From: Candidatus Thiodubiliella endoseptemdiera
Lineage (GTDB): Bacteria > Pseudomonadota > Gammaproteobacteria > PS1 > Pseudothioglobaceae
Assembly: GCA_013416635.1 (NCBI GenBank)
Contig: JACCHT010000002.1
Coordinates: 434,001-498,000, forward strand
Length of the DNA: 64,000 nucleotides
Reading direction: 5' to 3'
The notes under the pieces are model-generated. The model saw nothing but the letters and a program-made list of their open reading frames with translations, was not told where the DNA came from and did no database searches. Of this stretch, positions 1 through 64,000 are shown one piece after another. The position numbers and the translations under genes are program-made. Within the stretch, counting starts at the first letter, position 1, and the number at the start of each line of letters is the position of its first letter.

Positions 1-1
1 G

Positions 2-376
2 AATCCAAAACATGATATGTCGTGGGTAGCACTAGCAGGCCCTATGTCTAACTTTATGATGGCAGGATTGTGGCTAGCATCTATCTTTATTGCCTTTGAA
101 ATCAAATCACAATTTTTAATTGATATGGCACAAATTGGCATTAGTATTAACTTAGTACTGGGTGTGTTAAATTTACTCCCTCTGCCTCCACTGGATGGCT
201 CACGCGTGGTCAGTTCATTATTACCCAACAAATTAGCCTATGAATATAACAAATTAGAAGCTTATGGTTTATTTATTCTCTTAGGTTTACTTTTCTTGGG
301 TATCTTTGAAAAAGTCATTTTACCCATTGTTAAAATATTACAAACCTTTATGCTTCACACTGTTGGCTTGATTTAA
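2..376 (+). CDS. Site-2 protease family (peptidase M50) membrane protein, 3' part only
   Basis: The reading frame is already open at base 2, so the gene begins upstream of the window and only about the last 124 residues are visible. The residues NPKHDMSWVALAGPMSNF and the later LPLPPLDGSRVV are the conserved C-terminal half of M50 zinc metalloproteases; the Asp of the PLDG motif is the third zinc ligand in that family. The HExxH motif must lie before the window. Two or three hydrophobic segments mark an inner-membrane protein that cleaves substrates within the bilayer. The short form, with no visible PDZ domain, resembles the small YwhC-like proteases more than RseP. A 161-bp repeat element follows 31 bp after the stop. 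Confidence 0.85.
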   Translation, partial: NPKHDMSWVALAGPMSNFMMAGLWLASIFIAFEIKSQFLIDMAQIGISINLVLGVLNLLPLPPLDGSRVVSSLLPNKLAYEYNKLEAYGLFILLGLLFLGIFEKVILPIVKILQTFMLHTVGLI

Positions 377-407
377 ATACTTGAACTGTAATAATCTAAT
401 TTAATTA

Positions 408-567
408 GAGACCTTTGCATAAATATGAATAATCATCAAAACGCCATCTTTCATCAAATTACAAACTTTTTAAAAACACCCTTAGCCCTGCTAGAGTGGA
501 TTTAAAAAATTTCCAATTTAATAAAATCTGTCATTTTGCTAATCATCCCTATTTATGCAAAGGTCTC
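408..567 (+). mobile_element. 161-bp palindromic MITE-like element, forward orientation (copy 1)
   Basis: This copy has perfect 18-bp terminal inverted repeats, GAGACCTTTGCATAAATA and its complement. It is 160 bp because one G is missing from the central CTAGGAGTGG. The 5-bp sequence AATTA flanks both ends as a target-site duplication. No transposase is encoded. Confidence 0.9.
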
Positions 568-633
568 AATTAGATTTGATATTTATCACTCATTCCCACG
601 CACATGGAAACGAAAAAAAATTACACTCTAACC

Positions 634-1395
634 CTAATTATTCTTATAACCATTTCTCATTACGAACTTGAACAAAATTGCAATGATAGTAATACTCCAG
701 ACAATAACCGCTCCGCTTGGCAAATCCATCAGTGATGATGCGATTAAGCCAAGCCCGTAACCTGAACCACCAATTATATAACCTTTCAATAATACCTTGT
801 TGCTTCCAATGCTTCCCAGCGCTGGGATAATCAGACTGGCAAACACTAGGTAAACCCCCACTAATTGCACTGAACTGGTCACAGCAATGGCAAACAGTAA
901 GTAAAATCCTAGGTGGTTTAATTGTTGTTTAAATTTAAACAACACCAGCAATATTAAACCTGCTACTAATGCTGTAGGCAAGAGTTGCCCCCAAGTAATC
1001 CACAATATTTGTCCCACCAGTAAATCTTTGAGTGATTCACCGCCATGCGGGTTATCCGCCAAGAGTAAAATACTAGCAGTAGCTGCCAGTATAAAGGTTA
1101 CACCAATTAGGGCTTCCTGATATTTTTGACAGCGTTTCTCTAACCAGCCTAATACAGTTGCAGCAATTAATGCACTGCCCACTGCGGCTATTTGCACTTC
1201 CCAGCCATGAGCTTCCCAGCCGAAACGGTAAGCGGTAATGACACCCAAGCCTGCAATTTGGGCAATCGCCAAATCAATAAAAATAATGCCGCGTTTAAGC
1301 ACTTCCTGACCAAGCGGTACATGGGTTGCCAATATCAATAAACCCGCGATAAAAGCGGGTCCTAGAATGGCATACTCTAACCCTTCAACGCTCAC
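634..1395 (-). CDS. Metal (probably zinc) ABC transporter permease, ZnuB/MntB family
   Basis: This is a hydrophobic protein of about 253 residues with seven to eight membrane segments. Its family-typical stretch LGQEVLKRGIIFIDLAIAQ is the loop that contacts the ATPase, and NPHGGESLKDLLVGQILW follows. It would form the inner-membrane channel of a zinc or manganese importer. I place the start at the GTG at 1395, because it overlaps the stop of the binding-protein gene by four bases (GTGA), a standard sign of translational coupling; the longer frame to 1437 runs inside that gene. The cognate ATPase gene is not adjacent: an M50 gene and a repeat element follow instead. Confidence 0.85.
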   Translation of the reverse strand: MSVEGLEYAILGPAFIAGLLILATHVPLGQEVLKRGIIFIDLAIAQIAGLGVITAYRFGWEAHGWEVQIAAVGSALIAATVLGWLEKRCQKYQEALIGVTFILAATASILLLADNPHGGESLKDLLVGQILWITWGQLLPTALVAGLILLVLFKFKQQLNHLGFYLLFAIAVTSSVQLVGVYLVFASLIIPALGSIGSNKVLLKGYIIGGSGYGLGLIASSLMDLPSGAVIVWSITIIAILFKFVMRNGYKNN

Positions 1396-2297
1396 AAATG
1401 CACTCCGATTAATTGATCTACAATCCGTCCAAACCAAACTATTAAAGTCTCATTTTTAACAGGGCTAAAGCTAAGACTGATAACAGGTATGCTTGTTTTT
1501 TTTGATAGCCAATGCGCTGGCTTTTGATTCTGATAAGTTGCACTCAAAATCATCTCCGCTGGGTTTTGTTTTAATTGAGTTAGTAATTTGCTTAAATAGG
1601 CGCTACTGGGTGGAATACCTGGTTTCGGTTCAAGTGTGGCAATCTTTTTTAATCCCAGCCATTGTTCCAGATACACCCAACTATTATGGCTAACAACAAC
1701 TCTCTTACCCTGCAAGGTTTGCGTTTTTTGCTGCCATTTTTTAATCGCTTGTTGCCATTGCTGTGCAAACTGTTGTCCGTTTTGTTGATACAAACTGCGA
1801 TTGGCTGGGTCAACACGCATCAGCCGTTGCGTGAGTGCATTGGCAATCTGTTGAATGCGGTGTGGATCAAAGTGAATATGCGGATTCCCGGCCGCATGAA
1901 TATCCCCCAAACTGCGATCTAGAACGGCAGGTTTTTCTAATAGGGCGACCTGATTGGCCGCCATAAAATACCCAGCTTGCCCAGATTGAATCTTGCCATT
2001 GCCTGATTTACGCAACAACAAAGGCAACCAGCCCACCTCCAATTCGGCACCCGTACATACCAGTAAGTCAGCACGGCGTACCTTGGCGATTAGACTAGGG
2101 CGTGCCTGTATATGATGTGGGTCTTGCTGAGCGGTGGTGGCACTGAAAACTTTGACAGCACTGCCGCCAAGTTGCCGTGACAATGCTGCCCATTCAGGTT
2201 CGCAAGCGAAGACATTGATTTTGGCGTAAGCCGCATTCAAGCCAAATGATAATAGCAACACCGCCAAACCAGTTTTTGTTATCCATTGATATAACAT
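1392..2297 (-). CDS. Periplasmic metal-binding protein of an ABC importer, ZnuA-like
   Basis: The protein has 301 residues with a signal peptide ending near AYA at residue 25. The cluster A-I solute-binding fold is indicated by DPHH (His61, His62), NPHIHFDP (His140, His142) and VVVSHNSW (His204), which are the usual zinc or manganese ligands. The long charged His-rich loop of ZnuA is short or absent. It would capture metal in the periplasm and pass it to the permease encoded by the overlapping downstream gene. Upstream, 11 bp away on the same strand, lies a porin gene with a His-rich loop, which supports zinc as substrate. Specificity for zinc over manganese is an inference. Confidence 0.85.
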   Translation of the reverse strand: MLYQWITKTGLAVLLLSFGLNAAYAKINVFACEPEWAALSRQLGGSAVKVFSATTAQQDPHHIQARPSLIAKVRRADLLVCTGAELEVGWLPLLLRKSGNGKIQSGQAGYFMAANQVALLEKPAVLDRSLGDIHAAGNPHIHFDPHRIQQIANALTQRLMRVDPANRSLYQQNGQQFAQQWQQAIKKWQQKTQTLQGKRVVVSHNSWVYLEQWLGLKKIATLEPKPGIPPSSAYLSKLLTQLKQNPAEMILSATYQNQKPAHWLSKKTSIPVISLSFSPVKNETLIVWFGRIVDQLIGVHL

Positions 2298-2308
2298 AGT
2301 ATTTTCTC

Positions 2309-3700
2309 CTAAAACTGGTGAGCACCATGACTGCCGAGGCTCATGGTGTATTGCAATAAGATTTGATTATCGCTCTTTTCATAGGAATCATCCTTGTTGA
2401 ATTGCAAGCGCACTCGGCTAAATTCACTCGGCAACCAATCCAATGCGAGACTGGTGCGTTTAGGTGTATGCCCTTCATTATCCAACCCCGCTTCTTTCAG
2501 TACATTGACATTAGAACCCGTGTTATTGCTGTCTAGCTGGTCATAACGCAAACCCAATTGCCATTGAGGTTTAAACTTATAGGTTGTTTGTGCATACCAG
2601 CCTTTTTGATGCCCATCATAGCTTGTTGTCTCAACAGGAGGCCCACTGTTTAGCATAGTAACATTACCCATTTCCTTGCGATCAAAATATTCAGTTTGAA
2701 ATTTGAAATTTTGATTTTTTGGGTTGCCATTAGGCGCCCATTTATAGACAAAATCCAGTGCATTAATTTTACTGTCACCACTAAATGAAGGTGTTTCTGT
2801 TGTTGTGCCACCATGTGAATGACCACCACTTTGACGACCCTTTATATCATTTGCCTGCCAATGACTTGCACCCAACTGCCAACTGTGTTCAATACCAATA
2901 TCACCACCTATATCCGCAAATGCAGTCCACGCACCTAAACCATTTGCCTTACCACCTGCGGGGAAACGATTGCCACTTAACAACTCTGTGCCGAACTGCA
3001 AAAAGGTATCTGTAGGTGCAATATAACTAATTTGCAAACCATCGTCAGCCAATTGATTACCAAATAAACCACGATAAATTAACGGGGCATCAGCAAAATC
3101 CCAAGCGTGGGCGTGTTGCTTATTTAAATAACCGATCTCTGAAAGAAAACGACCGCCCTTTACAGTTAAACCATTGCCTAGACCTAATGTTTGAATAAAT
3201 GCTTCTTCCAGTTCTACTTCTGTTGCGCCTTCATGTTCAGCAATAGCAGTCGTTAATTTACCATAGAATTTGTCGTCAATATTGGCACTTATAGCAATTT
3301 CAGTATGGCCTACAGAAAACCCTTTTTCACCCAAACCTGATTCAGGACCGAGCGCGAACCCAGGTAATTCATAATCCTCTGGATCATTGTCAAAATTGGC
3401 ATAGCGACCATCTAAAATGACGCTAATAGCAGGATTAAAGTTATTTTTCCCTGATGATATTTTTTGTGCAGTGTTGTTTTGTTTTAAAGCAACCTGAACT
3501 TCCTGAGCCTTGGAATTTGCTTGTTTTGCATTTTCCTCTGTCTTTAGTAATCGAACTTCCAGTGTTTGAATACGCCGTTCATAGTCTTTTTTGAGGGTAT
3601 CTAGTTGTTGTTTTATGGCCTCTGTTTCACTGTTAGCAAAGACAAAAGTTGAATTAAATAGTGTGGTTGCTATTGCAACCGATAGTAATATTTTACGCAT
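2309..3700 (-). CDS. Outer-membrane porin-like protein of a zinc-uptake operon
   Basis: I choose the ATG at 3700, preceded by AGGAGAAATTCTT, which gives 463 residues; the longer open frame reads through a repeat element and is artificial. The protein has a signal peptide (cut near VFANS), an N-terminal coiled coil of about 45 residues and then alternating beta-strand sequence to a C-terminal phenylalanine, as expected of a beta-barrel. A loop GGHSHGGTT and the C-terminal HGAHQF are His-rich. Such porins precede znuA-like genes in other gammaproteobacteria. It probably passes metal or small solutes across the outer membrane. A MITE sits directly upstream of its ribosome-binding site (3716-3876) and may separate it from the promoter. 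Confidence 0.75.
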   Translation of the reverse strand: MRKILLSVAIATTLFNSTFVFANSETEAIKQQLDTLKKDYERRIQTLEVRLLKTEENAKQANSKAQEVQVALKQNNTAQKISSGKNNFNPAISVILDGRYANFDNDPEDYELPGFALGPESGLGEKGFSVGHTEIAISANIDDKFYGKLTTAIAEHEGATEVELEEAFIQTLGLGNGLTVKGGRFLSEIGYLNKQHAHAWDFADAPLIYRGLFGNQLADDGLQISYIAPTDTFLQFGTELLSGNRFPAGGKANGLGAWTAFADIGGDIGIEHSWQLGASHWQANDIKGRQSGGHSHGGTTTETPSFSGDSKINALDFVYKWAPNGNPKNQNFKFQTEYFDRKEMGNVTMLNSGPPVETTSYDGHQKGWYAQTTYKFKPQWQLGLRYDQLDSNNTGSNVNVLKEAGLDNEGHTPKRTSLALDWLPSEFSRVRLQFNKDDSYEKSDNQILLQYTMSLGSHGAHQF

Positions 3701-3715
3701 AAGAATTTCTCCTGT

Positions 3716-3876
3716 GAGACCTTTGCATAAATAGGGATGATTAGCAAAATGACAGATTTTATTAAATTGGAAATTTTTTAAATCCACTCCTAGCAGGGCT
3801 AAGGGTGTTTTTAAAAAGTTTGTAATTTGATGAAAGATGGCGTTTTGATGATTATTCATATTTATGCAAAGGTCTC
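3716..3876 (-). mobile_element. 161-bp MITE-like element, reverse orientation (copy 2)
   Basis: The copy is full length with perfect 18-bp inverted ends. The target duplication is CCTGT on the plus strand (ACAGG on the coding strand), which overlaps the Shine-Dalgarno sequence of the porin gene. The element therefore inserted at the ribosome-binding site and left a copy of it intact. Confidence 0.95.
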
Positions 3877-3941
3877 CCTGTAAATATAATATTCGCCACG
3901 ACATACAAAAGTCTGTGACGGTCAAAAAATGATTTATTTAT

Positions 3942-4232
3942 TTACAAAAGAGAGGGAGGAGCGCGGGAAAAATATGCTGATTGTGGTAAAGATAGCCAAA
4001 TACTAACGATTTGAGGGATGGATTGTACGCGACTAACTAGAATGGTTAATTGCAACATAGGAGAAATCAGCCCATCTCCTAATCTCTCGCATTGCTGAAA
4101 TATTTGACAGGATTGATCTTCCTCATGAAACGAATGATCTACAGCGTGAAACAGCACACCAAACTGCCCAATAAGCAATAAGATGCTTATAAGTGCTACC
4201 ATATGTATCTGAGTGTGATTTCGATTTATCAT
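3942..4232 (-). CDS. Small membrane protein with His/Cys motif, first gene of the metal operon
   Basis: This 96-residue protein has one N-terminal hydrophobic helix (residues about 8-28), then HAVDHSFHEEDQSCQIFQQC, rich in potential metal ligands, and a second hydrophobic stretch before a C-terminal SRAPPSLL. The general build (helix, HxxDHxxHxxxxxC, terminal RAPP) resembles small proteins encoded next to zinc or copper genes and the DUF2946 type. It lies upstream of the porin, binding protein and permease on the same strand, so a role in metal handling is likely. The exact function is unknown. A perfect 7+1+7 palindrome lies 19 bp upstream of its start. Confidence 0.6.
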   Translation of the reverse strand: MINRNHTQIHMVALISILLLIGQFGVLFHAVDHSFHEEDQSCQIFQQCERLGDGLISPMLQLTILVSRVQSIPQIVSIWLSLPQSAYFSRAPPSLL

Positions 4233-4251
4233 TTGATGTAAAGCCTAACAT

Positions 4252-4266
4252 GTGAGTTAAACTCAC
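4252..4266. promoter_or_regulatory. Palindromic candidate operator upstream of the metal operon
   Basis: GTGAGTTAAACTCAC is a perfect inverted repeat (7-bp arms, 1-bp centre), 19 bp before the first gene of the metal operon. The position suits a repressor site. It does not match the classic enterobacterial Zur box, so the regulator is unassigned. Confidence 0.4.
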
Positions 4267-4375
4267 GCCAAAAAGTTTTAATTCTACAGGAAAGTATTTT
4301 TATGGGGGTCTTTCTGCAACCTAAGCAAAAAAACCACTAATATACCATCTAAGAATGGCAGTATAAAAAAATTAG

Positions 4376-4714
4376 GGAAGTCGGTCTGTAAGCCGGGTTC
4401 TGTTATTGATAATCATTCATCTACGCATATTATTACTAATATGCTTTAGCACTCTACCCGCTACCTTGTGCGAGCAGCACCAATGGTAGCCTATTTGAGC
4501 TTGCTCCAAGTGGGGTTTACCTTGCCGCGGTTGTTGCCTTCCACGCGGTGCGCTCTTACCGCACCTTCTCACCTTTTCCCATAAAAATGGGTAGTCTAAA
4601 TCTCTGCAGCACTTTCCATTATGTTACCATATCTGGCTGTTAGCCAGCACTTTGCTCTATGGAGCCCGGACTTTCCTCTGATAGAAAACTACCAGCGACT
4701 ATCCGACCAACTTC
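4376..4714 (-). ncRNA. rnpB: RNase P RNA component, class A
   Basis: On the minus strand the RNA begins GAAGTTGGTCGGATAGTCGC, contains the universal GAGGAAAGTCCGGGCTCC (about 4663-4680) and GGTAAGAGCGCACCGCG, and ends ACAGAACCCGGCTTACAGAC followed by CGACTTC. The 5' GAAGTTGGTCGG pairs with the 3' CCGACTTC to form helix P1. A run of seven T follows the 3' end. The length of about 339 nt is normal for the bacterial A type. The product is the catalytic RNA that trims tRNA 5' leaders. Ends are estimated from P1 pairing. Confidence 0.95.
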
Positions 4715-4767
4715 GGGGGTAATTATATATTAACTCAGTATTAATGACTTTCTTTTTATATTAGAAT

Positions 4768-4928
4768 GAGACCTTTGCATAAATAGGGATGATTAGCAAA
4801 ATGACAGATTTTATTAAATTGGAAATTTTTTAAATCCACTCCTAGCAGGGCTAAGGGTGTTTTTAAAAAGTTTGTAATTTGATGAAAGATGGCGTTTTGA
4901 TGATTATTCATATTTATGCAAAGGTCTC
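4768..4928 (-). mobile_element. 161-bp MITE-like element, reverse orientation (copy 3)
   Basis: The copy is full length with perfect inverted ends and the target duplication AGAAT on both sides. It lies between the start of rnpB and the small secreted-protein gene at 4969, about 40 bp before that start codon. Confidence 0.95.
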
Positions 4929-4968
4929 AGAATGTTATAATATAATTTTAATCAAGCGAGAATTAAGA

Positions 4969-5283
4969 ATGAAAAAAATAATACTTACAATGCTAACTTT
5001 ATTATCTTTAAATGCAAACTCAGCGGTTTATTTAGAGTTTGAGAAGTATGAGAATTCTTCTGAAGGTGTTCAATCAGGTATTACTAAATGTAAAGATGCC
5101 AGAGATTGCATGAAGAAAGTTGATTGGGCATGGAGAACTGGTAAGTCGGTTGATTGTGCCAGATTAACAATGTGGAGAAAGAATACTGGGCAAAAAGCTG
5201 TGAAAATATGGTCAAGAGATTTCCGCTCCCCTTATTGGGCGGCTAAACAAGAGGCGTTAATATGGAGAGATGCTTCCGATTAA
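4969..5283 (+). CDS. Small secreted protein of unknown function
   Basis: This 104-residue protein has a clear signal peptide (MKKIILTMLTLLSLNANSA, cut before VYLEF) and a mature part with three cysteines (TKCKDARDCMKK and VDCARL) and several tryptophans. I recognise no family. I chose the ATG at 4969 because the signal peptide begins there; the longer frame reads out of the MITE. A strong TATAAT (4936-4941) lies 28 bp upstream, just outside the element. Its 3' end overlaps the end of the convergent fumarase gene by 27 bp. Confidence 0.6.
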   Translation: MKKIILTMLTLLSLNANSAVYLEFEKYENSSEGVQSGITKCKDARDCMKKVDWAWRTGKSVDCARLTMWRKNTGQKAVKIWSRDFRSPYWAAKQEALIWRDASD

Positions 5284-6746
5284 AATTTGATGGATATTTT
5301 CACCTTGCGAATCCACAGCGACTGTAACGGGCATATTTTTTACTTCAAACTCATAAATTGCCTCCATCCCCATTTCTTCAAAGGCAATTTTTTTGGCTTT
5401 TTTAATGGATTTGGAAATTAGATAAGCGGCACCGCCCACGGCAATTAAATAACTGGCTTTGTGTTTTTTGATACTCTGAACGGTTGCCTCACCTCGTTCT
5501 GCTTTGCCAATCATCCCTAAAATACCAGTGTTTTCTAACATCATATCGGTGAATTTATCCATTCGTGTGGCAGTAGTGGGTCCTGCAGGACCAATCACTT
5601 CATCGCCAACGGCATCGACTGGTCCGACATAATAGATAAATTTATTATTAAAATCCACGCCTTTTGGTAGCCCTTCGCCATTATCTAACATTTTTTTAAG
5701 GCGGCTGTGTGCGGCATCCCTACCCGTGATAATTGTACCTGTGAGTAGCAAAGTATCGCCTACTTTCCAATCATTCATTGCTGATTTTGTTAGGCTGTTT
5801 AAGTCGATTTGTCGATACTGAGAATAGTCAATTTCTAATTCTGGATACATATTAATATCCACTTCTGGCAATTTCGCCACGCCTGAACCGTCTATTGAAA
5901 AATGCAGATGACGAGTGGCCGCACAGTTTGGAATCATAGCGACTATTTGGGAAGCAGCGTGGGTTGGGTAGTCTTTGATTTTGACATCTAAGACAGTGGT
6001 TAACCACCTAAGCCTTGTGCACCAATGCCGAGATTGTTGATTTTTTCCATTAATTCTAAACGCAATTTTTCGATATTACTTGGATTGGATTTTTGAACAA
6101 TGTCTTGAATATCAATCGGTTGCATCAAGCTTTCTTTTGCCATCAGCATCGCTTTTTCGGCAGTGCCACCGACGCCGATACCGATTACACCCGGTGGACA
6201 CCAGCCAGCACCCATGGTTGGAATCATTTTCATTATCCAATCGGCAACATTGTCATCAGGTTGTAAGACGGTGAATTTTGCTTTATTTTCTGAGCCACAG
6301 CCTTTAGCAGCGACGATAAAATCTAATTTGTTACCTTTGACAATTTTCATATGAATGACAGCAGGTGTGTTATCTTTAGTATTGATTCTGGAAAATAATG
6401 GGTCGGCAACGATAGAAGCACGCAAAGGGTTATCTGCATTGGTGAAGGCTTGTTTAACGCCTTCGTTAATCATTTCTTCTAAAGACATTTCAGCGTCCCA
6501 AGTTACTCCCATGCCTACTTCAACAAATACATTGACGATACCTGTGTCTTGGCATAATGGGCGTTGTCCAATAGCGGCCATTTTTGAGTTAATAAGGATT
6601 TGGGCGATGGCATTTTTGGCAGTTTTGTGCGTTTCTTTTTCATACGCATTTGTCATCGCCTGAATAAAGTCAGAACTGTGATAATAAGAAATGTATTGCA
6701 ATGCATTGGCAACGCTTTCAATGACTTGATTTTGTTGGATGTTCAT
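5257..6746 (-). CDS. fumA: Fumarate hydratase class I (iron-sulfur), split by a one-base frameshift
   Basis: The enzyme interconverts fumarate and malate using a 4Fe-4S cluster. The N-terminal part (6000-6746, 248 residues) has the cluster cysteines in RPLCQDTG, KGCGSENKAKF and WCPPGVIGIGVGG. The C-terminal part (ATG at 5937, open upstream to about 5999) has VGPVDAVGDEVIGPAGPTTATRMD. After GIGAQGLGG the first frame stops at 6000-6002. Adding one base there joins it to LTTVLDVKIKDYPTHAA of the second frame, giving about 495 residues, the usual single-chain length. No ribosome-binding site precedes the internal ATG, so two separate subunits are unlikely. The last residues (IHQILIGSISPY) look unusual. 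A sequencing error or a real frameshift are both possible. Confidence 0.85.
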
Positions 6747-6827
6747 ATTTAAATTTTGTAAAAATTTGTGGGTAACTTATAGTATTATATATCTTTTTAT
6801 TTTATCTACTATCTAACTGGAGTTTTT

Positions 6828-7859
6828 ATGTTTAATTTTTTCAAATCCCAGAGTCTTTCTATTGACCTTGGTACTGCCAATACCCTTATTTATATGGATG
6901 GTGAAATTGTCCTGAACGAGCCGTCTGTTGTTGCTATTTATCACGATAGAAGTTCTGCAGAAGCAACAGTTATCGCGGTCGGTAAAGATGCTAAGGATAT
7001 GTTAGGCAGAACTCCTGGTTCGATTGAGGCGATTCGTCCAATGAAGGACGGCGTGATTGCAGATTTCAAAATTACAGAAAAAATGTTACAGCACTTTATT
7101 AAAAAAGTATTGAATGCTGGATTTTTCTCACCAAGTCCTAAGGTGCTTATTTGTGTGCCTTGTGGTGCAACGCAAGTTGAGCGTCGTGCGATTAAAGAAA
7201 GCGCTGTGGGTGCAGGTGCACGCGATGTATATCTCATTGAAGAGCCAATGGCAGCAGCATTGGGTGCAGGTATGGCGATTAAAGAAGCATCTGGTGCGAT
7301 GGTGGTTGATATTGGTGGTGGTACAACAGAAATTGCAATTATGTCATTGAATGGTATTGTTTATTCTGACTCATTGCGTGTCGGTGGCGATGTATTTGAT
7401 GATTATATTATTAAATTTGTGCGTCGTGAATACGGTATTATTATTGGTGAATCAACGGCTGAGAAAATCAAGCAGGAAGTGGGTTCGGCTTATAAAACCA
7501 GTGTTATCAAGAAAATGGAATTTAGAGGCAGAGATGTTGCCAAAGGTATTCCAGTTAGTTTTGAAGTAACTAATACAGAAATCAGAGATGCCTTGCAAGA
7601 GCCGTTAGTAACTGTTATCGGTGCAATAAGAATCGCACTTGAGCAAACACCGCCTGAGTTAAGTTCTGATATTGCGGAAAATGGATTAGTATTAACGGGT
7701 GGCGGTGCATTATTGGACGGTTTAGATAAACTCATTAGCCAAGAAACCAAACTCCCTGTGCGTATCGCTGATGACCCTTTAACTTGTGTGGCTCGTGGTG
7801 GTGGTGTTGCACTAGAAATGATTAGTCAGCACAATATAGGGTTTTTGTCAGCAGAGTAA
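6828..7859 (+). CDS. mreB: Rod-shape-determining actin-like protein MreB
   Basis: The protein has 343 residues of the actin/Hsp70 fold: phosphate-1 motif DLGTANT (13-19), phosphate-2 motif DIGGGTTE (161-168) and adenosine motif [11 protein letters not shown] near the C-terminus. The N-terminal FNFFKSQ is the amphipathic membrane-binding helix of gammaproteobacterial MreB. It polymerises under the inner membrane and guides the elongasome. It begins the mreB-mreC-mreD-mrdA operon, and the ATG follows an ACTGGAG site. The gene is intact. Confidence 0.97.
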
Positions 7860-7893
7860 TTGTTCTAAAATATCGGGGTAAGGTATCTGAGTT

Positions 7894-8694
7894 ATGCAAT
7901 TTTTAAAACTTTTTATACCTATTTTAATTGCAATTTTTTTAATCTTTTCAGATTATAAATTTTCTTATTTGGACAGTGTTAAACAATCAATCGCTCGGCT
8001 AATATCGCCAGTATATTTATTGGTTAATCTACCTTCTCAATTCTACATTTGGATTAACGAACAAGGCACAAGTAAGCAATTTTTACTTAATCAAAACAAA
8101 CGACTAAATGTGGAATTGACCCGTCTCAAGGTTGACTTGCAAGACCACAATGCACTCTTATTAGACAATCAAAAACTCAGTGACTTACTAAAATCACGCT
8201 ATCAACTTGATAAGGGCATCTTTGTATTGGCGCGCGTTGGTGCTATTAGTCAATCACGACTAAAAAAACAAATTGTTATTAATAAGGGCGTCGGTGATGG
8301 CATTGAAATTGGTCAAATTGTACTTGGTGCTGATGGTGTGCTTGGACAGGTCAGTCAGGTAACGCCACTGTATTCAACTATTTTGTTGATTACTGACCCT
8401 ACTCAACATATTCCTATTAAAAACCAGCGTAATGGCATTCGTGGCATTGGTAAAGGCATTGCGTCACAGCAGGGTAAATTAATGGTGAATTTTATTGAAT
8501 CTGGGCTTGATGTCAAAGTGGGAGATGTGTTTTTAACCAGTGCGATTGGCTCAAAATTCCCTGCAGGATACCCGGTAGGTCGCGTGATTCACATAGAAAA
8601 CCGAACAAACGACCCGTTCCTGCATATTGAATTAACACCGACGCAAACCATTCAGCAGTTAGAATTTGTTTTAATCAATAAAAGGGTGAAATAG
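7894..8694 (+). CDS. mreC: Rod-shape-determining protein MreC
   Basis: The 266-residue protein has one N-terminal membrane helix (about residues 4-20), a periplasmic coiled coil (about 60-105) and the double beta-barrel MreC domain with VLGADGVLGQVSQVTP and GIRGIGKG. It links cytoplasmic MreB to PBP2 in the periplasm. It lies 34 bp after mreB and its stop is one base before the mreD start. The ATG follows GGGGTAAGG. Confidence 0.95.
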   Translation: MQFLKLFIPILIAIFLIFSDYKFSYLDSVKQSIARLISPVYLLVNLPSQFYIWINEQGTSKQFLLNQNKRLNVELTRLKVDLQDHNALLLDNQKLSDLLKSRYQLDKGIFVLARVGAISQSRLKKQIVINKGVGDGIEIGQIVLGADGVLGQVSQVTPLYSTILLITDPTQHIPIKNQRNGIRGIGKGIASQQGKLMVNFIESGLDVKVGDVFLTSAIGSKFPAGYPVGRVIHIENRTNDPFLHIELTPTQTIQQLEFVLINKRVK

Positions 8695-8695
8695 A

Positions 8696-9166
8696 ATGCA
8701 TACTCAAAGACCTTATCTTTTCCTAACTAAAATAACACTGTTTGTACTCATTATTAGTGCGTTTCCTTTGCCTGATATTCTTACAGATATTGCCCCTTTT
8801 TGGGTGCTGTTATTTTTTACTTATTGGCTGACTTATTTTACGACACAAGGACGATTTTTTATTGCTTTGCTATTGGGTATTTTTATTGATATTTTGTATG
8901 GGGATATTTTAGGACAAAATGCTTTGGCACTCATTTTAAGTGGGGCATTTATTGTCAAAGTAAAACAGTCACTTGCTGTATCTAATATCACCACACAGCA
9001 AATTTATGTCTTTACCGCTGCTAGTATTTACTTAGGTATTTTGCTGTCGATACATATGATATCCACGCAAAGTTTTGACTTTAATTATTATTTATTGTTC
9101 ACACCATTCACCAGCGCATTCCTTTGGCCGATAGTGCAATTAACACTTTCAAAATGTAGGCATTAA
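8696..9166 (+). CDS. mreD: Rod-shape-determining membrane protein MreD
   Basis: The 156-residue protein is strongly hydrophobic with five to six membrane segments. LLGIFIDILYGDILGQNAL is the conserved MreD signature. It is an inner-membrane member of the elongasome, encoded between mreC and mrdA in the usual order. Confidence 0.93.
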   Translation: MHTQRPYLFLTKITLFVLIISAFPLPDILTDIAPFWVLLFFTYWLTYFTTQGRFFIALLLGIFIDILYGDILGQNALALILSGAFIVKVKQSLAVSNITTQQIYVFTAASIYLGILLSIHMISTQSFDFNYYLLFTPFTSAFLWPIVQLTLSKCRH

Positions 9167-9186
9167 CCGATACTCAATGATGACTT

Positions 9187-11010
9187 ATGAATAAAATTAG
9201 CAACACTTCGTTGGAAAGTCAGATTTTTTCTAATAGAGTAATTCTATCCATTGCTTTTATCTTGATTTTAACCATCATTTTAATCTCAAGAGTTTTTAAC
9301 CTGCAAATCAACAACTACGAATATTACACTGAAGAATCTCTAGGCAATCAAATGCGTACGCTGCCGATTACACCAACGCGTGGTGATATCTTTGACCGTA
9401 ATGGGAAAATTCTTGCCACCAATCAACTTGCTTACAGACTAACACTCACGCCTGAAAAAACCAAGGATATTGTCAAAACACTGTTAGCGCTTAAAGAACG
9501 AAAATTCATTAACGACAAAGATATTGCCGCTTTTAAAAAATATAGGGGGCGTTATAAAAATTTTCATAGTATTCCTTTAAAGCACAAACTTAGTGAAAAA
9601 CAAGTGGCAGAATTTTTAGTCAACAACCCTTTTATTGGAATTGATATTGAGCCTTATTTTCACCGAGTGTATCCTAATGGTGCTTCCAGTGTGCATGTGG
9701 TCGGCTATGTTTCAAGGATGAATAAAAAGGACAAAAGTTTCTATAATAAAGAGGATTACCTTGGCACTTCTTTTGTCGGAAAAACAGGTATTGAAAGACA
9801 ATACGAAACACTATTACACGGAAAAAATGGAAAAAAACAAATAGAACGCAATGCTGCTGGGCGTGTTGTCAACACCGAAATCATCCAAGAATCGAAAACA
9901 GGGGTGGATTTATATCTAAGCATTGATTTGGATATGCAGAAAAAAGCCGAATCTTTGCTCAAGGGAAGACGCGGTTCAATTGTTGCCATTGATGCCACGA
10001 ATGGTGAAGTATTGGTGATGGTGAGCACCCCTATTTACAACCCTAACTGGTTTGTAAATGGCATTTCTCACAAGGATTATAAGCAATTACAAACTTCAAA
10101 AGATATCCCCCAACTCAATCGTGCCATTCAAGGCTTATACCCTCCAGGTTCGACAGTTAAGCCGATGGTTGCACTCGCAGGACTTGAGCAAGGGCTGATT
10201 ACTGCTCACAGTGAATCTTACTGCCCAGGTTTTTTTAAACTGCCTAATGTCAAACGAAAGTTTAACGACTGGAAACGCTCTGGGCACGGGGTGGTGAATG
10301 TAAAAGATTCTATTGCACAATCCTGCGATGTGTTCTTTTATGAACTGGCTAACAAGATGGGCATTGATAATTTGCATGATGGTTTAGAACTCTTTAACTT
10401 TGGCAAAAAAACAGGAATTGACATTCCCGGGGAACGCGGCGGCATCTTGCCTTCAAAAGCATGGAAAAAAATCAATAAGAATGAGCCTTGGTATCGTGGG
10501 GAAACTTTGATTACAGGGATTGGGCAGGGTTTTATGACGACTAGCCCATTACAACTGGCTGTTTCTACGGCGGCGCTGGCCAATAAAGGGGTAATTTTCC
10601 AACCAAAAATATTAAAAAGTATACAGGTTTCTGGCGAGGTAATCAAAGAAGTGGTGCGAGGCTATAGTAAGCAAATACCGATTAAAGATATTCATAATTG
10701 GGAGAATGTGATTGATGGAATGAAACGCACCATTTACTCACCAAAAGGCACAGGTAGAAGGCTCAATAAAAAATTGAGCTATACTTTAGCAGGAAAAACA
10801 GGGACGGCACAAGTATTTGGATTGGACGCAGAAGAGCAATATATTGCTGCCAATCTTGATGAACGCTTACGCGACCATGCACTATTTACTGGATTTGCAC
10901 CAATTGAAAGCCCTAAAATTGTGATTGCAGTTATTGTTGAAAATGCGGGTAGTGGCAGTGCGAAAGCAGCACCACTGGCTAAAAAAGTATTGGATATTTA
11001 TTTTAAAAAA

Positions 11011-11031
<21 letters not shown>
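9187..11031 (+). CDS. mrdA: Penicillin-binding protein 2, elongation transpeptidase
   Basis: The 614-residue class B PBP has a membrane anchor at about 18-38, the dimerisation motif TPTRGDIFDRNG (62-73) and the three transpeptidase motifs: Ser322-Thr-Val-Lys325, Ser-Cys-Asp at 379-381 and KTGTAQ in the C-terminal part. It cross-links peptidoglycan during side-wall growth with MreBCD, whose genes lie directly upstream. rodA is not in the window. The 3' end overlaps the convergent gene at 11011 by 21 bp. Confidence 0.96.
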
Positions 11032-14250
<3,219 letters not shown>

Positions 14251-14270
<20 letters not shown>

Positions 14271-14630
14271 TAATTGGATAATCCTCGGGCAAAATCACCC
14301 CTTTCTCCAAGGCAATTTTCACCACCTCTTCCCCTCTAAATTGCGTTGGGTTCTGCATCAATTCCGTCTGCCAAAAACTGTGCATCTCACACATCTGCGG
14401 ATGCGTATGATTACACCCCAACACATGAAAACTCGCCTCACCCACACGCCAAGGCCCATCCCCTTAATTTCCCCCTCAATCAAATGAATACTATATTCAG
14501 GCTCTTTTTCCCAAAACAATTCAAAATACAAAATACCTTTTGGATGCTGAAAAATTGCCTCAATCACTCGGGTCTCTCCGTTTGGGTATTTGATGTATAG
14601 GGGTGAGTGTAAAGTAAATATTTTATTCAT
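14251..14630 (-). CDS. Conserved hypothetical protein, one-base frameshift
   Basis: The two frames are 14358-14630 (NKIFTLHSPLYIKYPNGETR to IEGEIKG) and 14251-14445 (GEASFHVLGCNHTHPQMCEM to INDARYQ). A second, more decayed copy at 19744-20123 shows the missing base: it has GGGCGATGGGCC where this copy has GGGGATGGGCC (about 14460-14463). Restored, the protein has about 125 residues with GCNHTHPQMCEMH, a possible metal-binding cluster. No family is recognised. It leads the ABC-tgt operon. Confidence 0.6.
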
Positions 14631-14668
14631 TATAGTGCCGTTTTTTGGCGTGGTAAATTGTTGGGGTT

Positions 14669-15535
14669 TTATAGGTCTCTATTTAAAATATTTCTTAAAT
14701 CTAAATTTTTTAATGAATTACTAAAAAATAATATTTCGTTACCTTCTTTTGCTCTATATGCAGAATGATTAAAAGAGTATTTTTTAATAAATTTAGAAGA
14801 AATCCAATTATATATTTTTTCTATTTCCAAAGTATTATCATAAGAGACAATCCAATTTATATTTCTTATATTTTTAATTACCTCTGCCACCTCTTTATGT
14901 TGGTTATTTTTATAGTAATTCATATACAAAGAAGAAGCTTTTAAATAATAAGGAGGGTCAAAATAAAAAATTGTTTGATTGTTATCAGATTCTTTTTCTA
15001 TTTTTTTAATGAGCTTTAAGGCATCAAGATTATAAAGTTTTATTTGTTTTTTATGCTTAGCAATTAACTTGATTCTTTTGATAAGTTCTTTTTTATTAAA
15101 ACGACAATCTATTTTATATTTTCCATTTTGACCTGGTCCACCAATTACACCAGCATTTATAATTCCTGAAAAATTTGTTCTATTGAGAAAAAAAGTAGAA
15201 AAACCCAAATCCAAGAGATTTTCTTTTGATTTATTTTTTTGTATATTTTTTGCCTTTTGCCAATTCTCAATATTTATTTCTGTATTTTCAATTAAATCAC
15301 AAAGTTTTTTTGTATTTCTTAATACGGAATGCCAAAAAGCATAAATAGAACGGTCAAAATCATTAATGGTAATTTTATCTACTTTATCTTCTAATAATAA
15401 ATATAAGGCCACTGAAGCCCCCCCAGCATATGGCTCAACATAATGCCCTTTTATATCATTATCAATGCAAACTTTTGATATAAATTTAGACAGTTTATTT
15501 TTTCCTCCTGGGTATCTTAATGGTGAGTAAAACAT
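14669..15535 (-). CDS. D12-class DNA N6-adenine methyltransferase
   Basis: The 288-residue protein starts SPLRYPGGKNKL and has the S-adenosylmethionine motif EPYAGGA (34-40) and the catalytic DPPY (193-196), the order typical of the alpha-type D12/Dam family. It would methylate adenine in a short DNA site, perhaps GATC-like but not predictable here. Its start lies 3 bp after the stop of the ATPase gene, so it is the last gene of a three-gene operon. The coding sequence is much more AT-rich, with abundant AAA/AAT codons, than the neighbouring tgt and ABC genes, which suggests horizontal acquisition. Its likely job is to protect host DNA or to set the modification state sensed by its partners. 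Confidence 0.88.
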   Translation of the reverse strand: MFYSPLRYPGGKNKLSKFISKVCIDNDIKGHYVEPYAGGASVALYLLLEDKVDKITINDFDRSIYAFWHSVLRNTKKLCDLIENTEINIENWQKAKNIQKNKSKENLLDLGFSTFFLNRTNFSGIINAGVIGGPGQNGKYKIDCRFNKKELIKRIKLIAKHKKQIKLYNLDALKLIKKIEKESDNNQTIFYFDPPYYLKASSLYMNYYKNNQHKEVAEVIKNIRNINWIVSYDNTLEIEKIYNWISSKFIKKYSFNHSAYRAKEGNEILFFSNSLKNLDLRNILNRDL

Positions 15536-15538
15536 AAT

Positions 15539-17092
15539 CTAAAATTTATTAAATAAATTATCAAAATTTAAAAGAAAATCATCAACGAGTTCTTTGTTTT
15601 GTTTTTTCCATGGATTTAATACTTTACTTGCATTGCTATTGCTTCCCCATAATGGCAAATGAGAATTAAACCACTTTTTTGCCTTATCTCTATCATCTTG
15701 TACTTCTTGATTTGAATAATCCCTAAAGCAATATTGCCTCGTAAATGTATTGTCTATTTTTTGCCATAATTGATCAGATTCAGGTAAATTATTAAGAAAG
15801 TTAGAAATAATTTGTTCGAGTGAGTTTTCTGTAGGGAGTAGTAGAATATTTCCAATCTTATTAGCTTTGTTTCGTTGTTCAATATCACCATCAAGCATAA
15901 TAATTGAATTTGGAAATTGAAAGGAGGGAACTTTTGGGGCTAATTCAATAAGGTTATTGCAACCAAATTTTACTTTAGGATAGAATTTTAAGTGCTTCGT
16001 GCGACTATTTCCTAATAATGATTTTGCAAAAATAACCGCTTCAGAATCTTCTGTAAAAATATCGATTTTGTTTATTGTAGTTTTTCCAGTCAAGGCTACA
16101 TTAAGGTGGTTTTTTATAAACTCATAATTAACACTATCTTTAATAATAATCTTTTGATCTTCTTTTTTTAAATAAACCAGCTTTATTTGATTTTTTCTGT
16201 CCTCGTTTTCTTGAAGTTTTGACGCTTCTTTTAATAAAGTTAAAGAATGTGTTGTAAATATAATTTGAATATCAAAATCAGATACAAAACGATTCAAAGC
16301 ATCTAATAGTTTCATCTGTGAACCAGGATAAAAAGTCGTATCAATTTCATCTATAGCTAAAATTCCTCCTTTATAATCGTTTTTATATTCTTTTTTTAGA
16401 CGTTTAAAAGAAAGTATTGCAAGTAGTATTTTCCCTATATTGTCTTGTCCTGCTGAATTTGATTGCCAATCGTAATAAGGGGTATTTGCTCCTAGTGTTT
16501 GTTTATCTATACTTGACAGAGATGTCGGACTAATTTTTTCATCCCCAAGAATAAGTATTTTATTGTGCCACTTTTCATAAAAATTTTTTTCATCATCTGT
16601 TAGTTCTAAAGATTTATTTTCACTTAGTTTATTGTCTTCACCTATTGGTAACAACCTTTTTAAACTAAGATAAATAACTGGTAATTGAACAAATCCAGAG
16701 CCTTTACTTTTATCGGGCTTACCAGTTTTTTTGTTTACTTTCCATATGCGAATTTCACCTTCTTTCTTTCCGCCTCTATTTATACTTCCAGCAGTATAAT
16801 CAGAATCATCATCAAAAAATAATGTCCATTTATGCCCTCCAATCTTATCAAATCTTTTGGATAGTTTAAACTTATCAGAAAATGCTGATTTAAAATCCCC
16901 ACCAGATAATGGTTTTTCTCCATACATTGGATTATCTTTATCTGTTATTGTAAATGGCTGTGTCAACAACCCAAGAAGGGTTGTCTTTTGAGTTCCATTT
17001 TGTCCAGAAATTACTGTCAAATGTGAGCCAAGTTCAAATTCAACATTTTCAAAGCCCCTAAATTTCTCAATTAATATTTTTGTTATTTTCAT
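15539..17092 (-). CDS. OLD-like ABC-ATPase with C-terminal TOPRIM-type region
   Basis: I choose the ATG at 17092 (MKITKILIEKFRGF), 2 bp after the upstream gene; an ATG at 17116 is possible. The 517-residue protein has Walker A GQNGTQKTT (30-38), a signature-like NSAGQDN (212-218), Walker B ILAIDEID (244-251) and a switch His in FTTHS (279-283). The C-terminal part has TEDSE (347-351), an LDGD motif (400-403) and LPTENSLEQ (419-427), the E...DxD pattern of OLD-family TOPRIM nucleases. By family, such proteins are nucleases or sensors in phage defence (OLD, Gabija GajA, PARIS). The ParB-like and methyltransferase partners suggest a modification-linked defence system. The catalytic assignment is from motifs only. 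Confidence 0.8.
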   Translation of the reverse strand: MKITKILIEKFRGFENVEFELGSHLTVISGQNGTQKTTLLGLLTQPFTITDKDNPMYGEKPLSGGDFKSAFSDKFKLSKRFDKIGGHKWTLFFDDDSDYTAGSINRGGKKEGEIRIWKVNKKTGKPDKSKGSGFVQLPVIYLSLKRLLPIGEDNKLSENKSLELTDDEKNFYEKWHNKILILGDEKISPTSLSSIDKQTLGANTPYYDWQSNSAGQDNIGKILLAILSFKRLKKEYKNDYKGGILAIDEIDTTFYPGSQMKLLDALNRFVSDFDIQIIFTTHSLTLLKEASKLQENEDRKNQIKLVYLKKEDQKIIIKDSVNYEFIKNHLNVALTGKTTINKIDIFTEDSEAVIFAKSLLGNSRTKHLKFYPKVKFGCNNLIELAPKVPSFQFPNSIIMLDGDIEQRNKANKIGNILLLPTENSLEQIISNFLNNLPESDQLWQKIDNTFTRQYCFRDYSNQEVQDDRDKAKKWFNSHLPLWGSNSNASKVLNPWKKQNKELVDDFLLNFDNLFNKF

Positions 17093-17094
17093 AA

Positions 17095-18486
17095 TTATTT
17101 TTTTAAAGGTTTCCAAAGAATTTCAAAAAACTCTTCTAAATTATCCCATTTTAATTTCAAATCACTAGATGCCGATTGTGTTTTATAAGAATGAACATAG
17201 CGATGAAAGTTTTGAATGGATAATAAATTGTTTTGATTATTTGCAACAACTTTTATATTTTTTAACTGTTTATCATTCGCTAAGTCTTCCTCTTCCATGT
17301 ATTTATACACTTCTTTTATTTTTTCTGAAAACTTAGTACTAGGTGTAAAAGTCTTTCCTTTTTTTTCCCAAAAATAATCAATACTTGTTTCTAAAAATAC
17401 TCTAAATAAAACTCCTACAGCATTTGGAACTGCTTTTGTTGAGTCATCAATAAGCAGGCCACCTTTAAGTTCGTGATAAATATTATTAATTTTTGTTTCT
17501 TCAATGTCTAAACGACATGTTTTTGGGATGAGATATTTTCTCGTAGTACTTGGAGGGTTTATTTTCACATTATTATTTTTAGTAATATCGGTTATTTTTT
17601 CTCCAAATAAATTATCTGTTGTATTTTCTTGAATTTCTTTATCTACTTTTTTAGAATCATTACTTTTGATTGATGCCAAGTATGTTTTCTTTTCTTGCCC
17701 TGTGTTTAAAGTACGAGAATCAAGTTTATTTCCAGAAAAATCTTCTTTTTTTAAAATACTCAAAATTATCACTTTTAATTCTTCTGGAAAGTTTGAATTT
17801 TTAATTTCCAAATCTCCATTATCTTTTAAACTAAAACCATATTTTGTATATGCCTCTTTACTGTCTAAAATACGCCAAAAAGTCGTAACATATCCTCGCC
17901 CTAACACTTGCTCCTTTAATGTTTCTGGAATATCTAAATTTTTAATTATTCTGGCAATTGCAACTTTGAACTCTTCTTTTTTTGTAGCACTTCCTACACG
18001 CACATTGTGATTTGTTCTTTCTTGCTCACTCCAGCTAACTTCATTATTTCCATTTAAATGTTTTCTGGCTATATAACGAAAACCCTCAGATTTATTAGTT
18101 GTGATAAGGCAATCGAATAAATAACTATCATTAATATTGATTTCTTTTTTTAATTCTGTAAATTTCTTTTTTAAAATATTGTTTGGAGCAAGGCTTGGAT
18201 TATTCAACATTTTATATACAGTTAAACGACGATTACCTTCTAAGACAACCATATTTTTGTCTATATTATAAATAACTAATCTTTCTAGTTGTGGCAAATC
18301 AAAATCTTTTACAATTTCTTTCGCAAATTCTTTAATCTTAAAATCTTTTTTGGAGCAAAAATATTGAATTAATTCTGGTTCAGATTTACTAAAATAGTTA
18401 TCAGGAAAACGAGCATTTTCATCCCATAATAATAAATCCTTTAATAATATTTCTTCTTTTCTCCACTTATTATTTGATTTTTCCAT
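17095..18486 (-). CDS. ParB/Srx-like domain protein with helical C-terminus
   Basis: The 463-residue protein has a ParB-type N-terminal domain: LLLWDENARFPDN (18-30), then VVLEGNRRLTVYKML (80-94), whose EGNRR matches the nucleotide-binding/nuclease box of ParB-like proteins. A low-complexity charged linker (about 260-320) follows. The C-terminus is all-helical (NAVGVLFRVFLETSIDYFW and NFHRYVHSYKT), of a type I cannot name but reminiscent of HEPN-like domains. No partner ParA or parS is seen, so plasmid partition is unlikely. It heads the operon with the ATPase and the methyltransferase; a MITE lies 19 bp upstream of its start and may cover or replace its promoter. Function unknown; DNA sensing or cleavage is inferred. 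Confidence 0.75.
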   Translation of the reverse strand: MEKSNNKWRKEEILLKDLLLWDENARFPDNYFSKSEPELIQYFCSKKDFKIKEFAKEIVKDFDLPQLERLVIYNIDKNMVVLEGNRRLTVYKMLNNPSLAPNNILKKKFTELKKEININDSYLFDCLITTNKSEGFRYIARKHLNGNNEVSWSEQERTNHNVRVGSATKKEEFKVAIARIIKNLDIPETLKEQVLGRGYVTTFWRILDSKEAYTKYGFSLKDNGDLEIKNSNFPEELKVIILSILKKEDFSGNKLDSRTLNTGQEKKTYLASIKSNDSKKVDKEIQENTTDNLFGEKITDITKNNNVKINPPSTTRKYLIPKTCRLDIEETKINNIYHELKGGLLIDDSTKAVPNAVGVLFRVFLETSIDYFWEKKGKTFTPSTKFSEKIKEVYKYMEEEDLANDKQLKNIKVVANNQNNLLSIQNFHRYVHSYKTQSASSDLKLKWDNLEEFFEILWKPLKK

Positions 18487-18505
18487 AATATTTCCTTAAT
18501 TATTA

Positions 18506-18666
18506 GAGACCTTTGCATAAATAGGGATGATTAGCAAAATGACAGATTTTATTAAATTGGAAATTTTTTAAATCCACTCCTAGCAGGGCTAAGGGTGTTT
18601 TTAAAAAGTTTGTAATTTGATGAAAGATGGCGTTTTGATGATTATTCATATTTATGCAAAGGTCTC
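18506..18666 (-). mobile_element. 161-bp MITE-like element, reverse orientation (copy 4)
   Basis: The copy is full length with perfect inverted ends and target duplication TATTA on both sides. It sits directly upstream of the ParB-like gene and marks the edge of the AT-rich operon. Confidence 0.95.
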
Positions 18667-18928
18667 TATTAATTACCAAAAAAAACTCAACTCTCTTTAT
18701 TCCCCCGCTTCTCAAACTCTTTCGCAATATCTTTCAGAGGGAATAATAAAGGATAAGGGCTACCCTTTTTTAGGTCTGCCAACCTTCTTAAACCTTAAAT
18801 TTCTGCCAGTTATCTGACCAAAATTAGCAATAAAATAATCACTGCCACACAAGCGACCACTTATAAACATTACACCTCAAAATATCTAGGCTTTTTTGAT
18901 TCTCATCCATCGTCAAATAATATTCATA
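18667..18928. other. Non-coding debris between MITE copy 4 and the hsdM remnant
   Basis: No intact gene is seen. On the minus strand short pieces such as DENQKSLDIL and FPLKDIAKEFEKRG are readable between stops, so this is probably decayed coding DNA of the same restriction-modification locus. Confidence 0.4.
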
Positions 18929-18985
18929 TCATTTTAACTCAATCACTCCATTTTTTGCTTGATAAATTGCCAGTTTTTTAATCAT
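18929..18985 (-). pseudogene. N-terminal remnant resembling a RhuM-family protein
   Basis: An 18-codon frame overlaps the hsdM stop (ATGATTAA) and reads IKKLAIYQAKNGVIELK before a stop. This resembles the beginning of RhuM-like proteins, which are often encoded inside type I restriction-modification loci. Only the first residues remain, so the assignment is tentative. Confidence 0.35.
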
Positions 18986-19597
18986 TGCTTAATGCGGTTT
19001 GTAATTGGGTTAACAAGTCATCACTTTTGCTAAAAGACTGGTTCATTTTTAGCAATAACGCCTCACTGGAATATTGCTTTTCAGCTTCTGGTTGGTGTGG
19101 ATTTTTAATGTCTAAATTGTAGCTGTTGTCTTGAATGGTTTTTATATCCACCTGCCATGCAACTTCATTTTCTTTGCGGTTGTGCCACCATTTTTTTAAC
19201 CCTTCAAACTCGGATAATTGTATTGGTTTAGTTTTGGAATAAGTCTTATAATTTTCGGGCAGTTTGTGTTCAAAATACCAAATTTTTTTGGGTGGGTTTG
19301 CCTTTGTCAAAAAATAACAAATTAGTGGCTACTGAAGCATAAGGTTGAAACACCGAATTGGGCAAACGAACAATGGTGTGTAGATTACAATCTTCTAACA
19401 ATTTTTGACGAATGCGTTGTTTAACGCCATCTCCAGTAAGTGATCCATCAGGCAGGACAATCGCCGCTCTGCCCTCTATTTTGAGCAAATGTATCATTAA
19501 AATCAGAAACAAACCGGCTGATTCCTTGGTGCGATAAGTTTTTGGGAAATTATTTTCGTTATTATTGGACACCACACTACCAAACGGTGGATTAGCC
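18978..19597 (-). pseudogene. 3' remnant of a type I restriction-modification methylase (HsdM)
   Basis: The fragment begins LANPPFGS, the catalytic motif IV of N6-adenine methyltransferases, and continues ESAGLFLILMIHLLKIEGRAA and VLPDGSLTGDGVKQRIRQ, typical of the HsdM core. The N-terminal two-thirds is missing: a degenerate MITE abuts the motif at 19598. A seven-T run at 19283-19289 shifts the frame; correcting it joins KGKPTQK to IWYFEHKLPENYKTY. The HsdM C-terminus ends at 18978. No hsdS or hsdR is present. The locus is clearly dead. Confidence 0.85.
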
Positions 19598-19740
19598 AGG
19601 GATAATTAGCAAAATGCCAGATTTTATTAAATTAGAAATTTTTTAAATCCAATCCTAGCAAGGTTAAGGGTGAATTTAAAAAGTTTTTAAGTTGATGAAA
19701 GATGGTGTTTTGATGATTATTCATATTTATACAAAGGTCT
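19598..19740 (-). mobile_element. Degenerate, end-truncated copy of the 161-bp element
   Basis: About 143 bp align to the reverse-orientation element from AGGGAT to the AAAGGTCT end, with roughly ten substitutions. The left terminal repeat is missing and joins hsdM sequence directly. This is the only clearly old copy in the window. Confidence 0.8.
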
Positions 19741-19743
19741 TAT

Positions 19744-20123
19744 TTAATATTGTTTGTCATTCACTGGATAATTCTCAGGCAAAATTGCCCCTTTCTCCAA
19801 AGCAATCTTTACCACTTCTTCATTTCTAAATTGTGCTGAATTCTGCATCAATTCCGTCTTTCAAAAGCTATGCATTTCACACATTTGCGGATGCGTATGA
19901 TTACACCCTAATACATGAAAACTTGCCTCACCTACACGCCAAGGCCCATCGCCCTTAATCTCACCCTCAATCAAATGAATGCTATACTGCGGATTTTTTT
20001 TCCCAAAACAACTCAAAATACAACACCCCTTTTTGGATGTTCGAACAACTCCTCAATTACTCGCGTTTCCCTATTTGGATATTTGATATACAGCGGTGAA
20101 CGCAGAGTGAATATTTTACTCAA
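19744..20123 (-). pseudogene. Decayed second copy of the 14.3-kb hypothetical gene
   Basis: The minus strand reads SKIFTLRSPLYIKYPNRETRV, then shifts frame at least twice (extra bases near the AAAAAGGGG and AAAAAAAA runs) before IEGEIKGDGPWRVGEASFHVLG and the terminal NDKQY. It is plainly homologous to the gene at 14251-14630 and lacks its ATG; a TTG is at 20123. It keeps the base that the other copy has lost. Together the two copies flank the AT-rich operon and the hsdM debris as direct repeats. Confidence 0.8.
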
Positions 20124-20306
20124 GACCTTTGCATAAATAGGAATAATTATCAAAAATCCACTTTTCACTCACTTGACAATTTTTTAAACCCTGCCTTGCC
20201 ACTACTAGAAGTAAGTTTAAGAAAATCACCAATTAGCATTTTTTTCAATACTCTTGAGGGTAAAAATTGAATTTTACTAATCATCTCTATATTATGCAAA
20301 AGTCTC
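20123..20306. mobile_element. Second, diverged palindromic element of about 184 bp
   Basis: The ends, AAGACCTTTGCATAAATA and ATTATGCAAAAGTCTC, match the 161-bp element's inverted repeats, but the interior is different and longer (for example CTTTTCACTCACTTGACAAT). A second copy of this interior lies at 22893-23045. It is a related, older subfamily without coding capacity. Confidence 0.7.
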
Positions 20307-20559
20307 TACAAAAAGAATTAATTTAGCGATTGAGCATTTAATATCCGTTCAGAATATAGCTGAATTAAAGAAAGTAACTTAAAATGTGTCCAGGTTTGTA
20401 GGACTATTGCACTAAAGCACCAATCCCGACAAATAGTTACCTAACTCGTTTAAAATACCTGCTAATTATCACTTACCCAAACATCGGAGATGGGCGCAGG
20501 TGTTGCCTGTGAATACCTAATTCTTTGAATAAAAAAATGCCTACAAGTATTCATTAATT
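20307..20559. other. Non-coding stretch between the two element types
   Basis: No gene is seen. A short plus-strand frame ending LAIEHLISVQNIAELKKVT before a stop at about 20380 may be the tail of a lost gene. The rest is broken by stops in all frames. Confidence 0.4.
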
Positions 20560-20720
20560 GAGACCTTTGCATAAATATGAATAATCATCAAAACGCCATC
20601 TTTCATCAAATTACAAACTTTTTAAAAACACCCTTAGCCCTGCTAGGAGTGGATTTAAAAAATTTCCAATTTAATAAAATCTGTCATTTTGCTAATCATC
20701 CCTATTTATGCAAAGGTCTC
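20560..20720 (+). mobile_element. 161-bp MITE-like element, forward orientation (copy 5)
   Basis: The copy is full length with perfect ends. The flanks are TAATT and AATTT, which do not form a 5-bp duplication, unlike most other copies; this suggests that recombination exchanged one flank. Confidence 0.93.
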
Positions 20721-20724
20721 AATT

Positions 20725-21235
20725 TTAGTAAATTTTAACGATGTTATTTATTTTATTAAAAATTGAATTGGATTTTGAGTTAAGTATAAACACTGTCCAA
20801 ATATCCTGAAAGGCGGTAACGGAAATCGCGTCTAAATCTCGTTTAAGTTTCCAAAAGAGTGTGGCTGAGTCTTGTTCGGATTGATAGTCTATCGTAGTGA
20901 GCCGTACTCCAGTACCGCCTGGTAGGTCTTTTCCTAGAAATATGAATACAGCAACATCTCCTTCAGCCCAAGCCCAGTTAGGAGCATCCATAGTAGATGA
21001 CATATCATGCCAAAAATCTTGCCATTCTTGGGCATTTTTCATAACGGCAAAGCGAGATGAGTTATTGACTTGAGTATCAAAAATCCAGTTTTGACGAATA
21101 TACTCGGGTGTTATTTCAAGGATTTGATTATTCATATTTTTTTGTTCAAAACTATTGGTGTTTATGGCATAAGTCACATTGTTTCTACAAATAAAACAGC
21201 AGCAATAGTGCTGCTGTTTTTGCTAACTTTAGCAA
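20725..21235 (-). pseudogene. PrcB-like secreted protein, copy 1, broken signal peptide
   Basis: The mature part reads ILEITPEYIRQNWIFDTQ, FAVMKNAQEWQDFWHD and VAVFIFLGKDLPGGTGVRL, resembling the PrcB C-terminal domain found with secreted subtilases. The signal peptide (TTG at 21235, LLKLAKTAALLLLFYL) hits a stop because the bases after TTTTATTT differ from copy 2; the frame resumes at TYAINTNS. It follows the subtilase stop by 3 bp, so the two genes form a unit. The 161-bp element at 20560-20720 ends 4 bp beyond its stop. The domain call is from memory of the motif pattern. Confidence 0.6.
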
Positions 21236-21238
21236 CGC

Positions 21239-22651
21239 TTAAGCTTCCAAAACGATTTGATCGTTATATTCGTTTTGGTGTGTTTCTAGATAAGTCACAG
21301 CATTCGCAAGATTAATCTTTGTATAGCCAACAGGAGAACTAGGCGTTGGATTCGGTGATACGACATCACTCAAAGTTAAAGTTAAGTCATAAGTACTGGT
21401 AAACCCCTTATTGTAACCATCGTAATAATCTACTCCTACATAATAAGTACTGGTAAACCCCTTATTGTAACCATCGTAATAATCTACTCCTACATAATAA
21501 GTACCTGCATCCAATGTTTTTTGATAACCAATATCAACACTGCCCCACTCCCAACCGTTGTGAAGCGATTTACCGCTACTATCATAAAGGTTTAAGTCTA
21601 CATCGGAAGATAAGTTAGACAATAAGAAATCAACCTTGCCATTAGCACTCAACTCAAACTGAAAAAAGTCTTTATCGTCTGTTCCCTTAGTCACTGAATC
21701 TTGTAATAATTTAGCACCATTACTCAAAGTACCTAACTTATTGGCTGTTGCTATTGTGCCATCTGAATCAGGTGTCGGCACATGAGTCTCTGGTTCTGGT
21801 GTCTGCACCAAAGTGTCTTTATTAAATAAAGTTGTATCTGTAGTTGTTGTATCTGTAGTTGCAGTTGTTGCACCTTCATTAATGGTATACCCGCCTACTT
21901 TATCGCCAGTTTTTTGGATTAGATCTAAGAATTCTTCATCGGTTAATTTATGCCCTAATAAATCTATTGCTGCTTCTTGCAGGACTGCAGCAGAACCTGC
22001 AATAGTTGGCGCAGAAAAACTAGTGCCTGAAATTGAGTGTGCAATACCATTATTGTCAATCACATTGATATTTTCACCTAAGGCAGCAACATCAGTTAAA
22101 TCCTTATGCTGTTGCGAGAAACTGGTAAATTCACCATCCGCATTAGTAGCAGAAACTGAAATAACACTCTCACTAGAAGCCAAAAGATTAACACCGTCAC
22201 AACTATAAGATGCCTTACTGTTACCTGAAGCAACGGTAACAATCACACCTTTGTCGTCAAGTACCTGATATTCATCAGAACCTAACCAAGTAGTTGGCGT
22301 TTGTACATTGCCCAAACCCAAGGATAAATTAACTGCAGTAATACTATAAGCATCTGTGTTGGCAACCACCCATTGTAATGCTTTTTCAATATCAGAATTA
22401 TACGCACCTGATGAGCCATCTGAAAATACTTTTAAATGAATAATTTTAACACCAGAAGCCACATTTTGAGCAACATTCGCAACTTGTCCACCATGATTAC
22501 CGCCACTATTTATTGCGTCGTTGTCGTTGTCTGCAAAATCATAAGAATAAACAACATTGCTGTTAGTGTAACTAGTTGAAATACCTTGATCAATTATAAC
22601 GATGGTTTGCCCAGCACCTGTATATTTACCTGTGTAATTATCTAATTCCAT
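21239..22651 (-). CDS. Subtilisin-like serine protease (S8) with PPC domain, copy 1
   Basis: The 470-residue protein has catalytic Asp21 (IIDQG), His53 (GNHGGQV), oxyanion Asn in VASGNS (about 141-145) and the catalytic Ser of SGTSFSAP (211). One pre-peptidase C-terminal (PPC) domain follows (GTIATANKLGTL to TLTLSDV), then a short tail ending IVLEA. There is no N-terminal signal peptide or propeptide; the first residues are already the protease domain. Relative to copy 2, a deletion fused the linker after LVQT to the second PPC unit, and an 18-residue stretch ending NKGFTST is tandemly doubled. A GGAG ribosome-binding site precedes the ATG. Possible roles are secretion by a signal-less route or an intracellular protease. 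Confidence 0.88.
   Translation of the reverse strand: MELDNYTGKYTGAGQTIVIIDQGISTSYTNSNVVYSYDFADNDNDAINSGGNHGGQVANVAQNVASGVKIIHLKVFSDGSSGAYNSDIEKALQWVVANTDAYSITAVNLSLGLGNVQTPTTWLGSDEYQVLDDKGVIVTVASGNSKASYSCDGVNLLASSESVISVSATNADGEFTSFSQQHKDLTDVAALGENINVIDNNGIAHSISGTSFSAPTIAGSAAVLQEAAIDLLGHKLTDEEFLDLIQKTGDKVGGYTINEGATTATTDTTTTDTTLFNKDTLVQTPEPETHVPTPDSDGTIATANKLGTLSNGAKLLQDSVTKGTDDKDFFQFELSANGKVDFLLSNLSSDVDLNLYDSSGKSLHNGWEWGSVDIGYQKTLDAGTYYVGVDYYDGYNKGFTSTYYVGVDYYDGYNKGFTSTYDLTLTLSDVVSPNPTPSSPVGYTKINLANAVTYLETHQNEYNDQIVLEA
21390..21497 (-). repeat. 54-bp tandem duplication inside subtilase copy 1
   Basis: Two identical 54-bp units (21390-21443 and 21444-21497) encode the 18 residues YYVGVDYYDGYNKGFTST twice in frame. 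Copy 2 of the gene has single units, so this is a recent slippage or unequal-exchange event. Confidence 0.93.
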
Positions 22652-22731
22652 AATTTTATCTCCATTATTGTTAAGTTAGAAAAGATTATACACTATTTTT
22701 TTAAGACTTTTTCATAAATTTTATGCAAATA

Positions 22732-22892
22732 GAGACCTTTGCATAAATATGAATAATCATCAAAACGCCATCTTTCATCAAATTACAAACTTTTTAAAAA
22801 CACCCTTAGCCCTGCTAGGAGTGGATTTAAAAAATTTCCAATTTAATAAAATCTGTCATTTTGCTAATCATCCCTATTTATGCAAAGGTCTC
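22732..22892 (+). mobile_element. 161-bp MITE-like element, forward orientation (copy 6), nested
   Basis: The copy is full length, with target duplication AAATA on both sides. Its flanks rejoin into the older 184-bp element (left piece from about 22702, right piece 22893-23045), so it inserted into that element. Confidence 0.93.
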
Positions 22893-23045
22893 AAATAGAG
22901 ATGCTTATCAAAAATTCACTTTTCACCTACTTGACGATTTTTTAAATCCTGCCTTATCTCTGCTAGAACTGAGTTTAAGAAAATCACCAATTGAGCATTC
23001 TTATCAACACCTTTTTTTGAGGGGTAAAAATTGAATTTTACTAAA
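22893..23045. mobile_element. Right part of a disrupted 184-bp-type element
   Basis: The sequence from TTATCAAAAATTCACTTTTCAC to AATTGAATTTTACTA matches the interior at 20123-20306. Its left end is separated by MITE copy 6, with a degenerate terminus near 22702. Its right terminus is missing and is replaced by duplicated PrcB-like sequence, which marks the duplication junction. Confidence 0.65.
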
Positions 23046-23277
23046 TATCATGCCAAAAATCTTGCCATTCTTGGGCATTTTTCATAACGGCAAAGCGAGA
23101 TGAGTTATTGACTTGAGTATCAAAAATCCAGTTTTGACGAATATACTCGGGTGTTATTTCAAGGATTTGATTATTCATATTTTTTTGTTCAAAACTATTG
23201 GTGTTTATGGCATAAGTCACATTGCCTACAAAATAAAACAGCAGCAATAGTGCTGCTGTTTTTGCTAACTTTAGCAA
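23041..23277 (-). pseudogene. PrcB-like secreted protein, copy 2, C-terminus lost
   Basis: A TTG start at 23277, 3 bp after the subtilase stop, gives an intact signal peptide (LAKTAALLLLFYFVGNVTYA) and the first half of the PrcB-like domain up to EWQDFWHDI. It is then cut by the remnant of the 184-bp element. Copy 1 has the opposite damage, so neither locus has a complete gene as written. Confidence 0.65.
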
Positions 23278-23280
23278 CGC

Positions 23281-25068
23281 TTAAGCTTCCAAAACGATTT
23301 GATCGTTATATTCGTTTTGGTGTGTTTCTAGATAAGTCACAGCATTCGCAAGATTAATCTTTGTATAGCCAACAGGAGAACTAGGCGTTGGATTCGGTGA
23401 TACGACATCACTCAAAGTTAAAGTTAAGTCATAAGTACTAGTAAACCCCTTATTGTAACCATCGTAATAATCTACTCCTACATAATAAGTACCTGCATCC
23501 AATGTTTTTTGATAACCAATATCAACACTGCCCCACTCCCAACCGTTGTGAAGCGATTTACCGCTACTATCATAAAGGTTTAAGTCTACATCGGAAGATA
23601 AGTTAGACAATAAGAAATCAACCTTGCCATTAGCACTCAACTCAAACTGAAAAAAGTCTTTATCGTCTGTTTCCTTAGTCACTGAATCTTGTAATAATTT
23701 AGCACCATTACTCAAAGTACCTAACTTATTGGCTGTTGCTATTGTGCCATCTGAATTAGGTGTCGGCACAGGAGTCTCTGGTTCTGGAGCAGGAGACACA
23801 TCACTCAAAGTTAAACTCAAATCATAAGTGCTAGTGACTCCTTTATTGTAACCATCGTAATAATCTACTCCTACATAATAAGTACCTGCATCCAATGTTT
23901 TTTGATAACCAATATCAACACTGCCCCACTCCCAACCGATGTGAAGCAATTTACCGCTACTATCATAAAGGTTTAAGTCTACATCGGAAGATAAGTTAGA
24001 CAATAAGAAATCAACCTTGCCATTAGCGCTCAACTCAAACTGAAAAAAGTCTTTATCGTCTGTTTCCTTAGTCACTGAATCTTGTAATAATTTAACACCT
24101 GCGGTTAATGCACCAATTTTTTGAGCGGTTAGAATTGTGCCATCATCTACAACAAGCCCTGGGTCAGTTTTAGGAATAATAACTTGTGGCACCTCTACTG
24201 CCGCCCCTGCTGATTGTGTCTGCACCAAAGTGTCTTTATTAAATAAAGTTGTATTTGTAGTTGTTGTATTTGTAGTTGTAGTTGTTGCACCTTCATTAAT
24301 GGTATACCCGCCTACTTTATCGCCAGTTTTTTGTATTAGATCTAAGAATTCTTCATCGGTTAATTGATGCCCTAATAAATCCATTGCTGCTTCTTGCAGG
24401 ACTGCAGCAGAACCTGCAATGGTTGGCGCAGAAAAACTAGTGCCTGAAATTGAGTGTGCAATACCATTATTATCAATCACATTGATATTTTTACCTAAGG
24501 CAGCAACATCAGTTAAATCCTTATGCTGTTGCGAGAAACTGGTAAATTCACCATTCTCATTAGTAGCAGAAACTGAAATAACACTCTCACTAGAAGCCAT
24601 ATAATTAACACCGTCATAACTATAAGATGCCTTACTGTTACCTGAAGCAACGGTAACAATCACACCTTTGTCGTCAAGTGCCTGATATTCATCAGAACCT
24701 GACCAAGTAGTTGGCGTTTGTACATTGCCCGAACCCAAGGATAAATTAACTGCAGTAATATTATAAGCATCTGTGTTGGCAACCACCCATTGTAATGCTT
24801 CTTCAATATTAGAAGAATACGCAACTGATGAGCCATCTGAAAATACTTTTAAATGAATAATTTTAACACCAGAAGCCACATTTTGAGCAACATTCGCAAC
24901 TTGTCCACCATGATTACCGCCACTATTTATTGCGTCGTTGTCGTTGTCTGCAAAATCATAAGAATAAACAACATTGCTGTTAGTGTAACTAGTTGAAATA
25001 CCTTGATCAATTATAACGATGGTTTGCCCAGCACCTGTATATTTACCTGTGTAATTATCTAATTCCAT
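23281..25068 (-). CDS. Subtilisin-like serine protease (S8) with two PPC domains, copy 2
   Basis: The 595-residue protein has the same protease domain as copy 1 (Asp21, His53, Asn144, Ser211), then a Thr-rich linker (ATTTTTNTTTTNTT), two PPC domains (about residues 310-410 and 430-540) joined by a PEPETPVPTPNSDG spacer, and a C-terminal tail ending IVLEA. PPC domains usually assist secretion or substrate binding and are cut off extracellular proteases. There is no signal peptide; secretion through a C-terminal signal is possible but not shown. It is probably the ancestral form of the pair. The leader upstream carries a MITE at 25149. Confidence 0.9.
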   Translation of the reverse strand: MELDNYTGKYTGAGQTIVIIDQGISTSYTNSNVVYSYDFADNDNDAINSGGNHGGQVANVAQNVASGVKIIHLKVFSDGSSVAYSSNIEEALQWVVANTDAYNITAVNLSLGSGNVQTPTTWSGSDEYQALDDKGVIVTVASGNSKASYSYDGVNYMASSESVISVSATNENGEFTSFSQQHKDLTDVAALGKNINVIDNNGIAHSISGTSFSAPTIAGSAAVLQEAAMDLLGHQLTDEEFLDLIQKTGDKVGGYTINEGATTTTTNTTTTNTTLFNKDTLVQTQSAGAAVEVPQVIIPKTDPGLVVDDGTILTAQKIGALTAGVKLLQDSVTKETDDKDFFQFELSANGKVDFLLSNLSSDVDLNLYDSSGKLLHIGWEWGSVDIGYQKTLDAGTYYVGVDYYDGYNKGVTSTYDLSLTLSDVSPAPEPETPVPTPNSDGTIATANKLGTLSNGAKLLQDSVTKETDDKDFFQFELSANGKVDFLLSNLSSDVDLNLYDSSGKSLHNGWEWGSVDIGYQKTLDAGTYYVGVDYYDGYNKGFTSTYDLTLTLSDVVSPNPTPSSPVGYTKINLANAVTYLETHQNEYNDQIVLEA

Positions 25069-25148
25069 AATTTTATCTCCATTATTGTTAAGTTAGAAAA
25101 GATTGTACACTATTTTTTTAAGACTTTTTCATAAATTTTATGCAAATA

Positions 25149-25309
25149 GAGACCTTTGCATAAATATGAATAATCATCAAAACGCCATCTTTCATCAAAT
25201 TACAAACTTTTTAAAAACACCCTTAGCCCTGCTAGGAGTGGATTTAAAAAATTTCCAATTTAATAAAATCTGTCATTTTGCTAATCATCCCTATTTATGC
25301 AAAGGTCTC
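25149..25309 (+). mobile_element. 161-bp MITE-like element, forward orientation (copy 7)
   Basis: The copy is full length with perfect ends. The left flank AAATA is the same as that of copy 6 because it belongs to the duplicated block; the right flank AATTT differs, so there is no target duplication. The sequence TTTATATAAAGGTCT just beyond (25312-25326) looks like one more worn terminal repeat. Confidence 0.93.
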
Positions 25310-25336
25310 AATTTATATAAAGGTCTTTATTTGTTA

Positions 25337-25789
25337 TTAAAAAGAATGATTAATTTGTTCAAAGTCGAATCCACGAGATTGTAAAAAGCGTTGTTGTTTG
25401 GATTTTTCTTTGTAATTACTGGGTGCTTCTTCTCCGTATTTTCTAATTCTAATGTTTTTTGCTAAAGCAAAAAAATCATGCTCTGATAAATCAAAATGTT
25501 CTATGCCTCGTTGTCGTAAATCCATAGCAATTTTAATTGGACCTTTGCCTTGGTTAAAACGCATTTGTATAAATTCATTGGTAAAGCGTTCATCAGATTG
25601 ATAATTCTCTTTTTTAAGTTTCTCTAATGCCAGGGTAACTTCGTCGTCTTCGTGCCATTGAATGAGTTTTTTATAAAGCTCCACATAAGAATGCTCGCGT
25701 TTTACGAGCATTTCCATAGCACTATTGTAAGCGGTTCTACTCAGCGTCTTTAGCGTTAGCCTTTGGTTTGGCTTTCGCTTCCTCTTCAT
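25337..25789 (-). CDS. recX: Regulatory protein RecX
   Basis: The 150-residue helical protein contains the tandem three-helix repeats of Rec[47 protein letters not shown] and [11 protein letters not shown]. It binds RecA filaments and modulates recombination. The frame begins at 25789 and overlaps the recA 3' end by 53 bp; an ATG at 25717 (EMLVKREHS) is a shorter alternative. Its position just after recA is standard. Confidence 0.88.
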
Positions 25790-26780
25790 CCGAACCTAAA
25801 ACGATGGCTTTAATTTTCGCTTCTAAATCAGCACACATTTCTGGATGCTCTTTTAAATAATCGCGTGCTTTGTCTTTGCCTTGTCCAATTCTTTCTGTGC
25901 CAACACTATACCAAGCCCCTGCTTTTTCTACCAACTCGTGCTTAACACCTAAGTCAATGATTTCACTTTCACGAGAGATGCCTTCGTTGTAAAGAATTTG
26001 GAATTCTGCTTGTTTGAATGGTGGTGCGACTTTATTTTTCAACACTTTAACACGGGTTTCGTTACCCATAATTTCATCGCCTTTCTTAATAGCACCGATA
26101 CGGCGAATGTCTAAACGCACGGATGCATAGAATTTCAAAGCATTGCCACCCGTAGTGGTTTCAGGGTTGCCAAACATTACGCCAATCTTCATTCTTAATT
26201 GATTAATAAAAATAACCATCGTATTGGTTTTCTTAATATTAGCAGTTAATTTTCTCAAGGCCTGAGACATTAAACGCGCTTGCAAACCCATATGCGATGC
26301 ACCCATTTCGCCTTCAATTTCTGCTTTTGGCGTGAGTGCAGCTACCGAGTCTATCACCACAATATCAACACTACCTGAACGCACTAACATATCCGTGATT
26401 TCCAACGCTTGCTCGCCTGTATCAGGCTGAGAAATCAACAAGTCATCTGTATTGACACCCAATTTTCTTGCATATTGTGGATCTAGGGCATGCTCTGCGT
26501 CAATAAAGGCAGCTGTGCCGCCGAGTTTTTGCATTTCTGCAATTACATGTAAGGTTAAAGTGGTTTTACCTGAAGATTCAGGACCATAAATTTCAATCAC
26601 GCGCCCTTTTGGCAAACCGCCGATGCCGAGTGCAATATCTAAACTTAGGCTGCCCGTAGAAACGGCTTCAATGTCTGAACTTGCTTCTTCATCACCAAGA
26701 AACATCACCGATCCTTTGCCAAATTGTTTGTCAATCTGTGCTAATGCTGATTTTAGAGCTTGTTTTTTCTGCTCATCCAT
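25737..26780 (-). CDS. recA: Recombinase RecA
   Basis: The 347-residue protein begins [20 protein letters not shown]. It has Walker [10 protein letters not shown] (66-74), Walker [13 protein letters not shown], and the DNA-binding loops L1 ([14 protein letters not shown]) and L2 ([13 protein letters not shown]). It catalyses strand exchange and SOS induction. The ATG at 26780 is preceded by AGGAGAAAC; the upstream extension to 26855 lacks homology and was rejected. The acidic C-terminal tail is present. Confidence 0.97.
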
Positions 26781-26836
26781 AATGTTTCTCCTTAGGTTAA
26801 AATAAGCGTTTAATTTTACGAGTAATTGGATACATT

Positions 26837-27883
26837 GTGGTAACTTTTTCAACAAATGACACGCAATTTATGTCGCTGGCACTCAAACTTGCTCGCAAGG
26901 GGCAATATGGCGTCCAATCTAACCCGATGGTGGGTTGTGTAATTGTCAAAAATGGGGAAATTATTGCTGATGGCTATCATCAAACTTTTGGCGAAGCCCA
27001 TGCAGAAATTGATGCATTAACAAAAATTAACCATCAGGCAAACGATGCAACGCTATATGTCACTTTGGAGCCCTGTGCACATCAAGGAAAAACACCGCCA
27101 TGTGTGCAAGCGATTATTGATGCAGGTGTTGAATCCGTGGTGATTGCTACGCTTGACCCTAATCCTTTGGTAAGTGGCAAGGGTATAGCAATGTTAAAAG
27201 ACGCAGGTATTGTTGTTAAAATCGGGTTACTTGAAGATGAAGCCAAGCAACTAAATCGTACTTTTATCAAGCGAATGAAAACCAATTTACCTTTTGTAAC
27301 TTGCAAAATTGCCATGAGTTTGGATGGAAAAACGGCAATGGCATCAGGTGAAAGCAAATGGATTACGGGTGAGTCAGCAAGAGCAGATGTGCAAAAATTA
27401 CGCGCCCAACATCAGGCAATTATGACAGGTTCTGGCACTATATTAGATGACAATCCATCAATGACTGTGCGCCTTGATACGCTTAATAGTCAGCCATTAC
27501 GCGTAGTGGTGGATGGTAAAAACCAAATTACTGACATGAGTTTGAATATTTTTTCAACTGATGCTGAAACACAAGTTTTTAACACTGAGAATACCAAAGT
27601 CAATAGTGTTGGAAAATTAGATTTAAACGATATTCTCTCGCAATTAGCAATCCAAGGTGTTAATAGTATTTTACTTGAAACAGGGCCTCATTTGATTGGC
27701 GCAATGGTGGGTGCAGGATTAGTGGATGAATTCATTATTTATATGGCACCGATATTAATGGGCAATGGCGCCAATTCAATGATAAATCTGCCAATTCAAA
27801 CAATGGGCGACAAATTAGCACTCACTATTAAAGATATTAGAATGGTTGGCGAAGACATCAAAATAACAGCAATACTAAAATGA
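26837..27883 (+). CDS. ribD: Riboflavin biosynthesis bifunctional deaminase/reductase RibD
   Basis: The 348-residue protein deaminates and then reduces the pyrimidine intermediate of riboflavin synthesis. The N-terminal cytidine-deaminase fold has HAE (55-57) and [11 protein letters not shown] (79-89) for zinc. The C-terminal reductase domain starts near [13 protein letters not shown] and has [17 protein letters not shown] at 26837 is taken as the start; an ATG 33 bp downstream is possible but would clip the domain. Its stop overlaps the coaBC start (ATGA). Confidence 0.95.
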
Positions 27884-29073
27884 AAACACTTACCAATAAA
27901 AATGTTATTTTAGGTGTGAGTGGCTCAATTGCTGCTTATAAAGCCCCTGATATCGTGCGTCGCTTGCAGGATTTGGGTGCGGAGGTGCGTGTGGTTTTGA
28001 CGCAATCTGGCTCGCAATTTGTGACTGAATTGTCTTTGCAAGTAACCTCTAAAAATAAAGTACATCATAATTTGTGGGATAAAGAAGCTGAGTTGTCAAT
28101 GGGACATATTGAATTGGCAAAATGGGCAGATGCTATTTTAATTGCCCCTGCAAGTGCTAATACTATTGCCAATTTGGCGTTAGGTAAGGCGAATGACTTA
28201 CTCAGTAGCGTAGTTTTAGCAAATGATTGTCCGCTACTGATTGCCCCTGCGATGAATCAACAAATGTATAGAGCTGACAGTGTGCAAGAAAATTTAAATA
28301 CTTTAATTAGGCAACAAGCAACCATTATTCAACCTGAGAGTGGCGAACAAGCCTGTGGTGATATTGGTGAAGGGCGTTTGGCTGAGTCTGTGGATATTGC
28401 TCAACAAGTGAGTATGCTTTTTCAAAGCACCAAGTTGAGCGGCAAAAAAGTATTGATTACCCTAGGTGCGACGATTGAAGCGATTGATCCTGTGAGATTT
28501 TTATCCAATCATTCAAGTGGCAAGATGGGCTCGGCATTATCTGATGCTTGTATCGAAGCGGGTGCGCAAGTAACTTTAATTCACGGCAATATTGGTATCA
28601 ATCTCAACCCAAAAGCGACTGCAATTTCAGCGATGAGTGCCGAGCAAATGTATCAAGCAGTAATGTCAAATATTGCCGGGCAAGACATTTTTATTGCCTG
28701 TGCTGCAGTGAGTGATTATTGCATTAAAAATGTTGAAAAAAACAAGATTAAAAAGTTAAATGAAAATCTAATTTTGGAATTAACACCAACCAAAGACATT
28801 TTAAAAAAAGTCTGTCAATTAACACAAAAACCAATCTGTATCGGCTTTGCTGCAGAGACCCAAAATTTGACTGAAAATGCTAAAAATAAGTTAAAAAACA
28901 AAGGGTGTGATGCAATTATTTTAAATGATGTTTCTAAGCCCGATTTTGGCTTCAAAAGTGATAAAAATGAAGTGCTATTTTTGACTACAAAAAACAGTCA
29001 AAAAATCGAAAAAAATAGCAAACAAAAAATTGCTCGAAAGATTATTGATGTATTAACTGAAAAATTTTTATAA
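27880..29073 (+). CDS. coaBC: Phosphopantothenoylcysteine synthetase/decarboxylase CoaBC
   Basis: The 397-residue bifunctional enzyme makes 4'-phosphopantetheine for coenzyme A. The N-terminal flavin decarboxylase has ILGVSGSIAAYKAPD, the catalytic His region (KWADAILIAPASANTIAN), PAMNQQMY and the Cys of GEQACGDIGEGRL. The C-terminal synthetase has VLITLGATIEAIDPVRF and the conserved IKKLNENLILELTPTKDIL. The gene is intact and coupled to ribD. Confidence 0.95.
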   Translation: MKTLTNKNVILGVSGSIAAYKAPDIVRRLQDLGAEVRVVLTQSGSQFVTELSLQVTSKNKVHHNLWDKEAELSMGHIELAKWADAILIAPASANTIANLALGKANDLLSSVVLANDCPLLIAPAMNQQMYRADSVQENLNTLIRQQATIIQPESGEQACGDIGEGRLAESVDIAQQVSMLFQSTKLSGKKVLITLGATIEAIDPVRFLSNHSSGKMGSALSDACIEAGAQVTLIHGNIGINLNPKATAISAMSAEQMYQAVMSNIAGQDIFIACAAVSDYCIKNVEKNKIKKLNENLILELTPTKDILKKVCQLTQKPICIGFAAETQNLTENAKNKLKNKGCDAIILNDVSKPDFGFKSDKNEVLFLTTKNSQKIEKNSKQKIARKIIDVLTEKFL

Positions 29074-29109
29074 ACACACTAAAACCTTGTTAAATCAACA
29101 CTCAAGAAA

Positions 29110-29133
29110 GTTACCCACAAAACTGTGGATAAC
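29110..29133. promoter_or_regulatory. Inverted pair of DnaA-box-like sites in a 333-bp AT-rich gap
   Basis: The gap 29074-29406 holds GTTACCCACA and TGTGGATAAC separated by 4 bp. The second is a perfect DnaA box (TTATCCACA on the minus strand) and the first has one mismatch. A very AT-rich stretch with TTTTTTATCGTTAAAAATCA-like tracts follows. The gap has no gene. It may be a DnaA-titration site, an origin-like element or chance. Confidence 0.45.
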
Positions 29134-29406
29134 TCTGTGAACATCTTCATTAAAATAGCAAAAAATGTTGATAGATTGCGATTTCTTATAATTTTGTATA
29201 AAAATTAATCAACTATTTTTTATCGTTAAAAATCAATAATTTATAAAAAATAGTTAGAAGTAATATTCTGTGTTAATGTGACAATTTAACTTTTATTTCG
29301 TTATAGGGGAAAACTTTTACTGTTTCACGCATTAAATCAAGTGTTTCATAGGTTATTATAAAATAATAATACGATTAACGCTCAACTTAATTACCGTGTC
29401 ATTTTA

Positions 29407-31712
29407 TTGCAACTATTTATGTTTATTTATGCCTTAAATTTCCTGTTTGGAATCCTGCTATTTTCACTCAAAAATACACTGCAAATTACCAATGATGAGT
29501 GGGTGGCATTTTTCGTATTATTTTTAGTAATTTTAGCGGGTTTTAAGCGTTATAAAGCCATCAGTTTAGGTTTGATATTTTTCTTACTAGGTTTTGCCTG
29601 GATGGGAATTATATCGACACAAGTACTTAACACTCAAATCACAGAAAAATACCTTAATAAGCCCATTTTAGTGACAGGTAAGATTGTCAAATTACCTGAA
29701 AAAACGAAGCACAATACCAAATTCTTTTTTCAAGCGAAATCCCCTTTTTCAGGACAATTAAAACTTGCTTGGTACAGTCATAAAAAAGTTTTTGTACCTG
29801 AATTGCAGGTGGGGGATACTTGGCGGTTATTACTCAAAATAAAACACAATAACAGTTACCAAAATTTGAGTGGTTTTGATTATGAAAAATGGCTATTTTA
29901 TAAACGCATTGATGCGACTGGCTATGTAAAAAATTCATCTTTCAATCAATTAATTGAACCTAATCAGTCGATTTCATCGATCGATAAAATCAGACAAACC
30001 ATCCGCCAAACCTTATCCCCTATTCTTAATCAGCAAAAATTTGGTGGTGTGCTTAACGCTCTCATTATCGGTGACCGTTCTTTAATTAGCAATCAACATT
30101 GGGAGCTCTTTAAAGCGACTAATACCACACACCTTAGTGTTATCTCTGGCTTGCATATTGGGCTTATTTCTGGCTTTGCATTTTTGCTGGTGCAATTCTT
30201 TTGGCGTCGTTCTACGCGTTTGAGTTTGATATTACCCGCACAAATTACGGGCGCCTATTTTGGATTGTTTGTTGCATTTTTATACGCATTGATTGCTGGA
30301 TTTTCCATTCCCACAGGCCGCGCCTTTATTATGGCAAGTGTGGTTTTTCTGTCAATCATCTTAAAACGCCATCATAATATTTGGCAATTATATAGTTTAG
30401 CATTACTTTTGGTATTACTCAACAACCCACTGAGTGTACTTAGTGTTGGTTTTTGGCTGTCTTTTTATGTAGTAGCAGTGATTATCTATGGCACCAAACA
30501 ACACCAGAAAAATCTTGGTTTTATCGCCTCATCTACATCCAATTATTAATCAGTTTCTCTACACTGCCACTCACTATTTGGTTTTTCTCAACAGCTTCAA
30601 TTATCTCTCCAATTGCCAATTTAGTTGCCATTCCTGTGTTCAGTTTTATCATCACCCCATTTGCTCTACTTGGTGCCTTATTTAACTTTATTGGACTCAC
30701 TACATTAGCGGAAATCGTTTTTTCAATTGCCAATCAAGCCTTGCTCTATTTGTCCATATTGTTAGAGCAATTGCAACAATTTGAGTTTCACAAATGGCAT
30801 TATGCGCAAACTTCCTTAGTGGATTTAACACTCTTTATCTTAGCAATATTTATTGCTATATCGCCAAAAGGGCTAAAACTGCGTTGGCTCTCCGTTCCTA
30901 TTTTAGGGTTGTTATTTTTGACACCCAATCAAAAGATGGACAGTCGTTCAATGCGCATTAGCACACTTGATGTTGGACAAGGATTGGCCCATGTAGTACA
31001 AACCAGAAACCATATTTTATTATTTGATACTGGAGCAAGATATCCTTCTGGTTTTAATCTGGGTAACAGCGTCATTACCCCCTATTTACAGGCAAAACAC
31101 ATTCAATACTTAGATAAAGTCATTGTTTCTCATGGGGATAATGACCATATTGGCGGGATTAACAATATTTTAGAAAACTTTCAGGTAGGTGAAATACTCA
31201 GTTCTGTGCCTGAAAAAATCCAAGTAAAAGTGACAAATTGCCAGGCAGGGCAACAATGGCAATGGGATGGAATATTGTTTGAAATCTTAAATCCTGATAA
31301 AAAATCTACCTTTAAACGCAATAATGCATCCTGCGTCCTGAAAGTCTCTAATGGAAAATACAGTGCGCTATTGACAGGTGATATTGAAAAAGAAGCTGAG
31401 TATTATCTTGTGAAAAATAAAAAAGAAAAACTAAAAAGCACTCTTTTAATAGCGCCACATCATGGTAGTAGAACTTCTTCAACACAGCCATTTTTAACTG
31501 CAGTATCGCCCGAATTAATCATCATTTCAAATGGTTTTCAAAATCGCTTCCGACACCCGAGTAAAGCAGTAATGAAACGCTATCAATACAACGGAATCAA
31601 AACTCTGCAAACCGATTGCTCAGGACAAATTGATGTATTTCTGAGCGACAAAATTGAAATTCAAGAATACAGAAAAAACGCCAAACGCTATTATTTGCGT
31701 CAATGTGAGTAA
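29407..31712 (+). CDS. comEC: DNA uptake channel protein ComEC/Rec2, frameshifted
   Basis: The multi-pass membrane protein carries single-stranded DNA across the inner membrane during transformation. The first frame (29407-30549; TTG start, or ATG at 29419) has the N-terminal domain and the competence region HLSVISGLHIGLISG and GFSIPTGRAFIMAS. The second frame (30453-31712) has more helices and the metallo-beta-lactamase-like domain: LDVGQGLAHVV, VSHGDNDHIGG, LTGDIE and APHHGSRTSS. They join at an A5 run (30508-30512), which should be A6 or A3. The corrected protein has about 765 residues, normal for the family. The 3' end overlaps dnaE by 13 bp. Confidence 0.88.
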
Positions 31713-34700
31713 TTAACATGACTGGCATTAGAACTTAACAAAGCGTTAATAGTTTCTATCAATTGTTGATTTGGGCTCACAGCATACTCATTATTCAACT
31801 GCATAAAACCGCTGGATTCTTTAATTTGATAATGCAATTTAACTGGGCATCGTCCTTGATTTTGCCTGAGTAAGGTTGCCAATTGTTCAAACAGTTTTAA
31901 GTGTTGATGGTTGAGCGATATTTCAAAACTTCTGGCGTATTTTTCTTTAACTATGTCAATAGTTTCAATTTTATTTACCACCAATTGCCAGCCATCCCGG
32001 TAATCATCTTTTTCGATAGTGCCCGAAACCACTACCACTGCATCAATATTTAACTGTTCACTCAACCCTTCTATTGCCAATATCTTGGAAAAAATAACCG
32101 CATTTAAAGTGAGTTGTCCATCCTCAAGAACGATAGATGCCATTTGGTCGCCCTTTCTCGTGGTGCGATAATACACATCAGAAATCAACGCCAATATCCG
32201 CACTTCTTTATTATTTCTAAAAGTCAAATCCTTAGGTAAAGTCGCAGAAAATACCTTAATATCATCCTTATACTCATCTGTCGGATGCTGATAAAAATAA
32301 TAACCCAACACACTCTTTTCAAGTTGCAGTGTTTGTCGGAATGAAAATGGTGGTACAGACTCATAATGCACTTCATATTCTTGACAACCTTGTGCTTCGG
32401 AAAACAACGCATTTTGCCCACTTGAATGGTCATTTTGCCGTTGTTCTGCTTGCTTCATTGCACTCGGATAAGTCTTAATAAGCACTGCTCTATCCACCCC
32501 AAATTCATCCAAGGCACCACTATAAATTAACGCTTCAAGTGCGCGTTTATTTAGTGCTCTTTTTTCAATACGCATACAAAAATCAAACAAATCTTGGTAT
32601 GCTCCATTGGTGTTTCGTTCGGCAACCAAAATTTCAACTACTGCCTCACCTACACCTTTAATTGCACCTAAGCCATAAGTCAGAGTTTTTGCATCTTTGA
32701 TGCTAAATTCATATAAAGATTCATTCACATTCGGGCCTTTAATCAACAACGCCATCGCTCGCACTTCACTTACGGTAAAATTGATTCTGTCCGTGTCATC
32801 CATCATTCGTGAAAGCACCGATGCCATAAAGGCAGCAGGGTAATGTGACTTTAGCCACGCTGTTTGATAGGACACATAGGCATAAGCTACCGAGTGAGAT
32901 TTGTTAAAACCATAGCCTGAAAACTTATCAATTAAATCAAAAATTTCATTGGCTTTTTTCTCATCAATGTCATTTTTTGCCGCACCTTTAACAAAGACAC
33001 TGCGTTGCTTTTCCATTTCCGAAGCAATTTTTTTGCCCATTGCCCTACGCAATAAATCCGCACCACCTAAGGAGTAACCTGCCATTACTTGTGCTGATTG
33101 CATTACTTGCTCTTGGTACAAGAACACGCCATTCGTCGGTGCCAAAAGTCCTTCTAACATTGGGTGTGGATATTTGACTTTTTGCGTGCCGTGCTTGACA
33201 TTAATATAGTCATCTACCATGCCTGCATCAAGTGGACCTGGACGATAGAGTGCTAACATTGCCACAATATCTTCAAATGAATCCGCCTGCAATTTTTTCA
33301 AATACCCACGCATTCCGTCCGATTCCAATTGAAAAATACCAGTGGTATCGCAGCGTTGCAACAATTCATATACCGCATCATCGTCCAATGGCAAAGTATC
33401 AATATCAATCAATTCTTCGCTCAAACCTTTGGCGTGAATGAGTTTGACGGTTTTATCAATAACGGTTAAATTTGACAAACCCAAGAAATCAAACTTAACC
33501 AGCCCGACTGCTTCCACATCTTTCATATCAAACTGCGACACTACTCCATCTTCATCGCTGGCTTTATAAGTCGGGCAGAAATCACTAATCTTACTCGGAG
33601 CAATCAATACACCGCCTGCGTGTGTACCAACATTACGCACCAAACCTTCCAGCTTTAAAGATAAATCTATCAAGGCAGTCACACTTTCTTCAGAATCATA
33701 GCGATTTGCCAATTCTTCTGAAAACCACTTGTCTTTATTTTCCTGAGAATCATCCTCTGAAAAACGCCCCAATGCACGCGATAAATTGATTTTCAAGTCA
33801 TTCGGTATAGACTTAGAAATGCGGTCACTAAAACCATAAGGGTGTCCTAAAACACGCCCCACATCACGCACCACCCCTTTTGCTGCCATAGTGCCATAAG
33901 TGATAATTTGGGATACCTTCTCAGAGCCATATTTTCTCGAAACATACTCAATCACTTCATCACGGCGATCGGTGCAGAAATCTATATCAAAGTCTGGCAT
34001 TGACACACGCTCAGGATTTAGAAAACGCTCAAATAGTAACTCGTGTTTAATCGGGTCAACATTAGTAATGCCGAGTGCATATGCGACTAATGAACCTGCA
34101 CCAGATCCACGACCAGGTCCGACAGGGATGTCATTTTCTCTGGACCAGCGAATAAAATCAGCAACAATTAAGAAATACCCTGGGAAATCCATTTTGTTAA
34201 TGACTGAGAGTTCAAAATCTAATCTATCATCATAAATCTTTCTTTCAACTTCAAGCCCCTCTAAACGCTTTTCCAATCCCGTTTTAGATTCTTGAGAAAA
34301 AAAATCAGCCATCGTCAGCCCCTTAGGTACAGGAAAGTCTGGTAAATAATTTTTATCATTTAACTCAAAATGTACATTGCAGCGTTTGGCAATCTCAACA
34401 CTATTAACCAATACTTCAGGCAGGTCAGAAAATAACACATTCATTTCTTCACTAGATTTCAAGTATTGATCAGCACAATAGCGTTTCTTGCGTCGTGCAT
34501 CATCTAAAAAACCGCCTTGAGTAATACAAATACGCGCCTCATGTGCTTCAAATTCGTCTTTTTCTAAAAACTGAACATCATTTGTTGCCACCAAAGGAAT
34601 ATCAAACGCCAAACCCAATTTCAAACAAAGATGCAAGCATTGCTCATCATTGGTTCGATTGGTACGCTGCACTCCTAAATAAAACCGATTGCCAAACAAT

Positions 34701-35170
34701 TGTTGCCAAAATTGTGCCTTTTCTTGCGCTTCAGATATTTTATTCTCAAGCAGTGCTTGTGCGATATCGCTATGCACAGGGGGGGCAATCAGTATCAACC
34801 CTTGATTGTATTGCTGTAATTGTTCAAGGGTAATATTCGCACCCTCCATTCCTTCCCCTGTTTGATAGGACAAAGAGATGAGTTCAGAGAGGTTTAAATA
34901 CCCTTTTCTGTCTTGACACAGCAACAACAAAGAAGAATTTTTCTCTTCCCCTTTAAGCGTAACTTCTGCACCAAAAATCGGCTTGATACCCGCCTCTTTA
35001 GCTGCCTTATAAAATTTAACTGCTGCAAATAAGTTATTATTATCCGTCAATGCAATCGCATTCAAGCCCAAATCTTTCGCTTGAGTAACGAATTTAGAAA
35101 TGCGAATTAAACTACTATCAACAGAATATTCGCTATGGCAATGAAGGTGAACAAAATCAGTAGTGGACAT
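31700..35170 (-). CDS. dnaE: DNA polymerase III alpha subunit DnaE
   Basis: The 1156-residue replicative polymerase has an N-terminal PHP domain (FVHLHCHSEYSVDSS), the catalytic palm with GPGRGSGAGSLVAY and PDFDIDFC (the metal-binding aspartates), the fingers region (GYGFNKSHSVAYAYVSYQTAW), a helix-hairpin-helix near ALNKRALEALIYSGALD, and a C-terminal OB fold (DGQLTLNAVIFSKIL). The length is normal and the frame intact despite its size. Confidence 0.97.
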   Translation of the reverse strand: MSTTDFVHLHCHSEYSVDSSLIRISKFVTQAKDLGLNAIALTDNNNLFAAVKFYKAAKEAGIKPIFGAEVTLKGEEKNSSLLLLCQDRKGYLNLSELISLSYQTGEGMEGANITLEQLQQYNQGLILIAPPVHSDIAQALLENKISEAQEKAQFWQQLFGNRFYLGVQRTNRTNDEQCLHLCLKLGLAFDIPLVATNDVQFLEKDEFEAHEARICITQGGFLDDARRKKRYCADQYLKSSEEMNVLFSDLPEVLVNSVEIAKRCNVHFELNDKNYLPDFPVPKGLTMADFFSQESKTGLEKRLEGLEVERKIYDDRLDFELSVINKMDFPGYFLIVADFIRWSRENDIPVGPGRGSGAGSLVAYALGITNVDPIKHELLFERFLNPERVSMPDFDIDFCTDRRDEVIEYVSRKYGSEKVSQIITYGTMAAKGVVRDVGRVLGHPYGFSDRISKSIPNDLKINLSRALGRFSEDDSQENKDKWFSEELANRYDSEESVTALIDLSLKLEGLVRNVGTHAGGVLIAPSKISDFCPTYKASDEDGVVSQFDMKDVEAVGLVKFDFLGLSNLTVIDKTVKLIHAKGLSEELIDIDTLPLDDDAVYELLQRCDTTGIFQLESDGMRGYLKKLQADSFEDIVAMLALYRPGPLDAGMVDDYINVKHGTQKVKYPHPMLEGLLAPTNGVFLYQEQVMQSAQVMAGYSLGGADLLRRAMGKKIASEMEKQRSVFVKGAAKNDIDEKKANEIFDLIDKFSGYGFNKSHSVAYAYVSYQTAWLKSHYPAAFMASVLSRMMDDTDRINFTVSEVRAMALLIKGPNVNESLYEFSIKDAKTLTYGLGAIKGVGEAVVEILVAERNTNGAYQDLFDFCMRIEKRALNKRALEALIYSGALDEFGVDRAVLIKTYPSAMKQAEQRQNDHSSGQNALFSEAQGCQEYEVHYESVPPFSFRQTLQLEKSVLGYYFYQHPTDEYKDDIKVFSATLPKDLTFRNNKEVRILALISDVYYRTTRKGDQMASIVLEDGQLTLNAVIFSKILAIEGLSEQLNIDAVVVVSGTIEKDDYRDGWQLVVNKIETIDIVKEKYARSFEISLNHQHLKLFEQLATLLRQNQGRCPVKLHYQIKESSGFMQLNNEYAVSPNQQLIETINALLSSNASHVNYSH

Positions 35171-35279
35171 CTAAAAATATAAAAAATAATGAGGTATTAA
35201 GTTTCATTTTACAACTAAAAAATCCTAATAATTACCCCACCTTTAATTATTTATTGTCATCAAATATATACTTCTATTT

Positions 35280-35440
35280 GAGACCTTTGCATAAATATGA
35301 ATAATCATCAAAACGCCATCTTTCATCAAATTACAAACTTTTTAAAAACACCCTTAGCCCTGCTAGGAGTGGATTTAAAAAATTTCCAATTTAATAAAAT
35401 CTGTCATTTTGCTAATCATCCCTATTTATGCAAAGGTCTC
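35280..35440 (+). mobile_element. 161-bp MITE-like element, forward orientation (copy 8)
   Basis: The copy is full length with perfect ends and target duplication TATTT. It lies between dnaE and the methyltransferase gene, 110 bp upstream of both starts. The rest of the 385-bp gap is AT-rich with no gene. Confidence 0.95.
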
Positions 35441-35555
35441 TATTTAAAACAATAAAATGATTGCTTACGAAAAAAAAGGTTAAACCAAAATTCACTCTAC
35501 CCTATAATAAACACATGATTTTATACGCACTTAAATTTATACTATAATCAATCAC

Positions 35556-36197
35556 ATGGCAGATATACGCGCACATTGGAATGCACTCCACCAAAACAAA
35601 AATCATAATGAGGTCAGTTGGCATCAAGTTCGTTCAACGATTTCGTTGGATTGGATTTTGGATGTTGTTGATAAGGACGCTACAATTATTGATGTGGGCT
35701 GTGGCGTGTCAGTGTTAGCGGATAATTTGTTGGCACAAGGATATCAGCATTTGTCTTTGTTGGAAATTTCGTTAAGCGCAATAGAGGTAATGAAAATTCG
35801 ATTAGCAGATTGCCTTGAGCAAGTGCATTTTTATAATGACAATATTTTGGATTTGCAAATACAATCACGATTTGACCTTTGGCACGACCGTGCTGTATTT
35901 CATTTTTTGACTGACGAAAAAGACCAGAAAACTTACATAGAAAAACTCAAACAACACCTTAAATCAGATGGATATTTCCTACTATCTACCTTTTCACCCA
36001 CAGGTCCAAAGCAGTGCTCTGACCTCAATATAGTGCAATACGATACTGATAAAATTACTCGCCTATTAGGTGCTGATTTTGAACTCATTAAAACCACCCA
36101 TGAAACCCATCCCCACCCAAATGGTACGACACAGGATTTTAATTATTTTTTATTTCGGACAAAAAAATACCCCAATAAAGGGGTATTTTTTCTATAA
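35556..36197 (+). CDS. Class I SAM-dependent methyltransferase, small-molecule type
   Basis: The 213-residue protein has the SAM-binding motif IIDVGCGVSVLADNLL (about 44-59), the acidic motif LSLLEIS and DLWHDRAVFHFL at the post-motif position. Such short enzymes methylate small molecules (thiopurine, tellurite or thiol type); the substrate is unknown. The C-terminal codons double as the stem of a rho-independent terminator (36165-36192). Confidence 0.75.
   Translation: MADIRAHWNALHQNKNHNEVSWHQVRSTISLDWILDVVDKDATIIDVGCGVSVLADNLLAQGYQHLSLLEISLSAIEVMKIRLADCLEQVHFYNDNILDLQIQSRFDLWHDRAVFHFLTDEKDQKTYIEKLKQHLKSDGYFLLSTFSPTGPKQCSDLNIVQYDTDKITRLLGADFELIKTTHETHPHPNGTTQDFNYFLFRTKKYPNKGVFFL
36165..36192 (+). 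terminator. Rho-independent terminator overlapping the methyltransferase stop
   Basis: The stem AAATACCCC / GGGGTATTT with loop AATAAA is followed by a T-run. It lies inside the last codons of the gene. Confidence 0.85.
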
Positions 36198-36209
36198 TGT
36201 TAAATAGTC

Positions 36210-36570
36210 TTAAAAGTTAGGACCTGCATTAGCTTGGTCAACAGCTTGCTTTTGACCAAGAATTGCATGCCTTAGCAATATTAATAAGCTTAATAGCGCC
36301 TACAGTATTACCCTTCTTCTCCAACTTTTTTGCTTTCGCTAAAAGCCCTTTTTTACCACCAATCGTTTTCCAAAGCATACCTGCTTTTTTAGCTTTCTTG
36401 ATTTCTTTCTTAGCTGCTTTTAAGGCAGACTTATAAGAAGAAGAGCCATCGTTAGAAGCCTTTTTAGCAGCAGGTGCAACCTTGGTTACAGAATAACCAC
36501 TCTCTGATGCACAACCTACTTGTAGCGATAACGCAAATGCAGTTAATATTGTTATTAATAGTTTTTTCAT
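36210..36570 (-). CDS. soxK: SoxXA-binding lipoprotein (SoxK), C-terminal frameshift
   Basis: The protein has a lipoprotein signal (LQVGCAS), a lysine-rich helical body (KSALKAAKKEIKKAKKAGMLW) and, in the broken frame, an end at 36238 with ACNSWSKASC. Shifting frame near 36271-36274 gives AILGQKQAVDQANAGPNF with a stop at 36210-36212, which is the family's typical AGPNF end. By family it attaches to the SoxXA cytochrome and aids turnover. The gene follows soxA, whose restored stop lies 9 bp upstream. The start has AGGAGAATAAC before the ATG. Confidence 0.8.
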
Positions 36571-36579
36571 GTTATTCTC

Positions 36580-37442
36580 CTATTGTCTGTATTCAGTGCC
36601 AGAAACTTCCATACCATTACTCATCACAGTATGGAAAAATTCTAGATTGTTATATTCACTTTTTGTCTTTTAAATGGTTGTGCACGAACTTGCTTGTTAC
36701 AACCGCCATAACGACGCTGGATAGTACCAAAGCCATCACCTTTCTTCTTGGCCCATTTACCACGCCACACTGGAAAATGAGTGGTTTGACCCAGTGCGGG
36801 TGAAAGTGTATCTCCACGAATACGCTTACCTGCATTGTCTACATGGCAGTTTGCACAAGATAAGTTCAACTGACCGCGTTTAGCGTAGAAGAATTTCTTA
36901 CCTTCGTTATAAGCTGCTAATGCTTTAGCATCACCTTCTGGAACAATTACATTGATTTTTTGACCTTCAGCAAGTGTGGTTAAGTAAGCCCCCATATAAG
37001 CCAACTTACCTTTACCAGAACCAATTTTTTTCTCGCCGTTTTTCACACGACAATTGATAATAGCGCCTTCTAAGCCAACCACTTTACCTTTAGCTGCATC
37101 CCATTTTGGATAGTTAGCACGAATATTTTCGTCGCCACCGGGAAAACAGCTTGAGTATGTTTTACCATTTTTAAAAGGTTTTTTCCATAACTTCTCACCT
37201 TTTTCCACAAGATCTTCAAATGGAGGCATTTCCATCGCAGCTTCAAACTGCAACATCTTGTCTTTACTCATCGCATAAGGACCTTTAGAAAAGTCATTTA
37301 ATGACAATTCAGGAAATCTTTTCTTAAAGAAGCCTTGGAAGGCATCAATGTCAGCTTGAACAACTGACGACTGTTGCACCGCAAATGTGGCAGTTGAACT
37401 TAATAAAGCTGCTACTGCTACTGTTGTTATTAATTTTTTCAT
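36580..37442 (-). CDS. soxA: Sulfur-oxidation c-type cytochrome SoxA, C-terminal frameshift
   Basis: The periplasmic SoxXA subunit joins thiosulfate to the SoxY cysteine. A signal peptide (1-21) precedes Cys99 and Cys131 (disulfide pair), the single heme site CANCH (196-200) and the active-site Cys248 in RRYGGCNKQVRAQPF. It is the mono-heme form. As written it stops at 36642 after QKVNITI. Adding one A to the AAAA run at 36667-36670 restores SEYNNLEFFHTVMSNGMEV and a stop at 36580-36582, the normal SoxA end. It lies between soxZ and soxK. Confidence 0.92.
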
Positions 37443-37467
37443 TATTCTCTCCTCAATAAAAACAAGA

Positions 37468-37770
37468 TTACTTAGACTTTGCAGTCTTAGTACCTGTTTT
37501 ACCTAGATTATCCTTGTATTTAAGTGTGATAGTATCACCTTTAGCACCAGGAACTTTAAACTTAAAGTATGGGTCCTTAGATACTGAACTACCAATATCT
37601 GCATTAACCATTTTAGTGCCGTTGTGTAACACGACCATACTCATAATGTGATTTGCAGGCACCAACTTACCTTTCTTCTTACGAAGACCTGTTTCCATCG
37701 GGTGTTTAATAAGTGCTTTAATACTAATAACACCTTTTCTAGCCTTTGGCTTTAATTTAATCTTTGCCAT
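37468..37770 (-). CDS. soxZ: Sulfur-oxidation carrier subunit SoxZ
   Basis: The 100-residue immunoglobulin-like protein (IKALIKHPMETGLRKKKGKLVPANHI) pairs with SoxY to make the SoxYZ carrier in the periplasm. It has no signal peptide and, by family, travels with SoxY through the Tat pathway. It follows soxY by 29 bp. Confidence 0.95.
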   Translation of the reverse strand: MAKIKLKPKARKGVISIKALIKHPMETGLRKKKGKLVPANHIMSMVVLHNGTKMVNADIGSSVSKDPYFKFKVPGAKGDTITLKYKDNLGKTGTKTAKSK

Positions 37771-37799
37771 AATAATTTTCTCCTAATTAATATATTGAA

Positions 37800-38243
37800 T
37801 TAACCGCCGCAGCCGCCAATAGTTACTTTAACTTCTTTCGTTACTTTCGTTGCATGCCCGCCAGCCGTTACTAATGCATCTACTTTAGAGGTCTTACCCA
37901 TCTTGATACGAGTAGAAACAAAGCCAACTGCACCAGACAAATTAAACGAAGCCGCCAATGGTGTAGTATTGTTACGAACTAAAACAGAAATATTACTCAC
38001 ATCACTCATCTTAGAGGCGTCAATTTCCATTGGAACTACTGCACCGTTTTCAGCAATCTTAGGTGCTTTAAACTTAAATGAACCTGCACTTGCACTTGCT
38101 GCACTTGCTTTTGTTTTATTTGACATAGCTTTAAACTCTGCTGAAGCAGCAAAAACTGTTGATGGCATTAATAAGCCTGCACCTACTGCCGTTGCAACGG
38201 CAGAACCTGCCATTGCACTTTTTAAAAATAATCTTCTTTTCAT
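37800..38243 (-). CDS. soxY: Sulfur-oxidation carrier subunit SoxY
   Basis: The 147-residue protein has a Tat signal (KRRLFLKSAMAGSAVA, cut near FAAS) and ends in TIGGCGG; Cys145 on this flexible arm carries the sulfur intermediates. It follows soxX by 15 bp and has an AAGGAG ribosome-binding site. The length and both signature ends are normal. Confidence 0.96.
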   Translation of the reverse strand: MKRRLFLKSAMAGSAVATAVGAGLLMPSTVFAASAEFKAMSNKTKASAASASAGSFKFKAPKIAENGAVVPMEIDASKMSDVSNISVLVRNNTTPLAASFNLSGAVGFVSTRIKMGKTSKVDALVTAGGHATKVTKEVKVTIGGCGG

Positions 38244-38258
38244 TTTATTCTCCTTAAA

Positions 38259-38606
38259 CTATAATGAATGAATATAATCTGTAACCTTGTCAATCTGGTT
38301 CTCAGTTAATATTTTGTGCCTACCGAATGGTAACATAACCGAACCTGGCACCTTTACTGTTGCATCCCAAATCTGTGCTCTTAACACAGCCTTACTTGGA
38401 AATCTTGCCTTCATTGCAATTAGCGGTGGTGCAATATTACCTGCCTGCGTACCACCTGAAATTGAATGGCAAGCCAAACAATTCCCTAATTTACGATCAA
38501 AGGCAATTTCTTGACCTGTCATTGCGTCCTTAGCAATTGCTTCCATTGGAACGACAAATAATGCCGTCAATGTCACAACTGTTGAGACAAAAATGCTTTT
38601 CTTCAT
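38259..38606 (-). CDS. soxX: Sulfur-oxidation c-type cytochrome SoxX
   Basis: The 115-residue mono-heme cytochrome has a signal peptide to about residue 26 (AIAKD), the heme site CLACH (43-47) and the likely axial Met in SVMLPFGRH. With SoxA it oxidatively loads thiosulfate onto SoxYZ. It is the first gene of soxXYZA-soxK; soxB and soxCD are not in the window. Confidence 0.94.
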   Translation of the reverse strand: MKKSIFVSTVVTLTALFVVPMEAIAKDAMTGQEIAFDRKLGNCLACHSISGGTQAGNIAPPLIAMKARFPSKAVLRAQIWDATVKVPGSVMLPFGRHKILTENQIDKVTDYIHSL

Positions 38607-38736
38607 ACTTCTCTCCTCTTATATATAAAAAAAATAAAACCCCTTAGTTAGGTTTGTAAAAACTAACTAAGTTGGCAATAATACACAGATTAAAAACAAA
38701 TGCAACACTATCATTAAAACATAATATTAGCAACTT

Positions 38737-40197
38737 CTAAACTTGCTCTGCTGCCTTGATAAGTGCACGGGCTTTGTGCATTGTTTCATTCCATTCAGAT
38801 TGTGGCACTGAATCATAGACAATTCCTGCACCCGCTTGTATATATAGCATTTCATCTTTAATTACAGCAGTGCGAATGGCAATAGCCATATCCATACACC
38901 CATGCCAAGAAAGATAACCAATTGCCCCTGAATAAATATTGCGTTTTAATGGCTCGACTTCATTAATAATTTCCATTGCGCGTACTTTTGATGCACCACT
39001 TAGCGTGCCGGCAGGAAAAGTAGCTTTCAACACATCAATCGCACTCATTCCCTCTTGCAAAGTACATTCAACATTGGAAACAATATGCATCACATGTGAA
39101 TAGCGCTCTACCGACATTTTATCTGTCAGTTTAACCGTACCAGTTTTGGCAATACGACCTAAATCATTACGCCCTAAATCAATCAACATTAAATGCTCAG
39201 CGATTTCTTTTTCATCTGCCAGTAACTCTTTTTCAAGTGCCAAATCTTCTGCTTTAGTTTTACCCCTGGATCGTGTACCAGCAGCTGGACGCACCGTAGC
39301 ACGCCTGTCTTTATCAACACGAGTTAGAATTTCAGGTGATGAACCGACAACTGTCATATCGCCTAAATTTAGATAATACATATAGGGGGATGGATTTAGG
39401 TGTCGTAATTGACGATAGAGCTCAATTGGCGGTGCACTAAATTTTGCACTTAGGCGTTGTGATGGCACTACTTGCATCACATCACCAGCTACAATATATT
39501 CTTGAATTTTTTTAACCGTGGCTTTGTAATTTTCTTCACCAAAACTGGAGACAAAATCGTGTTCACTAAGATTGTCTGATTGATACTCCGACTGGCTCAC
39601 TGGCACTTGAATACCCGCCGACATTTCATCTAATCGAATTTGTGCCTCTTCATAACTTTGCTTACTTGGGTCAATATGGGTAATTATAAAGGCTTGATTT
39701 AGCACATTGTCAAATACCACTAAATCATTTGACACCATCAACAAAATATCAGGTGTACCTAATTCGTCTTTTTTATTAATGTTGGCTAATCTTGGCTCAA
39801 TATAGCGAATAATTTCATAGCCAAAATAACCCACCAGTCCGCCATTAAAATTTGGCAAAGCGTCAAGTTTTGGCACTTTATATTGGGTTAAATATTGATC
39901 AATCCAATTTAATGGGTCTTCCACTTGATGAGATTTAAGTAATTCACCTTGCCGTTCAATTTGAACTTCGTAATCAAACACTTTGATGACATCTTGCACA
40001 TTCAAGCCAATCATTGAGTAGCGACCCCATTTTTTACCCCCTTCAACTGATTCAAAAAGATAGGAATACGGTGTATCTGCTAAAGTTAAATATAAATTTA
40101 ACGCCGCATCCGTGCCAACATCAATTTCAAGAGATTTATAAACAGGGATATGGTTATATCCATCTGCTACATATTTATTAAAGGAATCTTTATTCAT
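38737..40197 (-). CDS. trpE: Anthranilate synthase component I TrpE
   Basis: The 486-residue chorismate-using enzyme has the regulatory N-terminal sheet (YSYLFESVEGG, a tryptophan-binding region) and the catalytic motifs SPEILTRV, ATVRPAAGTRSRG, LIDLGRNDLGRIAKTG and TFPAGTLSGASKVRAMEII. It makes anthranilate with TrpG, whose gene is not adjacent. It shares a terminator gap with rpoC. Confidence 0.95.
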   Translation of the reverse strand: MNKDSFNKYVADGYNHIPVYKSLEIDVGTDAALNLYLTLADTPYSYLFESVEGGKKWGRYSMIGLNVQDVIKVFDYEVQIERQGELLKSHQVEDPLNWIDQYLTQYKVPKLDALPNFNGGLVGYFGYEIIRYIEPRLANINKKDELGTPDILLMVSNDLVVFDNVLNQAFIITHIDPSKQSYEEAQIRLDEMSAGIQVPVSQSEYQSDNLSEHDFVSSFGEENYKATVKKIQEYIVAGDVMQVVPSQRLSAKFSAPPIELYRQLRHLNPSPYMYYLNLGDMTVVGSSPEILTRVDKDRRATVRPAAGTRSRGKTKAEDLALEKELLADEKEIAEHLMLIDLGRNDLGRIAKTGTVKLTDKMSVERYSHVMHIVSNVECTLQEGMSAIDVLKATFPAGTLSGASKVRAMEIINEVEPLKRNIYSGAIGYLSWHGCMDMAIAIRTAVIKDEMLYIQAGAGIVYDSVPQSEWNETMHKARALIKAAEQV

Positions 40198-40221
40198 CTT
40201 AGTATTTTAAACCACCAGACG

Positions 40222-40257
40222 AAAAAAAACCGTACTAATCATTAATACGGTTTTTTT
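40222..40257 (-). terminator. Rho-independent terminator after rpoC
   Basis: The stem AAACCGTA / TACGGTTT with an AT-rich loop is followed on the minus strand by a run of eight T. It lies 22 bp after the rpoC stop and just before the trpE start. Confidence 0.9.
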
Positions 40258-40278
40258 ATTTTTAAATGTTAATGCTTG

Positions 40279-43200
40279 CTATTGTTCAGCGGCCGCTTCC
40301 GCTTCTGCTTCTTCAGCAACTTCACTCAACTCAGCCGACAATGCCGCTTCTGCTTCTGCTGTTTGCATAACAGCTTTTTCTGCACGCTTAGCACGGCGTT
40401 CTTGATGATGGATAAAGCCTGTACCTGCTGGAATTAAACGACCAACAATAACATTTTCTTTAAGTCCTAATAGGTTATCCACACGACCCGTTGTTGACGC
40501 TTCCGTCAATACGCGCGTTGTTTCTTGGAACGATGCCGCAGAAATAAACGATTCAGTTGCCAATGATGCTTTAGTAATACCCATCAACAATCTTTGATAA
40601 AGTACTGGATCTTTGCCCTGCGCTACTAACTGTTTGTTGGTTTCAATAACACGAGCATACTCAGCAGTTTCACCGTTAACAAACGATGAATCACCCACAT
40701 CAAGTACTTCTACCTTACGCAACATTTGCTTAACAATCACCTCAATGTGCTTATCGGAAATATTTACCCCTTGTAGGCGATAAACATTTTGCACTTCTTT
40801 AACTACATAGTTAGCCAATGCCTCTACACCCAATAAGCGTAGAATATCGTGCGGATTTGATGGCCCATCAGAAATCACATCTCCTTTTTCAACAGTTTCG
40901 CCATCGAAAACATTAATTTGACGCCACTTGTGAATCATCATTTCTGTCGTCTCCCCTTCATCCGAAGTAATAATCAAACGGTCCTTAGACTTAGTTGGAT
41001 TACCAAAACTAATCACTCCTGTTGCTTCTGCAAGCAATGAGTGGTCTTTGGCTTTACGCGCTTCAAATAAGTCAGCAACACGCGGTAAACCACCGGTAAT
41101 ATCACTGGTTTTAGACTGGTCTTTTGGAATTTTTGCCAACACTTCACCTGCGGTAATCATTTGACCATCTTCCAAGGTAATCTTAACTTCTGATGGTAAA
41201 TAGTGCGTTGACAAGATGATTTCGGTATCTTTTGCATCAACCATTTTAATCATTGGCTTCAAGCCTTTGGCTGCTGATGATCTTTCTGCTTCTTTAATCA
41301 TTTCGAAGAAGGTTAGTCCTGTTAGCGGGTCAGAATTTTTGTTAACAGTAACACCTTCAACAAAATCAACAAAAACCACACGACCTGCTTGCTCAGAAAT
41401 AATTGGATGTGTATGCGGGTCCCAATCAGCGATCTTATCTTTTGCCTTCACTTTACCGCCGTCTTTAACATGGGCAATCGCGCCATAAGGAATCTTGTAG
41501 CGTTCCACTTCTTGGCCTTTCGCATTGCGAACAGTTACTTCAGAAGAACGAGAAATAACCACTAAATCGCCACTCGCATTGGTAATTGATTTAAGGTTTT
41601 CAAAATGAACCACACCATCGTTATCAATGTTAATACTGCTCACTGCAGTCGATGCAGAGGCTGCACCACCAATATGGAAAGTACGCATTGTCAGCTGTGT
41701 GCCTGGCTCACCAATTGATTGTGCTGCAATAACACCCACAGCCTCACCAACGCCAATTTTGTGACCACGTGCCATATCATTGCCATAACAAGAAGCGCAA
41801 ACACCGTAGCGTGCGTCACAAGTAATCGCAGAACGCACCTTGATAGACTCTACACCAACTTCGTTAATCTTGTCTGAATCTTCTAAAGTAACCTGATGAC
41901 CCTTAGGCAATAATACTTCCTTAGAATCTGGCATCATTACATCTTCAGCCATTACTCGACCAAGTACCGCTTGCCCTAAAGTTTGCACAATATTGCCGCC
42001 TTCAATGGTGGCTTTCATCATTAAGCCGTTTTCTGTACCACAATCCTCTTCATTAACAACCAAATCTTGCGCAACATCCACCAAACGACGGGTTAAATAA
42101 CCTGAATTCGCTGTTTTAAGTGCCGTATCGGCTAGACCTTTTCGAGCACCGTGTGTTGAAATAAAGTATTGCATATTGTTCAAGCCTTCACGGAAGTTTG
42201 AAGTAATTGGTGTTTCAATAATTGAGCCATCTGGCTTGGCCATTAGACCACGCATACCTGCTAACTGACGCATCTGTGCAGGAGAACCTCTAGCACCAGA
42301 ATCGGCCATCATATAAACAGAGTTAAATGAAGGCAGTTTTTCAGTTTTTCCTTCAGCATTAACAAAGTCGTCAAAACCAATCTCATCCATCATCGCTTTT
42401 GCAACCGTTTCAGAGGTTCTTGACCAAATATCAATCACCTTATTATATCGCTCACCATCAGTTACCACACCTTGTGCATATTGCTTTTGCACTTCTTTCA
42501 CTTGCGTTTCAGCTTCTTTAATCGTGCCTGCTTTAGAATCTGGAATGGTCATATCATTTGAACAAAATGAAATACCAGATTTGGTTGAGTATTGGAAACC
42601 CATATACATCATCTGGTCAGCGAAAACAACGGTGTCTTTGAGTTCTTGTGTTTGGTAGCAAACATGAATCAAGTTAGAAACTACTTTCTTACTAATAGCC
42701 TTGTTAATCAAATCAAATGACAATCCTTTCGGCAAAATTCTTGAAAAAATCGCACGACCTACAGTGGTATCAACCACTCGTGTAGTACTTGGTGTATAGC
42801 TACTCTCGTCTTTTTTATATTCTTGAATACGCAATTTCACTTTTGCATGTAAAGTCGTTACCCCTGCCTCATATGCATTAAGTGCTTCAGTTGGACTGGC
42901 AAAAATCATGCCTTCGCCTTGCTGATTAATCATATCACGCGTCATATAGTAAAGACCTAAAATTACATCTTGCGAAGGCACAATGATTGGCTCGCCACTG
43001 GCAAGGTGTAAGACATTGTTAGATGCCAACATCAAAGTTCTTGCCTCTAATTGTGCTTCTTCGGATAATGGTACATGTACTGCCATTTGGTCACCGTCAA
43101 AGTCAGCGTTAAATGCACCACAAACCAAAGGGTGCAATTGAATTGCTTTACCTTCTATCAATAATGGCTCAAAAGCTTGGATGCCTAAACGGTGTAAAGT

Positions 43201-44484
43201 CGGTGCACGGTTAAGCATCACTGGATGCTGATGCACGACTTTTTCTAAAATATCCCAAACCACTGCTTCTTCGCCTTCAACCATTTTCTTCGCTGCTTTA
43301 ATGGTTGAAGCTAAGCTTTGTGAAATCAAACGGTTGTAAACGAACGGTTTAAATAATTCTAATGCCATTTTCTTTGGTAAGCCACATTGGTGTAATTTAA
43401 GGTATGGACCACACACAATCACCGAACGACCTGAATAGTCAACGCGTTTACCGAGTAAGTTTTGACGGAAACGACCTTGCTTACCTTTAATCATATCGGC
43501 AATTGACTTCAACGGACGACGGTTGTTACCCATCACCGCACGGCCACGACGACCATTATCAATCAATGAATCGACAGCTTCTTGGAGCATACGCTTTTCG
43601 TTACGAACGATGATTTCAGGGGCGTCTAACTCTAATAAACGACCTAAACGGTTGTTACGGTTAATCACACGACGATACAAATCATTCAGATCAGAAGTGG
43701 CAAAACGACCGCCATCTAACGACACTAATGGGCGTAAATCAGGTGGTAGAATTGGCAATACATTTAATACCATCCACTCAGGTTTGTTACCTGATTGAAT
43801 CAAAGAATCAATTAACTTCAAACGCTTATTGTATTTTTTAAGTTTGGTCTGACTCTTGGTGTTTAAACTGTCTTCACGAAGATTAGCCGCTTCTTTTTCA
43901 AGTTGCATATCCTTTAGAACATCTTGGATTGCTTCTGCACCCATTTTTGCTTCAAATTCATCATCACCGAATTCATCCAAGGCATCAAAATACATTTCTT
44001 CCGTCAATAGTTGCTTATGCACTAAGGGGGTGTTACCTGGATCGGTAACCAAAAATGCTTCAAAATATAACACTCGCTCAATATCTTTCAAAGTCATATC
44101 CATCAATAGTCCAAGACGCGATGGCAATGATTTTAAATACCAAATATGGGCAACTGGTGCTGCGAGGTCAATATGACCCATGCGTTCACGACGCACTTTG
44201 GATAAAGTTACTTCAACGCCACATTTTTCACAAACCACATTGCGGAATTTCATGCGCTTGTATTTGCCGCACAAACACTCAAAATCTTTCATTGGACCAA
44301 AAATCTTAGAGCAGAACAAACCTTCGCGTTCAGGCTTAAAAGTTCGATAGTTGATAGTTTCAGGCTTTTTTACTTCGCCATAAGACCATGAGCGAATTTT
44401 TTCAGGGGACGCTAAACCAACTCTAATCGCATCAAAATCCTGTTCTTTGTTTTGACTTTTTAAAATATTTAATAAATCTTGCAT
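40279..44484 (-). CDS. rpoC: RNA polymerase beta' subunit
   Basis: The 1401-residue protein has the N-terminal zinc site ([22 protein letters not shown]), the active-site [12 protein letters not shown], the rudder/bridge region, the second zinc site ([13 protein letters not shown]) and an Ala/Glu-rich C-terminal tail. It follows rpoB by 14 bp. The frame is complete. Confidence 0.98.
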
Positions 44485-44498
44485 ATTATTTCTCCTAA

Positions 44499-47400
44499 TT
44501 AGTGTTGTTCAAGTTCAACATCAATACCCAATGACCGAATTTCTTTAACCAATACATTGAAGGATTCTGGCATTACTGATTCAGTAACATTTACCCCGTC
44601 AACAATGCTCTTATACATCTTCGCACGACCAGCAACATCATCCGACTTAACAGTTAGCATTTCGCGCAAAGTGTGTGCCGCACCATAGGCCTCTAATGCC
44701 CAAACTTCCATCTCACCAAAACGCTGCCCACCAAATTGTGCTTTACCACTCAATGGTTGCTGTGTGACCAATGAATAAGGACCTGTTGAACGTGCATGCA
44801 TCTTGTCATCAACCAAGTGATTCAGTTTCAACATGTGCATATAGCCAACGGTAACTGGACGGTCAAATGGTTCGCCTGTGCGACCATCATAAAGTTGTTC
44901 TTGTCCCGATTCTGGTAAGCCTGCTAGCTTCAATAATGATTTAATGTCTTCTTCTTTAATGCCATCAAATACAGGGGTTGCCATAGGCACCCCCTCACGA
45001 AGGTTGTTTGCTAACTCAATGATTTCTTCATCGCTAAATGACGCCAAGTCTTCTTGCTTACCATGAGAGTTATAAACTTTGTCTAAAAACACTCTGATTT
45101 CTTTAACCATTTCGGTGCGTTTTTCATCAAGCATTGCCGCAATCTTATAGCCTAAGCCTTTTGCAGCATAACCTAAATGGACTTCTAATACCTGCCCAAC
45201 ATTCATTCGAGAAGGCACACCAAGTGGATTAAGGACCACATCAATAGTAGAGCCATCTGCAAGATAAGGCATATCTTCTACTGGAGAAACACGGGAAATA
45301 ACACCCTTATTTCCGTGACGACCTGCCATTTTATCACCGACTTGTAAAGTCTTGCGTGTTGCCACATAGACTTTTACCATCTTCATCACACCTGGTGGCA
45401 ATTCTGCACCTTCGTCAATCTTTGCTTTTTCATTTTTAAAGTATTCATCAAACTCAACTTGCTTGGCTTTTGCTTGCTTCGCTAATACGGCTACTTCTTT
45501 ATTAATCGTTGCATCTTTGACTTTAAGTTTTGCAAGGTCTGCGGCTTCTAACGACTTCATATTCTTAGCGCTTAGCTTCTCACCCGCTTTGATACCTGCA
45601 GCGGCTTTTGTCAATTCATTGCCTGATAATTTTGAGCGAATACGACGCAGAATATCGCCATCAATAATACCGAATTCATCGTCAATGTCTTTTCTAATTT
45701 TTGCCAAACGACTTTCATCAATGCTCACTGCACGCGCATCTTTTTCAACGCGGTCACGAGTAAAGACTTGAACATCGATAACTACGCCTGATTTAGATGC
45801 ACCAATGCGCAATGAAGAATCTTTCACACTATTGGCTTTTTCACCAAAAATAGCGCGTAATAATTTTTCTTCTGGCGAAAGCACTGTTTCGCTCTTAGGG
45901 GTAACTTTACCCACTAAGATATCACCACCTTTAACACGAGCACCAACATAAACAATACCTACTTCATCAAGTTTTGACAAAGCAGATTCGCTCACATTAG
46001 GGATATCAGCCGTAATTTCTTCCGAGCCTAAAGTGGTATCTCTTGCGTAAGCTGTCAATTCTTCAATATGAATTGTTGTATAACGGTCTTCTTGAATCAC
46101 ATTTTCAGAAATCAAAATTGAGTCTTCAAAGTTATAACCATTCCAAGGCATAAAGGCAATCTTCATATTCTGACCGAGTGCCAATTCGCCTAAATCCGTT
46201 GAAGGACCGTCGGCTAATACATCGCCTGCGGCAATTTTTTCACCCGTTTTGACTAAAGGCTTTTGGTTAATACAAGTGTTTTGGTTAGAACGAGAATACT
46301 TAGTTAAGTTGTAAATATCAACACCCAATCCACCTTCTTTTGCTTGCTTAGAATCAACACGAATAACGATACGAGACGCATCTACTGCCTCAACCACACC
46401 ACCATTTTTAGCTGTTACACAAACACGCGAATCAGTCGCTACAACACGCTCAATACCTGTTCCCACTAACGGCTTTTCAGCACGCAATGTTGGCACCGCT
46501 TGGCGTTGCATATTTGAACCCATTAATGCACGGTTAGCATCATCGTGTTCTAAAAATGGAATTAATGACGCTGCTACTGATGAGATTTGCTTAGAGTCAA
46601 TGTCAATTAAAGTTACATCTTCAGAATTCACCAAAACAAATTCATTTTTATGACGACAAGAAATCAAATCATCAGTCAATTTACCTTTTGCATCAACACC
46701 GGCATTTGCCTGTGCAATGGTGTGTGCAATTTCATCAATCGCAGATACATAAATAATTTTAGAGGTTACTTTACCGTTTTTAACAACTTGATATGGCGTC
46801 TCTAAGAAACCATAATTATTAGTTTTCGCATAAACCGCCAAGGTGTTAATCAAACCAATATTTGGCCCTTCTGGAGTCTCAATCGGGCATAAACGGCCAT
46901 AGTGTGATGGATGCACATCACGCACTTCAAAACCAGCGCGTTCACGCGTCAAGCCGCCTGGGCCTAAGGCAGAAATACGACGCTTATGTGTTACGCCTGA
47001 AAGTGGATTTACCTGATCCATAAACTGCGATAACTGTGAAGAGCCAAAGAATTCTTTAACCGCAGCAGAAACTGGGTTTGAGTTAATCAAATCTTGTGGG
47101 GTTAATTCATCCGTTTCCGCCAAGTTTAAACCTTCTTTGACTGCTTTTTCAACACGCACCAAACCAATTCTAAATTGGTTTTCAATCATTTCACCGATTG
47201 CTCTAACGCGTCTATTTGCCAATGTATCAACATCATCAACAGAATCTTTACCGTCTTTAATATCAATCAATAGTTTGACCACATTCAAAATATCGTCATT
47301 AGTCAAAATGTGCTCGCCTTTTTCAGATTCAATGCCTAAACGACGATTAAGTTTCATACGACCCACTTTAGATAAGTCGTAACGGTCATTTTTGAAGAAT

Positions 47401-48581
47401 AGATTCTTAAACAATAAGTTTACTGCATCTTCCGTTGCTGGCTCACCTGGACGCATTACATGATAAATTGACATACGCGCTTCAATTTCAGTTTGCACTT
47501 CATCTAAACGTAAGGTGTTAGAAATATAAGCACCCGTCTCAGATTCGTTAATATAAATCAATTCAAGTTTTTTAACTTTATTCGCTATAATTAATTCTAA
47601 AGTTTCTTCATCAATAACCGTATTAGCAGCAATTAAAATTTCGCCTGTTTCCTTGTCAATCACATCTTGAGAAATCACTTTATCCAATAAATAATCCAAT
47701 GGAGTATTCATTGATTTAATATTGGCTTTCTCTAAAATCTTAGTATGCTTAGCAGTAATACGACGACCTGTTTCGACCACAACATCTTTACCAGAGAGTA
47801 TATCAAACTCAGCTATCGTACCACGCAACTTAGTCGGAGATAAATCAATATCGCAAGATTTTGCCTTCAGTTTAACATTAACTTTTTCAAAGAAAGTATC
47901 CAATATTGTTGTTGAATCAAGACCCATTGCGCGCAATAAAGTCGTTATAGGTAATTTACGGCGACGGTCAATACGCACATATAAGTGTGCATGATGGTCA
48001 AATTCAAAATCCAACCAAGAACCACGATAAGGAATAATGCGTGATGAGAATAAAATCTCACCAGAAGAGTGTGTTTTACCTTTATCGTGTTCAAAAATCA
48101 CACCTGGAGAACGATGCAGTTGAGAAACTACAACTCGTTCAGTACCATTAATTACAAAAGTGCCTGTGTCTGTCATCAATGGTAATTGGCCAAGATAAAC
48201 ATCCTCTTCAATGACTTGTTTTATTTTGCGTTTTTTCTTAAGTGTTGAACCGTTCTTATCAAATAAAACAAGGTTTAATTTAACCCGCAAGATTGAAGCA
48301 AAAGTAACGCCACGCAATTTACATTCTTCGACATTAAATTTTGGCTCTTGTAATTCATAATCAACATATTCAATCTCTGCATAACCATTGTTCGCAGTGA
48401 TTGGGAATACAGATTGAAAAACTGCATGTAAACCAACATCCTCTTTATCTTTTTTACCCTCTTGGATAAAGCCGTTAAATGATTCAATTTGGATAGCCAA
48501 TAAATCTGGTTCCGTTAAGATTGATTCTCTTGAGCCAAAATTATTTCTAATTCGTTTTTTTTCAGTAAATGAATAAGCCAT
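44499..48581 (-). CDS. rpoB: RNA polymerase beta subunit
   Basis: The 1360-residue protein has the rifampicin region ([30 protein letters not shown]), [26 protein letters not shown] and the C-terminal [13 protein letters not shown] and [16 protein letters not shown]. It carries the usual wild-type residues in the rifampicin cluster (Asp516/His526 equivalents, as D in FMDQ and H in THKRR). The frame is intact. Confidence 0.98.
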
Positions 48582-48660
48582 AGCACCTCACATATTTAAT
48601 CTTACAATTTAACAATTTTTAAAAGACAATATATTAATAAAGTCTTCTAACTAATAGGGT

Positions 48661-48715
48661 CAGTCTATAAAAAGTTATAGACTGATAAAAACACCAAAAT
48701 CCCCTTGCGGAGATT
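48661..48715 (-). promoter_or_regulatory. Two hairpins in the rplL-rpoB gap, likely attenuator/processing site
   Basis: On the minus strand an AATCTCC-GCAA-GGGGATT hairpin (48698-48715) precedes a T-rich stretch, and a perfect 10-bp stem CAGTCTATAA / TTATAGACTG with loop CTTT (48661-48684) follows. In E. coli the same gap holds an attenuator and an RNase III site that set the RNA polymerase to L7/L12 ratio; an equivalent role here is inferred. Confidence 0.6.
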
Positions 48716-48735
48716 CTAGTATTTAGTAGAACTAA

Positions 48736-49116
48736 TTACTTAAGTTCTACAGTAGCACCAGCTTCTTCAAGCTGCTTTTTAACATCTTCAGCTTCAGCTT
48801 TAGATGCACCTTCTTTAATTGCTGCAGGCGCTGCTTCAACCATATCTTTAGCCTCTTTAAGACCTAGACCAGTGATACCACGAACTGCTTTAATAACGGC
48901 AACTTTCTTCTCACCAAAGCTCGTCATTACTACATCAAACTCATCTTTCTCTTCTGCTGCTGCACCAGCGTCGCCCGCTGCTGCTACAGGTGCTGCTGCT
49001 GCCGCTGCTGCAGATACACCGAACTTCTCTTCCATTGCAGAAACTAATTCTACAACATCCATTACTGACATATCAGCAATTGCATTTAAAATATCTTCAT
49101 TGGTAATCTTAGCCAT
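48736..49116 (-). CDS. rplL: 50S ribosomal protein L7/L12
   Basis: The 126-residue acidic stalk protein has an N-terminal dimerisation helix pair, an Ala-rich hinge (about residues 34-54) and the C-terminal factor-binding domain ([21 protein letters not shown]). It lies 27 bp after rplJ. Confidence 0.97.
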
Positions 49117-49143
49117 GATATTTACTCCTTTTTATTTATATTA

Positions 49144-49665
49144 TTATTGTTTTTGTTGTGCCACTGCTGAAACCACGCGAGTGATTTGACCTGGGACATC
49201 ATTAAGACTCCTTGCCAATTTCTCTACTGGTGCCAACATCAATGCCATAACTAAGCTAATCGCTTGGTCTTTGGTTGGTAAGGCTGCGATACGCTTCAGT
49301 TCACTTGCTTCTACAAAGTCACCTGAAACCCCCAGACCTTTAACAACTAAATCTTCATTTTCTTTTATGAAATCGTTAAATACGCGTGCTACTGCACCTG
49401 GATCTTCTTGTGAAAAACCAAGAACCACAGGCCCACTTAACACAGGCATAACACATTCACATGTCGTATCCACTAATGCTCTTTTTGCCAATGAATTCTT
49501 TACAACGCGTAAAGAAACACTTGCATTCATCGCACTAGCTCGAAGATTAGTCATTTGCTCAACTGTCAAACCACGATACTCAGCTACGCCAACAGCAATA
49601 CTACCCTCAGCGAGTGTATTTACTTGTTTGACAACAACTTTTTTTGCTTCAAGATTTAGAGCCAT
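49144..49665 (-). CDS. rplJ: 50S ribosomal protein L10
   Basis: The 173-residue protein starts [18 protein letters not shown] and has [15 protein letters not shown]; its C-terminal helix binds L7/L12 dimers. It anchors the stalk to 23S rRNA and by family represses its own leader, which is visible upstream. Confidence 0.96.
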
Positions 49666-49689
49666 TTTGCCTCTCTCCTATAACAGTTT

Positions 49690-49850
49690 AAAAAGAAAGT
49701 TATAAAATTATAACTTTCGCCCTTAGAGTACTTTCATACCCTCTACATAGGCCGACTGTACTACCAATCAATTAAACAAATACTCCAAAAGGAATATTTG
49801 CACCTATGGTCTTTGAGGTCATAGAACAATCTAAATCCAAGACCCGAAAG
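49690..49850 (-). promoter_or_regulatory. L10 leader, autoregulatory mRNA element
   Basis: The rplA-rplJ gap contains GACCTCAAAGACCATAGGTG on the minus strand, which matches the conserved core of the L10 ribosomal-protein leader (AAAGACCGUAGGUG), flanked by pairing stretches. By family the L10(L12)4 complex binds it to repress rplJL translation. Boundaries are approximate. Confidence 0.7.
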
Positions 49851-49866
49851 AATTTTTTTTGGTTAA

Positions 49867-50562
49867 TTAAGTATCAACCGATGCTAAATCAACACTGATA
49901 CCTGGACCCATTGTTGATGAAACATTTAATCTTTTAAAATAAATACCTTTTGCAGAACTTGGCTTGGCTTTTTTCAATGCACCCATAAGGGCATTGATAT
50001 TTTCAGCCAATGCTTCTGGTGTAAATGAAGCTTTACCAACGCCAGCATGAATAATTGCAGCCTTATCCGTGCGATAACGCACTTGGCCTGCTTTTGCATT
50101 GTTCACGGCAGTTGCAACATCAGGTGTTACTGTGCCTACTTTAGGATTAGGCATCAAACCACGAGGACCCAATACTTGGCCTAAACGACCAACAACACCC
50201 ATTGCATCTGGGGAGGCAATCACGACATCGTAGTTAAGGTCACCATCTTGCATAGTTTTCATTAAGTCTTCCATACCGACCACATCAGCGCCTGCTGCTT
50301 GTGCTTTTTCCACATTATCGCCTTGTGTGAATACTGCAACACGAACTAATTTACCAGTTCCGTTTGGCAATACCACTGCACCGCGCACATTTTGGTCAGA
50401 TTTACCAGCATCAACACCTAAGTTAATACTCACATCAATAGACTCATCAAACTTAGCAGTTGAGCAGTCTTTTAATAAAGTTAACGCCTCAATGATTGAA
50501 TACTGTTTACCAATTTCAACTTTCACTGCGATGTCTTTTTGTTTTTTAGTTAATTTAGTCAT
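49867..50562 (-). CDS. rplA: 50S ribosomal protein L1
   Basis: The 231-residue protein has [55 protein letters not shown] and the C-terminal [10 protein letters not shown]. It forms the L1 stalk and by family can repress rplKA. It follows rplK by 4 bp. Confidence 0.97.
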
Positions 50563-50566
50563 CTAC

Positions 50567-50995
50567 CTAACCCTCCACTTCAATACCCATTGAACGGGCT
50601 GTACCTGCGATAATACTTATTGCTGCATCCATATCATTTGCATTTAAATCTTTCATTTTAATTGTTGCAACTTCTTCTAATTGAGCACGAGTAATCTTGC
50701 CAACTTTTTCAAGATGTGGCACACCACTACCTTTTTTAATGCCCGTTACCTTTAGAATTAACAAAGCTGCTGGTGGCGTCTTAGTAATAAATGTGAAACT
50801 ACGGTCGCTATAAACCGTAATAACCACTGGCACTTTCATACCTTTATCAATATCTTGAGTTGAAGCGTTAAACGCTTTACAGAAATCCATAATATTCACA
50901 CCATGCTGACCCAGTGCTGGACCTACTGGCGGTGAAGGATTTGCTTCTTGTGCTGGAATCTGCAGCTTGATATATGATTCAATTTTTTTAGCCAT
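50567..50995 (-). CDS. rplK: 50S ribosomal protein L11
   Basis: The 142-residue protein has [20 protein letters not shown] at the N-terminus and the RNA-binding C-terminal domain ([18 protein letters not shown]). It builds the GTPase-associated centre with L10. It follows nusG by 76 bp. Confidence 0.97.
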
Positions 50996-51071
50996 TTTTT
51001 ATCTCCTTATGGGTACAAACGCTTAATTCAAAACTAAGCTTCCCTGTTAAATCAGCCCGAAAGCTCTATTT

Positions 51072-51605
51072 TTAAGTCTTCGTTACTTGCGAAAACTCTA
51101 ATTCTACTGGAGTAGTGCGTCCAAAAATTAACACCTCTACTTTCAGTAAATTCTTTTCATAGTCAACCGCTTCTACAGTGCCGTTAAACTCATTAAATGG
51201 TCCATCAATAACCAAAATCTCTTCACCTGGCTGATAAGCCACTTTAGGCTTAGGCTTGTCTGCACCTTCCTGAACACGCGCCATAATTTTATCAACTTCA
51301 CGCTGAGTAATTGGTGATGGCTTGCCTGAAACGCCGCCAATAAAACCAATCACATTCGTGGTGTTTTTTACTGCCAACCAACTTTTCTCAGTAAGTTCCA
51401 TATGAATTAACATATAGCCTGGGAAAAACTTGCGTTCTGCTGTTTTTTTCTGACCGTCTTTAAGCTCTACTACCTGCTCAGTTGGAATCATAATCTCGCT
51501 GAGTACTTCTGTTAGACCTTCTCTCTCAACTGACTCTTCAATCGCAAGTTTTACTTTCGCTTCATAACCGCTTCTTGCGTGAAGTACATACCATCTCTTA
51601 GACAT
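51072..51605 (-). CDS. nusG: Transcription antitermination factor NusG
   Basis: The 177-residue protein has the NGN domain (SKRWYVLHARSGYEAKV, FPGYMLIHMELTE) and the C-terminal KOW domain (GEEILVIDGPFNEFNGTVEAV). It binds RNA polymerase and links it to Rho or the ribosome. It follows secE by 13 bp. Confidence 0.97.
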   Translation of the reverse strand: MSKRWYVLHARSGYEAKVKLAIEESVEREGLTEVLSEIMIPTEQVVELKDGQKKTAERKFFPGYMLIHMELTEKSWLAVKNTTNVIGFIGGVSGKPSPITQREVDKIMARVQEGADKPKPKVAYQPGEEILVIDGPFNEFNGTVEAVDYEKNLLKVEVLIFGRTTPVELEFSQVTKT

Positions 51606-51618
51606 CTTATAATCCCTT

Positions 51619-51993
51619 TTAATTTGTTAATAGTTGAACGGCCCAAGTAAAAAACGCATCAACAATCCATAAGAAAATAGCGACAATAACCACTGCCACC
51701 ATAATCATACCGGTTGTCTTAATCGTCTCATCCTTAGTTGGCCAAACAACTTTGCGTAATTCAATTTTTGTTTCTTTGAAGAACACATTTAAGCGAATGC
51801 CCTGTGGTGATTTAAAAAATACAAATCCTGCTAACACCAAACCCACAAGTAAAACTAACACCTTGTAAAGCGTTGTATTCAACGCCAATGGGTCTAAATA
51901 AAAAAGCACAAGCGAGCCTATAACAATAAGGATTGATACTATTGACCCTATTAATGACTCCGCTTTAACTTGACTTTCTTTATTTTTACTCAC
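51619..51993 (-). CDS. secE: Preprotein translocase subunit SecE
   Basis: I take the GTG at 51993 (SKNKESQVKAESL) as the start, with an AAAGGAT site 7 bp before it. The frame extends to 52062 but would read into tRNA-Trp. The 124-residue protein has three membrane helices and the conserved FFKETKIELRKVVWPTKDET, the amphipathic helix that clamps SecY. Confidence 0.92.
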   Translation of the reverse strand: MSKNKESQVKAESLIGSIVSILIVIGSLVLFYLDPLALNTTLYKVLVLLVGLVLAGFVFFKSPQGIRLNVFFKETKIELRKVVWPTKDETIKTTGMIMVAVVIVAIFLWIVDAFFTWAVQLLTN

Positions 51994-52009
51994 ATTACAT
52001 CCTTTAATA

Positions 52010-52085
52010 TGGCAGGCAAGGAGGGACTCGAACCCCCAACCAACGGTTTTGGAGACCGCCACTCTACCAATTGAGCCACTTGCCT
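52010..52085 (-). tRNA. tRNA-Trp (CCA)
   Basis: The 76-nt cloverleaf has acceptor AGGCAAG/CTTGCCT, anticodon CCA in CTCCAAA, T-loop GGTTCGAGTCC and an encoded 3' CCA. It lies between tuf and secE as in E. coli. Confidence 0.97.
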
Positions 52086-52169
52086 AAGTTAAGAATGCCT
52101 ATATCAATCAAATAACGACTAAAGACATTCTTATTAAGGCTCAAAATATCTGAGCCAGTTTATTCTTCC

Positions 52170-53371
<1,202 letters not shown>

Positions 53372-53389
53372 TTATTTATTACAAATTAA

Positions 53390-53465
<76 letters not shown>

Positions 53466-53481
53466 GCAACCTCTTTCACTA

Positions 53482-53555
53482 TGGAGCGGGTAACGAGAAT
53501 CGAACTCGTCTCATTGGCTTGGAAGGCCAAGGTAATACCAATATACGATACCCGC
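53482..53555 (-). tRNA. tRNA-Gly (TCC)
   Basis: The 74-nt cloverleaf has acceptor GCGGGTA, anticodon TCC in CTTCCAAG, T-loop AGTTCGATTCT and an encoded CCA. Confidence 0.97.
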
Positions 53556-53570
53556 AAATCCTTTTCGCTT

Positions 53571-53657
<87 letters not shown>

Positions 53658-53733
53658 CCAAAAAACAATCCGCTATTATCCCATAACTTGCTATGGGTAA
53701 ACAAGTTTTTTTATGAAATAAATACACTCGGAA

Positions 53734-54954
53734 TCAAAGGCGTGAAACACCGCTCAAAACCGCCGCATCAAACACAGCTTTTGGCACGACAGAAATTAAT
53801 CTTTTGTCAAACGGTTTTGGGATAATGTAATCCTTACCAAAACTAATGGCATCAACATTATAAGCCTCTAAAACTTCCTGCGGGACATCAAGTTTTGCCA
53901 AGTCTTTAAGCGCGTGTACAGCGGCAATTTTCATTTCTATATTTATCTCTTTCGCTTTTGCATCTAACGCCCCTCTAAAAATAAAAGGAAAACCCAAAAC
54001 ATTATTAACTTGGTTTGGATAATCACTGCGTCCCGTTGCCATAATCAAATCATTGCGTACCGAATTGGCATCTACAGGGGAAATTTCAGGGTCAGGATTT
54101 GATAAGGCAAAAACAATCGGATTATCCGCCATTGATTTTACCATCTTCTTAGACACTAAATTTGCCGAGGCTACGCCCACAAAAACATCACAGTCTTGCA
54201 TCGCCTCTGCCAAAGTTTGCTTGCCTAAATCATTTGCATAAGCCGATTTTTCTTGACTTAAATTCTTTCTATTTGGCGTTACCACGCCCTTAGAATCCAC
54301 CAATAAAATATTAGATTTTTTAAAACCTAATTCACATAACAAATTAAGTGTTGCAATACCTGCCGCACCTGCACCAAGGCAAGTAAGTGTAATATTTTCC
54401 AAGGTTTTCCCTTGAATTTCTAATGCATTTAAAAGTCCAGCGGCAATAATAATTGCCGTCCCATGTTGGTCATCATGAAAAACAGGAATATCTAGCGCTT
54501 CAATTAGTTGCTTTTCAATTTCAAAACAACGCGGTGCAGAAATATCTTCCAAATTAATTCCACCAAAAGTTGGGGCAATATTTTTCACTGTTTGCACAAA
54601 TTCATCCACCTCTTGCGTATCCACTTCAATGTCAAATACATCCACATCTGCAAACTTTTTGAACAAGACTGCCTTACCTTCCATCACTGGCTTTGACGCC
54701 AAAGGCCCAACATTTCCTAAACCCAATACCGCAGAACCATCTGATATCACTGCCACTAAATTAGATTTAATTGTATAGTCATTCACCAATTCTGGATTTT
54801 TAACAATTTCCCTAACAGGTGCCGCCACCCCTGGCGTATAAGCCAATGACAAATCCTCTTTAGTTTCCAGAGATTTATGCGAAGTGACAATCAATTTTCC
54901 TGGTCGATTGCCCTTGTGATAATCCAATGCTGCTTGATGTAATTCTGAACTCAT
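53734..54954 (-). CDS. NAD(P)-dependent malic enzyme, short form
   Basis: The 406-residue enzyme oxidatively decarboxylates malate to pyruvate. It has YTPGVAAPVREI, SDGSAVLGLGNVGPLASKPVMEGKA, the metal-site FHDDQHGTAIIIAAGLLNA, the nucleotide-binding LGAGAAGIATLNLL and ALSNPDPEISP. The phosphotransacetylase-like C-terminal domain of MaeB is absent, so it is the short bacterial type. It could supply pyruvate and NADPH, or run anaplerotically. Confidence 0.93.
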   Translation of the reverse strand: MSSELHQAALDYHKGNRPGKLIVTSHKSLETKEDLSLAYTPGVAAPVREIVKNPELVNDYTIKSNLVAVISDGSAVLGLGNVGPLASKPVMEGKAVLFKKFADVDVFDIEVDTQEVDEFVQTVKNIAPTFGGINLEDISAPRCFEIEKQLIEALDIPVFHDDQHGTAIIIAAGLLNALEIQGKTLENITLTCLGAGAAGIATLNLLCELGFKKSNILLVDSKGVVTPNRKNLSQEKSAYANDLGKQTLAEAMQDCDVFVGVASANLVSKKMVKSMADNPIVFALSNPDPEISPVDANSVRNDLIMATGRSDYPNQVNNVLGFPFIFRGALDAKAKEINIEMKIAAVHALKDLAKLDVPQEVLEAYNVDAISFGKDYIIPKPFDKRLISVVPKAVFDAAVLSGVSRL

Positions 54955-55090
54955 ATATTGACACTTATTTAATAATGATAAAACGCAAGAAATTATACAA
55001 GATAGCGACTTATGTAAAGTTAATAATAAAAGTGTTAAAAAGTGGAATAAAGTGGTATATAATGTTTATTTATACATAAAAAAGGGGGCT

Positions 55091-55270
55091 ATGCAACTAA
55101 AAAAATCAATTATTATTGGGATTTTGTCTACTGTTTCACTAAGCTCATTAGCATTAATGGGTAGCCAACAGGCACAAACTAATAATTTAAAACCCTTTCT
55201 TGTTATTGGTATTGTTACTCTCATTCTTGGTGCAATAGCAACTTACCAGAAATATTTACAACAGCATTAA
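55091..55270 (+). CDS. Small two-helix membrane protein, unknown
   Basis: The ATG at 55091 follows AAAGGGGG and gives 59 residues with two hydrophobic segments (IIIGILSTVSLSSLALMG and FLVIGIVTLILGAIATY). No family is recognised. It lies 9 bp before mraZ, so it may share the promoter of the division cluster. Confidence 0.5.
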   Translation: MQLKKSIIIGILSTVSLSSLALMGSQQAQTNNLKPFLVIGIVTLILGAIATYQKYLQQH

Positions 55271-55279
55271 TATTGAGTT

Positions 55280-55732
55280 ATGTTTCGTGGGGTTCATAAT
55301 TTAGCAATTGATGTCAAAGGAAGATTAAAAATCCCAACGCGTCACCAAATGCAAATTAACAAACTTTGCGCGGGTAAGATGGTACTCAGTATTCACCCAG
55401 ATGATGCATGTTTATTGCTTTATCCTTTACAAGAATGGTTGATACTTGAAGAAAAAGTCAGTGCCCTGCCATCTCTCAATGTCCACACCAAACGCCTAAA
55501 ACGCAAACTCATCGGTCATGCAACCGACTGCGAATTAGACAGTGCATCGCGTATTCTTATCCCTGCTACACTTAGGGGATACGCAGAAATTGACAAAAAA
55601 ATAATTATGAGTGGACAAGGGCATAATTTTGAATTATGGGATGAAAATGCATGGCATAAACAACTCGCTAATCTCGACTCACTCAGTAAAGAAGAATCTA
55701 TCCCAGATGAGGTTAGCCAATTGTCATTGTGA
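55280..55732 (+). CDS. mraZ: Division/cell-wall cluster regulator MraZ
   Basis: The 150-residue protein has two AbrB-like MraZ repeats (FRGVHNLAIDVKGRLKIPTR and ATDCELDSASRILIPATLR). By family it is a DNA-binding ring that represses the dcw operon. Its stop overlaps the rsmH start by four bases (GTGA). Confidence 0.94.
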   Translation: MFRGVHNLAIDVKGRLKIPTRHQMQINKLCAGKMVLSIHPDDACLLLYPLQEWLILEEKVSALPSLNVHTKRLKRKLIGHATDCELDSASRILIPATLRGYAEIDKKIIMSGQGHNFELWDENAWHKQLANLDSLSKEESIPDEVSQLSL

Positions 55733-56659
55733 CCAGTAATCACCACCAATCAGTAATGTTTGATGAATCCATCAACGGCTTGGCAATCAAAAATAACGGC
55801 CTATATATAGACGCAACTTTTGGTAGAGGCGGACACACACAAGGCATTTTAGATCAATTAGGTAACGACGGCAAAGTTATCGCTTTCGACCAAGACATTA
55901 CCGCCATTGATTATGCCCAACAACATTTTAACGATGCACGCTTGGAAGTTATTCACAGTCCTTTTTCTGATATGCGCACAATTCTTAGCAAAAAATCAAC
56001 TCGGAAAAATCAACGGAATCCTGATGGATCTCGGCGTTTCATCACCCCAACTTGACAATGCAGAACGCGGCTTTAGTTTTAACGCCGATGGCCCCCTAGA
56101 TATGCGAATGAACCAAACCACTGGTATCAGTGCATCTGAATGGCTCGCAACCACGAATGAAACCGAAATTGCCAATGTCATTTACCAATTTGGCGAAGAA
56201 CGCAGAAGCCGACATATTGCCAGTGCCATCAAACAATTTCAAGCAGAAACCCCCCTAGAAACTACCCTACAACTTGCCAATATCGTCGCAAGCGTTGTTA
56301 AAACAAAAAAAAACAAACACCCTGCTACCCGTACTTTTCAAGCTATTCGTATTTTTATCAATCAAGAACTCAAACAACTTTCCGACACACTCGAACAAAC
56401 ACTTGACATTCTTGCCCCCAAAGGTCGCCTGTCAATTATCACTTTTCATTCCATCGAAGACCGTATCGTCAAACAATTCATTCAAAAAAAATCCAAGCAA
56501 AGGCAATTACCCAAAGGTTTACCAATTATGAATAACGAAACTGAGAAAATGCCACTCAAAGATTTAGGGAAAAGTTTTGCCAGTACAAAAGAAATTGACA
56601 ACAGCCGTCGTTCAAGAAGTGCAATATTACGCATCGCTGAAAAGACACTTATATGCTAA
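55729..56659 (+). CDS. rsmH: 16S rRNA m4C1402 methyltransferase RsmH, frameshifted
   Basis: The first frame has [34 protein letters not shown] and IAFDQD and then derails at an A6 run (55990-55995). With five A the frame continues [31 protein letters not shown] and the C-terminal [17 protein letters not shown] in the frame that ends at 56659. The corrected protein has about 309 residues, as usual. It methylates N4 of C1402. Its stop overlaps ftsL by 7 bp. Confidence 0.93.
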
Positions 56660-56922
56660 AAATAACCCTTAATCGTGTTAGTATATTACTTGCTTTGTCC
56701 ATTGTTGTCTTGTCTTTTTTAACAATTTTTTGGCACCACCAAAGTCGTGTACTTTTCAAAATCACTAACTCTGTGCAAAAAACTAATCAAGCAATCATCG
56801 CAAAACAAAAACAGCTGCTGAGTGAATATTTTGAACAAACAAGCGGTAGCAAAATTCAAACAAAGGCTACTAGCCAATTGCGTATGCATCTCCCCACCAA
56901 AGTGAGAGAACTAACTCTATGA
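56653..56922 (+). CDS. ftsL: Cell division protein FtsL
   Basis: The 89-residue protein has one N-terminal membrane helix ([19 protein letters not shown]) and a short periplasmic leucine-zipper coiled coil ([19 protein letters not shown]). With FtsB and FtsQ it activates septal synthesis. It is identified by position between rsmH and ftsI and by build; sequence conservation is low in this family. Confidence 0.82.
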
Positions 56923-58723
56923 CAGCCAAATTCAAAGCACTTTTCCAAATTTCTAGAACACAGCATTATTCAAGCCGACAAAGCATTGTCCAATGGGTTT
57001 TTATTATACTTATCTGCGGTTTTGGTTACCGAATTATTAGCATTCACCAATTAGATGCTGGCAATATTACTTTACAAGAAAGAGGCGACAAACAAGCGTA
57101 TAAAGAATTTAAATCCACCGCCCGCCGTGGTAACATCTTAGATAGAAATGGTGAAATACTTGCCAGCAGTTTGATTTTGAAAAAGGTAAACCTTGATTCA
57201 ACCCAAATTCAAACTATCTTTATCCCAAAACTCGCTAAAGCGTTAGAAATGTCAGAAATAGAACTGCGAGCAAAAATTGAGCAAAAATTGAGCAAGCGGG
57301 CAGGCAGAAAAAATTTAATACTTCAAAAAAATATCTGGCTCAACAGCCCAATTCTCAAAAAACTGGAAAAACTGAAAAAGGCAAAATTAAAAATTTGCAA
57401 AACCACCAAAAACAAAAAAAATCTGCAAAACGAAAATATACATGGTGTTAGACTGCAAGCAGACACCCGCAGATACTATCCAAAATCCGCTTCATTAGCC
57501 CATTGATTGGTCGCGTCAATCACAAAGGAAGAGGAGTTTCTGGACTTGAAGGTGAATTTGAACCAGTACTTGCTGGGCAAAATGGGATTAAAACTATGCA
57601 TTTTAATCACACTTCGCCAACAGAATATTTTAGTCCCGTGGTAAAAACAGAACTCAAACATGGCAATGACATCACCCTAACCATTGACTCTAATATCCAA
57701 TTCCACACCTACGCTGCCGTCAAAAAATCCGTTGAAAAACACGAAGCTGATTCTGGTTCTGCCATAATCCTCAATCAAGAGGGAGAAATTTTGGCACTCG
57801 CCAACTACCCTGCCGATGACCCAAATGATAAAACTGTTTACCACGCAGAAAATTATCGCAACCATGTACTGTCAGACAAAATTGAGCCTGGCTCAACCAT
57901 GAAGCCATTCACTATGCTTTTGGCATTAGATAAAGGTAAAATTACTGCCACTGATGATGAAAAAATTGATGTTAGCAAGCGTATTGGTCACATTAAGCCC
58001 GATGGTAAATATTTTCAGATGACTATAAAAAAGATTTTGCAAAAATCCCACAATCTTGGCACCGTCAATGTCTCTGAACGATTAACCAAAGAAGATATGT
58101 ATACTACTTGGGACAAATTAGGTTTTGGTCGCCCGCTCGGACTCATCCCCAGCATTGAAACTCCCGGCACTTTAAGACCTCCAAATTCATGGTCAACTGC
58201 AGCCAAACGCACTTTGTCTTACGGCTATGGTCCAATGCAAGCCAATTTAGCACAACTCGCTCGAGCCTATTTAGTTTTTGCCAATGATGGTAATATTCCC
58301 CCGCTCAAATTAGTCAAAGGCGTCAGTTCCTACGAAGAGAAAAGACAAGTTTTTAGTAAAGAATCAACTCATAAAATTGCCAATTTACTTGATGCAGTTG
58401 TATCGCTCAAAGGCTCTGGTTACCGTGCAAGAATCAAGGGCTACAATATTGCTGGAAAAACAGGCACTGCAGAAATGGTAGTTGATGGAAAATACAACAA
58501 AGACGGTGCAAAACGCACTTTCTTCGCTGGCTTTGTCCCCGTCAAAAATCCAAAATATATTATGGTTGTCAGGCTCGACCATCCAAAAAAATGCTATGCC
58601 TACTACAATCCAAAAATAAAAATCTCCTGCGAAGGCTCCAACTCTGCAGCAATGGTATTCAAAGACGCCATGCAAAATATCCTAAACAGCGACCAATCTA
58701 TCAAAATTTTGGCTAAGAAATAA
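56919..58723 (+). CDS. ftsI: Penicillin-binding protein 3 FtsI, frameshifted
   Basis: This septal transpeptidase has a membrane anchor (VQWVFIILICGFGYRI), FKSTARRGNILDRNGEILA and RLQADTRRYYPKSASLA in the first frame (56919-57506). A CCC at 57499-57501, expected CCCC, breaks it. The second frame (57503-58723) has IGRVNHKGRGVSGLEGEFE and the catalytic EPGSTMKPF, SHNLGTV and AGKTGTAEM. The corrected length is about 601 residues. The dcw cluster normally continues with murE and murF; here a 161-bp element and dnaG follow. Confidence 0.93.
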
Positions 58724-58740
58724 GGTTTTATTAAGATATA

Positions 58741-58901
58741 GAGACCTTTGCATAAATAGGGATGATTAGCAAAATGACAGATTTTATTAAATTGTAAATT
58801 TTTTAAATCCACTCCTAGCAGGGCTAAGGGTGTTTTTAAAAAGTTTGTAATTTGATGAAAGATGGCGTTTTGATGATTATTCATATTTATGCAAAGGTCT
58901 C
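58741..58901 (-). mobile_element. 161-bp MITE-like element, reverse orientation (copy 9)
   Basis: The copy is full length with one internal substitution. The flanks ATATA and ATAAA differ by one base, so there is no perfect target duplication. It sits exactly where the dcw gene order stops and dnaG begins on the other strand. Confidence 0.94.
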
Positions 58902-58927
58902 ATAAAGTAATCTATAAACTTTACAAT

Positions 58928-60742
58928 TTACTTGATAGAACACTTATTTTTAACTTTGCTTTTCTGAATGCCTTCCATCACAAGTCGTTGTGCCTCTAAG
59001 GTGTTGGCGTTTGATATTGAACTTTTTACTTTTGCACTTGCTTGGGATTTTTCGGCTGTATTTAGGGCGGATTGGAATTCGTCTCGAGCTTGGTTTTCGC
59101 TTAAATGGGGGGTGAGTACGCAAAGCTCTTGTAGGCGTTTATAGACGCCTTGCTTGGATTTAAAGGGTTTGATTAAATCTTCTTGGGTGATGTCTTCGTC
59201 AATTTCGGCTGAGCGTACTAACTCTAATAATACTTCTGATTTTTCAATATTGCGTACTCGCACTTCAACGGTGCCGTCGGAAAGTGATGGGTAATTCAAT
59301 AGCAGGCTAATCATTTTTGCCATTGAGGCTTTAACCGATTTATTTTCTTTCGGAGCGGGGCTAAAATCGGAGTAATCTCCTTCAAAATCTGGCATTGAAG
59401 GCTCGTAGTCCATTTCAACTGGTGCTTGCATTTGTATATTTTCTGCTTGCCTGTCAAAGGCGATTTGAACTTGCTCAACACTTTGTCCTACTTCCTGTGC
59501 GACACCTTCAATAAGTTGTTGTTGGTAAACATCGTAAGTGACTTGAGTAATCAATATTGAAACTTTTTCTAGGAATAAAGTTTTGCCTTCAATGGTGTTA
59601 AAGTCAACTTCTGCTTTTGCTTTGATGTGATCAAATAGGAATTTTGAGAGTGTTTGTGCTTTTTCAATGCGTTTTTCAAAGTTGCTTGCCGATTCTTTTT
59701 TCACCAGAGTATCTGGGTCTTCACCATCGGGTAGGAATAAAAATTTAATCAGTAAACCCGATTTAATTATCGGCAGGGCAATTTTCAGGGCTTTCCAGGC
59801 GGCAGATCGTCCTGCGTCGTCGCCGTCAAAGCAGAAAACAATGGTTTTGGTGGTGCGGGCTAATATTTGTAGGTGGTCGGGGCTGGTGGCCGTGCCTAAG
59901 GTTGCTACTACTTTGGTGATGCCTGCTTGATGCAGGGCAACTACATCCATATAGCCTTCAACCACCAAGATATAGTCCATTGTGCGTGAGTATTTACGGG
60001 CGTGATGTAGCCCGTAAAGTTCTTTTGATTTAAAGAAAATTGGGCTTTCTTGTGAGTTGAGGTATTTTGCTTTTGCGTTTTTATCAAATGCCCTACCACC
60101 AAAGGCAATCACATTGCCTCTGCTGTTTTGAATGGGGAACATTAAGCGGTCACGGAAAAAATCGTAGTCGCCATATTCACTTGTTTTGATCAATCCCAAT
60201 GCTTTTAAATCGGTAACATCTTGCTCAGTATTTTCAAAGTTCGTTAGCAAATCTTTATTACCTGGCGTAGCAAAACCTAAGCCAAAACGCCTGGCAATTT
60301 CGCCACTAATGCCGCGTTCTTTTGCGTAATTGACGGCTTTGGTTTTGGCAAGTGAGCTTTTCAATTGTTGCTGATAAAACTCGCTAACTTTTTCAGATAA
60401 CGCACGATAGCGTTCTAAACTAGGGTCGGCAGGCTTGCCACTTTTATCATATTCAATTTTGAGTCCAAATTCATTGGCAATGGTTTCAACGGCTTCCACA
60501 AAACTGGCGTTTTCATATTTTTCTATGAACTTAATTGCACCGCCACTCTCACCACATTTGAAACAGTGATATAATTGCTTTTGACTATCAACAGAAAAGT
60601 TGTTATTTTTACCTCCGTGAAATGGGCAAGGTCCACGATAGCCACTGCCCATTTTTTTGAGCGTCAAGCGTTTACTAATCAAATCAACAATGTCAATTTG
60701 ATTGGGTAAATCGTTAAGAAAATTTTGATTGATGTAAGGCAA
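58928..60742 (-). CDS. dnaG: DNA primase DnaG
   Basis: The 604-residue enzyme makes RNA primers. The N-terminal zinc finger uses Cys39, His42, Cys60 and Cys63. The catalytic TOPRIM core has VVEGYMDVVALHQAG and VFCFDGDDAGRSAAWKAL, and a C-terminal helicase-interaction region follows. It is intact and of normal length. Confidence 0.96.
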   Translation of the reverse strand: MPYINQNFLNDLPNQIDIVDLISKRLTLKKMGSGYRGPCPFHGGKNNNFSVDSQKQLYHCFKCGESGGAIKFIEKYENASFVEAVETIANEFGLKIEYDKSGKPADPSLERYRALSEKVSEFYQQQLKSSLAKTKAVNYAKERGISGEIARRFGLGFATPGNKDLLTNFENTEQDVTDLKALGLIKTSEYGDYDFFRDRLMFPIQNSRGNVIAFGGRAFDKNAKAKYLNSQESPIFFKSKELYGLHHARKYSRTMDYILVVEGYMDVVALHQAGITKVVATLGTATSPDHLQILARTTKTIVFCFDGDDAGRSAAWKALKIALPIIKSGLLIKFLFLPDGEDPDTLVKKESASNFEKRIEKAQTLSKFLFDHIKAKAEVDFNTIEGKTLFLEKVSILITQVTYDVYQQQLIEGVAQEVGQSVEQVQIAFDRQAENIQMQAPVEMDYEPSMPDFEGDYSDFSPAPKENKSVKASMAKMISLLLNYPSLSDGTVEVRVRNIEKSEVLLELVRSAEIDEDITQEDLIKPFKSKQGVYKRLQELCVLTPHLSENQARDEFQSALNTAEKSQASAKVKSSISNANTLEAQRLVMEGIQKSKVKNKCSIK

Positions 60743-60782
60743 ATTTTTAACCTAAATAAAATAGAATAAAAAAACCATTTTA

Positions 60783-61679
60783 ATGAAAAAACAAACTTTT
60801 TATCATCCTAAATTTATCCCAACTTGGATTTTAATTTCTTTAATGAAATTAGGTGCACGACTTTCATTTAAAACGCAAGTGGCAATGGGAAAAGTGATGG
60901 GGCGTATTCTGTATCGGGTATTGGGCAAATTTAGACGGATTGCATTAATTAATATTACTCGTTGCTTTCCTGATAAAAATCAAACTGAGGTTAAACAATT
61001 AACCAAACAACATTTTGAGTCTATTGGTATCGCTTTTTTTGAATCGTCTAACTGCTTTTATTTAGACAACGACAAACTCAAACAACGATATAATATCAAC
61101 AATGCCCATATTTTAAAAGAAGCTTTAGCACAAAAAAAGAAAGTAATCTTATTAGTAGGGCATTTCACCACGATGATGTTAGCAGGCAGAATGTTACTTC
61201 AACATTTTAAATTTGCCGATGTTTATCGTCCGCAAAATAACGCATTATTTGATGCGGAAATGACACAGCAATTTATCAAACATGGCTCAACGATGATTAA
61301 AGCCAATGATTCAAGAGCGTTAATCAAAATACTCAAATCAGGACTGCCTATTTGGTATGCGCCTGATCAAGATTTAGGTAAAAAGCGTTCGGTGTTTGTC
61401 CCATTTTTTGGCATACAAACTGCCACCATTAATGCTACCGCAAAATTAGCAAAGATTGATAACACTGTGGTTATTCCGCTCACTTTCTCGCGTAAAAAAT
61501 TGGGCTATGAATTGAATTTTTCTTATGCAATAGAAAATTATCCAACAGCAAATGACACAGAAAACGCCACAACTACCAATCAAATATTAGAGCAACAAAT
61601 ACTACAAGCACCCGAACAATATTTGTGGATTCATCGTCGTTTTAAAAGTCGCCCGAATAGTGAAGAGAGTTTTTACTAA
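60783..61679 (+). CDS. Lysophospholipid/lipid A acyltransferase, LpxL (HtrB) family
   Basis: The 298-residue protein has an N-terminal hydrophobic anchor and the LpxL family pattern NITRCFPD (57-64), VGHFTTMMLAGR (125-136), YRPQNNALFD and WYAPDQDLG. It would add a secondary acyl chain to lipid A at the inner membrane. Oddly, in the family's HX4(D/E) catalytic motif the acidic residue is Met132 after His127, so activity may be altered or the family member divergent. It is divergent from dnaG. Confidence 0.85.
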   Translation: MKKQTFYHPKFIPTWILISLMKLGARLSFKTQVAMGKVMGRILYRVLGKFRRIALINITRCFPDKNQTEVKQLTKQHFESIGIAFFESSNCFYLDNDKLKQRYNINNAHILKEALAQKKKVILLVGHFTTMMLAGRMLLQHFKFADVYRPQNNALFDAEMTQQFIKHGSTMIKANDSRALIKILKSGLPIWYAPDQDLGKKRSVFVPFFGIQTATINATAKLAKIDNTVVIPLTFSRKKLGYELNFSYAIENYPTANDTENATTTNQILEQQILQAPEQYLWIHRRFKSRPNSEESFY

Positions 61680-61749
61680 AAGAGTATCAACCTAAATTCA
61701 ATTAGCGTATAATTGCCTCTTTTATATTTTTAGCAAAAGAAACATTATT

Positions 61750-62010
61750 ATGTCAATTGATACACAAGCAATCATCAAAGAATATCAAACTGCGGAAGGC
61801 GATACGGGTTCTACTAATGTTCAAGTCGCCTTATTAACGGCTCGCATTAAGCATTTAACTGAGCATTTTAAAACACACAAAAAGGACCACCACTCAAGAA
61901 GAGGTTTATTGCATTTAGTTTCTCAGCGCAAAAAATTATTGACTTACCTCAGAGGTAATAATGCTCCTGCTTATTCAGATTTAATTTCTCGCTTAGGTCT
62001 TAGAAAATAA
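61750..62010 (+). CDS. rpsO: 30S ribosomal protein S15
   Basis: The 86-residue protein has [19 protein letters not shown] and [21 protein letters not shown]. It binds 16S rRNA helices 20-22. A strong terminator follows. pnp, its usual neighbour, is absent and prfB follows instead. Confidence 0.97.
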
Positions 62011-62025
62011 TTCCTTAGTAAGAAA

Positions 62026-62056
62026 TAAAAAAAGCCCCATTTTTGGGGCTTTTTTG
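62026..62056 (+). terminator. Rho-independent terminator after rpsO
   Basis: AAAAAAGCCCC-ATTTTT-GGGGCTTTTTT forms a strong hairpin with flanking A and T runs 16 bp after the rpsO stop. Confidence 0.95.
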
Positions 62057-62082
62057 TGCCTAATTTTCGTTAAAATACCCTT

Positions 62083-63177
62083 ATGGAACTCTCTCCCACT
62101 TATCAAAAAATTAACGATTTAATTCAGCGTTCCACTGCTTTGTCTCAGCATCTTAATTTAGAAGAAAAGCGTGGTCGTCTTGAAGAAGTGCTATTAGAAA
62201 TGGAAAACCCTAATGTTTGGTCTAATCCAGAAGTGGCACAAGCACTCGGCAAAGAAAAATCAACCTTAGAATCGATTTGCCAGACTTTTAATAACGCAGA
62301 TGCGATTTTAGAAGATGCTAAAGAACTGCTAGATATGGCACAATCTGAAAATGATGAAGACACTGCTAACAGTGTGATTACTGATTTGGAAACAATTGAA
62401 ATTTCCATTGCGAAGTTAGAATTCCAAAGAATGTTCAGTGGCAAACTGGATATGAACTACGCTTACTTGGATATTCAATCTGGCTCAGGTGGTACAGAAG
62501 CCCAGGACTGGGCAGAGATGGTGCTACGAATGTATTTGCGCTGGGGTGAAAAACACGATTTTAAAGTCAAACTCATGGAAGTTTCAGCTGGCGAAGTGGC
62601 TGGTATTAAATCTGCTACCATTCATTTTGAAGGAGAATACGCCTTTGGCTGGCTCAGAAGCGAAATCGGCATCCATCGTTTGGTTAGAAAATCTCCCTTC
62701 AATGCTAATGGTAAACGCCACACCTCTTTTTGCTCTGTATTTGTATCGCCCGAGATTGACGATAAGATTGATATTGAAATCAAAAAAACCGACATTCGTA
62801 TTGACACCTATCGTGCTAGTGGTGCTGGCGGTCAGCATGTTAATAAGACTGATTCGGCTGTACGCCTCACCCACTTGCCCACCAACACCGTAGTGCAATG
62901 CCAAGATGGACGCTCACAACATGCCAATAAAGACCAAGCGATGAAACAACTCAAATCCAAACTTTATGAATTAGAAATGCAAAAACGCAATAGTGAAAAT
63001 CAAGAAACCGAAGACGCTAAATCTGACATTGGCTGGGGCCATCAAATTCGTTCTTATGTATTGGACCAATCTCGCATCAAGGACCTACGCACAGGGGTTG
63101 AATCATCTAATACACAAGATGTCTTAGATGGCAACTTAGATAAATTTATTGAGGCAAGTTTAAAAGCGGGATTATAG
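62083..63177 (+). CDS. prfB: Peptide chain release factor 2
   Basis: The 364-residue factor has the stop-codon-reading tripeptide SPF (204-206) and the catalytic GGQ (249-251), so it is RF2 for UAA/UGA. The frame is continuous: at the usual programmed frameshift site the sequence is CTTAAT rather than CTTTGAC, so the classic autoregulatory frameshift is absent. The 3' end overlaps the convergent hxlR-type gene by 6 bp. Confidence 0.96.
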
Positions 63178-63504
63178 CTTTCTTTGTTTTTGGTAACTTT
63201 TACCCCATTTTTCTAACGATAAAATCGTATTTTTAAGTGATTCCCCCTGCTCCGTAAAACTATACTCAACCTTAGGTGGCACAACTTTATACACTTTTCG
63301 ATGAATTAAACCATCACTTTCAAGCTCTCTTAATTGCTTGGTAAGCATTCTTTGTGTAATATTTGGCATAATTTTTTTTAACTCGCCAAATCTTTTTTTA
63401 CCATCAATTAGATGATAAAGAATGACGCCCTTCCATTTTCCACCAATTAAACTAAGTGTTAGCTCTACAGGGCAATTTTCACCTCTTTTTTCATTTTTTT
63501 TCAT
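63172..63504 (-). CDS. HxlR-family transcriptional regulator
   Basis: The 110-residue winged-helix protein has Cys11 (GENCPVE), the conserved [26 protein letters not shown] start of the HxlR domain and [19 protein letters not shown] as recognition helix. HxlR proteins respond to aldehydes, quinones or other electrophiles. It is divergent from a lipoprotein gene, with palindromic sites between them. Confidence 0.9.
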
Positions 63505-63520
63505 AGTCCGCCCCTCCCTT

Positions 63521-63540
63521 TAGTATATTAAATGATACTA
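63521..63540. promoter_or_regulatory. Inverted repeat, candidate HxlR operator
   Basis: TAGTAT-N8-ATACTA lies 17 bp upstream of the regulator start. A related TATACTATATATTATA stretch at about 63570-63586 overlaps the divergent promoter. Autoregulation and control of the divergent gene are inferred. Confidence 0.5.
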
Positions 63541-63560
63541 TATGCCAATTATGTGCCTAC

Positions 63561-63588
63561 TTGACAATAATATACTATATATTATAAC
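63561..63588 (+). promoter_or_regulatory. Sigma70-type promoter for the divergent lipoprotein gene
   Basis: TTGACA (63561-63566), a 16-bp spacer and TATAAC (63583-63588) form a good promoter. A MITE now lies between it and the start codon at 63784. Confidence 0.6.
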
Positions 63589-63614
63589 ATAGCGTTTTTA
63601 AATTTAATTAAGGA

Positions 63615-63774
63615 GAGACCTTTGCATAAATATGAATAATCATCAAAACGCCATCTTTCATCAAATTACAAACTTTTTAAAAACACCCTTAGCCCTGCTA
63701 GGAGTGGATTTAAAAATTTCCAATTTAATAAAATCTGTCATTTTGCTAATCATCCCTATTTATGCAAAGGTCTC
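63615..63774 (+). mobile_element. 161-bp MITE-like element, forward orientation (copy 10)
   Basis: The copy is 160 bp (one A missing from an internal A-run) with perfect ends and target duplication AAGGA, which is the Shine-Dalgarno core of the next gene. It inserted in the 5' leader and left an intact ribosome-binding site. Confidence 0.95.
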
Positions 63775-63783
63775 AAGGAAAAA

Positions 63784-64000
63784 ATGAAAAAAATAATACA
63801 AAGTATCTCTATGGTTTCATCATTAGCTATATTAACGGCTTGTGGTAATCTAGCACTTGAGGACAAGGTTACATTTGAAAAAGAACAATTACCCAAAATA
63901 GAAAAACTGGTTATTAATAAAAACATCGACAAACAACAAGCTAACCAAATGATATTAACAGCAAGAAAATATGCTGCCTTTTGGAATACAGGGATAGAAA
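63784..64000 (+). CDS. Lipoprotein, possibly SnoaL/NTF2-like, 5' part only
   Basis: The visible 72 residues start with a lipoprotein signal (SSLAILTACGN) and include NQMILTARKYAAFWNTG, which resembles the first helix of SnoaL-like or ester-cyclase (NTF2-fold) proteins. The gene runs off the window. It has AAGGA 5 bp before its ATG and is probably regulated by the divergent HxlR protein. The family call is tentative. Confidence 0.55.
   Translation, partial: MKKIIQSISMVSSLAILTACGNLALEDKVTFEKEQLPKIEKLVINKNIDKQQANQMILTARKYAAFWNTGIE

Follow-up and report, generated by a model that had tools for sequence, protein, structure and literature searches.

We identified in Candidatus Thiodubiliella endoseptemdiera a three-gene operon that is probably, with a likelihood of roughly 0.6, a variant of the anti-phage system PD-λ-5 with three components, one of them an ATPase. 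It lies at 18486-14669 of the window, by which we mean the whole 64,000-nucleotide stretch of DNA analysed, and consists of three intact minus-strand genes in the order ParB-like protein, ATPase and methylase (Table 1). PADLOC identified the first product as PD-Lambda-5_A, with a match covering residues 10-459 of 463, and the third as PD-Lambda-5_B (PDLC04018, E 2.3e-115); both components of the system are thus present in one operon at strong E-values. PD-λ-5 has two genes, whereas here a gene for an OLD-type ATPase-TOPRIM protein sits between A and B, and because of this third gene we file the operon as a variant and not as plain PD-λ-5. The initial annotation knew of no named system with this trio. 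For the ParB-like protein and the methylase this no longer holds; for the ATPase it does, since no PD-Lambda-5 model in PADLOC v2.0.0 matches that gene. Its broader view of a defence-type, modification-linked module is, in our judgement, supported; the defence itself we infer.

PD-λ-5 came out of a functional selection in E. coli and acted on every phage but one in a panel of ten (PMC9519451). It has been characterised as an RM+Abi system in compacted prophage form (PMC9519451; Vassallo et al. 2022). A Vibrio phage homologue of the ParB-like protein has also been deposited under the annotation PD-Lambda-5_A. We found no published mechanism for PD-λ-5 in the literature searched.

Table 1. Features of the operon and its upstream boundary (window coordinates)
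Feature	Position	Strand	Size and basis
ParB/Srx-HEPN-like protein, PD-Lambda-5_A	17095..18486	-	463 aa; PADLOC PDLC03998, E 4.1e-73; AlphaFold model
ParB/Srx-like domain, model residues 3-165	17992..18480	-	VIA: Myxococcus ParB 7bnr, Z 8.1; SspE 6jiv, Z 5.8
Predicted HEPN-like C-terminal domain, residues 327-463	17098..17508	-	VIA structure matches and conservation
OLD-family ABC ATPase with C-terminal TOPRIM	15539..17092	-	517 aa; Foldseek and hhalign
TOPRIM acidic residues: T-E-D (E codon 16051-16049) and D-G-D (15892-15884)	15884..16051	-	Conservation, hhalign
D12-class N6-adenine DNA methyltransferase, PD-Lambda-5_B	14669..15535	-	288 aa; PADLOC, Pfam
Palindromic repeat of ~168 bp, MITE-like	18506..18673	.	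Ends about 20 bp upstream of the ParB ATG

Operon layout and the methylase component

The three genes are tightly packed on one strand and richer in A+T than their neighbours, as first noted. The gaps measure 2 bp between the ParB-like and ATPase genes (TAA-TT-ATG) and 3 bp between the ATPase and methylase genes (TAG-ATT-ATG), and the GC fraction of the trio is 0.272 versus 0.403 in the 5 kb to the left, 0.348 in the 5 kb to the right and 0.376 in the window (27% against flanks of 35-40%). The ATPase starts at the ATG at 17092; the TTG at 17116, given in the ORF-finder listing, would run into the ParB gene. A promoter scan stayed at background level (27 found, 25.2 expected). The hsdM debris reported beside the operon was recovered as an N6_Mtase match (PF02384, E 4e-21) that is a fragment only. 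Chance or an annotation artefact as the origin of the trio is ruled out by its recurrence and by the exact three-gene block that the window has in common with a congener, both described below.

The methylase matches the Pfam family MethyltransfD12 (E 6.9e-21). The motifs claimed for it, EPYAGG (codons at 15436-15419) and DPPY (14959-14948), are conserved, EPxxGG and DPPY being invariant in eight divergent methylases. No other homologue of this methylase was found in the same assembly. Mrr attacks adenine-methylated DNA. The host in which PD-λ-5 was cloned carried a deletion of the mrr region (PMC9519451), which, given this activity of Mrr, fits an active adenine methylase in the system.

The ParB-like protein carries a predicted HEPN-like domain

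In its AlphaFold model (pLDDT 78.9), the N-terminal domain of the ParB-like protein resembles ParB CTPases (Z about 8). The predicted ParB EGNRR box is present at 18240-18226, and its G-N-R-R residues are invariant across 23 ParB-like proteins. By sequence, a phmmer search of the PDB gave no match, and a Pfam search of the window protein returned neither ParB_N nor HEPN.

The C-terminus, initially called helical and unnamed, may have a HEPN-like fold, judging by the model. The best VIA matches of this domain were YutE (1ylm, Z 8.9), the HEPN protein AF0298 (2hsb, 8.6), a HEPN toxin (7ae6, 8.2) and MntA-HepT (6m6u, 8.0); such values of 8-9 are modest and fall below the Z of 13 advised by VIA for helical bundles. 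Across the 23 ParB-like proteins, R362, E366 and H432 are conserved, with R362 and E366 invariant or nearly so and located on another helix than H432. Of the canonical HEPN motif RX4-6H the histidine is conserved as H432, but no conserved Arg lies 5-7 residues before it in these proteins. Many members have instead an Asn four residues ahead of H432, reminiscent of the HEPN R-N-x3-H motif with the Arg absent. Because the canonical Arg is absent and R362/E366 are conserved on a different helix, RNase activity of the domain is uncertain.

The ATPase is an OLD-family protein with a TOPRIM site

Foldseek placed the AlphaFold model of the ATPase (pLDDT 89.2) closest to OLD nuclease (6p74, top match, E 3.3e-14), followed by the retron Eco8 complex (9lpa) and GajA, and its best PADLOC match is the retron profile ATPase-Toprim_I-B (E 2e-21). 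The Walker A motif, the signature-like motif and Walker B described earlier are all there. Among 36 homologues, these motifs (the signature reading S-x-G-x-D) and a THS H-loop are invariant or nearly so, and the E, D and D-x-D residues of the TOPRIM domain are invariant.

The alignment by hhalign with OLD-TOPRIM proteins from other genomes spans the whole length of the ATPase (Prob 99.8, E 7e-27). It sets E353 of T-E-D over the Glu of V-E-G, and D406/D408 of DGD over the D-x-D (DLD), in a numbering that runs 5 above the count from the ATG. The proposal of an OLD-like ATPase with a TOPRIM active site is therefore borne out, with E and DxD in the OLD register. In the VIA ranking SMC heads predominate, and the matches extend over no more than residues 1-340; the TOPRIM claim therefore rests on conservation and hhalign. 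The Pfam families listed at E 0.1 for these 36 homologues do not include OLD-like_TOPRIM. We conclude that the protein is an OLD-family ABC ATPase with a TOPRIM domain and, judging from its sequence, a putative nuclease.

The trio recurs in distant bacteria with shuffled gene order

Searching 84,980 species genomes with an alignment of ATPases yielded 80 loci, and partner genes were counted in flanks of up to 6 kb on each side of the ATPase. All 34 loci of the close ATPase clade (34 full-length members, 31 distinct ATPase sequences) carry a D12 methylase, and 27 of them also a ParB-like gene (24 of the 31 distinct ATPases), so that the trio does co-occur elsewhere, in keeping with the initial annotation. 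At the 37 loci of the distant clade, the methylase was found 31 times and a ParB-like gene once. Hosts of the trio belong to Bacteroidota, Pseudomonadota and other groups. Viral ATPase loci (n = 77) include a methylase in 63 cases and a ParB-like gene in 6; an alignment query was needed for viral contigs, as single-protein scans with the ParB-like protein or the ATPase of the window returned nothing.

Trio genes occur in at least four orders: ParB-ATPase-methylase, ATPase-ParB-methylase, ParB-methylase-ATPase, and the ATPase facing a methylase-ParB pair. These arrangements require 16 changes over 11 states on the ATPase tree, and the gene set stays together. The arrangement of the window corresponds to one well-supported clade of six, which also includes a congener, Pasteurella atlantica and three flavobacterial records. 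Taken together, recurrence in distant bacteria with shuffled order points to the nuclease as a third, so far unlisted, component of the system.

The strongest rival explanation is that the ATPase-TOPRIM protein and the D12 methylase form an independent defence module that merged with PD-λ-5 by sharing the methylase, giving two systems with their own responses and no joint mechanism. ParB-free ATPase-methylase pairs are frequent among phages, integrative elements and plasmids; a DNA search of E. coli found such pairs and not PD-λ-5. Two further loci (L044, L049) pair the ATPase and methylase with HerA-like and NurA-like genes, and the ATPase scarcely covaries with the ParB-like protein (0.17; see below). 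However, the close clade retains ParB at 27/34 loci despite many changes of order, which methylase sharing alone would not produce. This tight linkage weakens the rival, and we regard two merely adjoining systems as rather unlikely.

The ATPase is optional, and methylase and ParB covary

Most PD-λ-5 loci lack the ATPase. Matches to PD-Lambda-5_A were found in 16 of 369 gammaproteobacterial genomes and to the ATPase in 3, and among about 13 gammaproteobacterial loci with PD-Lambda-5_A and methylase, the ATPase is present in one, that of the window. Since so few of these loci carry it, and since the closest ATPase-free relative (G065) has a ParB-like protein as much as 55% identical, the ATPase is optional. 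Among 345 genomes drawn around a Pedobacter, 11 gave ParB matches and 6 ATPase matches, and the two trios there belong to genomes already known from the 84,980-genome scan. In another genome (G022), a methylase of 86% identity adjoins a ParB-like protein of only 22% identity. The parts of the trio are modular.

Mantel tests on the identity matrices of 26 trio loci gave 0.53 for methylase and ParB (0/2000 permutations as high; partial 0.52), 0.20 for ATPase and methylase (46/2000; partial 0.14) and 0.17 for ATPase and ParB (42/2000; partial 0.07), values that ignore host relatedness and do not imply contact between the proteins. This is the pattern to be expected if the modifying and recognising components are matched to each other and the third can be exchanged.

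Comparison with known systems

OLD nucleases, GajA of Gabija and the effector of retron I-B (Eco8), the nearest folds, likewise combine an ABC ATPase with a following TOPRIM domain. Gabija differs in its GajB-type helicase partner, in place of which this operon has a ParB-like protein and a methylase; unlike retron I-B, the operon lacks a reverse transcriptase gene, its three genes all being assigned. Prophages and integrative elements hold pairs of a homologous ATPase (about 28-35% identity) and a D12 methylase, but their ATPase, which matches PHROG 3940, measures about 575 aa and no ParB-like gene is present. We found no system name for these pairs. PDC-M38 gave weak PADLOC matches, and we found no mention of it in the literature searched.

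PARIS (AriA/AriB) also joins an OLD-type ABC ATPase to a TOPRIM-type nuclease; it has neither methylase nor ParB. The AriA/AriAB profiles of PADLOC matched only weakly (AriA, E about 2e-15), and the operon contains no separate AriB gene. By analogy, the ATPase could be a guard that detects when phage anti-restriction proteins inhibit the methylase/ParB core, switches on the TOPRIM nuclease and aborts the infection. In PARIS, OLD-ABC/TOPRIM senses Ocr and has been interpreted as a backup effector alongside restriction-like systems (PMC12839542), and the Mantel values indicate that the ATPase is interchangeable between cores. Yet most ATPases of the distant clade accompany a lone methylase, with nothing else there to guard, and we hold such a role to be improbable.

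A ParB-HEPN fusion (Saro_3948) and a HEPN/ParB/DNA methylase operon (MAE_28990) were noted in 2013 (Anantharaman et al., PMC3710099). Compared by description, these combinations have the same domain set; the parts of that work consulted mention no OLD-TOPRIM ATPase. No published description of the trio was found in the literature searched, and an earlier mention in ABC-ATPase classification work is possible.

A proposed model for the three-component variant

The following model builds on what was observed: the family of each protein, its predicted fold, the conserved catalytic residues, the recurrent linkage of the genes and the covariation of ParB and methylase. The D12 methylase would mark host DNA at adenines of a specific site. 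The ParB/Srx-HEPN-like protein would recognise the same or an overlapping site and engage it if the modification is missing, as it would be on phage DNA entering the cell. This engagement would set off an effector step carried out by the HEPN-like domain and, here, by the OLD-type ATPase-TOPRIM nuclease, leading to restriction or abortive infection. The ATPase would not be tied to one target sequence and could plug into different methylase-reader pairs. Everything after marking we infer: recognition of the unmethylated site, nuclease activity, defence and the sequence of these steps.

Tentatively, and at somewhat less than even odds, we hypothesize that the OLD-TOPRIM nuclease is interchangeable and is controlled by a sequence-matched methylase/ParB-HEPN pair. 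The trio would then be one case of a general design that combines D12 methylases with ParB-like readers and varied effectors (HEPN-like, OLD-TOPRIM or putative PD-(D/E)XK-like), or with HerA/NurA-type partners. The covariation of ParB and methylase predicts that the ParB domain may be the reader of the methylated site, and what ParB-like proteins do in modification-linked defence becomes directly testable. PD-λ-5 has a wide protection range, and its ATPase form offers a handle on the system, as the putative OLD-TOPRIM nuclease would be a tractable effector. Detection tools that hold PD-λ-5 as two genes overlook the third component.

Mobility of the locus

The module adjoins recX/recA in a repeat-rich variable spot. 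A congener (G011) has the trio at 80% DNA identity at another chromosomal site, with the similarity confined to the three genes (window 14720-18455). The site in the window, between recX/recA and a gene at 14.3 kb, is occupied by other genes in two congeners, so that the block 14647-25324 is a variable spot.

Such mobility, with different loci in congeners and a repeat-rich variable site, would also suit a stabilisation or addiction module of mobile DNA, in which loss of the methylase leads to self-cleavage by the ParB-HEPN protein and the ATPase, and phage defence plays no part. PD-λ-5, however, was selected and validated as phage defence (PMC9519451), and any system of this kind may bring addiction with it as a side effect; we consider this reading very improbable and retain that of a PD-λ-5 variant.

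The palindromic repeat upstream of the ParB-like gene lies outside the module and is its boundary. Its half-site has about 570 matches in the genome, compared with 0 for a reversed-pattern control.

Repeats and gene debris around the operon

A palindromic repeat present in the window was found to be far more widespread in the genome: a pattern search of the 2.37-Mb assembly recovered 284 forward and 287 reverse half-sites, while the reversed-pattern control gave 0 matches in the same assembly. The palindromic repeat is a large MITE-like expansion in this assembly.

The two copies of an 86% direct repeat lie one on each side of the ParB-ATPase-methylase trio and the hsdM debris. The hsdM-like fragment itself is broken, with a repeat at its border. 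Additionally, the ABC transporter, which measures 593-597 aa in congeners, is broken into two ORFs, and the split of both tgt and this transporter is due either to sequence errors or to decay.

Features of the window and of related loci
Feature	Locus	Coordinates	Remark
Palindromic repeat, ~150-170 bp	window	18506-18673, 19598-19748, 20113-20235, 20553-20727	ends GAGACCTTTGCATAAATA
Short duplicated gene, direct repeat, 86%	window	14267-14640, 19757-20120	
N-6 DNA methylase fragment, hsdM-like	window	18978-19575	PF02384, E 4e-21
Two tandem, near-identical subtilisin-like ORFs	window	21239-22651, 23281-25068	likeness judged from the translated sequence
tgt and ABC transporter, each as two ORFs	window	11373-12477, 12467-14270	
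ATPase, HerA-like helicase, NurA-like protein, D12 methylase	L044; L049	7596-12258; 7587-12143	
ATPase and D12 methylase, two-gene pair	L258; L259 (E. coli)	2430-5079; 2424-5136	

Related gene sets in other genomes

A different trio is encoded at loci L223, L220 and L192, wherein a D12 methylase and a ParB-like protein of ~370 aa, without the HEPN-like end, are accompanied by a 300-330 aa protein carrying a QCK motif. This third protein may be PD-(D/E)XK-like; a Pfam search with that of L223 gave no match.

At L044 and L049, ParB is replaced beside the ATPase and D12 methylase by HerA-like (PF01935, E 2e-12 in L044) and NurA-like genes, the latter label being assigned by eye. The E. coli pairs are located in integrative-element and prophage-type loci and provide a convenient laboratory relative.
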